64,000 nt of DNA. Origin: Leptolyngbya ohadii IS1 (GTDB lineage Bacteria > Cyanobacteriota > Cyanobacteriia > Elainellales > Elainellaceae). The first letter of the stretch is position 1. Every line of letters begins with the position of its first letter. The notes beneath the pieces were generated by a model that ran no database searches, was not told the origin of the DNA, and was given only the letters and a program-made list of their open reading frames with translations. This document shows positions 1 to 64,000 of the stretch, piece by piece. A program made the translations under genes and the position numbers. The stretch lies in contig NZ_NKFP01000006.1 in the NCBI RefSeq assembly GCF_002215035.1, positions 570,530 through 634,529 on the forward strand, in the 5' to 3' direction.

Positions 1-107
1 ATTTTCGTTCCTCCCCGCCAATTTGCGCTAATCTAATAGCCACTTTCCGCAGGTGTTAAACCTGCATTAGATCTACCCTATTCGCATTCCACAAGGTTTC
101 GATCGCC

Positions 108-1280
108 GTGAAGCTCCGTCATTTCATTCCGTTTTTTGATTCCTCGGCTCAGGACTGGGGGCAGGAAAGCCGTCTGCTGCGCTGGCTCACCTTTCTCTGG
201 CTGTTTGTCGGTCTGGTGGTAATGTTCTCTGCTTCCTATGCCGTTGCCGATGCCAAAACGGGAGATGGGCTGTACTACTTCAAGATTCAGCTCCTCTGGA
301 TTTTTCTGGGCATGATTGGCTTTAATGTCATCGTCCATTCGCCGCTGCGATTTATTCTGGGACTGGCAAACTGGGGGATGCTGCTGCTGCTCGGTCTGGT
401 GCTCATGACGCTGCTTCCGGGCGTGGGAACGGAGGTGAATGGGGCAACTCGCTGGCTGGTGCTAGGTCCGGTGGGAATCCAGCCTTCCGAACTGATTAAA
501 CCGTTCCTGGTGCTACAGAGTGCGCGAATTTTTGGGCAGTGGAATCGACTGAACTGGGGTACGCGACTGGTCTGGGTCGGAATTTTTGCTCTAACGGTTG
601 CCTCCATTCTCCTACAGCCCAACTTGAGTACGGCAGCTCTCTGCGGCATGATGATCTGGCTGATTGCGCTGGCGGCGGGTTTACCCTACCTGTATCTAGG
701 CGGTGCGGCAGGACTGGGCTTGCTGGCGGCGATCGTGAGTGTGAGTCTCAAATCCTACCAGCGGCGGCGACTTATTTCCTTCCTGAACCCCTGGGCAGAT
801 CCAAAGGGTGACGGCTATCAGCTAATCCAGAGCTTGCTGGCGATCGGGTCAGGCGGCGTGTTTGGCAGCGGTTTTGGCATGTCGCAGCAAAAGCTATTCT
901 TTCTGCCCATTCAGGACACAGACTTCATTTTTGCCGTCTTTGCCGAGGAGTTTGGGCTGATTGGCTGTATTTTGCTATTTGTCATGCTGGCAGCCTATGC
1001 AACGCTGGCGATTCGGGTGGCGATCAAGGCAAAGAATCCGGTGCATCAGCTGGTGGCGGTAGGGGTGATGATTCTGATGGTGGGTCAATCGCTGCTGAAT
1101 ATTGGTGTGGCAAGCGGGGCACTGCCGACGACAGGATTGCCCTTTCCCCTGTTTAGCTATGGCGGTAGTTCCATGATTGCGAGTCTGCTGGCGGCAAGTC
1201 TTCTGATTCGTGTTGCCAGGGAAAGCACCAGTGCTGAGGTGATTTCAATCAATCCGCATCTAGCAAAGTCCGATTCGTAG
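108..1280 (+). CDS. ftsW: Septal peptidoglycan polymerase FtsW (SEDS family)
   Basis: FtsW is the SEDS-family glycosyltransferase that polymerises lipid II into septal peptidoglycan with a partner penicillin-binding protein. The 390-residue product has about ten hydrophobic segments. It carries family signatures: QPNLSTA near residue 170 (the usual QPDLGT region) and PFPLFSYGGSS near residues 345-355 in the last loop. The start is a GTG; the reading frame carries no better start upstream inside the window. RodA is the alternative paralogue, but the short N-terminal cytoplasmic stretch and length fit cyanobacterial FtsW. It stands alone, followed after about 70 bases by a universal stress protein gene on the same strand. 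Confidence 0.9.
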   Translation: MKLRHFIPFFDSSAQDWGQESRLLRWLTFLWLFVGLVVMFSASYAVADAKTGDGLYYFKIQLLWIFLGMIGFNVIVHSPLRFILGLANWGMLLLLGLVLMTLLPGVGTEVNGATRWLVLGPVGIQPSELIKPFLVLQSARIFGQWNRLNWGTRLVWVGIFALTVASILLQPNLSTAALCGMMIWLIALAAGLPYLYLGGAAGLGLLAAIVSVSLKSYQRRRLISFLNPWADPKGDGYQLIQSLLAIGSGGVFGSGFGMSQQKLFFLPIQDTDFIFAVFAEEFGLIGCILLFVMLAAYATLAIRVAIKAKNPVHQLVAVGVMILMVGQSLLNIGVASGALPTTGLPFPLFSYGGSSMIASLLAASLLIRVARESTSAEVISINPHLAKSDS

Positions 1281-1350
1281 AATCTGGTTCATGATGGAAT
1301 TAGGTAATAGAATTTACCGTCTGTGAGGAATTAAGCGAGGAGAATTAGCC

Positions 1351-1842
1351 ATGCCGCAAAAAATTCTGGTTGCCATTGATGAATCTCCCTTTGCTGAAGT
1401 GGTTTTTGCACGGGGCTTAGAAATGGCACAGGCGTTTCAAGCTTCTCTGATGCTGCTGCACGTTCTTTCCCTGGATGAAGAAGGCAGTCCCCAAATGCCC
1501 TTGGCGACTACGGGACCCGGCTCTTACGTGGTGCTGGAAACGGCAGTCATGGAAGCGTATCAAGAGCGATGGCAGGATTACGAGAAGAAAGGAATGTCCC
1601 AACTGCGGGACTTAACCGATCGCGCCACCCAAATCGGAGTCGCCACTGAATTCAGCCAGTTGTCCGGTCGTCCTGGAAAAACGATTTGCGATCTGGCAAA
1701 GAACTGGCAAGCCGATTTGATTGTTGTTGGACGCAGAGGGCGATCGGGTTTCGGGGAGTTCTTTCTGGGTAGCGTCAGTACCTATGTGGTGCATCATGCC
1801 CCCTGTCCGGTCATGGTTGTTCCTGCGAAACCGAAGACCTGA
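1351..1842 (+). CDS. Universal stress protein (UspA family)
   Basis: This 163-residue protein is a single UspA-type alpha/beta domain. It starts with the typical KILVAIDES strand. Near the C terminus it has the ATP-binding signature GRRGRSGFGEFFLGSVS (G-x2-G-x9-GS), so it probably binds ATP. Such proteins accumulate under stress, but the specific role cannot be read from sequence. A purine-rich ribosome binding site (GCGAGGAG) lies 9-16 bases before the ATG. It ends 14 bases before the convergent cupB gene. Confidence 0.88.
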   Translation: MPQKILVAIDESPFAEVVFARGLEMAQAFQASLMLLHVLSLDEEGSPQMPLATTGPGSYVVLETAVMEAYQERWQDYEKKGMSQLRDLTDRATQIGVATEFSQLSGRPGKTICDLAKNWQADLIVVGRRGRSGFGEFFLGSVSTYVVHHAPCPVMVVPAKPKT

Positions 1843-1855
1843 TTTTGTTAAGCCT

Positions 1856-2986
1856 CTACCCCTGCATATTTAGCAGTTGAGAATGCTGTAGCTTATCCAT
1901 CCAGCCCTCCAGATAGGCAAGGTTTTCCTGCTGCTCTGCTGGATTTGTTGTGTCGATCGGGTGAGGCATCAGACCCTTAATCGCGGCAGTGGTGACGCAA
2001 AACATCGATTTCTGAAAGCTCAGACAGATCTTCACCCGCATATCGTCCGCGCCCCGCGATTCCTGAAGATAAATCTCCCGCAGGGCATCCGGCAAGAAGT
2101 GGGTCATGTCCTGCATCAGCAGAGTTGGCGGAATTCCAGCACCGCCCACGGGCAGCGGATCAGCAAAGAGTGCCCCGTAGTTAAAATCTGCCTGTTCCGA
2201 GGAGATTTGACTTGCCTGTGCGTTATAGGAAATTGTGCCGAAGAAGGGAAACGATCGGAAGAAAACTGCTTCAACGTAGGGAACCGCCGTGTCCATCAGG
2301 AAGGTCAGTCCCGCAGACTCCGGGATAATCTCATGGCGATCGCCTTCAATCTCTACCGCGTAGGTAATCGGATCATTTGCTGCCGCCACCAGCCCGTCCA
2401 GGACATGCTGCACGACATCGGGGACGGTTTTAATTTCACCCTGCTCGTAGCGATCGTAAAGTTCCAGAAACATCCGGCTCATCACGTTCCAGAACTGTCC
2501 CAGGGCACTGTAGTAGCACAGCAGCCGTATCTGCTCCGGCAAAAAATCGGGAGCCACACGGTTTAACCCCTGCATCATCACATTGCCCTTCAGCTTGGCA
2601 CGAATCGCCTCTCCTGCCCGTTGCCTAAATTCCTCGCTGTCCAGGTAATTGTCCAGCCCTTCTGCTCCATGCCAGAACATTGCCTTCATGCAGTATTCTG
2701 CAAACTCATAGTTAATCCGATCGTGCCACCAGTGCTTCAGCAGTTTTGCAAAGGTCACTTCCCCGTTGAAATACTTGAAGAAGGGAAACAGCACCAAAAA
2801 CTGATGATCGGCAATGTAGGTGAGATTGCGCTGATAGGCGTCTAGCACCACACCGTAGCTCTTCAGAATGCAGACCACTTCCAGCACATTCTCCGGCGAA
2901 TCGGGCAGCAGGGCACCGCCAGACTGAAGGCGATCGATCAGGGCAGATAGAGGGTGGGAGCGGTGGGGTGGGGTGAGGGTGACCAT
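1856..2986 (-). CDS. cupB: CO2 hydration protein CupB/ChpX of the NDH-1 CO2-uptake complex
   Basis: Cup/Chp proteins sit on a specialised NDH-1 complex at the thylakoid and convert CO2 to bicarbonate, driven by photosynthetic electron flow. The 376-residue product is soluble-looking and has the family's aromatic-rich N-terminal half (LFPFFKYFNGEVTFAKLLKHWWHD, here split as LFPFFKYFNG and KLLKHWWHD around residues 68-88). It is the third gene of ndhF-ndhD-cup. I chose CupB (constitutive, NDH-1MS') over CupA because the protein is shorter than CupA, which is usually over 400 residues, and no cupS follows. That choice is an inference; membership of the CupA/CupB family is firm. Confidence 0.85.
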   Translation of the reverse strand: MVTLTPPHRSHPLSALIDRLQSGGALLPDSPENVLEVVCILKSYGVVLDAYQRNLTYIADHQFLVLFPFFKYFNGEVTFAKLLKHWWHDRINYEFAEYCMKAMFWHGAEGLDNYLDSEEFRQRAGEAIRAKLKGNVMMQGLNRVAPDFLPEQIRLLCYYSALGQFWNVMSRMFLELYDRYEQGEIKTVPDVVQHVLDGLVAAANDPITYAVEIEGDRHEIIPESAGLTFLMDTAVPYVEAVFFRSFPFFGTISYNAQASQISSEQADFNYGALFADPLPVGGAGIPPTLLMQDMTHFLPDALREIYLQESRGADDMRVKICLSFQKSMFCVTTAAIKGLMPHPIDTTNPAEQQENLAYLEGWMDKLQHSQLLNMQG

Positions 2987-3080
2987 GTTGTGAATGAGTA
3001 GATGATTGGACGGGGGATGGGTGAAGAGAAGGGGAGCAGGAATCGGGGGAGATAGAAATGAGGAGGCTATTATTGCCTCT

Positions 3081-3106
3081 GTGGGGTGTAGGGCATCTTG
3101 TCCGCC
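3081..3106. repeat. Dispersed GGGCATCTTG-type repeat, degenerate copy
   Basis: The stretch GTGGGGTG..GGGCATCTTG.CCGCCC between cupB and ndhD resembles copies at 8597-8620 and, inverted, at 63332-63356. It has a short internal palindrome (GGGCA..TGTCC). It looks like a member of a small dispersed family of intergenic repeats. Confidence 0.5.
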
Positions 3107-3109
3107 CTT

Positions 3110-4717
3110 CTAGAACGCTGCCAATGTCCCAGGCGATTTAATGAGCGATCCATCCTGCGAGAATTTTACGTCCCGCATCTCTCCTTTCCATTGCAGAGCG
3201 AGATCGGGCGCACGAGAGGCAGAAATTTCGATCGGGAGGGACTCACTCATGGCGGTGCGGTTGGGGCTTTCAATTTCCAGAGCGTGGACGATCGAGCCAC
3301 TCCAGCGAGTCATCCATCCAGGTTGAAGTCCCAGTAAAATTACCAGAACGGCAACGATAACCGAGGGAATGCGATCGCTCCAGCGGACAGGGGGCAGATT
3401 TGCCAGGGTTTCCGGCAGTCGTCCAAAGAAGACTTTGTTAATCAGAATTAGAAAATAAACGGCGGTGAGTCCGGTTCCTACCATACAGAGCAGGGTTTGA
3501 ACGGGAAACACGGGCAAGCTGCCGCGATAGACAATAAATTCGGCAATGAAGCCCACCATGCCGGGAATACCCGCACTTGCCATTGCGCCCACAACCATCA
3601 GACTGCCGACCAGGGGCAAACCGCGCTCAGGGTTCAGCAAGCCGCGCAGCACATTGATATCGCGGGTTCCGGTCTTGGCATACACCACGCCGACCAGCAG
3701 AAACAGCAGCGCTGAAATCAAACCGTGGCTGATCATCTGGGCGATCGCCCCCGTTAGTGCCAGGGGTGTTGCCGCCGCCGATGCCAGAATCACGTAGCCC
3801 ATGTGACCGACGGAGCTATATGCCACGATCTTCTTCATATCTGTCTGGGCGATCGCCGCAAATGATCCGTAGAGGACGCTGATCACGGCAAAGGCAGCGA
3901 TCCAGGGAGACAAAACTTCCCATGCGTTGGGAAATAGCCCCAGCCCAAAGCGCAGAATCCCGTAAGTACCCAGTTTTAGCAGCACGCCAGCTAGAAGCAC
4001 CGATGCCGGAGTGGGAGCCTCAACGTGGGCATCGGGAAGCCAGGTGTGCAGGGGGACGATCGGAATCTTGATGCCAAAGCCGATCAGCAGCGTTGTGAGC
4101 AGAATGATCTGAGCCGTGAGGGACAGATTGTGATTTTGCAAAATGGCGTAATCAAAGCTGCCAGACTGGCTCAGCAGGGACAAGCCAAAGAAAGCCGCCA
4201 GAATCACGAAGCCGGAAACTGCTGTATAAATCAGAAATTTCGTTGCCGCATAGCCCCGCTTCGCTCCGCCCCAAATCGCAATTACCAGGTAGAGGGGAAT
4301 TAGCTCAAATTCGTAAAACAGGAAAAAAAGCAGCAAATTCTGCGAGAGAAAGGCGCCGGCGATTGCCCCATTCAGCAGCAGCACCAGACTGTAGAACAGC
4401 TTTGGACGATTAATCTGCGGATCGCTTCCATATAAAGCAATCCAGGTCAGGACTCCGCTCATCACCAGCAGCGGCAGGGATAGCCCATCTACGCCAAGCT
4501 GATAGCTCAAGCCCAGCTTCTCAATCCAGGGCAGCGACTCCTGAAACTGAAGTCCTGGATCGCCCAGGCTAAACTGACTCGCCACGTAAAGCGACCAGAC
4601 GACCACCAAACTACAACACGCCAGCGCAACTTGCCGCGCTCGACTCGCCTGAGGCTGCGGTAGCAAGCTAATGATTAGCACACCAAGAAAGGGAACCCAA
4701 ACAAAAAGACTTAGCAT
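3110..4717 (-). CDS. ndhD4: NDH-1 subunit NdhD4 (proton-pumping membrane subunit, CO2-uptake type)
   Basis: NdhD is an antiporter-like membrane subunit of photosynthetic complex I. The 535-residue protein has about 14 hydrophobic segments and the canonical motifs of the family: PLHTWLPDAHVEAPTPASVLLAG in the middle (positions around residues 222-244) and YSSVGHMGYVILA after it. In cyanobacteria NdhD1/D2 serve respiration and cyclic flow, whereas D3/D4 pair with NdhF3/F4 and a Cup protein. Position between ndhF and cupB places this one in the CO2-uptake class, and D4 follows from the absence of cupS. It starts 73 bases after ndhF and lies 123 bases before cupB. Confidence 0.87.
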   Translation of the reverse strand: MLSLFVWVPFLGVLIISLLPQPQASRARQVALACCSLVVVWSLYVASQFSLGDPGLQFQESLPWIEKLGLSYQLGVDGLSLPLLVMSGVLTWIALYGSDPQINRPKLFYSLVLLLNGAIAGAFLSQNLLLFFLFYEFELIPLYLVIAIWGGAKRGYAATKFLIYTAVSGFVILAAFFGLSLLSQSGSFDYAILQNHNLSLTAQIILLTTLLIGFGIKIPIVPLHTWLPDAHVEAPTPASVLLAGVLLKLGTYGILRFGLGLFPNAWEVLSPWIAAFAVISVLYGSFAAIAQTDMKKIVAYSSVGHMGYVILASAAATPLALTGAIAQMISHGLISALLFLLVGVVYAKTGTRDINVLRGLLNPERGLPLVGSLMVVGAMASAGIPGMVGFIAEFIVYRGSLPVFPVQTLLCMVGTGLTAVYFLILINKVFFGRLPETLANLPPVRWSDRIPSVIVAVLVILLGLQPGWMTRWSGSIVHALEIESPNRTAMSESLPIEISASRAPDLALQWKGEMRDVKFSQDGSLIKSPGTLAAF

Positions 4718-4790
4718 TGCAGGAATGGCAGGAAGAATGGCAATGGACAGGATTGAACAGGCGAACTCGAGGGTCTTAAAGCATCACGTC

Positions 4791-6638
4791 TTAGAGCATT
4801 GGACTCCAAACCAACCATCCGGTCAGACTGAGAGCAAGCAATAGCCCCACAAACAGCGTCAGCAAGTAAGTTCGCGACTGCCCAGAAATGGTGTACTTCA
4901 GACTTTCGCCGCTGAAGATCGAGGCAACCCCAACAAAATTCACCAGTCCATCGACCACGTAGCGATCGAACCAGGCAGTGAGCCGCGATCCCTGCACGAC
5001 GCCAAATACCACGCTCAGCTTGTAAAGGCGATCGATAAAGAAGTCATACGCCAGTACATCGCGCAGGGCAGACCCTACCAGTGGAGTCGGTTTGCGGACA
5101 GCGGGATTCAGATAAATCAAACCGCCGAGAACGGCTCCCCCAATTCCGGAAGCTAGCAGACCCGCCAGCAGCCCCAAATTAATTTCGCCCAGCGCAGGCA
5201 GAAGATTCCACTGTTTCAGCATTAAAGGCAGCAGCAGCGCAAAAATCGAGAGCGTTACCATCGGCACTGCCATCAGCCAGGGCACTTCCGGCGCACGGCG
5301 GGTTTTCGGCTGCGGTTGACCCCAGAACACCAGACCAAAGACGCGCACCAAATTAAAGGCGGTCAGTCCGTTCACAATCAGCAGCACTGTCACCAGCCAG
5401 GGAGATACTGCCCAAACGCCCTCCATCCATTCCACCATTGCCCAGAAGCCGCCGAGCGGTACGAGCGCTACCGAAGCCAGTCCACCTACCACAAAGGCAA
5501 GGGTTGTCGCAGGCATCCGTTTCGCCAGTCCCCCCATCTCCGTGAGGTCCTGGGTGCTAGTGGTCATGATGATCGAGCCGACGCTCATAAATAGCAGGGC
5601 TTTGGCAACGCCGTGGGCAAACAGGAACATCAGTGCCAGGTTTTGCTGCTGCGTCCCCACTGCCAGAAACACCAGCCCCAGGTAGGCGCTTGTTGAGTGG
5701 GACAGGGTTCGTTTAATGTCCACTTGAGCGATCGATACCAGAGACGCCCCGATCGCTGTCAGGGAACCCAGCACCATCAGCGTAGTGAGCGTTACGGGAG
5801 AGAGTGCTAGGACGGGCTGAAGCTTGATTAGCACATAGGCTCCGCAGGCAACCACGACAGAATTTCGCAGAATCGAAGCTGGATTTGGACCCTCCATTGC
5901 CTCATCCAGCCACAGGTTCAGCGGAAATTGGGCACATTTCCCGGTTGGACCCGCCAGCAGAGACAGCCCCAGCAGCGTTGCAATCACCGAGGGAAGCTGA
6001 ACGTTTTCCGCCCACAGCGCTAAATGGGTAAAGTCCATGCTGCCAGCCAACGTTGAGAGCGCCACGACTCCCATGAGCAGCAGCAAATCACCCACTCGCT
6101 TTGTCAGGAATGCATCCCGTGCAGCAGTTACCACTAGAGGCTGGGCATACCAGAAGCCCACCAGCAAATAGGTGGAAAGGGTCAGCATTTCTAGCAGCGC
6201 ATAGGTGAGGAACAGGGAATCGCTCAGGGCAATTCCGCTCATCGCCGCCTCGAAAAAGCCCATCAGCGCGTAGAATCTTGCCAGTGCCCAATCCTTCTCC
6301 AGGTATCCCAAGGCAAACACCTGCGCCAGCAGACTTAAACCTGTAATAAAGAGAGCAGCTGCAACGCTGGTTCGCGACGTTTCCAGGGTTAGCCAGATGT
6401 CCAAATCGGGAACGCTAAGCCAGGGAATCAGCGATCGCATGGGTTCCTGATACCAAACGGCTCGGAGCAGAAGAGCACTATGTATCAGTGCTAGAACGGT
6501 CATCAGGATGTTGAAATAAGCGGCAGGTCGCGGTCCCGTTCGCCGTACCAGTCCAATCGACCAAGGCAGGGTTAAAACTGCGCCAATCAAGCCATACAGA
6601 GGAACCCACCAGCTCGTCTGAACGAGAAGCTGATCCAT
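4791..6638 (-). CDS. ndhF4: NDH-1 subunit NdhF4 (CO2-uptake type)
   Basis: NdhF is the distal proton-pumping subunit of NDH-1 and carries the long lateral helix. The product is 615 residues, shorter than the NdhF1 of respiration (about 680) and typical of NdhF3/F4. The family core is visible: AGPTGKCAQFPLNLWLDEAMEGPNPASILRNS around residues 225-260 (read as GKCAQFPLNLWLDEAMEGP and PASILRNS) with lysine and glutamate of the pump. It is first in ndhF-ndhD-cupB. A strong ribosome binding site (AAGGAAAGGTGAG) directly precedes the ATG. The promoter must lie in the 776-base region shared with the divergent ccm operon. Confidence 0.88.
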   Translation of the reverse strand: MDQLLVQTSWWVPLYGLIGAVLTLPWSIGLVRRTGPRPAAYFNILMTVLALIHSALLLRAVWYQEPMRSLIPWLSVPDLDIWLTLETSRTSVAAALFITGLSLLAQVFALGYLEKDWALARFYALMGFFEAAMSGIALSDSLFLTYALLEMLTLSTYLLVGFWYAQPLVVTAARDAFLTKRVGDLLLLMGVVALSTLAGSMDFTHLALWAENVQLPSVIATLLGLSLLAGPTGKCAQFPLNLWLDEAMEGPNPASILRNSVVVACGAYVLIKLQPVLALSPVTLTTLMVLGSLTAIGASLVSIAQVDIKRTLSHSTSAYLGLVFLAVGTQQQNLALMFLFAHGVAKALLFMSVGSIIMTTSTQDLTEMGGLAKRMPATTLAFVVGGLASVALVPLGGFWAMVEWMEGVWAVSPWLVTVLLIVNGLTAFNLVRVFGLVFWGQPQPKTRRAPEVPWLMAVPMVTLSIFALLLPLMLKQWNLLPALGEINLGLLAGLLASGIGGAVLGGLIYLNPAVRKPTPLVGSALRDVLAYDFFIDRLYKLSVVFGVVQGSRLTAWFDRYVVDGLVNFVGVASIFSGESLKYTISGQSRTYLLTLFVGLLLALSLTGWLVWSPML

Positions 6639-7414
6639 TACTCACCTTTCCTTGTGACCTATGCAAAATGGAATAAATGCTGCATCAAAATCCCTGCTGC
6701 TCCAAAATCAAGACCGTAATTTTGGACAAATGGGATGATTCAGCCAAAGATAATTTTTTATCTAATCGACTGCCGAAGCCACTGACCTGCCTTTTACCAG
6801 ACAAAGATGACAGCTTCGACAATTGCCCTGGTCGTACGTAGCGACGACGCTTGCAGCAAGGCGTAAATTAATCGTTTGGATTGATTTTACTAGGGGATAT
6901 TAGCATCTTAAAGCCTGATCCTGAGGCACAGCACTTCTTTACAAATTGATATAACCTGGTTCCCGCCGCATCAGCCCTAGGAATCAGGATAATAAGATAG
7001 ATTCATAAATTATTTCTTATCAATGGTATAATTTTTTATGGGGATTGGAGCGATCAAAATCCTTATATTTAATGCACAGGCATTGCTGAAGCTGCCGATC
7101 TATTGCTGTTTCTCGATGTTGCTGCCAATTTGTATCAGTCTTTAGCTGGGTTTTCTCCACATTGCGAATTGTGTAACAGTTGACCTTCCAAAATAAGACA
7201 GGTAAGATTTGCTGCTGAAACAGTAAATAAGCTCGATTTATATTTAGTATAAAAATAATCATTTCAGGTTATATTGCGAAAGGTTGTCCATCCCTTGTAT
7301 TCTTAATTTTGGGAATTCTAAGGTGTTTCCTGAAAATTTAATAATCGGTCATCCCGTGGAAATTTTCAGAAACAGTTAATGCCATTCTCGTTTTGCTCTA
7401 CGGGAGATTGAGCG
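6639..7414. promoter_or_regulatory. Shared divergent upstream region of ndhF4-ndhD4-cupB and the ccm operon
   Basis: This 776-base AT-rich stretch separates two divergent carbon-concentrating operons. A minus-frame open reading frame of 80 codons inside it (7020-7262) has no ribosome binding site or recognisable composition and I do not treat it as a gene. The region holds candidate promoters and must contain the control sites for both operons, but I could not identify a CcmR or CmpR operator by eye. Confidence 0.6.
7180..7208 (+). promoter_or_regulatory. Candidate sigma70-type promoter of the ccm operon
   Basis: TTGACC at 7180-7185, a 17-base spacer and TAAGAT at 7203-7208 match the bacterial -35/-10 consensus well. 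Transcription would start near 7215 and give a leader of about 200 bases before the first ccmK. A second TATAAT box near 7026 has no clear -35. This is a prediction from consensus only. Confidence 0.4.
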
Positions 7415-7723
7415 ATGCCAATTGCGGTTGGAATGATTGAGACTAAGGGCTTTCCTGCGGTCGTAGAAGCGGCAGATGCCATGGTGAAAGCGGCGCGGGT
7501 TACTTTGGTTGGCTACGAGAAGATTGGCAGCGGTCTTGTCACCGTGATCGTGCGGGGCGATGTTTCTGAGGTTCAGGCATCCCTTGCAGCTGGGATTGAG
7601 TGTGCCAACCGGGTGAACGGTGGACAGGTTGTTTCCACCCACATCATTGCTCGTCCCCACGAAAATTTGGAATATGTTTTGCCCATTCGCTATACCGAAG
7701 CGGTAGAGCAATTCCGTTCCTAG
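7415..7723 (+). CDS. ccmK2: Carboxysome shell hexamer protein CcmK2-like
   Basis: A 102-residue single BMC-domain protein that forms the hexameric facets of the beta-carboxysome shell. It has the near-invariant core [20 protein letters not shown] (residues 17-36) and the pore loop K36-I-G-S-G40. It ends at EQFRS, the short C terminus typical of CcmK2; the next gene has the longer CcmK1-type tail, and the order K2-K1-L-M-N matches Synechocystis. One oddity is Leu41 directly after the pore loop, where the neighbour and the homologues I remember have Arg. A GGGAG ribosome binding site precedes the ATG. First gene of the operon. Confidence 0.95.
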
Positions 7724-7817
7724 TGCTTGCTAGGTTGTTCGGTCGCTGATTTCGATCGGCGATCGGGATCGATTTGGTTTAGGTTACGCGTTTATTAACT
7801 GGAAGGGAGAAAGATTC

Positions 7818-8159
7818 ATGGCTATTGCAGTTGGAATGGTAGAAACCCTCGGCTTTCCGGCGGTTGTGGAAGCAGCAGACGCGATGGTAAAGGCTGCTCG
7901 TGTAACGCTGGTTGGCTACGAGAAAATCGGTAGCGGTCGTGTGACGGTCATCGTTCGGGGCGACGTTTCCGAAGTGCAAGCTTCTGTTTCTGCCGGAATT
8001 GAGAGCGTGAAGCGCGTGAATGGCGGTCAAGTTCTCTCCACCCACATCATTGCTCGTCCCCACGAAAACCTGGAGTACGTGCTGCCGATTCGCTACACCG
8101 AAGCCGTTGAAGCGTTCCGCGAAAGCGTGAGCGGTATCCGTCCCATCAGCCGTTCCTAA
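7818..8159 (+). CDS. ccmK1: Carboxysome shell hexamer protein CcmK1-like
   Basis: Second tandem BMC-domain shell protein, 113 residues and nearly identical to the preceding one over the first 95. It keeps the usual pore-loop context K36-I-G-S-G-R41. The C terminus is extended by about ten residues ([13 protein letters not shown]), as in CcmK1 of Synechocystis. Having two CcmK paralogues lets shells form with mixed facets and pores. AAGGGAGAAAG upstream of the ATG is a strong ribosome binding site. It lies 94 bases after the first ccmK and 20 before ccmL. Confidence 0.95.
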
Positions 8160-8179
8160 TCGATCGTTCCTAATACCTG

Positions 8180-8479
8180 ATGCAAATAGCTAAGGTCTGC
8201 GGTACGGTTGTCAGCACCCAAAAAGAGCCAAGCCTGACTGGTGTGAAATTTCTGCTCGTGCAGTTTATCGATAAGGAAGGGCAGCTTTTGCCAGAGTACG
8301 AAGTGGCTGCTGACAGTGTTGGGGCAGGATACGACGAATGGGTACTGGTGAGTCGCGGTAGTGCGGCACGCCAAAGCGATCGGACAAATGATCGTCCGCT
8401 GGATGCCCTCGTCGTTGGCATTATTGACACGGTGAGTGCCGATAATTTCCGCTATAGCAAGCGTGACCAAGATCGATAG
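8180..8479 (+). CDS. ccmL: Carboxysome shell vertex protein CcmL (BMC pentamer)
   Basis: CcmL pentamers cap the vertices of the icosahedral shell. The 99-residue product has the EutN/CcmL fold signatures: MQIAKVCGTVVST at the N terminus, LLVQFID, and VGAGYDEWVLVSRGSAAR in the middle, with DALVVGIIDTV near the end. Length equals the family norm. It follows ccmK1 by 20 bases and is then separated from ccmM by 415 bases, which is wide for an operon and contains two repeat hairpins. Confidence 0.95.
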   Translation: MQIAKVCGTVVSTQKEPSLTGVKFLLVQFIDKEGQLLPEYEVAADSVGAGYDEWVLVSRGSAARQSDRTNDRPLDALVVGIIDTVSADNFRYSKRDQDR

Positions 8480-8894
8480 GCTGCCTTGAATCAGAGTTAA
8501 TTCCGCAAAGGATTCCTCTGATTTTAGGTAGCTTTCCGAGCGGAAGCTTAAACTTTTCCTTGAGCGACTTCCCTCCAAAAACTGTTTTTAATTCTTGTGG
8601 GGTGGGCATCTTGCCCGTCCGGTTCAGAAAATCTTCTGCTGAGTCAAGTTTTCTGTTAGGTCAAATTTCCACCAAGTGGGTTGATAAGATAGAGAATCTG
8701 TTTCACTAGGTGGGCGAAACGCCCATCCCACAAGTCAAAGAATTAGTTTTATGAGGATCGATCGCGCTAGGGAAAAGGTTTGAACTTCTCCAATCCGGAT
8801 TTAACTTGCTATTGAGTTCTTGTCTATACAACGCTGTATTAAATTCTCTGGCAACGGCGATCGCTGTTGTTTCAGATGGGAGAGATTTTAACTT
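8480..8894 (+). promoter_or_regulatory. ccmL-ccmM intergenic region with two repeat hairpins
   Basis: A 415-base gap inside an otherwise compact operon. It contains an inverted repeat GGGCATCTTGCCC (8604-8616) and another, TGGGCGAAACGCCCA (8711-8725), both members of the dispersed repeat families of this genome. Neither is followed by a T-run, so they are not classical terminators, but they could cause partial termination or stabilise the upstream ccmK-ccmL message. The ccmM ribosome binding site is GGGAGAG at about 8878-8884. No gene was found in the gap. Confidence 0.5.
8597..8620. repeat. Dispersed GGGCATCTTGCCC-type repeat
   Basis: GTGGGGTGGGCATCTTGCCC followed by GTCC, with the 13-base palindrome GGGCATCTTGCCC. 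Related copies at 3081-3106 and 63332-63356. Located in the ccmL-ccmM gap. Confidence 0.6.
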
Positions 8895-10655
8895 ATGGTA
8901 GTCCGTGGCTCTGCCGCTCCCACCCCTCGGTCGGAGAATTTGGCGCAACCCAGGATTGACGAGACTGCCTCTGTCCATTCCTTCTCCAATGTCATCGGAG
9001 ATGTGGTGATCGGTGCAGGCGCACTGGTTGCCCCTGGGACTTCTATTCGCGCTGACGAAGGGAGTCCTTTTTCCATCGGAGCAGGAAGCCAGGTTCAGGA
9101 TGGCGTAGTTATTCATGGATTAAAGCAGGGGCGGGTCGTCGGTGACGATCAGCGGGAGTATTCGGTCTGGATTGGCAAGAATACTTCGATCGCCCACATG
9201 GCTTTGATTCATGGTCCGGTTTACATTGGCGACAACTGCTTTATCGGCTTTCGATCAACGATTTTTAATGCTCGGATTGGCGCAGGCTCGCTTGTGATGA
9301 TGCACGCGCTGGTTCAAGATGTGGAAATTCCCCCCGGTAAATTTGTGCCTTCGGGGTCGATTATTACCCAGCAGCAGCAGGCAGATCGCCTGCCCGATGT
9401 CCAGACTGCCGATCTGGAGTTTGCTGCCTATCTCGTCGGCATGAACAGTGCTTTGCGAGCGGGTCATCACAGCACGGAAACGGCAAGACACTTTGTACCG
9501 ATTCGGCAGCAGTTAGAGCGGGTCTATCAGAGTCAGGTGGACGATAGCCAGGTGGGTGGTCGTTCTCGCGAATTCAGTTCTTCTAGCGATTCACAGGATC
9601 AAATGCAACACACTCGTTTAGCTCCGGCAGTGGTGGAGCAGGTTCGTCAGCTTCTCAATCAAGGTCTGCGGATTGGCATGGAATACGCCGATGCCCGCCG
9701 CTATCGGATCAACTCATGGAATAGCTGTGCGCCGATTTCGTCTAATCGGGAATCGGATGTGCTGGCAGCTCTAGAAAGCTGCATTGCTGAGCATAGCGGC
9801 GAGTATGTGCGGGTCTTCGGCATCGATACCAAAACAAAGCGTCGCGTCTCAGAAACAGTGGTTCAGCGTCCGGGCGATCAGCCTGCTCCAGTAGGCGCGG
9901 GTGCTAGCTATGCTTCCTCATCAAGCAGCTACGGTTCTTCCTCCAGCTATTCGGCTTCTAGCTATTCGGCTCCCTCCAGCAGCTCTAGCAGCTATGGTTC
10001 CTCGTCGGGCAGCGGTCGTCTGAGTGGGGAGATTGTGGAAAAAGTCCGTCAGCTCGTTGCTCAGGGCTTCAAGATCGGCACGGAACACGCGGATAGTCGT
10101 CGGTTTAGAACCAGTTCCTGGTATAGCTGTACGCCAATTCAGGCTTCTCGTGAGTCGGAGGCGATCGCGGCACTGGAAAGCTGCCTGGCAGAGCATAGCG
10201 GCGAATATGTGCGGCTGTTCGGCATCGATAGTAAGTCGAAGCAGCGAATTTCTGAAGTAATTGTCCAGCGTCCGGGCGAGAGCAGCAACGGCAAGGCTTC
10301 GGCTCCCAGCAGCTATTCTGCACCTCCTAGCAGCAATGGTCACTCTAGCCATTCTGCGCCTGCCCCCAGCTATTCCGCCCCTGCCTCTAGCGGCAATCTT
10401 AGCCGTGAAGTGGTGGAGCAGGTCAGACAGTTGCTGGCTCAGGGCTATCGAGTAGCGGCAGAACACGCTGATGCCCGTCGCTATCGAACCAGTTCCTGGA
10501 ATACCTGTGCGCCGATTCAGTCTACTCGTGAGCAGGATGTGCTGTCGGCGATCGAAGGCTGCATGACGGAAAACAAGGGTGAGTACGTGCGGGTATATGG
10601 TGTGGATACCAAGTCGAAGCGCCGCGTTGCGGAGGTCATCGTTCAGCGTCCATAG
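8895..10655 (+). CDS. ccmM: Carboxysome scaffold protein CcmM, gamma-carbonic-anhydrase domain plus three Rubisco-small-subunit-like repeats
   Basis: CcmM crosslinks Rubisco inside the beta-carboxysome and links it to the shell. Residues 1-210 form a left-handed beta-helix gamma-carbonic anhydrase domain with the three zinc histidines at 74, 101 and 106. Three SSUL repeats follow at about 243-326, 378-460 and 505-586, joined by Ser/Tyr-rich linkers. Each repeat has a cysteine pair (278/296, 412/430, 538/556) matching the redox-switch pair described in SSUL domains. The domain's C-terminal disulfide cysteines known from the active Thermosynechococcus enzyme are replaced by Ser193 and His199, and Cys115 is the only cysteine before residue 236. 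An internal ATG (Met237) with its own AGGA may produce the short CcmM form. Confidence 0.96.
9595..9605 (+). promoter_or_regulatory. Candidate internal translation start for the short CcmM isoform
   Basis: AGGA at 9595-9598 lies four bases before an in-frame ATG at 9603 (Met237), just upstream of the first SSUL repeat. In beta-carboxysomes a short CcmM (M35-type) starts at an internal site between the carbonic anhydrase domain and the first SSUL. Here it would be about 350 residues with all three repeats. Predicted by position and motif only. Confidence 0.55.
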
Positions 10656-10673
10656 TGCCTTTTAGGGAATGCT

Positions 10674-11627
10674 ATGGAATCCGAACGACGAAAACTCCCT
10701 ATGTCTCGCCCTCGCCCTGTCATTGACGACACCTATCTGTTAGTCAGTGGCAATGTTGTGATTCATCCGACTGCGACGATCGCGCCTGATGTGTTGCTGC
10801 AAGCCGACCCTGATTGCCAGCTCGTTGTAGCTGCGGGAGCCTGTATCGGTACAGGTTCAGTGATTCATGCTCATCAGGGCAAGCTCAGCATCGAAGCAGG
10901 TGCGATCGTGGGCAACGGTGTTCTAATCGTGGGACATGGAACGATCGGGGCAGGGGCTTGTATTGGCGCGATGAGTACGATTATCGATAGCTCGATCGAA
11001 GCAAATGCCTTCGTCCCGCCCGATTCCCTGATTGGCGATCGGAGCCGTCAGGTGGATCTTTCGACGGTTAACTCTGCGGCTAATCCAACGACTAATCCAA
11101 CGGTTAGTTCAGGTCAGCCAGCGATCGATCCAACGGCCAGCACCTTTGTTCCGCCGAATAGCTCGGCTGCGAAGCCCCCGATCGACTCGACCTACACGCC
11201 GCCTGCGACTACTCCGGCTGGTTCGACCTATACGCCACCTTCCAGTCCTGCGACTACTCCGATCGGCTCAACCTACACACCGCCCCGCAGTCCTACCGTT
11301 ACTCCCCTCGGTTCAACTTACACGCCGCCCGTCACGCCTCCGATTTCTCACCAGCCCTTACCGAATAATCCCTTTTCTGATCCGTCTGAGCGGAACGGTG
11401 CTGCCCCGCCTGCTGGCATAAATGGCGCTGTACCGCCTGTACGCTCGAATTCCTCACCGAATTCTGCTGCAATTACCCCGCCTGATCCTCCGCCCCACAA
11501 GACGATCACGCAGGTCTATGGGCAGGCATATCTTCAGCGCATTATGGGGACGATGTTCCCGCATCGCAAACTGTTTGAGCCGCCCAAGCAACTCCCTGAA
11601 GATGATCCCAATTCACCGGCAGGATAG
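10674..11627 (+). CDS. ccmN: Carboxysome assembly adaptor CcmN
   Basis: CcmN bridges CcmM and the CcmK shell. Residues about 20-125 form a hexapeptide-repeat beta-helix domain, which in the family binds CcmM. A long Pro/Ser/Thr linker (about 130-275) includes four STYTPP repeats starting at residues 172, 184, 199 and 214. The C-terminal encapsulation peptide is VYGQAYLQRIMGTMFPHR (281-298), an amphipathic helix that recruits shell. At 317 residues it is longer than average because of the linker. AGGGA precedes the ATG at 10674; an internal ATG at codon 10 is less likely. It follows ccmM by 18 bases. Confidence 0.93.
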   Translation: MESERRKLPMSRPRPVIDDTYLLVSGNVVIHPTATIAPDVLLQADPDCQLVVAAGACIGTGSVIHAHQGKLSIEAGAIVGNGVLIVGHGTIGAGACIGAMSTIIDSSIEANAFVPPDSLIGDRSRQVDLSTVNSAANPTTNPTVSSGQPAIDPTASTFVPPNSSAAKPPIDSTYTPPATTPAGSTYTPPSSPATTPIGSTYTPPRSPTVTPLGSTYTPPVTPPISHQPLPNNPFSDPSERNGAAPPAGINGAVPPVRSNSSPNSAAITPPDPPPHKTITQVYGQAYLQRIMGTMFPHRKLFEPPKQLPEDDPNSPAG

Positions 11628-11651
11628 GTTCGCTCTCGGAAAGGGCAAGCT

Positions 11652-12464
11652 ATGCTTGGGGTAAAGGTATTAACGTTTCAGGTTTACAATCGCCTGCCCA
11701 AGACTGCTATGACTTATTCGACCGGATCATCAATGTACAGTGAGAGTGCGTTAGGGCTGGTTTCAACCCGCAGTTTTCCGGCGATCGTGGGCACTGCCGA
11801 TATGATGCTGAAGTCCGCAGCGGTGCGGCTGGTCGGCTACGAAAAGATCGGCAGCGGCTACTGTACAGCGATCGTCCGGGGACGCATTTCCGATGTGCGA
11901 TTAGCAGTTGAACAGGGCGCAGATGTAGCGGAGCAATTTGGTGAACTGGTGGCAAAGACGATTATTCCTCGCCCGATGCCCAACCTGGAACTGATTCTGC
12001 CGATTAGCGGTCAATTGTCTCGCCTCGCTTCGGAGCAGGGAACCAGTCGATTGAGCAATCTGGCGATCGGCTTACTGGAAACGCGCGGTTTTCCGGCAAT
12101 GGTGGGCGCAGCAGACGCGATGCTGAAATCCGCTGATGTTCTGCTTTCCTCCTATGAAGTCATCGGTGATGGACTCTGCACGGTGATTATTCGTGGACAG
12201 ACCTCTGATGTCGCGGTTGCCGTAGAAGCCGGGATGCATGAGGCTGAAAGGATTGGCGAACTCCATGCGGTGATGGTCATCCCCCGTCCGCTGGAAGATC
12301 TGGAAGACACCCTGCCCGTCGCAAGCTGCTGGGTCGAGCAGAAACAGCCGATCGCTCTCCCGATCAACCTGCGCGAAAAGCAGAAAGAATTGGTGGAACA
12401 GCAGATGGAACTCCCCGACCTTCAGCAAATTGCGATACCCGAAGAAGTGGAACGCGACGGCTAA
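11652..12464 (+). CDS. ccmO: Tandem-BMC carboxysome shell protein CcmO
   Basis: CcmO is the double-BMC-domain shell protein needed for beta-carboxysome formation. BMC1 spans about residues 33-119 (pore loop KIGSG at 66-70) and BMC2 about 138-224 (pore loop VIGDG at 170-174), followed by a charged tail with EKQKELVEQQMELPDLQQ. The 270-residue length includes about 30 N-terminal residues not typical of CcmO; starts at codon 20 (11709) or 28 (11733) would remove most of them. I kept 11652 because GGAAAGGG lies a few bases upstream. ccmO is in the same operon here, as in Synechococcus 7942, whereas other cyanobacteria have it elsewhere. Confidence 0.93.
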   Translation: MLGVKVLTFQVYNRLPKTAMTYSTGSSMYSESALGLVSTRSFPAIVGTADMMLKSAAVRLVGYEKIGSGYCTAIVRGRISDVRLAVEQGADVAEQFGELVAKTIIPRPMPNLELILPISGQLSRLASEQGTSRLSNLAIGLLETRGFPAMVGAADAMLKSADVLLSSYEVIGDGLCTVIIRGQTSDVAVAVEAGMHEAERIGELHAVMVIPRPLEDLEDTLPVASCWVEQKQPIALPINLREKQKELVEQQMELPDLQQIAIPEEVERDG

Positions 12465-12482
12465 ACTATCCGCTAAAAATCT

Positions 12483-15400
12483 ATGACTTCTCCTCAAGGA
12501 CGCTGGCAGTTCTGGATCGATCGCGGTGGCACTTTTACCGACATCGTGGCACAGCGACCCGACGGATCTCTGGTCATTCACAAGCTGCTGTCCGAAAATC
12601 TCGATCGCTACAAGGACGCACCGCTTCAGGGGATTCGAGATTTACTGGGCGTTCCGTCGGGAGAGCCATTGCCAGCGGATCAAATTGCGGCAGTCAAAAT
12701 GGGAACCACCGTGGCGACTAATGCCCTACTGGAGCGAAAGGGCGATCGCACCGTCCTTTTAATCACTCAGGGATTTCGGGATGCGCTGCGAATTGGCTAC
12801 CAGAATCGACCCAATATTTTTGCACAGCAGATCGTCCTGCCGGAAATGCTCTACGAGCAGGTAATCGAAGTCGAGGAACGCTGCACGGCTCAGGGAGAAA
12901 TTCTCACGCCGCTGAATCTCGATCGCCTGACAAAAGATCTTCAAGGGGCATACGATGCCGGAATTCGTTCCTGTGCGATCGTCTTCATGCACGGATATCG
13001 CTATCCCACCCATGAACAGCAGGCAGCAGCAGTGGCGAAGGCGATCGGCTTTACGCAAATTTCCGTTTCCCATCAGGTCAGTCCGCTGATGAAATTGGTG
13101 AGTCGGGGAGATACGACCGTGGTGGATGCCTATCTGTCCCCGATTCTCAGAAGGTATGTCGATCGCATTGCGGCGGATCTTCAGCGATCGGATCTTCAGC
13201 GATCGGACAGTGACCATAAGCCGACTCTGATGTTCATGCAATCCAACGGCGGACTCACGGATGCAAGTTTGTTTCAGGGCAAGGACAGCATTCTCTCAGG
13301 TCCAGCAGGCGGCATCGTCGGAGCGGTACAAACCAGTGCTAGAGCCGGATTCGATAAAATCATCGGCTTCGATATGGGTGGTACTTCAACGGACGTATCC
13401 CACTTTAACGGCACCTACTCCAACGGACAGTACGAGCGAGTCTTTGAAACGGAAGTTGCCGGGGTCAGACTTCGTGCCCCGATGATGTCGATTCATACCG
13501 TGGCGGCGGGTGGCGGCTCGATCTTGCAGTTTGACGGCTCTCGCTATCGGGTTGGACCGCAATCGGCAGGGGCACATCCCGGACCTGCCTGCTACCGCAA
13601 AGGCGGACCACTGACGGTGACGGACTCCAACGTAATGTTGGGCAGAATCCAGCCGCAGTTTTTCCCACAGGTGTTTGGCGAAGCGGGCAATCAGCCGATC
13701 GACGCAGAAATCGTCCAACAAAAATTTACCGACCTGGCAGCAGAAATTACGACAAAGACAGGCAATTCCCAAACGCGCCAGCAGGTCGCTGAAGGATTTC
13801 TCACGATCGCGATCGACAAGATGGCTACAGCGATTAAGAAAATCTCGATTCAGCGGGGCTATGACGTAACTGAATACACCCTCTGCTGCTTTGGAGGTGC
13901 GGGAGGACAACACGCCTGCCGGATTGCCGACGCGCTGGGCATGAGTCAGGTATTTCTCCATCCCTACGCGGGGGTTCTATCCGCCTACGGCATGGGTTTG
14001 GCAGATATCAGCACGATCCGCGAACAGGCGATCGAATCCCGCCTCACCGATAATCTGTTACCTGAGCTGACCCAAATTCTGAACAAACTCACTACCGAGG
14101 CTCAAATTTCCGTCCAGCAGCAGGGCATTCTCCCGGAAAACATTCGATCGCTTCCCAGAGTCCATCTGCGCTACGAGGGCACGGATTCCGCTCTAGTAAT
14201 TGACTTTGGCGATCATTCCACCATGCTGCGCCAGTACGAGGCGGCATACCAGCAGCGATATGGCTTTGTGATGGCGGATAAGCCCCTGATTGTAGAAGCA
14301 GTTTCCGTAGAGGCGATCGGCAAAACCACTGCCCCGATTGAGAGTGCCACCGTTCCTCAGCGCACCCAGCCCCTCACGCCTACTACGATCGTCCGAATGT
14401 ACACCTACGGGCAGGAACACGATACCCCCGTTTATCTACGGGAACAGCTTTGCGCTCACGATCGCATCCTGGGTCCAGCCCTCTTGATCGAAGCCACAAG
14501 CACCAACGTCATCGAACCGGGATGGCAGGCAATCCTGACCGAGAAAAATCATTTGCTGCTGCAAAAGCAATCTAATACCGTCACCCGACGCGAAATTGAA
14601 GCCCATCAACCTATCGCTAAACCCGATCCGGTGCTGCTGGAAATTTTCAACAATCTGGTGCGATCGATCGCCGAAGAAATGGGCGTAACCCTGCAAAACA
14701 CCAGCTACTCGGTCAACATCAAGGAACGGTTGGACTTTTCCTGTGCCATTTTCGATCGCAACGGTCAACTCGTCGCCAATGCTCCCCATATTCCTGTCCA
14801 TCTGGGTTCAATGAGTGAAAGCGTCCAGAGTTTGATGACCGCAAAAGGTAAGACCTTCAAACCGGGCGATGTCTATGTCCAAAACAATCCCTACAACGGC
14901 GGCACTCATCTTCCAGATATTACCGTCATTACACCCGTCTTCCTCAATACCGACACACCTCAGTTCTACGTCGCCTCACGCGGACACCATGCCGATATTG
15001 GAGGCATTACCCCCGGTTCCATGCCGCCGCATAGCCAGACGATCGAGCAGGAAGGCATTTTGATTGATAACTTCCTATTGGTTGAGCAGGGACAGTTCCA
15101 CGAATCCGAAATGCGTCAGCTCGTCACCTCCGGAACCTATTCCGTTCGTAACCCTGACCAGAACATCGCAGACCTCCAGGCACAGGTTGCAGCCAATGAG
15201 CGAGGCGTACAGGAACTCCGACGCATGGTGGCTCATTACGGGCTAGAAGCCGTCCAGACCTATATGCAGTTTGTCCAGGACAACGCAGCCGAATCCGTCC
15301 GGCGAGTCCTCAGCGTTCTGCAAGACGGCAGCTTTACCTACCCCCTGGACGACGGCACACAGATTCAGGTCAACATTACGATCGACCGTCCCCAGCGCCA

Positions 15401-16157
15401 AGCCACGATCGACTTCACAGGAACTTCCCCCCAGCAGCCCAATAACCTCAATGCCCCTCTCGCGATTTGTAAGGCAGTTGTCCTGTATGTCTTCCGCACC
15501 CTCGTCGAGGACGATATTCCCCTCAACGCAGGCTGTCTTCAACCCCTCACCATCCTCGTTCCCGAAGGAAGCTTACTGAACCCCCGCTATCCCGCCGCTG
15601 TAGTGGCAGGCAATGTGGAAACCTCCCAGGCGATCGCCAATGCTCTCTACGGTGCGTTAGGTGTCATGGCAGCCGCTCAGGGTACGATGAACAACTTTAC
15701 TTTTGGAAACGATCGCTACCAGTATTACGAAACTATCTGCGGCGGATCGGGAGCAGGTCGAACCTTTGACGGCACGGACGCAGTACAAACCCACATGACC
15801 AATTCTCGCCTCACCGATCCGGAAGTCCTGGAATGGCGATTTCCCGTCCTGCTAGAAAATTTTGCGATTCGACAGGGCAGCGGCGGCACAGGAAAACACT
15901 CCGGCGGCAACGGTGTAATTCGCTGTCTCCAGTTCCGGGAAGCCATGACCGCTGCCATTCTCTCCAGCAGTCGCATCGTCCCTCCCTTCGGTTTAGCAGG
16001 CGGACAACCGGGAGCGATCGGACAAAATTTCGTCCTGCGATCGACCGGAGCAACCGAATCCCTGAGCGGCAGAGCCGAAGTTGCCATGAACCCAGGTGAT
16101 CGATTCGTGATCGAAACTCCTGGCGGCGGCGGCTATGGATCTAAACAGGAACTATAA
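12483..16157 (+). CDS. 5-oxoprolinase / hydantoinase HyuA-HyuB fusion protein
   Basis: OPLAH-type enzymes hydrolyse 5-oxo-L-proline to glutamate using ATP. The 1224-residue protein fuses both halves. Residues 1 to about 690 are HyuA-like, with the actin-fold phosphate loops FWIDRGGTFTDIV near the N terminus and GFDMGGTSTDVSHF around residue 300. Residues about 690-1220 are HyuB-like, with RLDFSCAIFD, NNPYNGGTHLPDITV and ETPGGGGYG near the end. The gene begins only 18 bases after ccmO, so it may be read from the ccm transcript. A 15-base tandem duplication gives DLQRSDLQRSD near residue 240. Specificity for oxoproline rather than hydantoins is inferred from the fused architecture. Confidence 0.9.
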   Translation: MTSPQGRWQFWIDRGGTFTDIVAQRPDGSLVIHKLLSENLDRYKDAPLQGIRDLLGVPSGEPLPADQIAAVKMGTTVATNALLERKGDRTVLLITQGFRDALRIGYQNRPNIFAQQIVLPEMLYEQVIEVEERCTAQGEILTPLNLDRLTKDLQGAYDAGIRSCAIVFMHGYRYPTHEQQAAAVAKAIGFTQISVSHQVSPLMKLVSRGDTTVVDAYLSPILRRYVDRIAADLQRSDLQRSDSDHKPTLMFMQSNGGLTDASLFQGKDSILSGPAGGIVGAVQTSARAGFDKIIGFDMGGTSTDVSHFNGTYSNGQYERVFETEVAGVRLRAPMMSIHTVAAGGGSILQFDGSRYRVGPQSAGAHPGPACYRKGGPLTVTDSNVMLGRIQPQFFPQVFGEAGNQPIDAEIVQQKFTDLAAEITTKTGNSQTRQQVAEGFLTIAIDKMATAIKKISIQRGYDVTEYTLCCFGGAGGQHACRIADALGMSQVFLHPYAGVLSAYGMGLADISTIREQAIESRLTDNLLPELTQILNKLTTEAQISVQQQGILPENIRSLPRVHLRYEGTDSALVIDFGDHSTMLRQYEAAYQQRYGFVMADKPLIVEAVSVEAIGKTTAPIESATVPQRTQPLTPTTIVRMYTYGQEHDTPVYLREQLCAHDRILGPALLIEATSTNVIEPGWQAILTEKNHLLLQKQSNTVTRREIEAHQPIAKPDPVLLEIFNNLVRSIAEEMGVTLQNTSYSVNIKERLDFSCAIFDRNGQLVANAPHIPVHLGSMSESVQSLMTAKGKTFKPGDVYVQNNPYNGGTHLPDITVITPVFLNTDTPQFYVASRGHHADIGGITPGSMPPHSQTIEQEGILIDNFLLVEQGQFHESEMRQLVTSGTYSVRNPDQNIADLQAQVAANERGVQELRRMVAHYGLEAVQTYMQFVQDNAAESVRRVLSVLQDGSFTYPLDDGTQIQVNITIDRPQRQATIDFTGTSPQQPNNLNAPLAICKAVVLYVFRTLVEDDIPLNAGCLQPLTILVPEGSLLNPRYPAAVVAGNVETSQAIANALYGALGVMAAAQGTMNNFTFGNDRYQYYETICGGSGAGRTFDGTDAVQTHMTNSRLTDPEVLEWRFPVLLENFAIRQGSGGTGKHSGGNGVIRCLQFREAMTAAILSSSRIVPPFGLAGGQPGAIGQNFVLRSTGATESLSGRAEVAMNPGDRFVIETPGGGGYGSKQEL

Positions 16158-17492
16158 AACACGCAGCACACTCGCGATCGACTGCACCGACTCCATCGAT
16201 TGAATTTCCGCCAGTGCTTCCCGGAAATTGCCTTCGCGAACGTAGTGCGTAATCACCACAATTTCGGCGGAATCATCGCGTAGCCCGGTCTGCACCACCG
16301 ACTCTAGGCTGACCTCATGGTTGCCGAAGCAGGTGCCCAGTTTGCCAATCACCCCCGGACTGTCCTGAGTCAGAACCCGTGCATAGAATCGCGTCACTAG
16401 TTCATCGATCGGCGTAATTTTGCTGTAGTGCTGATGGGAGCAGGCAAGCAGTGGATCAAGCAGCGGCTTCCCGTCTGGCTGCACAACGGTATCGCGTCCG
16501 ACCTTCAGAATGGCGGCAATGTTGAGAATGTCGGCGACGACTGCGCTGGCGGTTGGACCTGACCCTGCACCCGGACCAAAAAACATTACCTGTCCTACGG
16601 GGTCGCCCTCAATCAAAATGGCGTTGTACACCCCATTGACGCTCGCCAGCGGATGACTTTTGGGAACGAGCGTTGGATGCACACGCACCTGTAATTGTTC
16701 TGCCTCATCCTCTCCAACGGCGTCTCGCTTTGCCGTTGCCAGGAGTTTAATCACAAAGCCCAGCTTTTCTGCATAGGCAATGTCCGCCGCACTCACCGAT
16801 CGAATGCCTTCACAGTGTACTTCTGGGAGCTTAATCCGCCCTCCAAACGCCAGCGATGCCAGAATTGCGACCTTATCCGCTGCGTCGAGTCCATCCACGT
16901 CTGCTGTGGGATCGGCTTCGGCATAGCCTAATCGCTGAGCATCTGCCAGAACTTCATTAAAGTCGCTGCCCTCAGACTGCATCCGGCTCAAAATATAGTT
17001 TGTGGTGCCGTTAACAATGCCCGTAACTGCCTGAATCCGATTAGCACAAAGGGATTGCTTCAGCGGTTCAATTACGGGGATGCCGCCCGCCACTGCCGCC
17101 TCAATTAGCACGTAGACTCCAGCCGCATTTGCCGCCGTAAAAATCTCGTCGCCGTATCGGGCGATCGCCGCCTTGTTTGCTGTAACGACGTGCTTCCCGT
17201 GGGCAATTGCCTTCAGCATCAGCGATCGGGCAGGTTCCAAGCCTCCCATCACCTCAACCACAACATCTACTTCAGGATCGGTGACGATCGACTCTAAATC
17301 CGTCGTGAGCTGCTCCACTGGCAAATCAACCGCTCTGGCTTTATCCAGCGATCGAACGCCGACACGGTGAATTTTTAGCTCCTTGAGCAGGGGGTGTCGT
17401 TGTGCCGGATCGAGCAGAATCGCGGCGGTGCCTGAACCTACGGTTCCCAATCCCAATAAACCAACCTTAAATGCCACGGGCAAGTCACTCAC
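16152..17492 (-). CDS. hom: Homoserine dehydrogenase
   Basis: Catalyses NAD(P)H-dependent reduction of aspartate semialdehyde to homoserine, on the path to threonine and methionine. The 446-residue protein has the Rossmann motif GLLGLGTVGSGTA at residues 11-23, the catalytic domain with GIVNGTTNYIL and YAEADPTADVDGLDAADK in the middle, and a C-terminal ACT domain (from about 360, LTQDSPGVIGKLGTCFG), probably for threonine feedback. Length and layout match the monofunctional bacterial enzyme. Its stop overlaps the stop of the convergent oxoprolinase gene by six bases. Confidence 0.94.
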   Translation of the reverse strand: MSDLPVAFKVGLLGLGTVGSGTAAILLDPAQRHPLLKELKIHRVGVRSLDKARAVDLPVEQLTTDLESIVTDPEVDVVVEVMGGLEPARSLMLKAIAHGKHVVTANKAAIARYGDEIFTAANAAGVYVLIEAAVAGGIPVIEPLKQSLCANRIQAVTGIVNGTTNYILSRMQSEGSDFNEVLADAQRLGYAEADPTADVDGLDAADKVAILASLAFGGRIKLPEVHCEGIRSVSAADIAYAEKLGFVIKLLATAKRDAVGEDEAEQLQVRVHPTLVPKSHPLASVNGVYNAILIEGDPVGQVMFFGPGAGSGPTASAVVADILNIAAILKVGRDTVVQPDGKPLLDPLLACSHQHYSKITPIDELVTRFYARVLTQDSPGVIGKLGTCFGNHEVSLESVVQTGLRDDSAEIVVITHYVREGNFREALAEIQSMESVQSIASVLRVL

Positions 17493-18268
17493 TCAAACAG
17501 GTCTATCTGACAATTGTAGGCGGGTGCGGTGTCAGAAGCAGCATCTTCATCTTGCTCCCCAACTGCAAATTCTGGCTCAGGCAGCAATGCAAGGGTCTGT
17601 TTTTTTCAGTCCTTCCTGAATCTCCGTAATTTCCACACCCCCTTTGCTTGGGAACTTCTCCTGCCAGACAATCTTCATCTCTACTTAAAAATCTCTTGAT
17701 GATTGCCCCCTTCCAGCTCAGATGCAATGCAATAAGATGTAGATATCCTCACAGTCGATCGGAAAGCTGGGTACAGGTATTTTGTGTCGAGGTTTGTTAA
17801 GGTTACGAGCGAAGCAGGTGTAGTAATGGGTGCAGAGCTGTGCGTAGCGATGTGTGCAGGTAGGGACTCAGAGATCTACACAAAAAGCGGCACAGAGATG
17901 TGTTTAGAGCATTGGAAGCTGGGTCTACGTGCCTCACGATTAGGTGTAGCCGCAGGTACGGTTCCAAACAGGGTGGTTTATCAGTCGGATCTCAGTCGAG
18001 CCTATCATTCTATCGAACTGAGCCAGATTAACCGGATAAAGCGTAAACCTATATCCAGAGCAGGGGCTATCGCAGAGCAGCTGACCAAAATTTTTGATTA
18101 ATTTCTGATCAAATCAGTTGCCTGTAAAGCAATTATTTTGCGACAATCCCCTCACGTATTGCATTGAGTTCCAAGTGGGGTGTTCCTGAAGAATCTGTCC
18201 GGTAGAAGTGTTTTGCAAGTGTTTTGCATGAATTGCCCGTTTGAGGCAAGCCACAGGAGCTGATTGAG
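17493..18268. other. 776-base region without a supported gene
   Basis: Between hom and the 206-residue unknown. A GTG-initiated frame at 17784-18101 (105 codons) is open, but it lacks a clear ribosome binding site and a recognisable family, and its repeated GTG-rich opening looks non-coding. The stretch probably contains promoters for hom (leftwards) and the unknown (rightwards). I see nothing else. Confidence 0.4.
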
Positions 18269-18889
18269 ATGGACAGCGAAACTCGGCAGTATTATCAGGT
18301 CGCCTCACGGGAAAGACCTTCCTCTCCTGCTTCAGTCACCCGATCGCTGGAGGGCTGTGAGTCAGTTCGTGGTGATTTGGTTCGTGACGATGCCATAAAG
18401 CCTTTGCAGGAGTTAGATTATCCGCCCCAGCTAGAGGATGAGACGCCAGAGCAAATTCTGGAGCGGCTGCGGCAGGGTCAACTCTGGACGGTCAACAGTC
18501 GGCGGCGAAATGGGCTAATCCTTTGCAAGGAGTTTCACGCTGAGTTTGCTGGACCTGGAGCGGCGATCGGCAGCGTTCTCGATTTAGACTGTCAGCGTGT
18601 GATTCCGGTGGGCAACCTGTCTTTGCTGCGCCCGGAGCATCATAAAGATCGCCAAAATGCCTATCTTATCCGGCGGCAGTGGATTAAGCTAACGCAGCAA
18701 TCTACAGATCAGTCCGAGCCGGAAAAACGCGCCCAAATGGTGCTAACCCAGTTTGAAACCTATTTTGATCAGGACACGATCGCCCGGATTCCAGACGAAG
18801 TGTTTGCCCTTCTGGTCGGAGTTTTACCTTACTCTATTCGCCGCACTCGCCGTACACCCGGCAAGCTGAACGTAAAGGTCAAAACCTGA
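18269..18889 (+). CDS. Conserved-looking cyanobacterial protein of unknown function
   Basis: A 206-residue soluble protein with normal codon composition. The first 50 residues are polar and probably disordered. The core (about 50-205) includes PEQILERLRQGQLWTVNS, a stretch GLILCKEFHAEF, and an Arg-rich end YSIRRTRRTPGKLNVKVKT. No signal peptide, membrane segment or catalytic motif is visible. GGAGCTGATTGAG before the ATG can serve as a ribosome binding site. I do not recognise the family; the basic tail could suggest nucleic-acid or membrane contact, but that is weak. Confidence 0.7.
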   Translation: MDSETRQYYQVASRERPSSPASVTRSLEGCESVRGDLVRDDAIKPLQELDYPPQLEDETPEQILERLRQGQLWTVNSRRRNGLILCKEFHAEFAGPGAAIGSVLDLDCQRVIPVGNLSLLRPEHHKDRQNAYLIRRQWIKLTQQSTDQSEPEKRAQMVLTQFETYFDQDTIARIPDEVFALLVGVLPYSIRRTRRTPGKLNVKVKT

Positions 18890-18929
18890 TCCTGTGCCTC
18901 TAGAATATCCAGCCTCAAATTAAGTCGAA

Positions 18930-19631
18930 CTAGCCGACTAAATGATGCTCCATCGCATAGCGCACCATCTCTGCGCGATTATTCGTTTGGGTTTTGCGGA
19001 GCAAACTGCTGACATATTTCTCAATTGTGCGGGGGCTGAGGTGAAGCTGCTCCCCGATTTGAATATTCGATAGTCCTTCCGACAGGAGGGATAAGACTTC
19101 AATCTCCCGTTCTGTCAAATCAGGAGTTGGCTGATCCGTGGGTTGAGATGTTGTCTGAGTCAAGCCAGAGGTTTGTATCACAGGCTGAACGATGGTTTCC
19201 GTACCTGCGTTTGTCAGCATCGCGTGCGATCGCCACTCGGTTGCAATGAGCTGCGATCGTTCCAGCAGGTTGCGAACGACTGCGCCGAGTTCCTCAAGTT
19301 CAAACGGTTTAGCAAGATAGGCATCCCCGCCCAGCTGATAACCGCGAATTCGCTCATGGGTGTCGTTCCTAGCGGTAAGAAAAATGACGGGCAGCAGCCG
19401 AAACTCTGGTTTGAGGCGCACCTGACGCACGAGTTCATATCCGTCCATCTGGGGCATCGTCACGTCTGTTACCAGCAGATGGGGTTTGTAGCGATCGACC
19501 AGATTCAGAGCCTTTAAGCCGTTCTCGGCAGCGATGACTGAATAGCCCTTGAGTTCAAGATAGTCGCTTACTGCGAGACAGGTGCCCGGATCGTCGTCGG
19601 CAACAAGAATGGTCAGGGGCATGGGGAACAA
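18930..19631 (-). CDS. NarL/LuxR-family two-component response regulator
   Basis: Residues about 6-120 form a receiver domain: acidic pocket DDD at 13-15, phosphoacceptor Asp in LLVTDVTMPQMDGYE, Thr in FLTARND and Lys in YLAKPFE. Residues about 168-230 are a LuxR-type helix-turn-helix (DLTEREIEVLSLLSEGLSN, then IGEQLHLSPRTIEKYVSSLL). So it is a phosphorylation-controlled transcription factor. The architecture resembles the algal and cyanobacterial Ycf29 group, but I cannot assign that firmly. An internal ATG at codon 4 is equally possible as start. No sensor kinase is adjacent. Confidence 0.88.
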   Translation of the reverse strand: MFPMPLTILVADDDPGTCLAVSDYLELKGYSVIAAENGLKALNLVDRYKPHLLVTDVTMPQMDGYELVRQVRLKPEFRLLPVIFLTARNDTHERIRGYQLGGDAYLAKPFELEELGAVVRNLLERSQLIATEWRSHAMLTNAGTETIVQPVIQTSGLTQTTSQPTDQPTPDLTEREIEVLSLLSEGLSNIQIGEQLHLSPRTIEKYVSSLLRKTQTNNRAEMVRYAMEHHLVG

Positions 19632-19983
19632 CCTTTCGACTGGTTTAGTGAAATCGATGTGGAGGCAATCAAGCAGGGCATACGTTTATTGTGACTATTT
19701 ATTGCGACTATTTATTGCAAGTGGGCTGGGATTGTGGGTAAGTTTGTGACCGGAAACAGGAGTTTGAATTTATGACAGATTTATGACTATTGATTATAGG
19801 AGGGAGCGCAAACCCCACTAGCCTTAGCAAGAGGATAGGGCACAGGGAAGGAAGGAAACGTCCATCGTGTGACTGGCACTTGATAGAGGGTAAAAACGTC
19901 TCGGAGAAGATTGGGATCTTTCTATCCATGCCGTTTCATGCTGAGATATGGAATACTACCTGGGAGAGGAGTTTGATAGAGTC
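19632..19983. other. Intergenic region between divergent response regulator and glycosyltransferase genes
   Basis: About 350 AT-richer bases that must hold the promoters of both genes. A direct repeat around 19688-19716 (GTGACTATTTATTGCGACTATTTATTGC, split as GTGACTATTTATTG and CGACTATTTATTGC) is the only structure noted. A start of the glycosyltransferase at 19948 would shorten the region. Confidence 0.35.
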
Positions 19984-21036
19984 ATGAATTCATCCTTGTT
20001 GTCGGGCGATGCAAAAGAACGGGGTATCCAAGAGCGTGTTGTGCTGCCCCACTCACTGCTTGATATCTCCGCCGTTGTGCCGCTCTATAACGAGGTCGAA
20101 AGCCTGCCGGTACTGGTAGAGACGATCGCTCGTATCTTGCAGGAAAATCAGCTCTCCTACGAAATCATTTGTGTGGATGACGGCTCCAGAGACGGCTCGA
20201 CAGAATTGCTCCGGCAAATGGCTCAGCAGCGCACCGATCTCAAGGCAGTTTTACTGCGGCGCAACTATGGGCAAACGGCAGCAATGGCAGCGGGATTTCA
20301 CCAGGCGCGGGGAAAGGTGATTATTACCCTCGATGCCGACCTGCAAAACGATCCGGCGGATATTCCTAATCTGCTGGCTAAGCTTTCGGAGGGCTACGAC
20401 CTAGTGAGCGGTTGGCGGAAGCAGCGGCAGGATGCAATGGTGACTCGTTTGGTTCCCTCCAAAATTGCCAACTGGCTGATCGCGAAAGTCACAGGGGTTC
20501 AGATTCACGACTACGGCTGTTCGCTGAAGGCATATCGCGCCGAACTGGTGACAGATATGAACTTATACGGGGAACTGCACCGCTTTCTGCCCGCCTTGGC
20601 ATTTATTGAGGGCGCGAGAATTGCGGAAATTCCAGTTCGGCACCATGCCCGCCAGTTCGGCAAAAGTAAGTACGGCTTGGGTCGCACCTTTCGGGTTGTG
20701 ATGGATCTCTTCACCATCTACTTTATGAAGCGATTCCTGACCCGCCCCATGCACGTCTTTGGCTGGTTTGGCTTGCTTTCCATGCTGCTTGGCATTGCGA
20801 TCGGGCTTTACCTGACGTTCGTTAAGTTTGCGCTGGGAGAAGCGATCGGCGATCGTCCCCTGTTGTTTTTGGCAGTGGTGCTATTTTTAACGGGCGTACA
20901 GCTGTTTAGCTTCGGGCTGCTGGCAGAACTGCTAATGCGAACCTATCATGAGTCCCAGAAGCGTCCCATTTACCGAATTCGGGAGGTTGTGGGATCATCT
21001 GCTGCGCCGGGTTCTGGGGTTCAGTCGAGTGTCTAA
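19984..21036 (+). CDS. GT2-family membrane glycosyltransferase (DPM1/GtrB-like)
   Basis: The N-terminal domain is a GT-A fold transferring sugar to a polyprenyl-phosphate type acceptor: SAVVPLYNEVESLP, the nucleotide-binding DDGSRDGS, and the metal-binding LDADLQNDP. Two C-terminal transmembrane segments follow (from LFGWFGLLSMLLGIAIG to VLFLTGVQLFSFGLLAELL). This layout matches bacterial undecaprenyl-phosphate or dolichol-phosphate-type glycosyltransferases of about 320-350 residues. I prefer the ATG at 19984 (350 residues) because GGAGAGGAG lies upstream; an ATG at 19948 adds 12 residues. Donor sugar is unknown. Confidence 0.88.
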   Translation: MNSSLLSGDAKERGIQERVVLPHSLLDISAVVPLYNEVESLPVLVETIARILQENQLSYEIICVDDGSRDGSTELLRQMAQQRTDLKAVLLRRNYGQTAAMAAGFHQARGKVIITLDADLQNDPADIPNLLAKLSEGYDLVSGWRKQRQDAMVTRLVPSKIANWLIAKVTGVQIHDYGCSLKAYRAELVTDMNLYGELHRFLPALAFIEGARIAEIPVRHHARQFGKSKYGLGRTFRVVMDLFTIYFMKRFLTRPMHVFGWFGLLSMLLGIAIGLYLTFVKFALGEAIGDRPLLFLAVVLFLTGVQLFSFGLLAELLMRTYHESQKRPIYRIREVVGSSAAPGSGVQSSV

Positions 21037-21204
21037 TGGGATGTGACGATGGAATGTGATGGTGGGACGGGACGGTGGAATGTGACAGTCAGTAGATACG
21101 TCCGATCGCGCAGATGGAACCTCAGCAATTTTGATAGAGTCGTTAAGTGAATCAAGACTTACTGACCTTTCGGACAGTGTTAGCCATCAATTATTTTCTG
21201 CTCT

Positions 21205-21759
21205 ATGAAACGCCAAACTTCTCCGATGCTTCGTCTTTTTGCTGCTTTAGCCGCAAGTAGCTGCCTGCTAACTGGATTGGCTGCCACGGCTCTGGCTCAG
21301 GGCAGTCAGGGGTTGACGATCTTTAGCGGCGTTAGCCGAGAAAATCAGTTGAGCTATCGGTTCGATTACTACGGCAGACCGGGAACGCGCGATCGCTACT
21401 ATCTCAACATCCCGGCAACCAAGATGAACTTTGCGGTCGCCGAATTTGCTGTCACCTACCCGGAAACCTATCGCGGCAGACTTGATCCGGATCAGGTTGA
21501 GATTTGGTCAAACGGTGAAAAAGTGGCGCTGGATGAAGTGGTCTGGGATCAGGACAACCGGGTTTTAGAAATTTACCCTCAGGAACCCGTTCCGGCAGAT
21601 ACTCGTGTTCAGATTGTTCTTTCTAACGTCAGAAATCCAAATCGCCCCGGAACCCACTATTTCAACGCGCTGGTGCGCTCTCCGGGGGATCTGCCAATGC
21701 TGCGCTACGTTGGAACCTGGATTCTCAGCTTTAGCAACCAGGGCAGCGCTTCCCCCTAA
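21205..21759 (+). CDS. Secreted DUF2808-family protein
   Basis: A 184-residue protein with a classical signal peptide: KRQ at the N terminus, hydrophobic LRLFAALAASSCLLTGLAATALA and a cleavage site after ALA (about residue 31). The mature part is a single domain with YRFDYYGRPGTRDRYYLNIP and VRNPNRPGTHYFNALVRSPG, features I associate with the cyanobacterial DUF2808 family. It is probably periplasmic or outer-membrane-associated. Function is unknown. It ends 81 bases before rpmH. Confidence 0.8.
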   Translation: MKRQTSPMLRLFAALAASSCLLTGLAATALAQGSQGLTIFSGVSRENQLSYRFDYYGRPGTRDRYYLNIPATKMNFAVAEFAVTYPETYRGRLDPDQVEIWSNGEKVALDEVVWDQDNRVLEIYPQEPVPADTRVQIVLSNVRNPNRPGTHYFNALVRSPGDLPMLRYVGTWILSFSNQGSASP

Positions 21760-21840
21760 TTTCATTGCTTCCCGGAAATGGGATGGTATGATTAGAAATC
21801 GTGGCTTTTTGATTTTTAGGATAGCTGGGAGCAAAGCGGT

Positions 21841-21981
21841 ATGACTAAGCGCACCCTGGAAGGAACGCGCCGGAAGCGCAGACGGGTTTCTGGTTTTCGC
21901 ACCAGAATGCGGACGAAGAATGGACAGCGTGTGATCAAGGCACGGCGGGCAAAGGGTCGGGCACGGCTCTCTGTGAGCTAA
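21841..21981 (+). CDS. rpmH: 50S ribosomal protein L34
   Basis: A 46-codon gene translating to [20 protein letters not shown] followed by [20 protein letters not shown] and ARLSVS. It is the small, extremely basic ribosomal protein L34, with the typical [20 protein letters not shown] core. Bacterial L34 is 44-47 residues, so it is full length. It is directly upstream of rnpA as in almost all bacteria. Confidence 0.97.
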
Positions 21982-22016
21982 TTCTTTGGGAACATTCGTG
22001 AGATGGACTGGATAAC

Positions 22017-22382
22017 GTGGCTCTGCCTGGATGTCATCGGCTTAAGCATCGAGATGACTTTAGCAGAGTCTACCAGTCTGGTTTGAGACGATCGAGCGCC
22101 AATTTGACGCTCAGGGCATTACGTTTATCGTCGAGATTGGAAACAGCGGCTTGCGCCCGCATTGGAATTTCGATTAGCCAAAAGGTGAGTAAGCGGGCTG
22201 TTGTTCGGAATCGGATTAAACGGCGAATTTATGCTGCCTTTCAACAATTTCTCCCTGCTTTAGCGCCAGGCTGGATGTTGGTGATTGTCGTGAAGCCGAG
22301 CGCAACCCAGTGCGGTTATGAGCAATTTCTGCAAGAATTAAAGCAGCTATTGACGAGTGCTGAGGTTTGGCATGGCGATTAA
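22017..22382 (+). CDS. rnpA: Ribonuclease P protein component
   Basis: RnpA is the protein cofactor of RNase P, which trims tRNA 5' ends together with the RNA encoded by rnpB (also in this window). The 121-residue basic protein begins with a GTG start and LPGCHRLKHRDDFSRVYQSG, and carries the RNR signature KRAVVRNRIKRRIYAAF at about residues 62-78. It lies 35 bases after rpmH and overlaps the start of the following PH-domain gene by 11 bases, which suggests translational coupling. Confidence 0.95.
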   Translation: MALPGCHRLKHRDDFSRVYQSGLRRSSANLTLRALRLSSRLETAACARIGISISQKVSKRAVVRNRIKRRIYAAFQQFLPALAPGWMLVIVVKPSATQCGYEQFLQELKQLLTSAEVWHGD

Positions 22383-22770
22383 GGAAGAAGTCTATTACGA
22401 AGGCGGTCCTCATATTGGGGAATTGATTACGAACATTCTGCTGGGCTTTACGGTGATTTGCCTGCCGCTGACTATTGGTGCGATCGTCCGTGCCCTGTGG
22501 CTGCGCTATCGGATTACCAATCGCCGAATTTCGGTAACGGGTGGCTGGATGGGGCGCGATCGCTCTGAATTTATTTATTCAGAAGTAGCAAAGATCGTTA
22601 CTGTGCCGCGTGGATTCGGGGCTTGGGGCGACATGGTGATCACGCTGAAGGACGGAAGCCGGATCGAACTGCGAGCGATGCCAAAGTTTCGAGATGTTTA
22701 TAGCTACATCGCCGAAAAAATTCCAGCAAAAGCACGGAACATTAGCGGTGGTCTGGGCACTTCAAAATAA
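22372..22770 (+). CDS. PH domain (YdbS/DUF304-like) membrane-associated protein
   Basis: A 132-residue protein with one strongly hydrophobic N-terminal stretch (ELITNILLGFTVICLPLTIGAIVRALW) followed by a bacterial PH domain: YRITNRRISVTGGWMGRDRSE, KIVTVPRGFGAWGDMVI and LKDGSRIELRAMP. It sits between rnpA and yidC, a conserved position in cyanobacteria. Role unknown, plausibly membrane-related like its neighbour YidC. I use the ATG at 22372, overlapping rnpA by 11 bases; an in-frame start 15 bases upstream is less likely. Confidence 0.85.
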   Translation: MAIKEEVYYEGGPHIGELITNILLGFTVICLPLTIGAIVRALWLRYRITNRRISVTGGWMGRDRSEFIYSEVAKIVTVPRGFGAWGDMVITLKDGSRIELRAMPKFRDVYSYIAEKIPAKARNISGGLGTSK

Positions 22771-22949
22771 TATAATTCTGGAGTAGGAAAATCCGTTAGC
22801 CTGAGATTTGCAGGCAGAAGCTTGTAGAAAAAATCGATCGGTTGGTCGTTTGGCTCGAACTATCGCTTCGGTTTTCCCTCCCTCTGATTGCCCCCAATTT
22901 CGGTACGCTAGATTAGGACTCACTCGAAGGACGCAGGTAAACAAAGCGC

Positions 22950-24239
22950 ATGGACTTTGGTGTCGGATTTTTATCAAACAATGTAATGCTGCCAATCCTG
23001 GATTTCTTCTACGGGATTGTGCCGAGCTACGGTCTGGCGATCGTCGCGCTGACCCTGGTAATTCGCTTTGCGCTCTATCCTTTGAGTGCAGGCTCAATTC
23101 GCAGTATGCGCCGGATGCGTGTCGCTCAGCCTGCCATGCAGAAGCGGGTCAAGGAAATCCAGGAACGCTACAAGGATGACCCGGCAAAGCAGCAGGAGGA
23201 GATGAGCAAAACCTACAAGGAATTTGGTAATCCGCTGGCGGGATGTTTTCCCGTATTAGTGCAGATGCCGGTTCTGTTTGCGCTGTTTGCCACGCTACGG
23301 GGTTCACCATTTTCTGACGTCAACTACAGTGTTAATGTGCAGGTCGTGCCCCAGGAGCAGATTGAGCAAATTCAGCCCCAGGCATTCACGACGAATCCGC
23401 AAAATATCTATATTTCGGATGGGGTTCACGTTCCCGTTGCGGCACTGCTCCCTGGTGGGAACAAGCTAGCTGTAGGTGAGAAAACTCCCATCCTGTTCCA
23501 GACCTCCAGCGGCGAAACGCTCAACCAAGTGCTGGAAGAATATCCCGAAACAGAAATTCACCCTGACTGGAAGATTACCAAAGGGGAAGATTTGGTTCGG
23601 ATTGACGAGAACGGCAATCTGGAAGCACTGAAGCCTGGTGAAGCCACGCTACAAGGTACGATGCCCGGACTGGCGGCGAACAAAGGCTTCCTGTTTATTA
23701 AGAAGCTGGGTCAGGTGGGTGTCACTGATGCCGAGGGCAGTATCAACTGGGATATTCTGGGCATGGTGGTCTTCTTTGGACTCAGCCTTTATGTGAACCA
23801 ATTGATTTCGGGGCAAGGACCGAACTCGAATCCGCAGCAGAAAACGGTCAATCAGATTACGCCAATTATCTTCTCCGGGATGTTCCTGTTCTTTCCGCTG
23901 CCGGCTGGGGTGCTGATGTATATGGTGATTGCCAACATCTTCCAAACCCTGCAAACCTGGATTTTGTCTAGAGAACCGCTGCCAGAAAATCTGCAAAAGC
24001 TGGTAGAAGCGGAGGAGAAGGCACAGGCTGCTGGCAGTCGAGAAGCACTGCCGTTTGAACCTGTCCGCCCTAAGAAGGAAGCTGAGGAGCCGAAGAAGGA
24101 CACTCGCAAAGAGACTCCTAAGGCTGCGGATGCTTCTAAGCCTGCAAGCGGTAAGTCTGCAAGTGGTAAGCCTGCAAACGATAAGTCCGCAAGTAAGACG
24201 GCTAAGAAAGATACGCGCACGGATAAGAAGAAGGGTTAG
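22950..24239 (+). CDS. yidC: Membrane protein insertase YidC (Oxa1/Alb3 family)
   Basis: Inserts and folds membrane proteins in the plasma and thylakoid membranes. The 429-residue product has the conserved Oxa1/YidC core: [24 protein letters not shown], the cytoplasmic loop [43 protein letters not shown], and C-terminal [22 protein letters not shown] central insert of about 150 residues (roughly 130-265) contains a Big-like stretch ([20 protein letters not shown]). The tail is Lys/Ala/Ser-rich with repeated SGK/SASK units, likely to bind ribosomes. It follows the PH-domain gene and precedes jag by eight bases. Confidence 0.95.
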
Positions 24240-24247
24240 GGGCAGCT

Positions 24248-24769
24248 ATGGATGACACCTCAGTTCAGGATGGCAAGAAGTGGCTGGAAGAACTGCTCGT
24301 TCTGGCGGAACTACCCGGAGCTGTGTCAGTGGACACTGGTAAGTTCAGCACCGAAGGAAGCTGCTGGTTGACGATCGATGATGGTTCGCTCTCGTCGGAG
24401 CAGGTTGATACTTTGATTGGTGCGGACGGTTCGGTTCTGGATGCGATTCAGTATCTTGCCAATACCACCCTGAATTTAGGACATTCTGAGGAACAGCAAA
24501 CCGCCTTTACGATCGAGTTGGCGGGCTACCGGGTGCGAAGACAGTCGGAACTTCAGGCGCTCGCGGATCAAGCAGTAGAGCAGGTGCGGCAAAGCGGTGA
24601 GGAGTACGAAATGACTTCCCTTTCTGCCGCCGAACGTCGCCAGGTGCATACCTACCTGAAGGAATTTACGGATTTGGAAACCTTCAGTCGCGGGCGCGAA
24701 CCCGATCGTCGTCTAGTAGTACGTTTGTTGTCGGCGGAATCGTCCGAACCCGACGAATCTGAAGCATAG
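24248..24769 (+). CDS. jag: Jag/KhpB-like RNA-binding protein (KH and R3H domains)
   Basis: A 173-residue protein with a KH-like region (GADGSVLDAIQYLANTTLN, about residues 60-78) and a C-terminal R3H-type helix (LSAAERRQVHTYLKEF, then REPDRRLVVRLL). Jag/KhpB proteins bind RNA and affect cell envelope and division; they are usually coded next to yidC, as here, eight bases downstream. Likely part of the rpmH-rnpA-PH-yidC-jag-yceD cluster. Confidence 0.9.
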   Translation: MDDTSVQDGKKWLEELLVLAELPGAVSVDTGKFSTEGSCWLTIDDGSLSSEQVDTLIGADGSVLDAIQYLANTTLNLGHSEEQQTAFTIELAGYRVRRQSELQALADQAVEQVRQSGEEYEMTSLSAAERRQVHTYLKEFTDLETFSRGREPDRRLVVRLLSAESSEPDESEA

Positions 24770-24924
24770 CTGCAAAAACAGTTCGGCGAATCCGATCCTT
24801 TGAGTACGAGAATTCCGAAGGTTCTGGATAAGTCGTCCTTGTTAGACTAATGAGTGGAGCTGAGGCAGAATTGCTCTGTCGCGGCTCTTATTTTTGTTCG
24901 GAAGACTGATCCAGGGGACTGATC

Positions 24925-25440
24925 ATGGAACGAATCTACATCCCACAGCTTTTAAAGGCAGTCGATCAAGCGGAAACTATTCCCGTCCGGGAGCATCTGC
25001 CTGAGCTAGAAACCCTAACTCCGGTGCAGGGCGTTGTAAGAGTGAGCCATCGGGCAGGCTATCTGGAAGTGAGCGGCAAGGCAGAGGCGATCGTAACGCT
25101 AACCTGCGATCGATGTCTTCAGCAGTACAATCATCGGTTAACGGTGGATGCGTCTGAGGTGATCTGGCTTCAGGAGCCGATCGAGCCGGAAGAGGAAGGC
25201 ATGGAGTACGAAGTTGCCTTTGATGATTTAGTCGAGACGCTACCGCCCAACGGGTTTTTTGAGCCAGCAACCTGGCTATACGAGCAGTTCTGTTTGGCAC
25301 TACCGCCGCGCCAACTTTGTGACAAACAGTGCCAGGGCATTCAGGTTCGGGAGCAGGGGCAGGAGGAAGACGAGAAGCCGGAAACCGTCGATCGACGCTG
25401 GGCATCGCTGGAGGCGTTGCGGAATCAGTTGCCGCAGTAG
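24925..25440 (+). CDS. yceD: YceD family protein (DUF177), large ribosomal RNA accumulation protein
   Basis: A 171-residue protein with the YceD pattern: an N-terminal strand-rich part and a zinc-site-like arrangement VTLTCDRCLQQY (C-x2-C) near residue 55 and PPRQLCDKQCQG (C-x3-C) near residue 133. YceD proteins are linked to 23S rRNA accumulation. It follows jag at 155 bases on the same strand, which is the usual cyanobacterial context. Confidence 0.85.
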   Translation: MERIYIPQLLKAVDQAETIPVREHLPELETLTPVQGVVRVSHRAGYLEVSGKAEAIVTLTCDRCLQQYNHRLTVDASEVIWLQEPIEPEEEGMEYEVAFDDLVETLPPNGFFEPATWLYEQFCLALPPRQLCDKQCQGIQVREQGQEEDEKPETVDRRWASLEALRNQLPQ

Positions 25441-25610
25441 GTTTTACAGAGAATTCTCAGTTTGAGCAGAGGGCAGATTGATTTCTGAGGGTGAGTTGGT
25501 AGAGTGGGATGAGAGCCTTTTGCATGGCGATCCACTTGCGGTGGCTGCGCGAAGCGGTTGGCTCTTTCATGAATGACTCATCTGAACTGCTCACTTCGCT
25601 CTGATAGCTG

Positions 25611-27128
25611 ATGGCTTTTAACGACGAGTTTGAACTGCTGCTCCGCGCCCGCTATTCGATTATCTATATTCCGACCCGCGAAGAAGAACGGGTGGAAGCT
25701 GCCATCGCGGAAGCTGCTAAACGGCAGGGTAATCGGGGCGTGTATTTCTGGGATTTTGTGGACGGCTACCAGGGCAATCCCAATGATGCGGGATTTGGTA
25801 AGCGCAATCCGGTTCAGGCATTGGAGCTTGTGGAAAAGCTGCCTGCGACGGTTCCGGCGATTTTTGTGCTGCGGGACTTCCATCGTTTTCTGGAAGATGT
25901 GTCCGTGGCGCGAAAACTGCGAAACCTGGCGCGTCTGCTGAAATCCCAGCCGAAGAATATTGTGCTGCTGTCTCCCCAGGTATCAATTCCTGAAGATCTG
26001 AGCGAAGTGCTGACCGTGCAGGAGTTTCCCCTACCGGGAACGGAGGAAATCCGCTCGGAACTCGATCGCCTCCTGTCTGCCACGGGACAAAGCCTGGAGC
26101 TAAAAATTCTGGATGAATTGGTTCGCTCTTCTCAGGGGCTTTCGATGGAGCGAATTCGGCGGGTGCTGGCAAAGGCGATCGCCAGTCGGGGATCGCTTCA
26201 GGAAGAGGATGTGGAGCTGGTCTTAGAGGAGAAGCGGCAGACGATTCGCCAGACGCAGATTCTGGACTTCTATCCGGCAACCGAGAAAATTTCGGATATT
26301 GGTGGGCTGGATAACCTGAAAGATTGGCTGCTGCGCCGAGGTGGGGCGTTTACCGAAAAAGCGCGTCAATACGGCTTGCCCCATCCCAGAGGTCTGCTGC
26401 TGGTAGGAATTCAGGGAACAGGAAAATCCCTCACGGCGAAGGCGATCGCGCATCACTGGCATTTGCCTTTACTGCGATTGGACGTGGGACGGCTGTTTGG
26501 TGGGCTGGTGGGCGAATCGGAATCCCGCACTCGACAAATGATTCAGCTTGCGGAAGCGTTGGCTCCCTGTATTTTGTGGATCGATGAGATCGACAAAGCC
26601 TTTGCAGGGGTAGATGGCAGAAGCGATGCGGGAACGACCAGCCGGGTATTTGGCACGTTTATTACCTGGCTGGCGGAGAAGAAATCTCCGGTCTTTGTAG
26701 TGGCTACAGCAAATAATATTCAGGCATTACCGCCGGAAATGCTGCGGCGCGGACGCTTTGACGAAATTTTCTTCGTGGGACTGCCCAGCCAGGAGGAGCG
26801 AAAGGCGATTTTCTCCGTGCATCTGTCTCGCCTGCGCCCCCATAACCTGAAAAGCTATGACCTCGATCGCCTTGCCTACGAAACGCCGGACTTTTCTGGC
26901 GCAGAAATTGAGCAGATCTTAATTGAGGCAATGCATTTGGGATTCAGCCAGAATCGGGACTTTACGACGGAGGACATTCTGGAAGCCGCCAGTCAACTGA
27001 TTCCGCTGGCACGCACCGCCCAGGATCAGATTCGGATTCTGCAAGATTGGGCAGAAAACGGCAGAGTAAGGCTTGCCTCCCGACAAAATAGTTTAGGTAG
27101 CAGAATTCAGCAACAGTCCATACAATAG
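25611..27128 (+). CDS. ycf46: AAA+ ATPase Ycf46
   Basis: A 505-residue protein found in cyanobacteria and some algal plastids. The N-terminal 230 residues are family-specific ([18 protein letters not shown]). The AAA module has Walker A GIQGTGKS (about 265-272), Walker [10 protein letters not shown] (about 320-328), sensor 1 VVATAN and the arginine fingers [10 protein letters not shown] Synechocystis homologue has been reported to affect inorganic carbon use, which would fit the many carbon-concentrating genes in this window, although it is 13 kb away. ATG is preceded by a weak ribosome binding site. Confidence 0.92.
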
Positions 27129-27166
27129 GGTGTCGTTAAGTTCACCCTGGAGAGAGGGACTGCACC

Positions 27167-27601
27167 ATGAGTTTGACCGGAATCAGTCAATTTGTGTTGG
27201 GGTTTGCCCTGGCGATCGGACTACTATTTGCTTCTGGTGTAGCAGCAACCCGCTATCTGCTGACCCGCGTAGCAACTCCACCGCCAAGACCAACTTTCTC
27301 TAATGATCCCTCTCCGGCTCCGGCTGTGCCCCCTGCTGCGGCTCCGGCTGCCTCTGCTGCCCCTGCTGCGGCTCCGGCGGTTAGTCCAGTGGCTCAGGGA
27401 TATGCGGCGAAGGTAACTCAGCCGATCGGTTTGATTGTGCGGAAGGAAGCCTCTGTGGATTCAGTGGAGGTGGGTGGGGTTGACTTTAACCAGCAGGTGA
27501 CTGTCCTGGAGGACAGTGCAGATGGAGGATGGCAGAAAGTTCGTTTGGCAGATGGGACAGAAGGCTGGGTGAAGGGCGGCAATACGGAGAAGGTGAATTA
27601 A
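27167..27601 (+). CDS. Membrane-anchored SH3-domain protein
   Basis: A 144-residue protein with one N-terminal membrane anchor (FVLGFALAIGLLFASGVAA), an Ala/Pro-rich linker of about 40 residues (repeats of PAPAVPPAAAPAAS type), and a C-terminal bacterial SH3 domain (GLIVRKEASVDSVEVGGV to GTEGWVKGGNTEKVN). Such proteins bind peptidoglycan or protein ligands outside the membrane. GGAGAGAGGG precedes the ATG at good spacing. It lies 38 bases downstream of ycf46 and may be cotranscribed with it. Confidence 0.85.
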   Translation: MSLTGISQFVLGFALAIGLLFASGVAATRYLLTRVATPPPRPTFSNDPSPAPAVPPAAAPAASAAPAAAPAVSPVAQGYAAKVTQPIGLIVRKEASVDSVEVGGVDFNQQVTVLEDSADGGWQKVRLADGTEGWVKGGNTEKVN

Positions 27602-27633
27602 TGACTTTTGGAATTTAGGCAGCAAGAACCGCT

Positions 27634-29967
27634 TTACCGACTTTTCATAGTTTTGCGCTGCATCTGCTGAAGACATTGCTTCAGATAGGGTAAATCGGGA
27701 GATTCGCCGCCATAGCGCCAGCGGACATAGGCATCGGTGATTTCGTAGATTGCTTTCGACCGATGAACGGAATAGTGGCTATGGCAGGCGTGGGCGTATT
27801 CCAGGGGCGTTTGGGCGATCGGCTTAGCGAATCCCTCGTTATCCAGCCAGCGGAGCATTTGTTGATAGAGTGCCTCCATCGGCGGCAGACGGTTGAGCCA
27901 GCGTTGATAGCGCCACTGTTGCCAGCCCTGCCAGAGGAGCCAGCCCAGAAAGCCCAGTCCGGTCAAGAGTCCTGCTCCAATCAGCAGTCCGAGCCAACCG
28001 CGTGTAAATAAACCCATTACCCAACCGATCGCCCAGCCCAAAAGACTCGCGATCCGCTCAAATGTACCGCTGAGCCATCCGGTAAGGGGAGACGGTAGCC
28101 ATCCGGCGATCCAGTTCCAAAACTGCTGCAACACGCCGAAGGCACTGGACTCCTCGATCGAAGGCGGGATCAGCGGATGTCCAGGAATCGGGTCGAAGCT
28201 AAACCAGCCGTATTTGTGGAAATACACTTCGGTCATCGCGTGGGCATCGGTGTTGCGAACCACGTAGTAGCCCGTGAAGGGATTGAATTCCCCCGGTTCA
28301 AAGCCCACTACCAAACGGGCAGGAACCCCGATCGACCGCAGCATTACCGTCAGCGTGGTGGAAAAGTGGTCGGGATAGCCGCCTTCGTATTTGGTTAGGA
28401 AAGCCTCTGCCAGGTCTTCTCCGTCCGCTAGAAAGGGTAAGTCCGGCTGAATTCGATAATTTTGCTTGAGGTACTGTGCCAGATACAGCGATCGCTCGTA
28501 GTTATCGTTGAGCGGATTAGGCGATCGTGCCAAAATCTCCAGCGTTTTTTGCCGGACGCGATGCTTCGCACTTCCCCCTCCGGGGTAATCGGAAGTCGAT
28601 GCAGGCAGTTCGACGTAGTTTGCTAGCTCCTTCGGATAGGTCGCAGGGGCAGAGCGTAGGGCAGTGCGATTGCGGTAGGGAACGGCAGAAACGACTGTAT
28701 AGGTCAGTCCTTCCGAGAGGGGAACGGGCGATCGGAGTCCGCCTTCGGTGTCGATCGCAATTTGATTAGTGGGGAAGTAGAGTTCTTTTGGCTCATGGAG
28801 TGCCGGAATCAGGTTCGGCAGATCGGCAACCATAGTGAAGGACTGCACAACTTCGCGGCTGCGATTGAGCGTTACAGACCAGGGCAAATTGAAGCGAAAC
28901 GTCCAGCTTGGACGCTCCAATTCCTCCACGTCCGATGCCTGATTTCGCGAAACTTCCCAGCCCTGTCCCGTATAGCGATCGAATGCCATAACGCGCCAGA
29001 AGCCCGGAGCCTGCGATCGAATCCGCATGACAACCTGGGGCTGCATTGTGCCGCGCAAATTCTGGTTAATCTTTGTGTTAAAGCCATAGTAGGACTGGGA
29101 GTTAAGCCGTCCTGCCCCTTCCGTCGGTGTCTGATTTTCACCAGAACCATTGCCTTCGCCGCCCGATCGTCCTGGCTGCACATAGCCAGAATTAATCACC
29201 TGATTCTGGTTGAATTCCTCCTGGAGCGAAATCGGCGCACTCACTGGAAAGGTACGAATCTGATAGCCCGGAAAGCGCGGCAGCATCAGAAAAATCGCCA
29301 TCCCCAGACCCAGGACTGCCAGCAGTACCCAGCCCATTCGCTTGGATTCAATATCCGTGTGAACTCGCCTTAGGGTGGGAGAGGGCAAACCGATTTGCGA
29401 TCGGTAGTTGAGCATTAGCACTGGAACTGCCAGCCCCAGGAACAGCAGCAGCACAGGCGCAAAAGCGAGGGTTTGACTCAGGGTAGCTGCCACACCAATT
29501 AGAATCAGCCCAATCACGGCTGAGTAGCCCAGATCCTTGCGGCGCGGCATATCAAAACTGTGAAACACCAGCAGATGAATTAGCAGCGTTGCCAGCGCAA
29601 TTCGCGTATCGTTTCGCTCCACCCAGATCCGCATAAAGAAGATTGCCAGGGACAGCAGCATCCCGATCGCAATACAGAACTTCACCGGAATATTGCGCTT
29701 GCGGCGGCGATAGTAGCTCCAGGCAGCTCCCACAGCACTCACCGGAACTGCCCATAGACTCATTGCCCCACCGTCCGAACTATCGGCAGCGGCAACATCC
29801 AGTGCCACCATACCCACCGTTGCCAGCCCTTGCACCACAACCCGCAGCGGCACGGAGTCCTCTGGTTGGGGAAGCGGCAGGGATTCGATGCGCTGCCAGA
29901 ACTGGCGCAGCACAGGAAGCTGAAGTATGGGATTAGAGGAGGCTTGGTTCCTGGCGGAGGAGGACAT
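27634..29967 (-). CDS. TgpA-like transglutaminase-fold membrane protein, catalytic Cys replaced by Pro
   Basis: A 777-residue protein with about six N-terminal membrane segments (DUF3488-type), an extracellular transglutaminase-like domain (about 450-630), one or two further membrane segments and a DUF4129-type C-terminal tail. The transglutaminase core reads GGYPDHFSTTLTVMLRSIGV, then NTDAHAMTEVYF and FDPIPG. The family normally has Cys where this has Pro532 (GFCEHF-type motif becoming GYPDHF); His and Asp of the triad are present. I checked the codon directly: CCC at 28374-28372. It may be a non-catalytic family member. It ends 33 bases from the convergent SH3 gene. Confidence 0.88.
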   Translation of the reverse strand: MSSSARNQASSNPILQLPVLRQFWQRIESLPLPQPEDSVPLRVVVQGLATVGMVALDVAAADSSDGGAMSLWAVPVSAVGAAWSYYRRRKRNIPVKFCIAIGMLLSLAIFFMRIWVERNDTRIALATLLIHLLVFHSFDMPRRKDLGYSAVIGLILIGVAATLSQTLAFAPVLLLFLGLAVPVLMLNYRSQIGLPSPTLRRVHTDIESKRMGWVLLAVLGLGMAIFLMLPRFPGYQIRTFPVSAPISLQEEFNQNQVINSGYVQPGRSGGEGNGSGENQTPTEGAGRLNSQSYYGFNTKINQNLRGTMQPQVVMRIRSQAPGFWRVMAFDRYTGQGWEVSRNQASDVEELERPSWTFRFNLPWSVTLNRSREVVQSFTMVADLPNLIPALHEPKELYFPTNQIAIDTEGGLRSPVPLSEGLTYTVVSAVPYRNRTALRSAPATYPKELANYVELPASTSDYPGGGSAKHRVRQKTLEILARSPNPLNDNYERSLYLAQYLKQNYRIQPDLPFLADGEDLAEAFLTKYEGGYPDHFSTTLTVMLRSIGVPARLVVGFEPGEFNPFTGYYVVRNTDAHAMTEVYFHKYGWFSFDPIPGHPLIPPSIEESSAFGVLQQFWNWIAGWLPSPLTGWLSGTFERIASLLGWAIGWVMGLFTRGWLGLLIGAGLLTGLGFLGWLLWQGWQQWRYQRWLNRLPPMEALYQQMLRWLDNEGFAKPIAQTPLEYAHACHSHYSVHRSKAIYEITDAYVRWRYGGESPDLPYLKQCLQQMQRKTMKSR

Positions 29968-30121
29968 ACGCAGCGATCGCAGTTTTCGCTTCTATGCTAA
30001 CCAGACCCGCCAGCAGAACGGGAGGGGAATGACCAAAATTCGGTAGATCCCGCAGGTTTAGGGTTGGGATCTTGGGTGACGATCGGGCGATTTCTCAGGA
30101 TATCCAGCGAGGACTCAAAAA

Positions 30122-31345
30122 CTAAGCCTCTGCGGGCAAAAGCACCGCAAAAACCAGCGGAACATCCGATCCGGCTAGCTCGATCGCAAGAGTGACAGAT
30201 TGGTTAGAATTCAGGGGGCTAAGGCTGACGCTTAATTCACCTGCCTGGGTACAGGAGGCGATTGATTCTAAAGCGGCTTGCTCAGGAATATTTTGTTGAA
30301 CGTTTTGCTGAAAGCGTACCGTGCCGCCCATTGGCAACTGCACCTTAATCTGTGCCCTGCTAGAATCTGGGGAATACTGTGCCTCTAGGGTTAAATGACC
30401 GACTTCTGTAAGCCAGGAGCGATTCACCGTTAAACCACTCGACGGTAACGGTAGCGTCATTGCCTCAAAGAGTTGACGGGCTGCCAGCAAGGACAGCACC
30501 ATTTGCTGCGGACGGGATGCCTGCTCGTAGTCGATCGGAATATTGGGATGCGATCGCAGGGAAGAATCCTGTCCGCTCCGAACGGGGGAAGTTAGCACGA
30601 GTCCTGCAATACCTTCCAGCGCAGCTTTTTCACCGGGGAAGAGGGATTCTGCCGCTTCAACCAGTCGCCGCCCTTCGCGGAGGGAAGACTGCATCAGGTG
30701 ACGGCACTGCTCAAACAGGGTGTGCAGCACAGAGTCGGGCAGAGGAATGGGTAGGTTGATGGTTTTCAGGTGGGCTGCCCAGAGCGGCGCGGATGGGGTA
30801 GCGGACGCGTGAACCGATTGCTTTACCGCTGGCTGCTTTGCAGTTCGACGAAAGGGCAGTTGCACCTCGCTATAGGAAGGTTCAGGACAGCCCTCGTAGC
30901 CGTACTGATGGTCGTATTGATAATCGTCCTGATAGTCTTGCTGCTCAGTTTCCCAGGGGAATCGCGGCGGATTACGCTCAATTTCCGTCTTGAGTCGTTG
31001 TTTCAGCAGCGCGTGAAAACGGTTTTGCACAGCAGGTATGTCTCCGAAAGTGATTGGTGGGAGTTCCTCATCGAGCGGTACACTCATGCCCTGTGAATTG
31101 GCGACGGATCGCCCCTGACTTTGATCTTCGTTTTGATCCTGATTCAGAGTACCCGCCGCCTCAGCAGAACTGAGTGGCTCAGCAGAAAATTGCATCCCGG
31201 ACTCGATCTGTTCAGGCGAGGCTGCCTGATTCCAATCCCCTGATGGCGTACTTAATGCCGTACTTGAAGGCGTACAATCTGCCGAGTCCAGTGTTTGCAA
31301 TAGCCAGACAACGAATTGCTGTATGGCTTCTGCTTCGTTATTCAT
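30122..31345 (-). CDS. patU: PatU-like protein (partner of HetZ)
   Basis: A 407-residue soluble protein. The N-terminal 90 residues are polar; the rest includes ITFGDIPAVQNRFHALLKQR and NPPRFPWETE around residues 98-130, and a folded C-terminal half. Its ATG lies inside the end of the upstream gene (8-base overlap), so the pair is translationally coupled. In Anabaena hetZ is followed by patU5/patU3, which control heterocyst pattern, and in other filamentous species patU is one gene. I assign PatU from this context plus remembered similarity of the FPWETE region. Confidence is moderate because no alignment could be run. Confidence 0.6.
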   Translation of the reverse strand: MNNEAEAIQQFVVWLLQTLDSADCTPSSTALSTPSGDWNQAASPEQIESGMQFSAEPLSSAEAAGTLNQDQNEDQSQGRSVANSQGMSVPLDEELPPITFGDIPAVQNRFHALLKQRLKTEIERNPPRFPWETEQQDYQDDYQYDHQYGYEGCPEPSYSEVQLPFRRTAKQPAVKQSVHASATPSAPLWAAHLKTINLPIPLPDSVLHTLFEQCRHLMQSSLREGRRLVEAAESLFPGEKAALEGIAGLVLTSPVRSGQDSSLRSHPNIPIDYEQASRPQQMVLSLLAARQLFEAMTLPLPSSGLTVNRSWLTEVGHLTLEAQYSPDSSRAQIKVQLPMGGTVRFQQNVQQNIPEQAALESIASCTQAGELSVSLSPLNSNQSVTLAIELAGSDVPLVFAVLLPAEA

Positions 31346-32543
31346 CAGTAGACGTCCCTGCTCCGGATACTAAATTGTTGCGAATTTCCCAGGCTTGTTC
31401 AAGTAATTTAGACCACTGTTTCTGTAACTGGGTAGGGGTGATGCCAAGTGTCTGGGCGATCGCGTTGTCTGCCATGCCGGATTGCTTATGCGCCAGAAGG
31501 TCTTGCTGACGGGGCGTCAGGCGATCGATGAACTGCTGCCACTGCTGCGGCGTGAGTCCAAAGTTGCGCTCCAGGTCGGCTTCGAGCCACTGGTGAACCA
31601 GCTCCCACTGATGGGACAGGGCAAAGCGAATCAAATGGTACTTAAACCGCTGCTGCAAGTAATCCCGCTGGCGGGCAGTCAGCCCTAAGATTTCCTCGAT
31701 TTCGCTGGTGGGCAGGTCTTTGAGCCTCAGGGCAAAATAGTCGGCGCAATCCTGCTGCTGTCGCTCCTCCAGATAATTCATCAGTTCCGCTATGACTGTG
31801 TTTCGCAGCGTATCTTCCTGCAATTCTGGCTCCTGTGCCACCATTTGTTCCCTGACCTGGGGCATGGACACCAGGCTACGGGAGCTATCGCCTTCGTTCA
31901 GCGACCCTTCCGCTGCCTGTTCAATGTCTACCATCGTTTCGGGCGGCTGCTGCTGCGAGAAAGTCTGTGCCCGCAGGATGATCAGCTGCTGACTGCGACG
32001 ACCGGGCAGGGGAATCCGGCGTTTGCCGTATCGCTCGGTAAAAGCCATATACTCCGCCAGTTCCAGCAGGGTTCGGGGACGATAGGTGGCAGGTAACTGG
32101 TTTTCCCGCCGAAAGGCATTCATCGACTCGATATAGAAGCCCTGCAAAAAGTCCTCGATCAGCGTCAGCCTTGCTTGATAGCTGGACTGAACCTGTGGCG
32201 GCGTAATGTAGCGGTAGACGACTGCACTTAACGTACTGTGTAGCTCGATTCTGCCCCGGTGAGATCCTAGCTCATAGTATTTGAGACACTGTTTGAGTCG
32301 ATGTCGGGCAAGGGTAGTAGACCAGGTTTCGACTTCGCCGGATGCCTGAATCCGCTGGCTTTCGGAGCAGATCCGCGACACCTCTTCACTGAGCCGATCG
32401 GCAACCGCCCGACATTGGGATGCAGGGGCACGGGTAGCTTCCTGAAGTTCCTGAAATAGGATCTGAAAAATTGCCTCCACGCCATTACTAGGCTTTTCCC
32501 GCTGGAAGAGCGACACAACGTTCGCACACTGAAGCTTGTGCAT
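31338..32543 (-). CDS. hetZ: HetZ-like DNA-binding regulator
   Basis: A 401-residue protein, the same length as HetZ of Anabaena. It has no membrane segments. The middle contains YRPRTLLELAEYMAFTERYG followed by KRRIPLPGRRSQQL, which I associate with HetZ. The C-terminal half resembles sigma-like helix-turn-helix units (SEIEEILGLTARQRDYLQQ and DNAIAQTLGITPTQLQKQW). HetZ is a transcription factor needed for heterocyst differentiation in Anabaena, but it also occurs in filamentous species without heterocysts, so it does not prove nitrogen fixation here. It overlaps the PatU-like gene by eight bases. Confidence 0.68.
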   Translation of the reverse strand: MHKLQCANVVSLFQREKPSNGVEAIFQILFQELQEATRAPASQCRAVADRLSEEVSRICSESQRIQASGEVETWSTTLARHRLKQCLKYYELGSHRGRIELHSTLSAVVYRYITPPQVQSSYQARLTLIEDFLQGFYIESMNAFRRENQLPATYRPRTLLELAEYMAFTERYGKRRIPLPGRRSQQLIILRAQTFSQQQPPETMVDIEQAAEGSLNEGDSSRSLVSMPQVREQMVAQEPELQEDTLRNTVIAELMNYLEERQQQDCADYFALRLKDLPTSEIEEILGLTARQRDYLQQRFKYHLIRFALSHQWELVHQWLEADLERNFGLTPQQWQQFIDRLTPRQQDLLAHKQSGMADNAIAQTLGITPTQLQKQWSKLLEQAWEIRNNLVSGAGTSTDE

Positions 32544-32846
32544 ATGCAGTTAATGAGATGCGATGAACAGGTATCGATTCACAGGACGCTATAGAGGTAT
32601 AAACAACCCCAAATGCCTGCCTGGAATCAGCCCTGATGGACAAAATAGAACGGTTCTCGATGGATTCGAGTCCGATTTGAGACGGTTTTGAGTTTTTTCC
32701 GAAGGTCTCCCGGATTTTGTCTAGACGACTGGAAGAATGCGGTAGTTGCGTCGCCTGATTGTGTCGTCGGTGGTAGAGCGGTCTAGACTGGGAGGGCACC
32801 CCTGTAATGAGACTGCCACACTGGGCAGATCTACGAACGCAGATTT
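32544..32846. promoter_or_regulatory. Divergent upstream region of hetZ-like gene and a small unknown
   Basis: 303 bases with no gene. They must carry the promoters of the hetZ-patU pair (leftward) and the 156-residue unknown (rightward). I did not find a convincing HetR-type palindrome by eye. Confidence 0.4.
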
Positions 32847-33317
32847 ATGAACATTGACGAACAGATTCAGGTACTTGTCGATGAAGCTTCCCGATATGGG
32901 ATAGAGCCAACCGATATTGATTTAATTGCACCTGTCCTGAGATCGATCGCAGAGCAGTTACAGCACCCTCAGTATTACGTTTTACAGAACCTTGAGCAAC
33001 AGTGGCTCATGACCACTTTAGCCGATCGGACTCAGCCGGAGGTCACGAAGACGGTTTTACACGCCTTTCCTAGCCTGGAAGCTGCAAAAGCCAGCACCAA
33101 TGCGCTCAACGATTTTCAACTCGTTGCTTCACCGATCCCAACTGTTCATTTGTTATTCCAGATGCTAGCAATGAAGCCGATTGATAGCATAGTCTTTCTG
33201 GAGACTTCAGCAAATCTCCAATCTGGGAAGGAGTTAAGCAGGCAAAATCTTCAAACTTTAATCGAACAGCACCTACTCCGGCAAAGAAGTGCTAATATAC
33301 CACCCGACATTGCCTGA
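32847..33317 (+). CDS. Unknown cyanobacterial-type protein
   Basis: A 156-residue acidic soluble protein, largely helical by composition, with IDEQIQVLVDEASRYGIEPT at the N terminus and LEQQWLMTTLADRTQ in the middle. No signal peptide, membrane segment or catalytic motif. It diverges from the hetZ-like gene, which may mean a related role, but this is only context. I do not recognise the family. Confidence 0.65.
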   Translation: MNIDEQIQVLVDEASRYGIEPTDIDLIAPVLRSIAEQLQHPQYYVLQNLEQQWLMTTLADRTQPEVTKTVLHAFPSLEAAKASTNALNDFQLVASPIPTVHLLFQMLAMKPIDSIVFLETSANLQSGKELSRQNLQTLIEQHLLRQRSANIPPDIA

Positions 33318-33690
33318 ATAGGGGCTTAAGTTCCCCGAAAACGATGGATTTTACTCTCTGCCAGAGAATTTTTTGCCTCCGGATGCGGACGATCGTCTGT
33401 TGTTCTTCTAAGGCGTGAAATCGGCGGATATTCTTTCCGGACCGGAGCGACCTGATGCCCAAGATGCAGCATCCAGAAGCCAATAGGACGGAATTTTAAT
33501 TCCCCCAGTGAAATGTTTCTTTAGGGTTCCCCAAATTTCAGCAAGAGGCTCACGGTAAGTTTATAAAGTCGTATTTATAAAGTCTGTATTCGTGCTTGCT
33601 GGCTTAAGATGCACCTGCACAGCGTAATACATGGATTATCTGAGGTTGGGCTTTGATGCGCTACGGCGTATTACCTAACCCGTTCTACGT
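33318..33690. other. Intergenic region with an imperfect inverted repeat
   Basis: 373 bases between a plus-strand unknown and the end of rnc. An imperfect inverted repeat lies at 33623-33682: GTAATAC (33624-33630) pairs with GTATTAC (33668-33674), and AGGTTGGG is followed by CCTAACCC. This resembles the GGTTGGG...CCCAACC repeats common between cyanobacterial genes. No coding region is supported. Confidence 0.4.
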
Positions 33691-34440
33691 TCAATACGAC
33701 GACCTACTAAGGGCAAGGAACGCTTCTTGTGCGGCTGCCTGCTCTGCTGTTTTTTTAGACTGTCCTTTTCCTCGCCCCCAGCATTGACCGTTAACCCAAA
33801 CCTCTGCGGCAAAGCGATCGCTGCTGCCAGACGTAGGATTCAACTCTGTTACCCGGTACTCCGGTAGAATCTGATGCTGGTTTTGGGTTAGGTTTTGCAG
33901 TGCGCCTTTGTAGTTTTGCAGGGCAGGATCGCGACGAATCTCTTCCGCCAGCGACAGCAAATGACCGTCGAGCCAGGGGTGAATCAGCCGCAAATCGTGC
34001 GTACTTAGGTAGAGGGCGGCAAGCATGGCTTCCAGGGCAGCAGCCAGACGGGTTTCTTGTCCTGCGTGATCGGCTAACGCACTACTAGAAAGAATGAGAT
34101 ACCGATCGATGCCGTATGCCTGGGCAATTTGTGCCAAGAGGCGATCGCTTACCAGAATGCTGCGAATGGCGGACAGTTCGCCTTCAGACACATCAGGATA
34201 TTGCTGATAGAGGAATTCTCCGGCTGTGAGTTTAACCACCGCATCGCCCACAAATTCTAGCCGCTCGTAGTTTGCCGTCGGGGAAGCCGTGGGATCGGTG
34301 AGGGCGCGATCGAGTAATGCCCAGTTCACCGGACTCTCGGCGGAAAGTCCCAGTTTAAGAATCAGCTGCTGAAGCTGTTTTTGGCGGCGAGGATCGGCAA
34401 GCACCGTTTCAGGAGAATTTTTAGGAAAAATTTTGAACAA
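33691..34440 (-). CDS. rnc: Ribonuclease III
   Basis: Cuts double-stranded RNA in rRNA and mRNA processing. The catalytic domain has the signature NYERLEFVGDAVV (57-69; metal ligands Glu62 and Asp66) and ALEAMLAALYL with the second acidic cluster. A double-stranded-RNA-binding domain follows (about 176-246, NYKGALQNLTQ to SKKTAEQAAAQEAFL). The start shown is TTG at 34440; a GTG at codon 13 (34404) is an alternative. No Shine-Dalgarno is evident. It begins only 12 bases after the 3' end of rnpB, so both may be read together. Confidence 0.93.
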   Translation of the reverse strand: MFKIFPKNSPETVLADPRRQKQLQQLILKLGLSAESPVNWALLDRALTDPTASPTANYERLEFVGDAVVKLTAGEFLYQQYPDVSEGELSAIRSILVSDRLLAQIAQAYGIDRYLILSSSALADHAGQETRLAAALEAMLAALYLSTHDLRLIHPWLDGHLLSLAEEIRRDPALQNYKGALQNLTQNQHQILPEYRVTELNPTSGSSDRFAAEVWVNGQCWGRGKGQSKKTAEQAAAQEAFLALSRSSY

Positions 34441-34597
34441 TCAGAATTAATCGGGAAGAGGCGGTCATAAGCCGGGTTCTGTCTCTTGTAGGCGACCGCC
34501 CCAAGCGGCAGTTATCTATCTGGGATGCCTGTTGCCAGACACCTCTAGCGGATTTCGCAGCGTCCGAGAACGCTACCCGGAGCAGGAAAAAGACCAA

Positions 34598-34714
34598 CCC
34601 TTGCTCCTTCGACCTTGCTTCCGACCGGGGTTTACCGAGCCAACGCCTCTCGACGTTGCTGGTGCGCTCTTACCGCACCTTTGCACCCTTACCGTTTTGG
34701 AGTGGGGAATCAGG
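34598..34714. repeat. Inverted repeat A, copy 1 (inside rnpB)
   Basis: This 117-bp part of the intact rnpB gene is present again, base for base, in inverted orientation at 35069-35185. Boundaries were set by the first mismatches (34597 and 34715). Confidence 0.95.
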
Positions 34715-34738
34715 ATTGGGAAATGAGGATTAATCTCC

Positions 34739-34772
34739 CCTGCTCCCTGCTCCCTTGCTCCCCTGCTTCCTC
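34739..34772. repeat. Tandem 7-mer-like repeats inside the rnpB P12 arm
   Basis: CCCCTGCTCCCTGCTCCCTT and onwards: units of CTGCTCC(C). The same type of repeat occurs between genes at 50221-50250. Short tandem repeats within rnpB are known in heterocyst-forming cyanobacteria, so this is a recognised kind of insertion. Confidence 0.65.
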
Positions 34773-34930
34773 TGCGGCGGTATCTTTCTGTGGCACTATC
34801 CTCACGCTCACGCGCACTGGGCGTTACCCAGCAGGTCTGGTCTTTCGGAAGCCCGGACTTTCCTCAGGCAAATTGCCCGTAACTGCCTCGCCTCCTCTTC
34901 CCTTGATTCCAGTCTATTACGGGGGGGTGG

Positions 34931-35084
34931 GGAGTGGGGAATCAGGTGGATGACGCGGCGAACTTTTCCGGCAAAGTTGGTGATGGAGCTGCTGTCCCAG
35001 TCGATCGCGATCGACTGGGACAGCAGCTCCATCACCAACTTTGCCGGAAAAGTTCGCCGCGTCATCCACCTGATTCCCCACTCC
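34931..35084. repeat. Perfect 154-bp palindrome (two 77-bp arms, no spacer)
   Basis: I checked every base: 34931-35007 is the exact reverse complement of 35008-35084. The centre is TCGATCG|CGATCGA at 35001-35014, an overlapping HIP1-like core. Pairing stops at 34930/35085. Most of the left arm (34937-35013) is also present as a direct copy inside the neighbouring gene at 35597-35673. It lies upstream of rnpB and would overlap any rnpB promoter region. Confidence 0.97.
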
Positions 35085-35185
35085 AAAACGGTAAGGGTGC
35101 AAAGGTGCGGTAAGAGCGCACCAGCAACGTCGAGAGGCGTTGGCTCGGTAAACCCCGGTCGGAAGCAAGGTCGAAGGAGCAAGGG
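35069..35185. repeat. Inverted repeat A, copy 2 (rnpB fragment, plus strand)
   Basis: 117 bp identical to the reverse complement of 34598-34714, so an internal piece of rnpB in opposite orientation. It covers part of the P12 arm and the conserved GGTAAGGGTGCAAAGGTGCG region, but neither end of the RNA, so it cannot be a functional RNase P RNA. Its first 16 bases overlap the right arm of the palindrome. Confidence 0.95.
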
Positions 35186-35245
35186 AGCAGGGGAGAGAGG
35201 GGGGTAGGATGTGTTAGCGCAGCACAACGCATGATTTCAGCGGGG

Positions 35246-35938
35246 TTAGTCGGGGAGCCAGGGGAAGTACTCCATGAGGGACGCTTTTTCGATCGTGAAG
35301 AGGCAGGGGACGTAAGCCCAGTATTCGCGTTTTGCACCGTCGGCGATGTTGATAATTTGAAAGAGAAGGCGGAGGGTGAATTGCAGATTAGCTTCTCGTT
35401 CGTTGAAGAGGGCAAAGCGTCCAGCGTCGGCTTTTTCGACCTGTCCTAAATCCACGATCGCCCCTTTTGCGACCAATGTAGTTCGATCGTCGTTGGGCTT
35501 GACCAGATCTTCGGGGGCAAGGGTTGCCTGGAGGCTGCGACCGGGGGGGATGGTGCTTTTGATTTGTGGCTCGGAGAGGCTGTCGGGAGTGAGGTCGGGA
35601 ATCAGGTGGATGACGCGGCGAACTTTTCCGGCAAAGTTGGTGATGGAGCTGCTGTCCCAGTCGATCGCGATCGTAGCGGTGGCGGATTTGTTGGCAATAA
35701 CGCCTGTAATGGTGGCGGGCTGGCTAGAGAAACCGTAGCGACCCTTGAAGCTGAAATTAATGTCGAGGAATTGGCTGAGGGGCTGATCGGCGATCGTCTC
35801 TTCGCTCAACACCTGCGTCAGAGCGCCTTTCTCAAACTTAATAATGGTCTGTGCTTCCAGGGAGTTGATTGCCTGGTAAATCACGTAGGTAATGCTGATC
35901 AGGTAAACCGTCAAGATGATCAGATCGGTCTGGTTCAT
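35246..35938 (-). CDS. Single-pass membrane protein of unknown function
   Basis: A 230-residue protein with one N-terminal membrane segment (LIILTVYLISITYVIYQAI, residues 6-24) and a beta-rich domain behind it (for example FSFKGRYGFSSQPATITGVI and KVRRVIHLIPDLTPDS). Function unknown to me. Its ATG overlaps the TGA of the upstream narM-like gene (ATGA), so the two were designed to be translated together. Residues 89-113 are coded by the 77-bp sequence that was copied into the palindrome at 34937-35013. The first 46 codons are duplicated at 36274-36412. Confidence 0.75.
   Translation of the reverse strand: MNQTDLIILTVYLISITYVIYQAINSLEAQTIIKFEKGALTQVLSEETIADQPLSQFLDINFSFKGRYGFSSQPATITGVIANKSATATIAIDWDSSSITNFAGKVRRVIHLIPDLTPDSLSEPQIKSTIPPGRSLQATLAPEDLVKPNDDRTTLVAKGAIVDLGQVEKADAGRFALFNEREANLQFTLRLLFQIINIADGAKREYWAYVPCLFTIEKASLMEYFPWLPD
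35597..35673. repeat. Source-like copy of the palindrome arm
   Basis: 77 bp identical to 34937-35013 in the same orientation, exactly 660 bp apart. Because this copy lies within an intact reading frame, it is the likely donor of the palindrome arms. Confidence 0.95.
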
Positions 35939-36040
35939 ACCGTCGCCAGGTTAAATTCGCGCAGGGCGGGCAGGAAGTTTTTGTTTTCGTGCTGCGATCG
36001 GCTCAGCTTAATCAGGGCAAATCGCTGCATGGCGGTTAAA
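35800..36040. repeat. Direct repeat B, copy 1
   Basis: 241 bp identical to 36274-36514 at a constant offset of 474. This copy spans the junction of the membrane-protein gene (first 46 codons) and the 3' end of the narM-like gene, in their natural context. Confidence 0.95.
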
Positions 36041-36273
36041 CTCGCCCACTGTTCAAGGGTGAGCGGTACGCCGACGGACTCGCTTTGTGCCTGGACGCTT
36101 TCGGGAATTTGCGTGGCGTTTTGCCAGTCGGGATGGGGGTCGATCGGCAGGTCGGAGGGGGTTTCGCCGGAGCGGGTTTGGACGAGTTGGCGGAGATGCG
36201 ATCGGTATTCCTGAATTTCTGTCTCAGTGTCGCAGGGCATTGCGACTAGGGTTTGGCGATCGTCTTGGGAGAG
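35935..36273 (-). pseudogene. narM: NarM-like nitrate reductase associated protein, 5'-truncated
   Basis: The open frame reads LSQDDRQTLVAMPCDTETEI and ends QRFALIKLSRSQHENKNFLP then ALREFNLATV. This matches my memory of the nitrate reductase associated protein family (NarM, about 150 residues), needed for nitrate reductase maturation in cyanobacteria. Only about the last 113 residues remain: upstream of LSQDDRQ the frame runs through three foreign codons into a stop at 36280, where the 241-bp duplication begins (36274). Translation could still start at Met (36240), giving 101 residues, and would still couple to the next gene. Likely non-functional unless that short form works. Confidence 0.68.
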
Positions 36274-36514
36274 CTTCGCTCAACACCTGCGTCAGAGCGC
36301 CTTTCTCAAACTTAATAATGGTCTGTGCTTCCAGGGAGTTGATTGCCTGGTAAATCACGTAGGTAATGCTGATCAGGTAAACCGTCAAGATGATCAGATC
36401 GGTCTGGTTCATACCGTCGCCAGGTTAAATTCGCGCAGGGCGGGCAGGAAGTTTTTGTTTTCGTGCTGCGATCGGCTCAGCTTAATCAGGGCAAATCGCT
36501 GCATGGCGGTTAAA
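36274..36514 (-). pseudogene. Duplicated fragments: 3' end of narM-like gene plus first 46 codons of the membrane-protein gene (direct repeat B, copy 2)
   Basis: Second copy of the 241-bp repeat. On the minus strand it begins with the last 34 codons of the narM-like gene (36514-36410), joined upstream to unrelated DNA, and continues with the ATG and first 46 codons of the 230-residue protein (36412-36274). That frame then runs into the narM remnant out of frame (ALPRRSPNPSRNALRH) and stops, giving a 62-residue chimera at 36224-36412. It contains the whole membrane segment, so a small membrane peptide could in principle be made. Confidence 0.85.
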
Positions 36515-36698
36515 ATCGCCCCATCTTTACAGGGGAGCGGGGGAGAGGGAAAGGCGAAGCGTACGCATGATTTCAGCAGGAGATGGGGAGGTCAGGGGTT
36601 GGGGTGCGTGAGGAGAAGTTACAGAGTCGGCGGGGGTGGAGATTTGGGCGATAGACTATGGAACTGTGGAGATGTGTTAGGGATGGAAGAGGGAATAT

Positions 36699-38072
36699 AT
36701 GGTGCTTCCGCAGGGGTCTGGGCTGCCGTCTTTGCTGCAAACCCTGAGTTTAATTGCTGATCCGATCGCCTTCTTTGACAAGCAATCGCGGCTGTATGGC
36801 GATCCATTTACGACACGGGTGTTGGGAGTGAATTCGCCGCCTGTGGTGTTTTTGAGTAGTCCGGAGGCGATGCAGGCGGTTTTTACGACGCTGGCGAACA
36901 AGCTGGAACTGGGAAAGGTGACGGATGTGTTTCGTCCGCTGGTGGGCAATGAGTCGCTGATTATGCAGGACGGATCGCGCCATCAGCAGCAGCGTCAGAT
37001 GCTCATGCCTGCGCTTCATGGGGAGGGGATGTATCGCTGGGGGCAGACCATTTGTGATTTAACGGCTGAGGCGGTCGATCGCTGGAAAGCTGGCTCAGTG
37101 CTGAATATTCAGAAGGAAATGCTGAACATCTCGCTGGAGGTGATTCTGCGGGTGGTGTTTGGCATGAAGCCCGGAAGTCGCTATTGGCAGTTGCAGCCGC
37201 TTTTGCATCGGTTACTGGAGGACATTAATTCGCCGCTGTATTCGGTGCAGTTCTTTTTGCCGCCGCTTCAGCAGGATTTGGGCAGGTGGAGTCCGTGGGG
37301 GCAGTTTGTGCGGATTCGCCAGCAGATCGATGACTTGCTTTACGCCGAAATCGCCGATCGCCAACCGCAGGGAATCCACGATCGATCGGATATTTTGTCT
37401 GCCTTAATGAGTGCCACGGATGCAGAAGGACAGCCCCTCACTGATGTCGAACTGCGCGATCAGTTGATGACTTTGCTGCTGTTGGGACATGAAACCAGCG
37501 CCTCTGGGCTGACCTGGATTTTCTACTGGCTTCAGCGAGAGCCGCAAATCGCCGACCGTCTTTTGAAAGAGTTGGATGCCCTGGACGATCAGGCTGATCC
37601 GATGACGATCGCCAATCAGCCTTACCTGAATGCCGTCTGTAAGGAAACTCTGCGAATTTATCCGATCGCCCTGATTTCGCAGCCTCGATGGGTGAAGGAG
37701 ACGATCGATTTGATGGGCTGTACCTACGAACCGGGGACGGTGCTGGTTCCCTCGATTTATCTGGCGCATCGGCGATCGGACACCTACCCGAATCCCGATC
37801 GGTTTGAGCCGGAGCGGTTTTTGGGCAAGGCGAAATCTCCCTACGAATATTTGCCCTTTGGGGGCGGCAGTCGAAGCTGTATCGGGATGGCGCTGGCGAT
37901 GTATGAAATGAAGCTGGTGCTGGCGACGGTGCTGCGACGAGTAACGCTAGTGAGTTCTAGCGAAATGCTGCCTGCGGTGAAGCCGACCCGACGAGGAATT
38001 ACCTTTGTGCCGCCAAAGGGATTTCGGGTGAGCGTGGGTGATCGAAGGGGTGCGAAGGTGTTGGTGTCTTAA
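36699..38072 (+). CDS. Cytochrome P450, CYP110-like
   Basis: A 457-residue haem monooxygenase. Visible landmarks: I-helix oxygen-binding LLLLGHETSASGL, the ExxR pair Glu316/Arg319 in KETLRIYP, and the haem loop PFGGGSRSCIGMALA with ligand Cys394. No membrane anchor, as usual for bacterial P450s. The sequence pattern and host fit the cyanobacterial CYP110 family, whose members hydroxylate fatty acids or terpenes; the substrate cannot be told here. No ferredoxin reductase or terpene cyclase gene is adjacent. Confidence 0.92.
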   Translation: MVLPQGSGLPSLLQTLSLIADPIAFFDKQSRLYGDPFTTRVLGVNSPPVVFLSSPEAMQAVFTTLANKLELGKVTDVFRPLVGNESLIMQDGSRHQQQRQMLMPALHGEGMYRWGQTICDLTAEAVDRWKAGSVLNIQKEMLNISLEVILRVVFGMKPGSRYWQLQPLLHRLLEDINSPLYSVQFFLPPLQQDLGRWSPWGQFVRIRQQIDDLLYAEIADRQPQGIHDRSDILSALMSATDAEGQPLTDVELRDQLMTLLLLGHETSASGLTWIFYWLQREPQIADRLLKELDALDDQADPMTIANQPYLNAVCKETLRIYPIALISQPRWVKETIDLMGCTYEPGTVLVPSIYLAHRRSDTYPNPDRFEPERFLGKAKSPYEYLPFGGGSRSCIGMALAMYEMKLVLATVLRRVTLVSSSEMLPAVKPTRRGITFVPPKGFRVSVGDRRGAKVLVS

Positions 38073-38208
38073 CAATCATTTATCTTCCTGGGGTAAAGTT
38101 TAAGCAGGTTAAAATCAAAGGTGGAATTGTAAGAATTCCAGACGGTTAGACACAGCAAATTGTGATCCTTTTGACAACTTAATTTTTTAAGAGGACTGTT
38201 TTTACTTG

Positions 38209-39636
38209 ATGCTTTGTCAGTCGCCTTTTGCCCACTTGCAGCCGCTGCAAGACTGTAAACAAATTTATCAATTCCTTGACTTTTGTCGTAAGCAATCGAT
38301 CGCGGCAAATCAGCCTAAAATTGCCAGTCTTGCCCTCGAAATTGAGTCGGTTGATCCCCTGATTGTACTCAATCAATTCCATCGATCGAATCAACTTCAT
38401 TGCTATCTCGAAAACCGGGATCAGGAACGATCGATTGCGGCGATCGGGTCAGCGATTTCGTTGACGGTGAACGGCAAAGAACGGTTTCAGCAGGCACAAA
38501 ATTTTATTCAAACTCAGCTTGATCAAATATTAGTTAGCTATCCGGTTGATTTTCCTTGGACAACCCCTCGATTTTTTTGTAGTTTTACTTTTTTTGATCA
38601 TCAGATTCAGCGGAATTCTCCCTTTCCAGCGGCAACAGTTTTCCTTCCGCGATGGCAGATAGTTCGCTGGCAGGAACATCAAGGAGCGATCGTTAATTTG
38701 CCAATTCAGGCAGACTCTAATTTGCAGCAGTTAACGCAAACAATCTGGCAGGAATTTCGATCGATCTGCCAGGCTCAATACGATATTTTTCAGCTTCCTC
38801 AAGGCATTACGCCGCTGTTAAACCAATGGGAAATTATTGATCACAATTCTTTTCAGCCTGCGGTTGCCTCCGTGCTGAAATCGATCGAAACCCATCAGTT
38901 TGATAAGGTCGTTTTAGCCCATGCGATCGACGTAATTTCCCAGCTTCCGTTTCAGTGGGGACGATCGCTGGATTCGCTACGTCAGCTTCATTCGGGCTGT
39001 ACCGTTTTTTCGATCGGCAACGGACACGGACAGAGCTTTATTGGGGCAAGCCCTGAGCGATTATTGAGCATTCAAAACCGTCGCTTTCTCACGGATGCGC
39101 TGGCGGGATCTGCCCCACGGGGACGATCGACCAAAGAGGATGAAATCCTGGGCAGTCGGCTTTATCACAGCGAGAAAGAGCGGCATGAACATCAGGTCGT
39201 GGTGGATTTTATTACGCAAAGATTAGTAAATGTGGGGCTAACTCCGCAATTTGCAGCGACTCCGACCCTGCGAAAACTGGCGAATATTCAGCATCTCCAT
39301 ACGCCGATTCAGGCAATTTTGCCGCCGAGCCTCCATCCTCTGGCACTGGTTGACGAACTGCACCCCACCCCTGCCGTTGCCGGACGACCCCGCGAAACTG
39401 CCTGTGAGCAAATTTGTCAGTATGAGGGCTTTGAGCGATCCCTCTATGCTGCGCCGTTGGGCTGGATTGATGCCCAGGGGAACGCGGAATTTATCGTGGG
39501 CATTCGATCGGCTTTAATTGACGGACACCGTGCCCGCTTGTATGCCGGGGCTGGGATTGTGGCGGGGTCGAATCCCGATCGGGAATTGGCAGAAATTCGG
39601 CTGAAGCTTCAGGCACTCCTGCGGGCATTAGTGTGA
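38209..39636 (+). CDS. menF: Isochorismate synthase (MenF/EntC type)
   Basis: Converts chorismate to isochorismate, the first step to phylloquinone/menaquinone. The 475-residue protein has the chorismate-binding domain in its C-terminal half: KVVLAHAIDV, FIGASPERLL, DALAGSAPRG, LHHPTPAVAG-type segment reading LHPTPAVAGRPRETACE, and the closing RLYAGAGIVAGSNPDRELAE. The N-terminal half is divergent. ATG at 38209 (475 residues) directly follows an in-frame TTG; GAGGA lies 14 bases upstream. It sits just before menD, the next enzyme of the pathway. Confidence 0.93.
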   Translation: MLCQSPFAHLQPLQDCKQIYQFLDFCRKQSIAANQPKIASLALEIESVDPLIVLNQFHRSNQLHCYLENRDQERSIAAIGSAISLTVNGKERFQQAQNFIQTQLDQILVSYPVDFPWTTPRFFCSFTFFDHQIQRNSPFPAATVFLPRWQIVRWQEHQGAIVNLPIQADSNLQQLTQTIWQEFRSICQAQYDIFQLPQGITPLLNQWEIIDHNSFQPAVASVLKSIETHQFDKVVLAHAIDVISQLPFQWGRSLDSLRQLHSGCTVFSIGNGHGQSFIGASPERLLSIQNRRFLTDALAGSAPRGRSTKEDEILGSRLYHSEKERHEHQVVVDFITQRLVNVGLTPQFAATPTLRKLANIQHLHTPIQAILPPSLHPLALVDELHPTPAVAGRPRETACEQICQYEGFERSLYAAPLGWIDAQGNAEFIVGIRSALIDGHRARLYAGAGIVAGSNPDRELAEIRLKLQALLRALV

Positions 39637-39678
39637 GAATGGAGCTTCTGCCCCTTTCTTGTGCTTCGTCTGTCAGGA

Positions 39679-41529
39679 ATGCCGCTTAATTCAAGCCATA
39701 ATTCAAGCCTCAATTTCAGCAATACGAATTCGGTCTGGTCGTCGGTGCTGGTGGAAACGCTGTATCGCCTGGGACTGCAAACGGCGGTCATTTGTCCCGG
39801 ATCGCGATCGGCTCCGCTGGCGGTTGCCTTTGCTCTGCATGAATCGATCGAGGCGATTCCGGTGCTGGACGAGCGATCGGCGGCTTTTTTTGCTTTAGGA
39901 CTGGCGAAACAAACGGGTCGGGCAGTGGCGCTGGTTTGCACTTCGGGAACGGCAGGCGCAAATTTTTATCCGGCAGTGATCGAGGCGCGGGAAAGCCGTG
40001 TGCCGCTGCTGGTTCTCACAAGCGATCGACCTCCCGAACTGCGCGAATGTAATGCGGGTCAGACGGTGGATCAGCAAAAGCTGTTTGGCACCTATCCCAA
40101 CTGGTACAGCGAGCTTTCTGTTCCTGAATTAAATTTGTCTTTGCTGGCGTATCTGCGGCAAACGATCGTCCATGCCTGGGAACGTGCCCATATGCCGGTG
40201 GCGGGCTGTGTGCATCTGAATTTGCCCTTTCGCGATCCGCTGGCTCCAATTCTACAGGCTGAGGCACAGGCGTTTAGCGATCGATTTCCGGCGGCTTTCT
40301 TTGAGGGAATTGCGTCTGCGCTGCCCGTCCAGTTTTCGGCTCAATTTGCCGTTCCTTCCGCGTGGCAGCAGTCCGAGCGGGGATTGATTATCGCAGGTGT
40401 CGCCCAACCTGTGGATCGGCAGACCTACTGTGAGGCGATCGCTCGTTTGTCTCAGGCGTTAGGGGTTCCGGTGCTGGCAGAAGGGCTTTCTCCGGTGCGG
40501 AATGCCGCTGCTGTGAATCCTCATCTGATTACGACCTACGATCTGATTCTGCGAAATGTTGATTGGGCGGACAAGCTTCAGCCGGATTGGATCATTCGCG
40601 TAGGCGAAATGCCGACCAGCAAAACGCTGCGCCAGTGGCTCGATGCTAACTCGTCTGTGATGCAGTGGATTATTGACCCGGACGATCGGAATTTAGACCC
40701 GCTGCATTTGAGAACGATACATTTGCGACTGTCGATCGAGCAGGTGGCGGCACTGTTAGAACAAATTGATGACACTGGTGAGTTACGAGGCGAGTTCGCC
40801 CCCCAACCCCCCACAAGTGGGGGACTTCCGAACCGTCAGCAATTGTGTGAGCGCAATTTTTCAGATTACTTGAAATCCTGGATGGAGCTAGAGACGATCG
40901 CCCGAACCCAACGCGATCGCACCCTAGAAAAAACCGAATTTCTGTTTGAAGGCAAAGTTACCTGGCTGCTGTCTCAGCATTTGCCGATCGGAACTCCGCT
41001 CTTTATTGCGAACAGTATGCCTGTGCGGGATGTGGAGTGGTTCTGGCAACCCGGAAATCGGCGCATTCAGCCCTGCTTTAACCGGGGGGCAAACGGCATT
41101 GATGGCACCCTCTCTGCGGCGATCGGCACCGCACACCGTCAGCAAAGCAGCGTTCTCCTCACAGGCGATCTGGCGCTATTGCACGACACGAATGGATTCT
41201 TGTTACGCGATAAGCTCAAGGGACATCTGACGATCGTTCTGATCAACAACAACGGCGGCGGCATCTTTGAAATGTTGCCCATCTCCCAGTTTGAGCCACC
41301 CTTCGAGGAATTCTTCGCTACACCGCAGGATATTAACTTTGCTCAGCTTTGCGCCACATACAGCATTGAGTATCACCGGATTCAGGACTGGCAGGACTTG
41401 ATCGATCGCCTCAAAACCCTACCCCAGCAGGGCATTCGACTACTGGAAGTTCAGACCGATCGCAAACGGGATACCCTTTACCGACGGCAGATTCTAGAGA
41501 CGTTTCGATCGAACTCAGGAATGCTTTGA
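39679..41529 (+). CDS. menD: SEPHCHC synthase MenD
   Basis: A thiamine-diphosphate enzyme joining isochorismate and 2-oxoglutarate in phylloquinone/menaquinone synthesis. Conserved blocks: LVETLYRLGLQTAVICPGSR, ERSAAFFALGLAKQTGRAVA, CTSGTAGANFYPAVIEA, LTSDRPPELRECNAGQ and the C-terminal TPP region GDLALLHDTNGFLL with NNNGGGIFEMLP. At 616 residues it is slightly long. Residues about 370-388 (EFAPQPPTSGGLPN) look like an in-frame insert of repeat DNA (40801-40834). I prefer ATG at 39679; an in-frame GTG lies 18 bases upstream. Ends 15 bases inside the convergent oxidoreductase gene. Confidence 0.94.
   Translation: MPLNSSHNSSLNFSNTNSVWSSVLVETLYRLGLQTAVICPGSRSAPLAVAFALHESIEAIPVLDERSAAFFALGLAKQTGRAVALVCTSGTAGANFYPAVIEARESRVPLLVLTSDRPPELRECNAGQTVDQQKLFGTYPNWYSELSVPELNLSLLAYLRQTIVHAWERAHMPVAGCVHLNLPFRDPLAPILQAEAQAFSDRFPAAFFEGIASALPVQFSAQFAVPSAWQQSERGLIIAGVAQPVDRQTYCEAIARLSQALGVPVLAEGLSPVRNAAAVNPHLITTYDLILRNVDWADKLQPDWIIRVGEMPTSKTLRQWLDANSSVMQWIIDPDDRNLDPLHLRTIHLRLSIEQVAALLEQIDDTGELRGEFAPQPPTSGGLPNRQQLCERNFSDYLKSWMELETIARTQRDRTLEKTEFLFEGKVTWLLSQHLPIGTPLFIANSMPVRDVEWFWQPGNRRIQPCFNRGANGIDGTLSAAIGTAHRQQSSVLLTGDLALLHDTNGFLLRDKLKGHLTIVLINNNGGGIFEMLPISQFEPPFEEFFATPQDINFAQLCATYSIEYHRIQDWQDLIDRLKTLPQQGIRLLEVQTDRKRDTLYRRQILETFRSNSGML
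40801..40834. repeat. In-frame repeat-like insert within menD
   Basis: CCCCAACCCCCCACAAGTGG followed by GGGACTTCCGAACC. The CCCCCA-CAAG-TGGGGG part is a hairpin. The tail GGGGG-x-CTTCCGAACC recurs in the insert within cobN (61548-61564). It codes for PQPPTSGGLPN in menD and PPPPNSGGLPN in cobN. Confidence 0.7.
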
Positions 41530-42639
41530 AGCCTTGCCCAAAACTGCCTCTAATGGCGGCACGGTGATCCAGGTTCCCGTTTCATTGGACTGGTGCGTTA
41601 AATCCATTAAAAGCTGGGAGTAAACCCCCTCCATCAGAGACGGCGTGAGCGATTCCCCCTGATCAATGCCCTGCACCCAGCGATCGACGACCCGCAGAAA
41701 GGGAGCCAGTCGTCCATCCGGGTAGACCGTAGGAAACTCAAGGCGATCGGGAATTTCCAGTTCGGTGAGGGGAGCGCCGTTTTGACTGCCCCAAATCTTG
41801 AAGCCGTGAATGTAGTCCTGCTGGCTGTCGTTGCCCAGAACCAGCGTGCCGCGATCGCCATAAACCTCCACAAAATGTCCTCGCCCCTGGGAAGTGACTG
41901 CACTGAGAACCGCCTGACAGGGAGTACCATCTGCAAGTTCCAGCATCAGGGAGCAGGTATCATCGGCATCGACGGGTTTGAGATTTCCGGTCGTTGGATC
42001 GGGACGAAAGGGAATCGAGGTGGTCAGCCAGCCGCAGAGCCTTGTAACCGGGGGGAAAAGCCAGTACAGGTAATCAAACAAATGGGAGCCGATCGACCCC
42101 AGGGCACCGCCGCCCAATTCCTTCTGGGCGTACCAGTTCCAGGGACGGGAAGCATCCGCCCGACTCGATGCCAGCCAATCGACCTTCACCAATCGCTTGT
42201 TTCCCACATAGCCCTCCTGTAGAAGTTCGGCGAACCGCTGCCATGCCGGAATAAAGCGAAACTCAAAGTCCATCGTTACGGTGAGATTGCGCGATCGTGC
42301 CAGTTGATAGAGTTCAGTTGCCTCCGCCACCGTCAGCGTCGTGGGCTTTTCCAGCAGCAGATGCTTACCCGCCTGCAACACCTGTTTTGCCATTTCGTAG
42401 TGTAGAAAGGGCGGCGTTGAAATCGTGACCGCCTGAACGTCGGGAAGCGCCAGAATTTCCTCGATCGTGCTGCAAGCCTGCGGAATCTCTAGTTTTTGGG
42501 CAATCGCCTGTGCCTTGTCGCGATCGCGATGGTAGATTGCCTTAACCGTGGTGCGATGGTGAATTTGCAGAGCGGGAATGTGGATCTTTTGCCCAAATCC
42601 CGTGCCGATAACCGCAACGCCGATCGATGCTTCTGCCAT
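41515..42639 (-). CDS. Gfo/Idh/MocA family NAD(P)-dependent oxidoreductase
   Basis: A 374-residue dehydrogenase-type protein. The Rossmann motif is IGVAVIGTGFGQKIHIPAL at residues 6-24, with the family motif LLEKPTTLTVAEATEL at about 96-111 (EKP is the catalytic lysine region) and a C-terminal beta-sheet domain. Members act on sugars, inositols or bile-pigment-type substrates (biliverdin reductase is a distant relative); the substrate here is unknown. It is convergent with menD, overlapping by 15 bases. Confidence 0.88.
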   Translation of the reverse strand: MAEASIGVAVIGTGFGQKIHIPALQIHHRTTVKAIYHRDRDKAQAIAQKLEIPQACSTIEEILALPDVQAVTISTPPFLHYEMAKQVLQAGKHLLLEKPTTLTVAEATELYQLARSRNLTVTMDFEFRFIPAWQRFAELLQEGYVGNKRLVKVDWLASSRADASRPWNWYAQKELGGGALGSIGSHLFDYLYWLFPPVTRLCGWLTTSIPFRPDPTTGNLKPVDADDTCSLMLELADGTPCQAVLSAVTSQGRGHFVEVYGDRGTLVLGNDSQQDYIHGFKIWGSQNGAPLTELEIPDRLEFPTVYPDGRLAPFLRVVDRWVQGIDQGESLTPSLMEGVYSQLLMDLTHQSNETGTWITVPPLEAVLGKASKHS

Positions 42640-42711
42640 AGATTCCGTTCGCCTGAATGACTGAAAGCTATCTTACTGGACGGTGGGGCGGAATTCCCGT
42701 GTAACCCGTTC

Positions 42712-43194
42712 TCAAGGTGACAGCGGCAGGGCGTAGTGCAGAAACTCTGTATCCTTGATGTAGCCCCGCGACTCGTAAAGTTTTTGGGCGATCGTATTGG
42801 TCATTTGGGTTGAGAGAACAATGCGAACAGCACAGGTGAGACGGGCATGTTTCTCGGCTGCGACCATCAACCGCTGTGCCACTCCCCGATGCCGGGCAGA
42901 CTCAGCCACATACAGGTCATTGAGAATCCAAATTCGCTTCAGGGATACGGAAGAAAAGCTGGGATAAAGCTGGGTAAAGCCAATCAGCCGATCCGCCTTT
43001 GGCGGCAGCGTGGAACGATCGCCATCCTTTGCCACCAGAATGATCGAATCCTGCCGCTGAAATCGTTCTTCAAGAAACTGTTTTGCGGCTTTCAGGTCAG
43101 AGCTTTGTTTGTAAAAAATTCGATATTGATTAAACAGCACAGCAAGCTCTGCAAGCTGCTCTTTGCGAACAAGCTCGATAGTCATAAACGCCAC
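42712..43194 (-). CDS. GNAT-family N-acetyltransferase
   Basis: A 160-residue acetyl-CoA-dependent acyltransferase. The GNAT core is visible: LNDLYVAESARHRGVAQRLM (strand beta4 and the acetyl-CoA loop R/Q-x-x-G-x-A as RHRGVA) followed by AAEKHARLTCAVRIVLSTQM and KLYESRGYIKDTEFLHYALP. Substrate unknown. The first codon is GTG (43194); an ATG three codons later (43185) is an equally good start. It lies 72 bases upstream of the oxidoreductase gene on the same strand, so the pair may be cotranscribed. Confidence 0.87.
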   Translation of the reverse strand: MAFMTIELVRKEQLAELAVLFNQYRIFYKQSSDLKAAKQFLEERFQRQDSIILVAKDGDRSTLPPKADRLIGFTQLYPSFSSVSLKRIWILNDLYVAESARHRGVAQRLMVAAEKHARLTCAVRIVLSTQMTNTIAQKLYESRGYIKDTEFLHYALPLSP

Positions 43195-43715
43195 TCATAA
43201 AGGCTACCTAAACGACACCGTCACGAAAATCAATGCCCCCAGACACCGAAAAAGCACCCAATCTTATGAAAATCCAGGCTGCTCCTGGTATGCATGAGCG
43301 CCATTTTGTGCCGTTCTGCACGCAGGTACAGTTCCGAGTACCCTTTCAAAAAGAACGGATGAACGATATATCAATGATTTTATGCGACAACGCTAAAAAA
43401 ATATAAACCGCAAGAATTGAATGAATTAAGTGAATTCGATCAAACGATAGATAACTACCAAGGATCGCTCAATAAAACGAATTGAATCACGCAGTCCTAA
43501 TCGACCATCCTAATTGCCCATCGTGATTTGGCTATATGGATTTCACTTGAAGCCTCAAATGCCTGTTTCTTCACTATTCCTACTCAACTGCTCTTGCTTC
43601 ACTATTTTTAATGAAAACTTGAGCAGGAAGACGATCGGGACTCTCCCACTTTTGTCGCCCTTCCCCTTAAATCGCTTCTATCCCTGCGCCAATTTCCCTA
43701 CAAGGGACAATTTCC
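43195..43715. other. 521-base region without a supported gene
   Basis: AT-rich intergenic DNA between the GNAT gene and the methyltransferase, both on the minus strand. A frame at 43514-43819 on the plus strand overlaps the methyltransferase and has no family features. I see no RNA gene or repeat. Confidence 0.4.
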
Positions 43716-44354
43716 CTATAGCGATTCCTGTCCTGGCTTGCTTGCCGTGCCCTTGTACAGATATCCCAGGAATTTGGGCAACCCCTCACCATAAAATTCC
43801 TCGATCGCCACGCTGCTGAACTGTTGCTCCACCAGCTGACGAATATTGCGGTTGAGATGACAGCCATCGGCAATCACTTTCTGGACTGGGTTCAGGCGAT
43901 TTTGCCAGACCTGCACATTGGGATCGCGGCTCAGACCATGCTCCACAAAAAAGAATTTGCCCCCTGGCTTCAAAACGCGATGAATCTCCGCGATCGCCTG
44001 TTCCACGTTGGCAATACTGCACAGCGTCCAGGTACTCACCACGCTATCAAAGGTTTCATCGGACATGGGCAACCGTTCGCCGTTTAGCACCCGATGGTCT
44101 ACGGTAATACCAGATTGGGCAACCCGCTTTTCTGCCAGTCGATGCGATCCGGCATTTGCATCGATCGCCACCAGCTGCCGCACGTTCTCCGGGTAATAGG
44201 CTAAATTCAGCCCTGTGCCAAAGCCAATTTCCAGCACCGTTCCCGTGACGTTTGCTAAAAGCGATCGGCGATACTGTGCCAGTTCTGGCGAAGCCATCGA
44301 CCAATCCATCAGATAAGGGAACACCCGCTGCGAGTAGAAGCCCATTTTTGCCAC
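43716..44354 (-). CDS. Class I SAM-dependent methyltransferase
   Basis: A 212-residue methyltransferase: motif I VLEIGFGTGLNLAYYP (about 40-55), the acidic residue of motif II in AIDANAGS, and motifs DSVVSTWTLCSI and RVLKPGGKFFFVEHG. This is the UbiE/Methyltransf_11 type. The N-terminal GFYSQRVFPYLMDW and the HGLSRDPNVQVWQNRLNP region resemble small-molecule or phospholipid methyltransferases, but the acceptor is not deducible. ATG is preceded by AGGAGGTGG, a strong ribosome binding site. Confidence 0.87.
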   Translation of the reverse strand: MAKMGFYSQRVFPYLMDWSMASPELAQYRRSLLANVTGTVLEIGFGTGLNLAYYPENVRQLVAIDANAGSHRLAEKRVAQSGITVDHRVLNGERLPMSDETFDSVVSTWTLCSIANVEQAIAEIHRVLKPGGKFFFVEHGLSRDPNVQVWQNRLNPVQKVIADGCHLNRNIRQLVEQQFSSVAIEEFYGEGLPKFLGYLYKGTASKPGQESL

Positions 44355-44500
44355 CTCCTGAACTGCTCACTCTTGCCTGCTCACTCATCCTACGCTGGGT
44401 TAGAAATGGCAGCAATCTGGGTACGGAGGCTTCAGAGTCCGAGGGGCTGGCGTCAGGATGAGAGGCTTTCCGTTTGCCTGATAGGCTTATCGGGGAGGCG

Positions 44501-45610
44501 TTAGCTGTGGCGACGGGATAGGGAGGAAGCGGGCGGTGCTGCGAATATAGTTGTCGTTTCGCCGAGGTCAGTGCTGGAATCCAGGATGAAGTGGCGATAG
44601 CGGTTTGCCGTTTCGTAGTCGCCGATCGCATGGCAGATCGTTTTGAGATTCTGAAGCGTCTGATGCTGCTGGTGGGCGTCCTTGAGTGTCCCTAGAACCG
44701 TGATTCGCTGCTCGTAAAATTCGATCGCCAGACGGTGGTGTCCCAGGCTTTCGTGGATGGTGGCAAGGCTGTCGAGGGTTTGTTCCTCCAGGTGTAAATC
44801 GCCCAGGTTCCGGGCAATGGTAAGCCGCTGATGCTGGTAGGCAATTGCTTTGAGGCTGTCTCCGGTGCGGTAACAGGCACTCGCGAGGTTTCGTAAAATT
44901 TGTGCCTCCGCACGACGATCGGGCAGTTGGCGGGCGATCGTGAGCAAATGCTCGTAGCAGACTACCGTTTCTGCATAGTTACCAACGGCATGGTGGGCAT
45001 TCCCCATGTTTCGCAGGATTTGCCCCTCTACCTGGATGTCTTGAAGTTCGCGGGCGATCGTCAACCCCTCCTCATAGGCATCGATGGCGCGAGCATAATC
45101 TCCGGCGGCTTTGTATGCCATTCCCAGATTATTGAAGGCAGCCATTTCACCCCGTCGATCGCCGATCGCTTTTGCCACATCCAGGCTTTGATGCTTATAA
45201 AAAATCGCGCGGCTGTAGTCCTCCAGGTGGCGATAGGCATTCCCCAAATTAGCGAGTGCTTGCCGTTCCGTGGGACGATCCTGAATCTGACGGGCGATCG
45301 TGAGACTTTGATGTGAACAGGCGATCGCTTCCGGATAATTGCTGAGTCCGTAGTAAGTTAATCCCATGCCGCCCAGTACGCGCCCCTCCCCCTGAAGATC
45401 CTGGAGCGCACGGTACATCCCCAACGCTTGCTGAAACGTTTTCAAGGCTGACTGAAACTCACGAAGCTGGTACTGCTCAATGCCCTTTTCAAGCAAGCAG
45501 TCTGCTCCCGCCTTACGAGAGTCAAAGGGTTGGGTAGAAGTCGGCTGAACCTCCAAAACCCTTTCGGATGGGGGAACGTAGGTTCCGTACCGCTCATCAA
45601 ATGGTTTCAT
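44501..45610 (-). CDS. Tetratricopeptide-repeat protein
   Basis: A 369-residue protein made largely of TPR units of 40 residues from about residue 30 to 340 (repeated patterns like ALANLGNAYRHLEDYSRAI, AAFNNLGMAYKAAGDYARAI, ILRNMGNAHHAVGNYAETV). This 40-residue spacing resembles the GPSM/LGN-type TPRs common in cyanobacteria. It has no signal peptide or enzymatic domain and is probably a protein-interaction scaffold. It lies 146 bases upstream of the methyltransferase on the same strand. Confidence 0.88.
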   Translation of the reverse strand: MKPFDERYGTYVPPSERVLEVQPTSTQPFDSRKAGADCLLEKGIEQYQLREFQSALKTFQQALGMYRALQDLQGEGRVLGGMGLTYYGLSNYPEAIACSHQSLTIARQIQDRPTERQALANLGNAYRHLEDYSRAIFYKHQSLDVAKAIGDRRGEMAAFNNLGMAYKAAGDYARAIDAYEEGLTIARELQDIQVEGQILRNMGNAHHAVGNYAETVVCYEHLLTIARQLPDRRAEAQILRNLASACYRTGDSLKAIAYQHQRLTIARNLGDLHLEEQTLDSLATIHESLGHHRLAIEFYEQRITVLGTLKDAHQQHQTLQNLKTICHAIGDYETANRYRHFILDSSTDLGETTTIFAAPPASSLSRRHS

Positions 45611-46081
45611 TGCAATTGACCTTCACGCTCAAGAGATAGCAGGTGCCCTGTCGGAATCGATTTCAGTAGATGCAGCACAGTTAGCGAGTCAGGGAACTGG
45701 AACGAATCTGCAAGATGACCTGGTCCAAATTGACCTAGTCCAAGATGAAATCGCCAGGAATCCGATCGAAGAGCAAAATTAAAAGGGGAATCTTGCGAGA
45801 CTGTCTCTTTCGATCTAAATAAGCAAACTTTAAAAAACCCACGGTAAATGCTCTGAATTTATGATTTTGCCTACGGGCGAAGGAAAGTTTTGCTCCGTAG
45901 TTGCACGGAATCGCAGGTTGGAGTCGCAGGTTGGAGCCATACATCGGAACTGTAAATTGGAATCGCCCGCTGTTGGAACTGAGAGCATCGCTGCAAATCG
46001 CTACAATTGAGGAAGAATAAAACTGCTGCATCGCCAGATTTTTACGTCAGATCATCACCGGATTTATTACTGGACAACTCT
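45611..46081. other. Divergent upstream region of the TPR and radical SAM genes
   Basis: About 400-470 bases with no supported gene. It includes a short run of alternating ACTGG/GAGTCGCAGGTTGGA direct repeats (45912-45932, GTCGCAGGTTGGAG twice). Promoters for both flanking genes must lie here. The radical SAM frame stays open up to 46007. Confidence 0.35.
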
Positions 46082-47707
46082 GTGACTGTTTTTGCTGCTG
46101 AACGGCTGCTGTTTACGCCTGCGGCTCCTGCCCTGGATGCGATTCCGCTCATTTTTGCCTTTCCAAACGAATACAGTGTGGGAATTACCAGTCTGGGCTA
46201 TCAGGTCGTTTGGGCAACGCTGGCAGCCCGTTCTGATGTTGCCGTTTCCCGGCTGTTTACCGACATATACGAACCTCTGCCCACCGATCCGGAACTGATG
46301 GGCTTTTCAGTTTCCTGGGAGCTGGACTACGTGAATATCCTGGGACTGCTGGAGTCGCTGAAAATTCCGATTCGCGCCGCCGATCGCTCTCAGTCAGACC
46401 CCTTGATCTTTGGGGGTGGTCCAGTCCTCACTGCCAATCCCGAACCCTTTGCAGACTTTTTTGATGTGGTGCTGCTAGGAGATGGGGAACTGCTGCTCGA
46501 TGCCCTGATTGATGCCTATAAACAAGTCCGAACTGCCGATCGTGCTACTCAGCTCCGCCATCTGGCAAAGGTTCCGGGAATCTACGTGCCCAGCCTTTAC
46601 CACGTCACCTACGAGTCGCCGGACGGATTGATTCAGTCGATCGAACCCCTTGACAGCGAAATTCCACCGATCGTCCAGAAGCAAACCTACCGGGGCAATA
46701 CCCTTTCTGCCTCCACGGTCGTCACCGAGAAAGCCGCCTGGGAAAATATCTACATGGTTGAGGTGGTGCGAAGCTGTCCAGAAATGTGTCGCTTCTGCCT
46801 TGCCAGCTATCTCACCCTGCCCTTCCGCACGGCAGATTTAGAAGAGTCGCTGATTCCGGCGATCGATCGCGGACTGCAAGTAACCGAGCGGCTGGGTTTA
46901 CTGGGAGCTTCTGTGACACAGCACCCGGAATTTGAAGCGCTGGTGGATCATCTGAATCAGCCGCAGTACGACTCGGTGCGGATCAGTCTTTCCTCGGTGC
47001 GGACGAACACCGTGACTGCCAAACTAGCGCAGATGCTCGTCAAGCACGATACGCGATCGATCACCATTGCGGTGGAAAGCGGCAGCGAACGGATTCGGCA
47101 GGTGATTAACAAAAAGCTGGAAACTGATGAAATCCTCCAGGCGGCACAGAACGCCAAAGCCGGAGGACTCAGCAGCATGAAGCTCTACGGCATGGTCGGC
47201 ATTCCCACCGAGACGCGGGAAGACCTGGAGCAGACGATCGGCTTGATGAAAACCCTGAAGCAATCCACACGCGGGCTGCGGCTCACCCTGGGGTGCAGTA
47301 CCTTTGTGCCCAAGTCCCACACGCCTTTTCAGTGGTACGGGGTCAATCCTGACGCAGAGAAACGGCTGAAACTCCTGGAAAAACAGCTGCGCTCCCAGGG
47401 TATCGAGTTCCGTCCCGAAAGCTATAACTGGTCAGTGATTCAGGCGCTAATTTCAAGGGGCGATCGGCGGCTATCCAGCTTGCTGGAGCGGGTGCGGCAC
47501 TACGGCGACTCTTTGGGCAGCTATCGGCGTGCTTTTAAGGAAATGAGGGGGGAACTGCCCGATCTACATTTCTATGTCCACGCAGACTGGTCTACCGAGC
47601 AGGTTTTGCCCTGGCAGCATCTTCAGGGTCCGTTACCCGTGGCAACGCTGGTAAAGCATCGGGAAAGTGCGATCGCCGCTGAAATCTCCGTTGCCCAGCC
47701 TGCCTGA
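46082..47707 (+). CDS. B12-binding-domain radical SAM protein
   Basis: About 541 residues if started at GTG 46082, as I prefer, because the sequence before it (from ATG 46007) looks non-conserved. The N-terminal part has a cobalamin-binding-like Rossmann fold (IFAFPNEYSVGITSLGYQVV, LIFGGGPVLTANPEP). The radical SAM cluster motif is C232-PEM-C236-RF-C239 (C-x3-C-x2-C), then a TIM-barrel with AVESGSERIRQVINK. It resembles the TIGR03960-like family of B12 radical SAM proteins. The reaction is unknown; it may be a methyltransferase-type or tRNA-modification-type enzyme. Confidence 0.87.
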   Translation: MTVFAAERLLFTPAAPALDAIPLIFAFPNEYSVGITSLGYQVVWATLAARSDVAVSRLFTDIYEPLPTDPELMGFSVSWELDYVNILGLLESLKIPIRAADRSQSDPLIFGGGPVLTANPEPFADFFDVVLLGDGELLLDALIDAYKQVRTADRATQLRHLAKVPGIYVPSLYHVTYESPDGLIQSIEPLDSEIPPIVQKQTYRGNTLSASTVVTEKAAWENIYMVEVVRSCPEMCRFCLASYLTLPFRTADLEESLIPAIDRGLQVTERLGLLGASVTQHPEFEALVDHLNQPQYDSVRISLSSVRTNTVTAKLAQMLVKHDTRSITIAVESGSERIRQVINKKLETDEILQAAQNAKAGGLSSMKLYGMVGIPTETREDLEQTIGLMKTLKQSTRGLRLTLGCSTFVPKSHTPFQWYGVNPDAEKRLKLLEKQLRSQGIEFRPESYNWSVIQALISRGDRRLSSLLERVRHYGDSLGSYRRAFKEMRGELPDLHFYVHADWSTEQVLPWQHLQGPLPVATLVKHRESAIAAEISVAQPA

Positions 47708-47737
47708 GCAGATCCCAATTAACCCCAATAGAAGTAC

Positions 47738-47768
47738 AAAAGACAACAAAAAAGGAGCAAGATGCTCC
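47738..47768 (-). terminator. Rho-independent terminator (minus strand)
   Basis: On the minus strand GGAGCA-TCT-TGCTCC (47768-47754) is followed by a T-run, TTTTTTGTTGTCTTTT. It would end transcription of the peptidoglycan-binding-repeat gene about 200 bases beyond its stop. Confidence 0.6.
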
Positions 47769-47820
47769 CTCTAACGCGGATTGTTCATGGGGCGTTGCCT
47801 CGTATCCCTCGTTTGTTACT

Positions 47821-47870
47821 CCTTGTCCCAATGCTCCGGGGAGGATATGTGTCTTGGAGGCTCTAACTCC
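47821..47870. repeat. Degenerate copy of a GGAGGCTCTGCCTCC-type repeat
   Basis: CCTTGTCCCAATGCTCCGGG ... TTGGAGGCTCTAACTCC resembles the better-preserved element at 63274-63318 in order and spacing of its two parts. Likely a member of a dispersed intergenic family. Confidence 0.45.
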
Positions 47871-47975
47871 AGACAACAGGGGCAGCAGAGTCGCGTTCGG
47901 AACGGATTCATGCGGAAGCCCGGACACCCGATTTAGTTTTCCGCTGCTCATGAAGGCACGATCGCCCACGCTTCA

Positions 47976-49289
47976 CTAGAAGATTGGTGTGGTACTGGTT
48001 CCCAGGAAATCACCTTCGCTGAGTCCATACTTGCGCTGTGCCTCGGAGATCGCGCTTTCGGTCGTGGAGTTCATGATGCCGTTAATTTCGCCCGGATTAA
48101 AGCCGTTCTCCTGAAGCTGCCTTTGCAGTTCCACGGTGCTATATCGCCCCTCCTGAAGATTTTGCTGATAAACCAGACGCGCCTTTTCGGCTTCCAGACG
48201 GGCTTGCTCTGCTTCTTGGCGGGCTTGTTCTGCGGCGATCTGTGCCTGCTGCATCTGCTGGATGTACTGCATCTGGGCAGGACTATACGCCTGGGTTCCA
48301 GCTGCACCGGGTACAATCCCTGGAGTTCCCGTTCCTGGAATTGCCGTGGCGTTGCCTGGAATGCTTCCGGTTGCGCTAGCCAAAGCAGCATTGACTTGAG
48401 GTCCAGCAATTCCGTCTGCAACCAAGCCTTTTGACTGCTGGAAAGTAATAACGGCGGACTCTGTGGGGGCATCATAGACGCCCGTGATTGGTCCCACATA
48501 GAAGCCCAGGGACTGAAGCTGGGTTTGCAGGGTACTCACCGCCATGCCGCTAGAGCCACGTCGGAGCAAATTACCTGCCGAAGCAGTGGGGGTTGTGGGA
48601 GCTGGGGTAACGACTGCCGGAGCGGAGCCTCGCACAACCTGACCCTCCGGGCGGCGCAAGGCTTCTGTGGTTGCGGGTCCCACAATACCGTCGGCAGTTA
48701 AACCGTTTGCCTGCTGGAAGGTTGCGACCGCAAACTGGGTTGCCCCATCGAAGGTGCCGCTGGCAGATCCGCTGTAATAGCCCAGTGCCGCTAAACGCCG
48801 CTGCAATTCCGCCACCTGTTCGCCAGAATCATTGAGCTGAAGCACATCCCGCGCTGCGTTATTGGCAGATCCGGCGATTGCTCCCTGCCCCAATGCTGCT
48901 TGGGTTGCGGCACCCACAATACCATCTGGGGTTAAGCCCTGCGATCGCTGAAACTCTCTCACGGCGGATTGGGTCGCAGTGCCAAAAAACCCCGTCACTT
49001 CTTCACTAAAAAATCCCAGTTGCGTCAGCCGCTGCTGGAGATCCGTCACTGCCGCACCGCTGTCATTAAGCTGCAAAACGCTCCCCGCCTGAGCCACCTC
49101 AAACGGAATAGACTGTGCCATGCTTCGCTCTACCAAAGTTCCACTGCCCCATCCGATCGTCAGTGCCAGCAGGGTGAAAACGAACCGTATTACCGACCTT
49201 TTGCCCGGACGAGAAGCCGATCGCTTCAGGGCAACGACCAGACGCAGCGTGGTATGGGGCAACACACGGACAAGCACGGGATCAGACAT
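47976..49289 (-). CDS. Secreted or membrane-anchored protein with multiple peptidoglycan-binding domains
   Basis: A 437-residue protein. Residues about 33-50 (VIRFVFTLLALTIGWGSG) form a signal anchor. Three PG_binding_1 domains follow at about 72-133, 150-212 and 240-302, each opening with the LQLNDSG or LRRGSSG motif and containing ATQSAVREFQ-type and GLTPDGIVG-type signatures. A Gln/Ala/Glu-rich coiled coil comes next (about 340-378, repeated EQARQEAEQARLEAEKAR), and a fourth, diverged repeat ends the protein. It has no hydrolase domain, so it most likely tethers to the cell wall. GGAGGCTCCCC surrounds the start. Confidence 0.85.
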   Translation of the reverse strand: MSDPVLVRVLPHTTLRLVVALKRSASRPGKRSVIRFVFTLLALTIGWGSGTLVERSMAQSIPFEVAQAGSVLQLNDSGAAVTDLQQRLTQLGFFSEEVTGFFGTATQSAVREFQRSQGLTPDGIVGAATQAALGQGAIAGSANNAARDVLQLNDSGEQVAELQRRLAALGYYSGSASGTFDGATQFAVATFQQANGLTADGIVGPATTEALRRPEGQVVRGSAPAVVTPAPTTPTASAGNLLRRGSSGMAVSTLQTQLQSLGFYVGPITGVYDAPTESAVITFQQSKGLVADGIAGPQVNAALASATGSIPGNATAIPGTGTPGIVPGAAGTQAYSPAQMQYIQQMQQAQIAAEQARQEAEQARLEAEKARLVYQQNLQEGRYSTVELQRQLQENGFNPGEINGIMNSTTESAISEAQRKYGLSEGDFLGTSTTPIF

Positions 49290-49657
49290 GGGGAGCCTCC
49301 TTCAGATCAGGCGAGAACGCAGAAGTTAAGGGATAAAACAAGGGATCAAACTCGATGCCAGAGATAACCAAAATCAATGTAAGCAGATGCAGGCAAGCGT
49401 AGACAGGACAAATACGGCGGTGGATACACCAGGTACGATCGGGGCGGGAGCCTATCCCCAACGTGAAGCACAAGCCCTCCCTTGACCCATAGGACGATGG
49501 TTACAGCAGAGGATGGTTAAGACTAGGGATAGAGTAGAAAGTCCGCAAAATTTCGCCTGTTGTTTACCTATAGCGGTAAAGCGAATCGGGAACTGTCTCA
49601 AGCAAACTATTCTATGCGATCTCTTTTAATTTGGTTTAAAGGTCGAAAAGTGGTTTA
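49290..49657. other. Upstream region of the peptidoglycan-binding gene, no gene seen
   Basis: About 370 bases between the start of the large minus-strand gene and the terminator of the small gene upstream. It presumably holds the large gene's promoter. No coding region or RNA gene is supported. Confidence 0.35.
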
Positions 49658-49690
49658 AAAGCAAAAAGCCAGCCTCCGCAGAAGCTGACT
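49658..49690 (-). terminator. Rho-independent terminator of the small membrane-protein gene
   Basis: On the minus strand AGTCAGC (49690-49684) pairs with GCTGGCT (49673-49667, one G-T pair), followed by TTTTGCTTTT. It lies about 200 bases beyond the stop of the 56-residue gene. Confidence 0.55.
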
Positions 49691-49887
49691 ATTGGGCTTG
49701 AAAGTACAATTCAAAATACAGGAAGAAATGACTCAGAAATCGACAGCTCGATCGGATGAGGGCACGACACCCATCAACCGTACTCCACCCTACCCGATCG
49801 CCTCCTCCGCATTTGCCGCAATCCATCAGGCAGCTACAGGACTGCTTAACAGGGTGGTTTAACAGGAGTGATTGCTGAAGCGATCGC

Positions 49888-50058
49888 TTAACAGTAGTGA
49901 TCAATGATGAGAGCGGTTACGATTGCACAACCCGTCAGCATCAGAGCAATGAGGGGATTTTGACCCATGCTGACAGCGAACGTTGCAGGAATGCCTGCCC
50001 CAATTCCAGCGGTGACAGCGGCGGCGACCCAGTCTTTCTGCGAGTTGTTATCGTACAT
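49888..50058 (-). CDS. Small 56-residue membrane protein
   Basis: Reading the minus strand from ATG at 50058 gives MYDNNSQKDWVAAAVTAGIG, AGIPATFAVSMGQNPLIALM and LTGCAIVTALIIDHYC, then TAA. There are two hydrophobic helices (about 11-30 and 35-53) joined by a short turn with MGQNP, so a hairpin membrane protein. It is too short for usual gene finders. Support: clear coding-like composition with no wasted codons, and a terminator downstream at 49658-49690. Against: weak ribosome binding site (TTTGAGAT). Family and function unknown to me. Confidence 0.5.
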   Translation of the reverse strand: MYDNNSQKDWVAAAVTAGIGAGIPATFAVSMGQNPLIALMLTGCAIVTALIIDHYC

Positions 50059-50220
50059 ATCTCAAAGATTGGTTTGTAGGGCTGATGTACATCAACCTAT
50101 CACCTACAGCGTATGCCTTTCGGCAGGGGGTCTCAGATTGTAACCAAGCGATAAGTTCTTATACGTTTCTTCATTAACTCTGTCGAACTCTAAATGCATC
50201 CCTAACAAACCCGTAACATT

Positions 50221-50270
50221 CCCCCTGCTCCCCTGCTCCCTGCCTTCCTACTCCCCCTCCCTATTCCCCA
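50221..50270. repeat. Intergenic CTGCTCCC-type tandem repeat
   Basis: CCCCCTGCTCCCCTGCTCCC followed by TGCCTTCCTACTCCCCCTCC. Same unit type as in the rnpB P12 arm (34739-34772). Located between the small membrane protein and the DUF3291 gene. Confidence 0.6.
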
Positions 50271-50305
50271 CGCAACAAAATTTCAATAAGTAAAGTCTCT
50301 ACCCT

Positions 50306-50427
50306 AAGGAGGATGACTCGTGCCACAGTGTTGGTGGTCTTTGCTTACTCCTCCATATCATGGAATCTCTTCCTTCCCAGTACTACCTTGCTCAAATCAA
50401 TACTGCTCGACTCCGCGCTCCGCTTGA
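50306..50427 (+). promoter_or_regulatory. Strong Shine-Dalgarno and possible leader reading frame before the DUF3291 gene
   Basis: AAGGAGG at 50306-50312 is the strongest ribosome binding site here, but it lies 47 bases before the DUF3291 ATG. At ideal spacing it precedes a GTG at 50320 in another frame, which codes for 35 residues (MPQCWWSLLTPPYHG at its start) and stops at 50427, inside the main gene. Translation of this short frame could influence the main start. May also be chance. Confidence 0.25.
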
Positions 50428-50857
50428 TGCGCCAGAAATGGCAGACTTCGTGGCTCAAATTCAGGGAATTAACGCGATCGCCGATGACGATCCGGGGTTT
50501 GTCTGGCGGCTGCGCGGTGAGGGAGCCGATGATGCTACCAGCATCCGACCGTTTGACGATGACCAAATTCTGGTCACAATGACCGTCTGGAAGTCGGTGG
50601 AAGCCCTTTCTAACTATGTTTATCGGGGAGCACACGCTGGCATCATGCGCGATCGCCGTCGCTGGTTTGAAAAGCTAGATCAGCAAATCTTGGCGCTGTG
50701 GTGGATTCCCGTGGGGCACCTACCGACGATCGAAGAGGCAAAAGAGCGGCTTGCCCATCTTCAGCAGCATGGTTCGACCCCCTATGCCTTTACCTTTGGT
50801 AAACCCTTCCCTAGCCCCGATCGGGTTCCTGTCGCTGTGAGCAGTTCAGAAGATTAG
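50360..50857 (+). CDS. DUF3291 family protein
   Basis: A 165-residue protein with the DUF3291 pattern: YYLAQINTARLRAPLDAPEM at the N terminus, DDPGFVWRLRGEG, MTVWKSVEALSNYVYRGAHA and the aromatic LALWWIPVGHLPTIEEAKERL. The fold is a ferredoxin-like alpha/beta barrel related to small monooxygenases of the ABM type; the reaction is unknown. The ATG at 50360 is the only in-frame start, although the best ribosome binding site lies 47 bases upstream. Confidence 0.85.
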   Translation: MESLPSQYYLAQINTARLRAPLDAPEMADFVAQIQGINAIADDDPGFVWRLRGEGADDATSIRPFDDDQILVTMTVWKSVEALSNYVYRGAHAGIMRDRRRWFEKLDQQILALWWIPVGHLPTIEEAKERLAHLQQHGSTPYAFTFGKPFPSPDRVPVAVSSSED

Positions 50858-50944
50858 AGCCTTTTGTTGAGAGCCTTTTGTTGAGAGCTTTTTATAAGGG
50901 GTTCTTAATCCTGAAGCTTCCCTAGCCTCCGTGCCGCCCCTTGC

Positions 50945-51847
50945 CTACCCTGCCTGCTTTGGCTGACTCGATCGATCGCCCATCGCTTTCCCGATCGTGA
51001 CGTTCATCTGTGCCCCCAGTAGGACAATGAGCGAACTCCAGTTCAGCCAGAGCAGCAGCACAATTCCGGCGCTGAGCGTACCGTAGGTGAAGTTAAAGTT
51101 GGCAAAGTAGCGTGCGTAAATATTAAATGCCTGGGACATGAGTGTCCAGAGAACAGCAGCAATCATTGCACCGGGCAGCAGCGGGGTTCCGGGTCTCCAG
51201 CGGCTAGGTCCCTGCCGATAGAGGATGCTAAAGGCGATCGTTACAATACCCAGGGCGGCAAGCCAGCGCACCCCTCGCCCAATCAGTCCACTAAACGACT
51301 CCACGATCGTCGGCGCATTCGATCGTTCCAATCCCAACCGCAGGAGCCAGTCGCTAATCACAACCAGGTAGGACGCGCTCATAATAAAGGCAAGCATTAC
51401 GACGGTCAGCATGAGGGCTACTGCCTTGGCTTTCCAGTAGGGGCGGCGCAGGGCTGGAGGAGTCTGATAGATGTGATCCATTGCGTTCATTGCGGCACTG
51501 ACGGCACCGGAGGCAATCCAGAGGGCGACAATAATACTGAATACAATGACAATCCTGCCGCGAGGTAGGCGGGTCTGATCAATAAAGCCCTGGATTAAAA
51601 AAATGACCTCCGGAGGCGCAACGGGTAAAAGCTGCTGTGCCAAAAAATCAACGCGATCGGGCGGAATCTTCAGTAAGCCGATCGCCGCCAGAATGCCTAG
51701 CAGCAGGGGAAATAGCGCCAGCAGGTTGTTATACGCCATCTCTGCCGATAGCCCGAATAGCCTGCTAGTGCCAGTTTCTTGGATAACCTGATGTAAATTG
51801 CGAAAGTTGATGTTGAGGAAAAATTGAATGAAGCGTGAGGAGCGCAT
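50945..51847 (-). CDS. YihY/BrkB family membrane protein
   Basis: A 300-residue integral membrane protein with six hydrophobic segments, starting after an amphipathic N terminus (FLNINFRNLHQVIQETGTSR). The family signature is seen in AYNNLLALFPLLLGILAAIG, YRQGPSRWRPGTPLLPGAMI and YARYFANFNFTYGTLSAGIV. It was once called RNase BN, an assignment since corrected; transport or envelope roles are suspected. Followed convergently upstream by the DUF3291 gene; its own upstream region has low-complexity repeats. Confidence 0.88.
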   Translation of the reverse strand: MRSSRFIQFFLNINFRNLHQVIQETGTSRLFGLSAEMAYNNLLALFPLLLGILAAIGLLKIPPDRVDFLAQQLLPVAPPEVIFLIQGFIDQTRLPRGRIVIVFSIIVALWIASGAVSAAMNAMDHIYQTPPALRRPYWKAKAVALMLTVVMLAFIMSASYLVVISDWLLRLGLERSNAPTIVESFSGLIGRGVRWLAALGIVTIAFSILYRQGPSRWRPGTPLLPGAMIAAVLWTLMSQAFNIYARYFANFNFTYGTLSAGIVLLLWLNWSSLIVLLGAQMNVTIGKAMGDRSSQPKQAG

Positions 51848-51850
51848 GGA

Positions 51851-51925
51851 ATGGATGGGTAGATAGGTGGATGAGGGAGTGGGGAATGGGGAGTGGGGAG
51901 CGAGGAGTGGGAGAGCGGGGTTCCA
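51851..51925. repeat. Purine-rich low-complexity repeat
   Basis: Runs of GGATGGGTAGATAGGTGGAT and GAGTGGGGAATGGGGAGTGG. The same kind of sequence occurs inside the large hydrolase gene (54581-54640), in the rnpB/palindrome segment (GGGGAGTGGGGAATCAGG) and elsewhere. Confidence 0.55.
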
Positions 51926-52027
51926 GCAAAATTATCTCTAACAGCAGGCGAATTCGTCTGGGCAATTGCCCTACGCTAGTCTGACTTAAATGAATTGCTT
52001 GAGATTGTTCTGTCGGAATCGATCGCT

Positions 52028-55000
52028 ATGCCAAGTGCTGAAGTTGAAGCGTTACAAACAGTGGGGAGGCTGCTGGGCGGAGCCTTTAGCCTGAATTCGG
52101 AAATCTATCGCAGCGTTAGCTATAGTTCAGATGCGCTGTGGTTGCCGCTCTCCCTTTCCCGCGAGTTCTGGATTGCCCTGCTTACTGTTTTGCTGGCGGG
52201 TCTTTCGCTTTCTTTGGGGCAAGCGATCGTCCTTTTTGTGAATCGGGTAAAGCCTGCGCGGTTTGTGTTTAGCCTGCTGCTGAATGCGGTGCTGTTTACC
52301 TTTGGCTTTCTGTTCCTGGTGGTGAGTACCTGGCTGATCTGCTGGGTTTCCTGGACAGTCAGTATTCCGCTGCTGACGCTAATTAAGGTGCTGGGACTTA
52401 GCTATGCACCGCTGCTGTTCAGCTTTCTAGGAGCCTTGCCCTACCTGGGAGTGCCCATCCTAACGATGTTGTCGGTCTGGCGGTTGCTGTCGGCGGTGGT
52501 AGGTTTTTCGGCAGTGGCGGGGGTGAGTGCGGGAACGGGATTTGGCTATGTGGCGATCGGGTGGGTGGTGCTGCAATTGCTGGAAGGCACGATCGGACAG
52601 CCCATTGCTCGTTTGGGAAAGCACCTTGCCGATCGGGTGGCGGGGGTTCCTCTGCGGGTGAGGAGCGTCGAAATTCTGGAGCTAGTGCGATCGAGCTTTT
52701 CCCAGCCTGCGTCTCCGATGATTCCGGCGGGTCAGTCAGTTGCGCTAAATCGGGGACAAACGATTCGAGGGCAAGCGATTCAGCAGGGTGTGACTCGGCT
52801 CAGAGGCAATCGGGCAGAGCCGGAACGGGTTCGATCGCTGGCGCAGGCGGCACAGGCATCGGCAAATCCGCAGTTTCCTGCTGGGGGAAGGACTTCTACT
52901 CAGGAACCGATCGCCCTGGAAGAATCGATCGCTGACACCCAGAGGGAATCCGGCGAAGCGCAATCCAGCGAAGCGCAGTCCGGTCAAGCTCAGATGAACT
53001 CCCAGACGGCGACTCAGCAAATTAAGCTGCTGTCCCTGCTGGCAATGGGGGTTCTGTTTGTGGTAATTGCAATGCTGCTGCGCCCCATCAAAGAATCTGT
53101 CTTTGGCTGGTACAGTACGCTGCCCAGTCTGCTGGTGTTTCTGTTCGATCTGTTTTGGATTGGGATTGTGGCGATCGTCTTTGCCGGAATTCTGGCACCG
53201 CTGGAAACCCTGGGCTGGTGGGCAGGCTGGTATGGCGACGACTTGGATACAAACGACGGGAACGGAGCAGCACAGAAGCCGGGAACCGCAGCTCCAGACT
53301 CAGCAGAAATGTCGCGATACTCCCGATACATTGTCTATCTGGACGGGATTGGGCAATCCGGCGAGGAATATACGCCCGATGTGATGGACTTTCTGGATGC
53401 GCTGGAATCGGCTTTGCCTTCGGACGTGATGCTGGTGCGGGGGCTAATGATGTACTCGGTGCTGAACAAGCCGCTGAACGAAGACCGACCGCTGGCGTTT
53501 CTCTGGGCATTGGCGGACAAGGTGCGGTTCAGTAATCCTGCTGCGCTGCTGGGCATCCTGCTCAATCTTCGCAATGTGTTTATCGTGGCGGTTTCTGCCG
53601 ATAAGCGCTATGGACCCATCTACAACCAGGGCATCGCCCAGGTGCTTTACAACGGCTTACTGGAGCGGGAATACATCCCTGGCAGCGGTGTTCCCATTAC
53701 GCTAATCGGCTACAGCGGCGGCGGAGAAATGTCGGTGGCAGCTGCACCCTACCTGACACGCGCCACAGGTGCCCCGATCGACGTGGTCTCTCTGGGTGGT
53801 GTCATGAGCGCTAACAACAACTTTCTGGTGCTTCAGCATCTTTACCATCTGGTCGGTAAAAAGGACATTGTGGAGCGCATCGGTCCCATGATGTTTCCAG
53901 GACGCTGGAAGCTGTTTTTCCTGTCCTACTGGAATCGGGCAAAACGGCAGGGCAGAATCAGCATTATCCCCCTGGGCGAAATGGGGCACCAGGTTCCGGG
54001 CGGCTACATGGACCCGGAGGCACAACTGCCCAGCGGCGAGACCTGTCTTGAGCAGACGATCGCTTCTATTCTCAAAATCCTGCAAGGTGAGTTTATTCCG
54101 GCGATCGAGCGAGTGCCTCACCAGCTCAGCCATTACCAGCGATACAAACGCGCCCCTTTTAATTCGCCTGCCTTTTACCCGCTCGGCGCGGAGCGCAACT
54201 CCGAAGTAACCGAACAGAGCCTCGATCCCAATCGCTATCAGCCCATTGGCGACTGGATGGGACGGCTGATTCTGCCCCAGCACTGGGAACGGCATCAGGT
54301 CAGAGGAGTCTGGTTCGAGGTCTACCACGCGCCTCCCGAATATCGCTCCCTGATTGGACAACGGCTTAAACTCCGCTGGTCAACCGACCCGGAAGTGCAG
54401 CAATTCGTCAAAAAAGTCACCCGCGACGTTCACTTCAGCCCCAATGCCGAATTTACCAGCGAGTACGGCGGACTCGTCCACCCCGATCGCCTCAACCACT
54501 GGCAACAGGTCAATCCCCTGGAGTCGCTGGCAGGCTCGCATCCGGTGGATGATGTGGTGGTGATGCTGGAGGATGTAGGAGTGGATGGGTGGATGGGTGG
54601 GAGAGTGGGAGAGTGGGAGAGTGGGAGCGTGGGAGGAGCCGAGAGCGATCGCGGGAGTCATGAAACCGGATCAAACCATTCGTCTACAGACCAAACCTCC
54701 TCTTCCCCTCACCCATCCACCCATCCACCCATCCACTCATCCACTCCTCAACCTACCCTCTACACTCGCACCGAACCTATCCAAATTACAGGGCGCTTCT
54801 ATGCGCTAGTGCAGTTTGTTCAGCCGATCGCCGGGACCGATTGCTTCCAGGTGGTTCACTTTAATCGCGCTTCGCGGCAGTTTGATGGGGAAACGGAGAT
54901 TGTGCGGTTGCCGTCTGTGATTGCGGACGAGAATGGCTGCTTTCCTTCGACGACGCAGGGCATCGAGCAGTCTTACTTAAACGAGACAGGCTGGTATATC

Positions 55001-56077
55001 TTCGGTGCCCAGGATCGGACGGGGATGTTTGTGGTGCAGTCGGTCGCCCCTCGATCGCTTTTAAGACTTCAGCCCGATCGCGTGCTGTTTGGACGAAAGC
55101 GAGCCTATCAATATATTCATCGGGAAGCCTGGGCGGAAATCAAATCACAGAAAGGCAAAATTAGCTCGGTGCTGCTGGATGCCTCGGAAGGGATGGGTGA
55201 CGGAACCCTTCAGGCGGCGATCGATCGCTGGAAGTTAGGCGATCGGGCACTCTTGCTGCACAGCTACGGCGGCATTGGCGGTAAAAAGCGGGAGCCAGCG
55301 GCGGCTTCGCCCATCTTTTTTGGGCATTTTGCTTACGGCATGGCAGAGGTGGTTCATGATCCGCTCGCCGATGAGCTGCGGTTTGACATTCGCTATCACC
55401 AGGTTTACACGCACAACACCGATGGTCTGATTGCGGGAACGCTCCACTGGTCACGGTATCTGGGCGATCGTCAGTTTGGCTGGGTGGGGGCGCGTCCGGT
55501 CTGCGATATTTTAATCAAGCTGGAGGCGTTCACCGGACGGTTTGAGTACAAGGGCACAAAGCCTTCTCCGCTGGATACTATGCTGCGCCAGCTTCAGGTG
55601 ATGACCGCCCGCTATCGAATTGGCGACGGCACAGGCGGAACCTACGTGGGACCCGCCAACAACTGCGCCCAGGACTCCAACCAGGCGTTGTTTGCCAGCA
55701 TTCGTGCCATTCAGTACGCTGTGCAAATGAATCCCGATATTATTCAGGCATGGCTAGAAACCCATCCCGAACAAGCCGATCGCTACGACCAGCTCATCCG
55801 ACTCGGCAAGGCACTCCAGCGACAGCTTCAGCCCTTTGGCGATGCCCGATCGGACTGGAAACGGGGCGAATTTAACCTGGGCTGCACCCTCGAAGATAGC
55901 CCGCTGCGAAACCTCTGGATGGGCTTAACCAGCTGGCGAACGCTGCTGCCCCGTCTGGCGAGCGACGCGATCGTCCGGGTCTTCCTGCGAGAAGGGGCTT
56001 CGGTCTGGGTACTGCGGACGAATCAAATTGGCGGCAATGATCCGGATATTGAACCGATCGCGCCCATGACCCTTTAA
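52028..56077 (+). CDS. Very large membrane protein with alpha/beta-hydrolase-like domain and Asn-Cys C-terminal region; function unknown
   Basis: About 1349 residues from ATG 52028 (a TTG in frame lies 33 bases upstream). Residues about 40-230 contain five or six hydrophobic segments; a polar linker rich in Ser/Gln/Ala follows; two more membrane segments lie near 325-390. Then comes a hydrolase-like domain (about 425-700): YIVYLDGIGQSGEEYTPDVM and the nucleophile-elbow motif GYSGGGE with Ser563. A low-complexity in-frame insert occupies about 848-915. The last 430 residues include THNTDGLIAGTLHWSRYLGD and GPANNCAQDSNQALFASI with Cys1213, reminiscent of cysteine-peptidase or acyltransferase active sites. 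I do not recognise the whole protein. Confidence 0.75.
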   Translation: MPSAEVEALQTVGRLLGGAFSLNSEIYRSVSYSSDALWLPLSLSREFWIALLTVLLAGLSLSLGQAIVLFVNRVKPARFVFSLLLNAVLFTFGFLFLVVSTWLICWVSWTVSIPLLTLIKVLGLSYAPLLFSFLGALPYLGVPILTMLSVWRLLSAVVGFSAVAGVSAGTGFGYVAIGWVVLQLLEGTIGQPIARLGKHLADRVAGVPLRVRSVEILELVRSSFSQPASPMIPAGQSVALNRGQTIRGQAIQQGVTRLRGNRAEPERVRSLAQAAQASANPQFPAGGRTSTQEPIALEESIADTQRESGEAQSSEAQSGQAQMNSQTATQQIKLLSLLAMGVLFVVIAMLLRPIKESVFGWYSTLPSLLVFLFDLFWIGIVAIVFAGILAPLETLGWWAGWYGDDLDTNDGNGAAQKPGTAAPDSAEMSRYSRYIVYLDGIGQSGEEYTPDVMDFLDALESALPSDVMLVRGLMMYSVLNKPLNEDRPLAFLWALADKVRFSNPAALLGILLNLRNVFIVAVSADKRYGPIYNQGIAQVLYNGLLEREYIPGSGVPITLIGYSGGGEMSVAAAPYLTRATGAPIDVVSLGGVMSANNNFLVLQHLYHLVGKKDIVERIGPMMFPGRWKLFFLSYWNRAKRQGRISIIPLGEMGHQVPGGYMDPEAQLPSGETCLEQTIASILKILQGEFIPAIERVPHQLSHYQRYKRAPFNSPAFYPLGAERNSEVTEQSLDPNRYQPIGDWMGRLILPQHWERHQVRGVWFEVYHAPPEYRSLIGQRLKLRWSTDPEVQQFVKKVTRDVHFSPNAEFTSEYGGLVHPDRLNHWQQVNPLESLAGSHPVDDVVVMLEDVGVDGWMGGRVGEWESGSVGGAESDRGSHETGSNHSSTDQTSSSPHPSTHPPIHSSTPQPTLYTRTEPIQITGRFYALVQFVQPIAGTDCFQVVHFNRASRQFDGETEIVRLPSVIADENGCFPSTTQGIEQSYLNETGWYIFGAQDRTGMFVVQSVAPRSLLRLQPDRVLFGRKRAYQYIHREAWAEIKSQKGKISSVLLDASEGMGDGTLQAAIDRWKLGDRALLLHSYGGIGGKKREPAAASPIFFGHFAYGMAEVVHDPLADELRFDIRYHQVYTHNTDGLIAGTLHWSRYLGDRQFGWVGARPVCDILIKLEAFTGRFEYKGTKPSPLDTMLRQLQVMTARYRIGDGTGGTYVGPANNCAQDSNQALFASIRAIQYAVQMNPDIIQAWLETHPEQADRYDQLIRLGKALQRQLQPFGDARSDWKRGEFNLGCTLEDSPLRNLWMGLTSWRTLLPRLASDAIVRVFLREGASVWVLRTNQIGGNDPDIEPIAPMTL
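54581..54736. repeat. Inverted low-complexity repeat inside the large hydrolase gene
   Basis: GTGGATGGGTGGATGGGTGG (54581-54600) is mirrored by CCACCCATCCACCCATCCAC (54717-54736), with tandem GAGAGTGGGA units between. It codes for WMGGRVGEWESGSVGG and later PHPSTHPPIHSST, unlike the surrounding protein. Probably an insert of intergenic repeat DNA that kept the frame. Confidence 0.7.
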
Positions 56078-57924
56078 TCCTGATACTGCCTCAACAGCTC
56101 CGGCACATGATCAAATCCATCCACCCCGATCGCTCCCACGATCGATCGCCGCTCCTGATCGAGCAAACTCCGAAACTCGGTTTCACCTAACTGTCCACGA
56201 ATCACTACGAGGAGTCCGGCGGTTTGTCGCCAGCTGGTTGAGCCGATTTGCTCTAGCAGGTACATTCCCAGCGATCCGGTGAGGATGGCTTTGCTGAAGT
56301 TTTGTAGCCGATAGTGTGCCTCTGCCAGATACGCCAGATTGATCCCCTGCAAGTAGACATCTCCGGTGAACTGCGCGGCAGCAATGCCCTTGTCCAGATA
56401 TTCCAGCGATTCCTGCGGCTGGTCTGCCAGAACTTGAGCAATGCCCAAACTGCTGTAGCACAGTGCCTGACTCTGCCGATCGCCCAACCGCTCCGCCTGC
56501 TGGAGTCCCTGCTGAAGCCGCTCGATCGCCATTTCGTAAACCTCCGGCTCCACGTATTCCTGCTGCCTTGCCTGAAATACTTCGCTGAAGCCCAGATTCG
56601 CCAGCGCATTTGCCTCCCCTGATCGATCGCCCGCCTGACGGCTCAAAATCACCGCCCGCTGACTGTAGTTGATTGCCTCGCTGTAGTTTGCCTGGGCGAC
56701 ATAGGTGCGGCTGAGATGGTTGAGATTGGCGATTTCGCAGACCGTATCCTTTGCCGTCCTCGCAATTTCCACCGCCTGCTGATGAAAGCCGATCGCCCGA
56801 TCGACCTGTCCCATTGCCCGTGCAGAGGAGCCGAGCAGCGTCAGAATTCGGGCTTTTTCCTGGGTGCCTTCCGCCTGTCGCAGCGGTTCATCCAGATAGC
56901 TCATGGCATCCCGCAAATACTCCCCTGTAAAGGACGCAAAAATGCCGCCGTACAGAGGAAAGTAGGACTGCTGGGCAAAGGTTCGCAGGATTTGCAGCGT
57001 CACCTGAAAGGATGCCTGCCGCAGACGATGCTGACTTGGAAGCGTAGAACGACCCCAGCCTTCCCCCAGCTGCGACCAGATCAGCGAGAAAGCGAGGAAC
57101 GTGGCGATCGACAGCTTTGCCCCCACCTTCGAGTCGTAAATCAGTTTATCGAACCAGTTCACTAGCCCCTGCTGAAGACAGCGCAGAATGACGACCAGCT
57201 CAACAAAATCCGCCAGTGTCGTTGCCTGAGATTCCGCCCATTCGATCGGGGCTTCCCCCAGCGCCAGGGCATTAAACAGTGCCGCCGGAACGGGACGATT
57301 CACCTGCTTCGCCCACAGTGCCCAGGGTCCACGCTGCCCCGGAACGCCTTCAAAACCGATCTGTCCCTGACTCTGATCGTAAATCCAGCTCACCAGATAG
57401 TTTTCCAGCCGCTGCCAGGATTGCAGTCCTTCGAGTAAGCCCTGCCCAAGCTGCTGCAAATCTGCCGTATCCGGAGACTGCCGGAGTCGTTTGCCCAACT
57501 GCTGCCACTGGGACAAGCTGAGGGGTTGGGGCAAATTGGGATCGGTGACACGAATCAGTTCCCGCAGCGGATCATCTGTTTCAATGCCGCTTGCCATTAC
57601 GATCTGCTGAACGGCACTATCGAGGGCTGCATTGACCTGATTTTGCGCCTGCCAGCGTTCCCACTCGCCGCGAATCGTCTGGAGTGCTCGCAGAATGCGT
57701 CCTGCCTTTGCCTGCTTGAGTTCATCGCCGGAGGTTGCCTGCTGTTCCGTTGCCGAGAGGCGATCGCTCAAACAGCGCTCAAACAGTTCTCCCGTCCCAG
57801 CCTCAATCCCCTCCGTCAGCATTTGCAACACCTGCTCCTTCGAGCGGATATTGCCCTTAAGGGTCATCTGGACGATCTGGTCAATCAGGGCACTATAGCG
57901 ATCGGTGAGGGAAGCATCGGACAT
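56074..57924 (-). CDS. Large TPR protein
   Basis: A 616-residue soluble protein (GTG three codons upstream at 57933 is an alternative start). The N-terminal 330 residues are family-specific and helical, with SLSQWQQLGKRLRQSPDTADL and FVELVVILRCLQQGL. The C-terminal part (about 340-560) contains TPR units such as ILTLLGSSARAMGQVDRAI, NLNHLSRTYVAQANYSEAI and ALCYSSLGIAQVLADQPQES. Its stop overlaps by four bases the stop of the large hydrolase gene. No catalytic domain seen; likely a scaffold. Whether it works with the hydrolase is unknown. Confidence 0.82.
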   Translation of the reverse strand: MSDASLTDRYSALIDQIVQMTLKGNIRSKEQVLQMLTEGIEAGTGELFERCLSDRLSATEQQATSGDELKQAKAGRILRALQTIRGEWERWQAQNQVNAALDSAVQQIVMASGIETDDPLRELIRVTDPNLPQPLSLSQWQQLGKRLRQSPDTADLQQLGQGLLEGLQSWQRLENYLVSWIYDQSQGQIGFEGVPGQRGPWALWAKQVNRPVPAALFNALALGEAPIEWAESQATTLADFVELVVILRCLQQGLVNWFDKLIYDSKVGAKLSIATFLAFSLIWSQLGEGWGRSTLPSQHRLRQASFQVTLQILRTFAQQSYFPLYGGIFASFTGEYLRDAMSYLDEPLRQAEGTQEKARILTLLGSSARAMGQVDRAIGFHQQAVEIARTAKDTVCEIANLNHLSRTYVAQANYSEAINYSQRAVILSRQAGDRSGEANALANLGFSEVFQARQQEYVEPEVYEMAIERLQQGLQQAERLGDRQSQALCYSSLGIAQVLADQPQESLEYLDKGIAAAQFTGDVYLQGINLAYLAEAHYRLQNFSKAILTGSLGMYLLEQIGSTSWRQTAGLLVVIRGQLGETEFRSLLDQERRSIVGAIGVDGFDHVPELLRQYQD

Positions 57925-58022
57925 AGGAAGCACTCGAAAAAGGGCAGCAGCGAAGCCCTAAGCTTTGCCGTTCCCCCATTGTATAAAGTGGCGTATCAAG
58001 TGGATTCGGATAACGACTCACT

Positions 58023-58044
58023 AAAAAACCCGCCTTGCAGCGGG
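58023..58044 (-). terminator. Rho-independent terminator of the sugar transferase gene
   Basis: On the minus strand CCCGC-TGCAAG-GCGGG (58044-58029) is followed by TTTTTT (58028-58023). It lies 33 bases beyond the stop of the sugar transferase and before the start of the TPR gene. Confidence 0.75.
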
Positions 58045-58076
58045 AGTTATTTGGTGGTGAGGGGTATCGAGCAGAC

Positions 58077-58751
58077 TTAGTACGCGCCCGATCGATTCAC
58101 AATTACGGCGACCGTCTGGGCAATCAGGCGCAGGTCGTACAGCGGATGCCAGCGTTGCTGATAGCGCAAATCCAGATCAACAATCTGCTCAAAATCCTTG
58201 ATGGCAGAACGTCCGTTGACTTGCCACTCACCCGTTAGTCCAGGTTTAACGTTGAGTCTTTGCCAGTGGCGATCGTTGTATCGGCTGACCTCGTCGCGGG
58301 TAGGCGGACGGGTTCCCACCAAACTCATATCGCCCATCAGCACATTCCAGAACTGGGGAAATTCATCCAGGCTGGTTTTGCGAAGGAACTGCCCAATACG
58401 GGTAATCCGAGGGTCTTGCTCATTCTTAAAAATGAGTCCTTTGGCTTCGTTCGGCACCATGGCTTTAAGCTGATCGGCGTTTGCCACCATTGAGCGAAAC
58501 TTAAGCAGCGTAAAGGGTTTACCGTGTAAACCAAACCGCTCCTGCCGGAAGAAAATTGGACCAGGACTATCGAGCTTAATCAGAACGGCGAGCGGGATAA
58601 AAATGACACCTAGTATAAGGAGACCAACAATCGACCCTACAATGTCAATCGTGCGCTTGATGATACAGGAGGCGGAAGGGTGTGGAGCCTGAGGCAGCCC
58701 ATCGAAATCCGGAACAGAGGAGCTAGTTGGATGCATTGCAGAGTTAGTCAT
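58077..58751 (-). CDS. Undecaprenyl-phosphate sugar phosphotransferase (bacterial sugar transferase, exopolysaccharide type)
   Basis: Starts exopolysaccharide or glycan repeat units by moving a sugar-phosphate to undecaprenyl phosphate. The sequence has one membrane segment (IVGSIVGLLILGVIFIPLAVLI) then the catalytic domain: SPGPIFFRQERFGLHGKPFT, LLKFRSMVANAD, LRKTSLDEFPQFWNVLMGDM, SLVGTRPPTRDEV and KPGLTGEWQVNGRS. I start it at ATG 58751 (224 residues, the family norm). The frame is open to 58970, but the added 73 residues are not family-like. A terminator follows at 58023-58044. Confidence 0.88.
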   Translation of the reverse strand: MTNSAMHPTSSSVPDFDGLPQAPHPSASCIIKRTIDIVGSIVGLLILGVIFIPLAVLIKLDSPGPIFFRQERFGLHGKPFTLLKFRSMVANADQLKAMVPNEAKGLIFKNEQDPRITRIGQFLRKTSLDEFPQFWNVLMGDMSLVGTRPPTRDEVSRYNDRHWQRLNVKPGLTGEWQVNGRSAIKDFEQIVDLDLRYQQRWHPLYDLRLIAQTVAVIVNRSGAY

Positions 58752-59193
58752 AGGGAGAGGTTTAAATAAGCGAAGACTAAATCGCGACTGTTTTAATTCT
58801 TGAAGTATAAAATTGCAACAAAAGAGGAATATAACGAAATCGCGTTCTTTGCAAAAGCTTCTCACTTCTGTAGAAATACCTAGTGATCCCCGGAGTTTTG
58901 TGAAGCTAGGATAAAGTTTCTTCTTTAATTTGTCTTCCACTGATAGTAGAAAAATCGCTTGCTCAGACATCTGCTCCCGATATTTGCTGAGTTTTCTGTA
59001 TTAAATATCACTGTTGGGTTAATAGGTGTGTACTACAAAGCCTGATGCCATAGGACTCAAGCGAAGGTACTGTAGCGGCATTGAAGCGCTATTAGGTCAA
59101 ATCACGGGAAGATACCATAGGCTTTAGATCCCCAGGGCGATCGAGAGAACAGCGATCGAAATCATGCGATCGAATTAATAGAGAAGAAGATTT
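58752..59193. promoter_or_regulatory. Divergent region between sugar transferase and cobN
   Basis: 442 bases that must carry both promoters. Because cobalamin genes are often under a B12 riboswitch I looked for its conserved core before cobN and did not find it. No gene is supported, although the sugar transferase frame stays open to 58970. Confidence 0.4.
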
Positions 59194-62100
59194 ATGCATC
59201 GTTTAGCAACGCAGCCGGGTGGCTGGATGCCAGATACGGAAGGCGTCATATTTGTAGAGCAGTCGCCTGCCCCGCTGGTCTATCTCACCGCTGCTGATAC
59301 TGATATTCAGGTACTTGCCGCTGCGACGGGTCAACTACCATCAGGTTTTCCTGAAGTCCGGGCAGTCAATTTGCTTCAGCTTCAGCAGCATTTGACGATC
59401 GACACCTACGCGGAACAGGTTTTATCCCAGGCAAAGGCGATCGTGCTGCGGCTCCTGGGCGGGCGCTCCTACTGGTCTTACGGGCTAGAAGTCGTCAAGC
59501 AAACAGTAGAACAGACAGGCGCAATGCTGTTTGTCCTCCCCGGAGACGATAAGCCCGACCCGGAACTGTGCAGCCATTCCACGGTTTCCCTCACGTCCGT
59601 CGATCGCCTGTGGCGCTATTTTACGGAGGGCGGCGTCGAAAATGCCGTCAATGCCCTCAAGTTTTTGGCGAATACAGCTTGCGGCACGGACTACGAAACA
59701 GACTTGCCGCGATCAATTCCGCGTGTCGGACGCTACCCCTGCCCCCCTGCTCCAGACTCCCCCAAAGCCGGAATCCTCTTCTACCGCGCCCACTACCTCG
59801 CAGGCAACACTGCCCCGATCGATTCTCTCTGTCAGGCATTGAGCGATCGTGGGATGGAGCCTGTGCCGCTGTTTGTCTCTTCGCTGCGGGACGGGGAAGT
59901 ACAGGCAGAACTATTGGACTGGTTTCAGCAGAAATGCCCGATCGAGGTTTTGCTGAACGCGACGAGTTTTTCCCTGGCGCGACTAGAGGCAGAAACGCCC
60001 AACGTGGATCTGTGGCAAAAGCTGAATGTCCCGGTGTTGCAGGTCATCCTCAGTAGCGGCACTCAGGCACAGTGGCTTGAGCAAACCCGTGGGCTTTCCC
60101 CTCGCGATATGGCGATGAATGTGGCGCTGCCGGAGGTGGATGGGCGAATTATTACCCGTGCGGTGTCGTTCAAGGCGATCGAATCCCGCCACCCAATGCT
60201 GGAAACCGATGTGGTGGGCTATCAGCCGTTGGACGATCGAATTCAGTTTGTGGCGGATCTGGCGGCAAATTGGGTACAGCTGCGTCAGACTCCGGTGAGC
60301 GATCGCCGTATTGCCCTGATTCTGGCAAACTATCCCACGAAGGACGGCAGGCTGGCAAACGGGGTGGGACTGGATACGCCCCAGAGCTGTGTGGAAATCC
60401 TGAAGGCACTCCAGCAGGAAGGCTACCTTGTCGAAAATCTGCCTCGGTGTATCGATGAACTGACCGGGGATGACCTGATCGCCCTGCTCACTCGAACCGT
60501 CACCAACGATCCCGAAGGACAAACCCTGCGTCCGGTGAACCAATCCCTGAACCTGGAGGAGTACGATCGCTTCTTCCAAACCCTCCCCAGTGCTGTCCAG
60601 CAGGGCATCGGCGATCGCTGGCAGAGTCCGATCGAAGAACTGAAGCAGCGTGGCTTTCTAGATGTTTTAGAAACACCCGCTTTCCCGATCGCCGGAGTCC
60701 AGTTTGGCAATGTGTTTGTCGGGGTGCAGCCCGCTCGCGGCTATGATCTCGATCCGTCGCTGAACTATCATGCCCCTGACCTGGAGCCGCCTCATTATTA
60801 TTTAGCGTTCTATGCGTGGCTGCGATCGCACTTCGGCGCACAGGCGATCGTCCATGTGGGCAAGCACGGCAATTTAGAATGGCTTCCGGGCAAGGGAACG
60901 GCACTCTCGGCGAAGTGTTATCCAGAAGCCGTCTTTGGCGCAATGCCCCACCTGTACCCCTTCATCGTCAACGATCCGGGCGAAGGCTCCCAGGCAAAAC
61001 GCCGATCGCAAGCCGTCATCCTCGATCACCTCACCCCACCCCTCACCCGCGCCGAGCTTTACGGCGGACTTCAACAGCTCGAAACGCTGATGGATGAATA
61101 CTACGAAGCACAAAGCCTCGACCCCTCCCGGCTGACTTTAATTCGCGATCGCATCCTGGCTCTGATCGATCAAACCAACTTAGACCAGGATCTCGCCCTT
61201 CAATCCGGCAAACCATCCGGCAATCAAAAAAAATCAGCAGAAGACCGCTTTGCCGAACTCCTGACTCGCATCGACGGCTACCTCTGCGAACTCAAAGAAG
61301 CTCAAATCCGTGACGGTCTGCATATCTTTGGCAGTTGTCCCACCGGACGGCAGCTTCGAGATCTAATTGTGTCGATCGCCCGTCATCCCGGAAAAAATCG
61401 AATTGGGTTAACTCGTGCGATCGCGCAGGATTGGGGCTTGGCGATCGATCCACTGACGGCAGATCCAGCGGCTTTGGTAAAAGATTCGATCGCAAAAGAT
61501 TTTTGTGTCGTAGGCTCACCTGTTAACGCCCCCCCACCTCCCAATTCTGGGGGGCTTCCGAACCAGGTAAACTCTGTTGGCTCTGGAGTAAGTCAAAAAA
61601 TTCAAAGTCTTTCCTCCCCCTGTCAAAGCGGCAAAAAAGGGGAAAGTGCAACGCGCTCAACCTCTCACCCCTTTTCCATTCAAAGTCCCCCACCTCGCGC
61701 TTCAAGCGCGGAAAAGACAAGTGGGGATTTAGGGGGCGATGCAGCACACTCAACCTCCCACCCCTGGCGCACGATCGCTGATGTGATCGAATCCCTCGAA
61801 CTCACCGCCGCAGAATTAATTGACCATCTACTCATCGATGACCAGCTACGATCGTCCCCCCTTGCCGCCGATTTGCCTGCGACGCAGAAAGAGCTGCACT
61901 GGATCGCCAAAACTCTGCTGCCTGCACTGAAACAAACCGATCGCGAAATCACGAATCTGCTGCACGGATTATCGGGAGGCTATGTGCCCAGCGGCGCATC
62001 CGGCGCACCCACACGCGGTCGTCCCGAAGTGCTGCCCACCGGACGCAATTTTTATTCGGTGGATATTCGTGCCATTCCCACCATGACGGCATGGGATGTG

Positions 62101-63246
62101 GGACGCAAAGCGGCGGAAAACCTGATCGAGCAATACGCCCAGGAGCAGGGAGAATATCCGCGTACCCTCGCTCTCTCCATTTGGGGCACGTCCACCATGC
62201 GAACCGGAGGCGATGACTTTGCAGAAGCGTTAGCCCTGCTGGGGGTTCAGCCCGTGTGGGAAGGATCTTCGGGACGGGTGATCGATTTTGAGATTTTGCC
62301 GCTTTCCGTCCTGGGTCGTCCCAGAGTCGATGTCACCCTACGGATTTCTGGCTTCTTCCGCGATGCCTTCCCGAATTTGATTGATCTGTTTCAGCAGGCG
62401 ATCGTCGCAGTTGCCGCATTAGATGAACCTCTGGAGCAAAATCCGCTGGCATCTCAGGTTCAGCAGGATTCTCAAAACTGGCAGCAGGCAGGACTTTCGG
62501 CAGAACAGGCGACCGATCGTGCCCAGTACCGCATCTTTGGTTCCAAACCGGGGGCATACGGAGCCGGACTGCAAGGCTTAATCGACGCGCAAAACTGGAC
62601 AGACGATAGCGATCTGGCGCGGGCTTACCTCAACTGGAGCAGCTACGCCTATACCGGAAAATCCGAAAGCTTTGCCCCAGAAGCATTTGAACAGCGACTT
62701 CGCCAGATGCAAATCGTGCTGCACAACCAGGACAACCGCGAACACGACCTGCTGGATTCCGATGACTACTACCAGTTCCAGGGCGGACTCACCGCTGCGG
62801 TGCGAACCCTCTCCGGCACTAATCCCACCGTCTACTTCGGCGATCACGCCCTGCCGGAAAATCCCAAACTGCGGCGACTGGAAGCGGAAATCGCCAGAGT
62901 TTATCGATCGCGCGTCGTCAATCCCAAATGGATTGCAGGCGTAATGCGGCACGGCTACAAAGGCGCGTTTGAAATGGCAGCAACCGTCGATTATCTTTTT
63001 GCCTACGATGCCACTGCCCGCTGTGTCCAGGACTATATGTATCAGGGCATTGCTGATGCCTATTTGTTCAACTCAGAAGTGCAGACCTTTATTCAGCAAA
63101 AAAATCCCTGGGCACTACGCGACATGGCAGAACGGCTACTTGAAGCCAACCAGCGGGGACTGTGGCAGGAAGTTAATCCCCAAATTCTGGAAAAATTGCG
63201 ATCGCTGATTAACGAAACAGAAGGAGCGATCGAAGCGATGAGTTAA
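59194..63246 (+). CDS. cobN: Cobaltochelatase large subunit CobN
   Basis: CobN inserts cobalt into hydrogenobyrinic acid diamide in B12 synthesis, with ChlI/ChlD-type AAA partners in cyanobacteria. The 1350-residue product is of the BchH/ChlH/CobN family. The N terminus MHRLATQPGGWMPDTEGVIF is CobN-like rather than ChlH-like. Core blocks include LANYPTKDGRLANGVGLDTP, AIVHVGKHGNLEWLPGKGTA, EVLPTGRNFYSVDIRAIPTM and SIWGTSTMRTGGDDFAEALA. Residues about 776-857 are a Pro/Ser/Gly-rich in-frame insert of repeat-like DNA. GAGAAGAAG precedes the ATG. No other cobalamin genes are in view. Confidence 0.9.
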   Translation: MHRLATQPGGWMPDTEGVIFVEQSPAPLVYLTAADTDIQVLAAATGQLPSGFPEVRAVNLLQLQQHLTIDTYAEQVLSQAKAIVLRLLGGRSYWSYGLEVVKQTVEQTGAMLFVLPGDDKPDPELCSHSTVSLTSVDRLWRYFTEGGVENAVNALKFLANTACGTDYETDLPRSIPRVGRYPCPPAPDSPKAGILFYRAHYLAGNTAPIDSLCQALSDRGMEPVPLFVSSLRDGEVQAELLDWFQQKCPIEVLLNATSFSLARLEAETPNVDLWQKLNVPVLQVILSSGTQAQWLEQTRGLSPRDMAMNVALPEVDGRIITRAVSFKAIESRHPMLETDVVGYQPLDDRIQFVADLAANWVQLRQTPVSDRRIALILANYPTKDGRLANGVGLDTPQSCVEILKALQQEGYLVENLPRCIDELTGDDLIALLTRTVTNDPEGQTLRPVNQSLNLEEYDRFFQTLPSAVQQGIGDRWQSPIEELKQRGFLDVLETPAFPIAGVQFGNVFVGVQPARGYDLDPSLNYHAPDLEPPHYYLAFYAWLRSHFGAQAIVHVGKHGNLEWLPGKGTALSAKCYPEAVFGAMPHLYPFIVNDPGEGSQAKRRSQAVILDHLTPPLTRAELYGGLQQLETLMDEYYEAQSLDPSRLTLIRDRILALIDQTNLDQDLALQSGKPSGNQKKSAEDRFAELLTRIDGYLCELKEAQIRDGLHIFGSCPTGRQLRDLIVSIARHPGKNRIGLTRAIAQDWGLAIDPLTADPAALVKDSIAKDFCVVGSPVNAPPPPNSGGLPNQVNSVGSGVSQKIQSLSSPCQSGKKGESATRSTSHPFSIQSPPPRASSAEKTSGDLGGDAAHSTSHPWRTIADVIESLELTAAELIDHLLIDDQLRSSPLAADLPATQKELHWIAKTLLPALKQTDREITNLLHGLSGGYVPSGASGAPTRGRPEVLPTGRNFYSVDIRAIPTMTAWDVGRKAAENLIEQYAQEQGEYPRTLALSIWGTSTMRTGGDDFAEALALLGVQPVWEGSSGRVIDFEILPLSVLGRPRVDVTLRISGFFRDAFPNLIDLFQQAIVAVAALDEPLEQNPLASQVQQDSQNWQQAGLSAEQATDRAQYRIFGSKPGAYGAGLQGLIDAQNWTDDSDLARAYLNWSSYAYTGKSESFAPEAFEQRLRQMQIVLHNQDNREHDLLDSDDYYQFQGGLTAAVRTLSGTNPTVYFGDHALPENPKLRRLEAEIARVYRSRVVNPKWIAGVMRHGYKGAFEMAATVDYLFAYDATARCVQDYMYQGIADAYLFNSEVQTFIQQKNPWALRDMAERLLEANQRGLWQEVNPQILEKLRSLINETEGAIEAMS
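61525..61765. repeat. In-frame repeat-like insert within cobN
   Basis: About 240 bp with G/C-run hairpins: CCCCCCACCTCCCAATTCTG with GGGGGCTTCCGAACC, and GTCCCCCACCTCGCGCTTCA with AAGTGGGGATTTAGGGGGCG. Two near-identical stretches, GCAACGCGCTCAACCTCTCA (61648-61667) and GCAGCACACTCAACCTCCCA (61741-61760), flank the second hairpin and look like a duplication. The reading frame is kept throughout. Confidence 0.72.
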
Positions 63247-63273
63247 GTGAACGTTAATTTCCTTGCTCTCCTC

Positions 63274-63318
63274 GTTCCAATGCTCTGCGCTGGAATGCAA
63301 ATAGGAGGCTCTGCCTCC
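63274..63318. repeat. Dispersed repeat: two short palindromes after cobN
   Basis: GTTCCAATGCTCTGCGCTGG then AATGCAAATAGGAGGCTCTG and CCTCC. Two hairpins: TTCCA...TGGAA and GGAGGC-TCT-GCCTCC. A degenerate copy lies at 47821-47870. It may also act as a terminator-like structure between convergent cobN and the rhomboid gene. Confidence 0.6.
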
Positions 63319-63331
63319 ACCTCACAAAAAA

Positions 63332-63356
63332 AGGACGGGCAAGATACCCATCCACA
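63332..63356. repeat. Dispersed GGGCAAGATACCC-type repeat (inverted copy)
   Basis: AGGACGGGCAAGATACCCAT followed by CCACA. It is the reverse-complement type of the element at 8597-8620 (GTGGGGTGGGCATCTTGCCC). Confidence 0.6.
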
Positions 63357-63377
63357 AGTCTTGCAATCCGAATTTCC

Positions 63378-64000
63378 TTAAACGTTCGGCGTATTGATTT
63401 CTGCCGGAGCGGGTCTGGAAAACAGTCCAAAAATCGGACCCAGAACTGCCCCGAACACAAAACCGCCTGCGTGCGCCCAGTACGCCACACCGCCACTCTC
63501 CATACCGACCATCGCCGGGGCATCCAGACTGGCAACGCCATAAAGCGCCTGCTGCACAAACCAGAAACCGAGGAACAGAATCGCCGGAATCCGGAAGGTG
63601 GTAATAAACAGGAAAATGGGTACCAGCGTCAGGATTCGTACCTGCGGGAAGCGTAAGATATACGCGCCCATCACCCCCGCGATCGCCCCACTCGCTCCCA
63701 GGGAAGGAATATCCGATCCAGCGGAAAAATACCACTGCGCCAGCGCTGCCAACATCCCGCACAGCAAATAGAAAACTAAAAAGCGAGAATGCCCCATCTG
63801 ATCTTCCACGTTGTTGCCAAACACCCAGAGGTACAGCATATTACCGCCAACGTGCAGCAAACCCGCATGGAGAAACTGGGAGGTAAACAGGGTTGTAATT
63901 TCTTGCAGCAGCGAAACCTGAGGATTCCCCTGCAATGCCGCCGTTAACTGTTCGGGAACCACTGCCCAGGTGCGGAAGAAGTTTTCCAGAATCGGTCCGG
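63378..64000 (-). CDS. Rhomboid-family intramembrane serine protease (partial, runs off the window)
   Basis: The frame is open to the window edge, so the N terminus is missing; the visible part is about 207 residues (the sequence starts GPILENFFRTWAVVPEQLT). It has six hydrophobic segments and rhomboid landmarks: HAGLLHVGGNMLYLWVFGNN, the catalytic serine motif LGASGAIAGVMGAYILRFP, and the catalytic histidine in WAHAGGFVFGAVLGP. It cleaves membrane proteins within the bilayer; substrates are unknown. It is convergent with cobN across a 131-base gap containing two repeats. Confidence 0.9.
   Translation of the reverse strand, partial: GPILENFFRTWAVVPEQLTAALQGNPQVSLLQEITTLFTSQFLHAGLLHVGGNMLYLWVFGNNVEDQMGHSRFLVFYLLCGMLAALAQWYFSAGSDIPSLGASGAIAGVMGAYILRFPQVRILTLVPIFLFITTFRIPAILFLGFWFVQQALYGVASLDAPAMVGMESGGVAYWAHAGGFVFGAVLGPIFGLFSRPAPAEINTPNV

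What the first reader, a model, noticed from the sequence alone, without database searches (positions are those of the whole stretch)
34931..35084. Perfect 154-bp palindrome upstream of rnpB, built from a copied gene fragment
Arms of 77 bp are exact reverse complements with no spacer, centred on TCGATCG|CGATCGA. 77 bp of the left side (34937-35013) also occur once more, 660 bp away, inside an intact reading frame (35597-35673), which looks like the donor. The shared GGGAATCAGG at 34705-34714 (rnpB) and 35597-35606 is a plausible microhomology. Perfect spacer-free palindromes of this size are normally unstable in bacteria (SbcCD-type cleavage), so either this is a very recent template-switch event, the host tolerates it, or the assembly is wrong here. 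The HIP1-like centre suggests a hairpin fold-back primed at a self-complementary site.
Basis: seen in the sequence. Interest (0 to 1): 0.75.

Follow-up and report, generated by a model that had tools for sequence, protein, structure and literature searches.

The report
Palindrome made by assembly error
A perfect 154-letter mirror-image sequence near a ribozyme gene in a cyanobacterium is most likely not real DNA but a stitching error in the genome assembly, one of many in this assembly, and such errors also cut conserved genes short.

Summary
In detail: 34931-35084 is a perfect, spacer-free 154-bp palindrome, and 77 bp of it occur a third time in a neighbouring gene. It belongs to a larger patchwork (34921-35243 and 36274-36514) of exact copies of rnpB and of genes X and Y, each less than 0.7 kb from its source.

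Such patchworks recur. In 1.66 Mb sampled of this 7.9-Mb genome there are 12 perfect palindromes (arms 13-722 bp) and 44 exact inverted repeats of at least 40 bp within 2 kb (10 of the 44 are the palindromes). Samples of 0.4 Mb from two relatives have neither.

The joins look like software. Of 40 join rows, 17 overlap by exactly 10 nt, 12 by more, 2 by 9, none by 6-8 and 9 by 1-5 (unexplained). The 7 palindromes with a third copy fold at natural 10- or 12-bp palindromes. One published gap closer accepts overlaps of 10 nt.

Joins cut conserved genes: single-copy purH, the start of pdxJ and, in this window, gene Y. SbcC and SbcD homologues are present. I conclude assembly or gap-closing artefact (0.85), then amplification chimera (0.10); real template switching is unlikely (0.05). 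No reads were available.

The parts
34453..34898 (-). rnpB (RNase P RNA, class A), complete
   Evidence: Rfam RF00010, 232.2 bits, model 1-367 of 367
34598..34714 (+). source of the 117-bp inverted copy
   Evidence: exact match to 35069-35185, reverse complement
34921..35243 (.). extra stretch (323 bp); the same-genus genome FACHB-502 has 24 bp here
   Evidence: alignment ends at window 34920 and resumes at 35244
34931..35084 (.). perfect 154-bp palindrome
34937..35013 (+). copy of gene X fragment 35597-35673
   Evidence: 77-bp exact match
35002..35013 (.). 12-bp self-complementary CGATCGCGATCG at which the copy meets its own reverse complement
   Evidence: third copy runs 6 bases past the centre; overlap row of 12
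35002..35078 (-). inverted copy of gene X fragment 35597-35673
   Evidence: 77-bp exact match
35069..35078 (.). 10-nt overlap between the inverted X piece and the inverted rnpB piece
35069..35185 (-). inverted copy of rnpB 34598-34714
   Evidence: 117-bp exact match
35246..35938 (-). gene X, 230-aa reading frame, no Pfam family; same length as in FACHB-502
35597..35673 (+). source of the palindrome arms inside gene X
35935..36240 (-). gene Y (Nitr_red_assoc, PF09655), 5' part missing: profile 49-144 of 144
   Evidence: FACHB-502 homologue covers 1-144; upstream the frame runs into the duplicated block
35800..36040 (+). source of the direct duplication
36274..36514 (+). direct copy of 35800-36040, where the 5' part of gene Y would be expected

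Best explanation
The palindrome is an artefact of genome assembly. I infer that the assembly had weak or repetitive spots between rnpB and gene X, and again at the 5' end of gene Y, and that these were filled with pieces of adjacent sequence, in either orientation, joined where two ends shared about 10 nt. Here a piece of rnpB meets a piece of gene X through GGGAATCAGG (10 nt), and that chimera meets its own reverse complement through CGATCGCGATCG (12 nt), which gives the palindrome. Shown: the blocks, their exactness, the overlaps, the recurrence in the sampled part of this assembly and the gene truncations. Inferred: that a gap-closing or contig-merging step with a minimum overlap of about 10 nt did it; the program and the reads are unknown to me.
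For: Recurrence: 12 perfect palindromes with arms of 13 bp or more (up to 722) in 1,659,471 sampled bases of this genome, against none with arms above 10 in 400,000 bases of FACHB-502 and 400,000 of G003. Exact inverted repeats of 40 bp or more: 44 within 2 kb (10 are the palindromes), none at 2-3 kb, 6 further off; 0 in either control. Joins: 17 of 40 rows overlap by exactly 10 nt (14 distinct sequences), 12 by more, 2 by 9, 0 by 6-8, 9 by 1-5. The 7 of 12 palindromes with a third copy nearby fold at natural palindromes of 10 or 12 bp; some of these folds are also rows. Genes at joins: purH has one real copy, matching its profile only from 40 of 511, and its MGS domain covers 34-93 against 1-93 in FACHB-502; the first codons of pdxJ are replaced by mirror sequence; an Amido_AtzD_TrzD gene and a DLH gene are cut and fused, and a thioesterase domain covers 2-88 against 2-219; gene Y covers 49-144 against 1-144. 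SbcD and SbcC homologues are over cut-off, and a 460-bp perfect palindrome kills E. coli that expresses SbcCD (PMC4245961, passages). GapFiller closes a gap at an overlap of at least 10 nt by default (PMC3446322, passages).
Against: No reads, coverage or assembly method could be checked. Nine of 40 join rows have overlaps of 1-5 nt and two of 9, which a strict threshold of 10 does not explain; I did not resolve them. At the eno cluster (1 of 6 clusters examined at gene level) both neighbouring genes are intact. The genome is scored 100% complete and has one N run in the sample. GapFiller's extension step needs 29 nt and only the final merge 10, so it explains single joins better than chains of blocks. 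FACHB-502 is a draft of about 100 contigs, in which palindromes could have broken contigs. FACHB-502 also has local direct repeats (17 within 2 kb). About a fifth of this genome was sampled.
Confidence: 0.85

Rival explanations
1. Wet-lab chimeras: the DNA was amplified (for example by multiple displacement amplification), strands annealed to nearby strands or to copies of themselves at short complementary ends, and chimeric reads entered the consensus where coverage was thin.
For: MDA is reported to make palindromic reads, often with complex multi-inversion structures, that impair assembly (PMC13265396, abstract and passages). Local origin, both orientations and folds at self-complementary sites fit.
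Against: A mode at exactly 10 nt with nothing at 6-8 looks like a program setting rather than annealing (inference). I found no record of amplification; the genome's name is unknown to me.
Confidence: 0.1
2. Real and recent replication template switching (microhomology-mediated, with fold-back) in a genome that makes such events often and tolerates perfect palindromes.
For: Blocks are local, exact, in both orientations and joined at short homologies. Three of the five clusters compared lie where gene order differs from FACHB-502. rnpB, gene X and eno remain intact. Nine join rows have the short overlaps (1-5 nt) that such events can show (the comparison is recalled).
Against: Single-copy purH lacks its N-terminus, and pdxJ and gene Y are altered at joins. 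Palindromes reach 1,444 bp in a genome with SbcC and SbcD homologues. The overlap mode is exactly 10 nt. None in samples of two relatives.
Confidence: 0.05

Closest known systems
False gap closures at a minimum overlap of 10 nt (GapFiller parameter n, PMC3446322, passages)
   Same: Joins pile up at exactly 10 nt; the filler comes from within about 2 kb of the join, as read pairs anchored nearby would give.
   Different: GapFiller extends with 29-nt overlaps and tests the gap size; the program used for this genome is unknown.
Inverted chimeras of multiple displacement amplification (PMC13265396, abstract and passages)
   Same: Palindromes and multi-inversion patchworks of local sequence.
   Different: No sharp 10-nt bound is described in the passages I saw; amplification is not documented for this genome.
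Microhomology-mediated template switching in cells (recalled)
   Same: Local copies in both orientations joined at short homology.
   Different: No sharp lower bound expected (recalled); here purH, pdxJ and gene Y are cut or altered.
Engineered 460-bp perfect palindrome in E. coli (PMC4245961, passages)
   Same: Spacer-free perfect palindrome.
   Different: There it could be built in the absence of SbcCD and killed cells expressing it; here SbcC and SbcD homologues are encoded.

Membership tests
Assembly or gap-closing artefact | Same structure recurs across this assembly but not in relatives | tested here: met
   12 palindromes in 1.66 Mb sampled against 0 in 0.4 Mb from each of two relatives
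Assembly or gap-closing artefact | Overlaps at joins show a program-like lower bound | tested here: inconclusive
   17 of 40 rows at exactly 10 nt, 12 above, 2 at 9, none at 6-8, but 9 rows at 1-5 remain unexplained
Assembly or gap-closing artefact | True sequence lost at joins, including from needed genes | tested here: met
   genes cut or altered in 5 of 6 clusters examined; the eno cluster is clean
Assembly or gap-closing artefact | Reads do not span the structure | not testable with these tools
   no reads available
MDA chimera | DNA was amplified before sequencing | not testable with these tools
In vivo template switching | Structure present in cellular DNA | not testable with these tools
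   no reads or strain
In vivo template switching | Genes with no other copy stay intact (expected under selection) | tested here: not met
   purH has one real copy and is truncated
Tolerant host (no SbcCD) | sbcC or sbcD absent or broken | tested here: not met
   SbcD 242.5 bits, SbcC 498.2 bits, both over cut-off, no stops; activity not tested

The most novel reading that the evidence does not exclude
The palindromes are real: this cyanobacterium undergoes genome-wide local fold-back template switching primed at self-complementary sites of 10-12 bp, keeps perfect palindromes of up to 1.4 kb despite encoding SbcCD, and lives with an altered purH and pdxJ.
Probability: 0.04. Interest if true: 0.85.

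Novelty: not a real feature. Interest (0 to 1): 0.12.

Why it matters
It warns that a genome held to represent its species, scored 100% complete, probably carries patchwork joins that cut real genes and create false palindromes and duplications. The two signs found here (exact local inverted repeats, and join overlaps peaking at 10 nt) could be used to screen other assemblies. If the structures were real, they would overturn expectations about palindrome stability in bacteria.

Tried and rejected
Considered a k=77 de Bruijn artefact because the arms and the third-copy match are both 77 bp long. Dropped: other blocks have many different lengths, and what recurs is the 10-nt overlap.

Considered loss of SbcCD. 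Rejected: both homologues are present.

Considered an old, conserved element upstream of rnpB. Not supported: the only other genome held of the genus has 24 bp there, and in G006, same family, the two aligned parts are 78 bp apart.

Looked for divergence between copies as a sign of age. BLAST extends past the exact cores, so identities below 100% were not informative.

Tried to name the genome or find its assembly method. The search for related loci in genome contigs returned only FACHB-502. Four literature searches gave no paper that I could tie to this genome; of their hits I saw passages of PMC8634303 only, which is about NIES strains. Of the searches on MDA chimeras and on misassembly, the second led to PMC13265396.

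Full report
What is there. The window holds a perfect 154-bp palindrome at 34931-35084 with 77-bp arms and no spacer. It is the only perfect palindrome with arms of 9 bp or more in 64 kb. 34937-35013 equals 35597-35673 inside the 230-aa gene X (35246-35938, minus). rnpB lies at 34453-34898, minus strand.

The palindrome is part of a patchwork. 35069-35185 is an exact inverted copy of rnpB 34598-34714 (117 bp), and 36274-36514 is an exact direct copy of 35800-36040 (241 bp). Along the plus strand the blocks are: X fragment, inverted X fragment, inverted rnpB fragment, a short spacer with a repeat found elsewhere in the genome, then gene X. The inverted X and inverted rnpB pieces overlap by exactly 10 nt (CCTGATTCCC). 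The X piece and its inverted copy overlap by the 12-nt self-complementary CGATCGCGATCG.

What the place looks like elsewhere. The only other genome held of this genus is FACHB-502, recognised by its contig length (451607). It aligns up to window 34920 and again from 35244, with 24 bp between. So 323 bp here stand where the relative has 24. In G006 (same family) the two aligned parts are 78 bp apart. That search took 60 genomes, the own one included; 58 had a match. Its list of rows was cut. Among the rows shown only the own genome matched the whole palindrome; other genomes' matches to the inverted rnpB piece are their ordinary rnpB.

It is not alone. I sampled 1,659,471 bases of the 7,902,459-base genome (C6:1-400000, the window, C6:634530-1430000, C4:200001-600000). 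Perfect palindromes with arms of at least 13 bp: 12, with arms 39, 510, 77, 24, 13, 314, 722, 393, 158, 16, 124 and 50. None in the sample has arms of 10-12, so these form a separate population. In 400,000 bases each of FACHB-502 and G003 (single contig) the longest arms are 8 and 10. Exact inverted repeats of at least 40 bp: 44 start within 2 kb of each other (10 of these are the palindromes themselves), none at 2-3 kb, 6 further apart; 0 and 0 in the controls. Direct repeats of that size within 2 kb: 36, against 17 in FACHB-502 and 1 in G003, so direct repeats alone do not set this genome apart. The controls are smaller than the sample, and FACHB-502 is a draft.

How the pieces are joined. 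Where two blocks, each with another exact copy of at least 30 bp within 6 kb, meet or overlap by up to 30 nt, I measured the shared sequence: 40 rows, with 9 at 1-5 nt, 0 at 6-8, 2 at 9, 17 at exactly 10, and 12 at 11 or more. The 17 rows hold 14 distinct sequences (one occurs four times, counting its reverse complement), and one window join appears twice (10 and 16), so rows are not all independent. The same scan gave 4 rows in FACHB-502 (overlaps 2, 3, 26, 26) and none in G003. For 7 of the 12 palindromes a third copy within 6 kb runs through the centre; in all 7 the natural self-complementary site at the fold is 10 or 12 bp. Some of these folds are also rows, so the two results overlap. A pile-up at 10 is what a minimum-overlap setting would give; I would not expect it from cells or polymerases (inference). 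GapFiller counts a gap as closed if the two extensions overlap by at least 10 nt by default (PMC3446322, passages). I do not know which program was used here, and the nine short overlaps remain unexplained.

Genes at the joins. Six clusters were examined at gene level against FACHB-502; in five, at least one gene is cut or altered. (1) Window: gene Y matches Nitr_red_assoc only from profile 49 to 144, FACHB-502 from 1 to 144. Upstream its frame runs into the duplicated block, and the missing part was not found in the sampled 1.66 Mb. rnpB and gene X are complete. (2) C6:304053: purH has one real match in the whole genome, profile 40-511 (a second, 22-bit match is below cut-off), and it starts inside palindrome 304907-304984. 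Its MGS domain covers 34-93 of 94, against 1-93 in FACHB-502. About 43 residues are missing and were not found in the sample. (3) C6:308702: about the first five residues of pdxJ are replaced by mirror sequence; the profile matches from 4 of 239, and an inverted partial copy also scores over cut-off. This is a mild change. (4) C6:1330682: an Amido_AtzD_TrzD gene loses its end (profile to 332 of 358, against 358) and a DLH-family gene loses its start, and they read as one frame of 636 aa. (5) C6:1363154: a thioesterase domain covers 2-88 of 226, against 2-219 in FACHB-502. About 180 residues are missing from the frame; 79 of them occur twice in the adjacent palindrome. (6) C6:1343081: eno and its neighbour are intact, beside an extra inverted N-terminal fragment of eno. 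This last cluster does not point to an artefact.

Two more clusters (C4:509525 and C4:514055) were compared at DNA level only. There too inverted copies stand in stretches where the FACHB-502 sequence has no collinear match. Of the five clusters covered, three (C6:304053, 1343081, 1363154) lie where gene order changes against FACHB-502, which fits either false joins or real rearrangement.

Could the host tolerate it? SbcD (242.5 bits) and SbcC (498.2 bits) homologues are present without stops. In E. coli a 460-bp perfect palindrome kills cells expressing SbcCD (PMC4245961, passages). That does not prove that the cyanobacterial enzymes act alike.

Conclusion. The most likely explanation is false joining during assembly or gap closing (0.85). 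Chimeras from DNA amplification come next (0.10): MDA makes palindromic, multi-inversion reads that impair assembly (PMC13265396, abstract and passages). A real hyper-template-switching genome is improbable (0.05), mainly because purH and gene Y are cut at joins and because of the 10-nt mode. Unamplified long reads would settle it.

Noticed in passing
G000 C6:304907-306393: purH lacks about its first 43 residues relative to FACHB-502, starting inside a perfect palindrome; no other real copy was found in the genome.
   Followed up: yes
G000 C6:1363154-1365861: Two overlapping perfect palindromes of 1,444 and 786 bp beside a gene with a shortened thioesterase domain.
   Followed up: partly
G000 C6:12722-13082: A run of 361 N, the only one in the 1.66 Mb sampled; a scaffold gap or a withheld stretch.
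   Followed up: no
window 34699-34771: rnpB carries an extra repeat-like stretch relative to FACHB-502; part of it (around 34732-34775) resembles sequences at many other places in the genome.
   Followed up: no
window 35176-35240: A short repeat (around AGGATGTGTTAGCG); this stretch or part of it has similar sequence at 14 other places in the genome.
   Followed up: no
G000 C6:387489-391994: Inverted repeat with copies 3-4 kb apart at about 94% identity, perhaps a mobile element or paralogues, different in kind from the exact patchworks.
   Followed up: no
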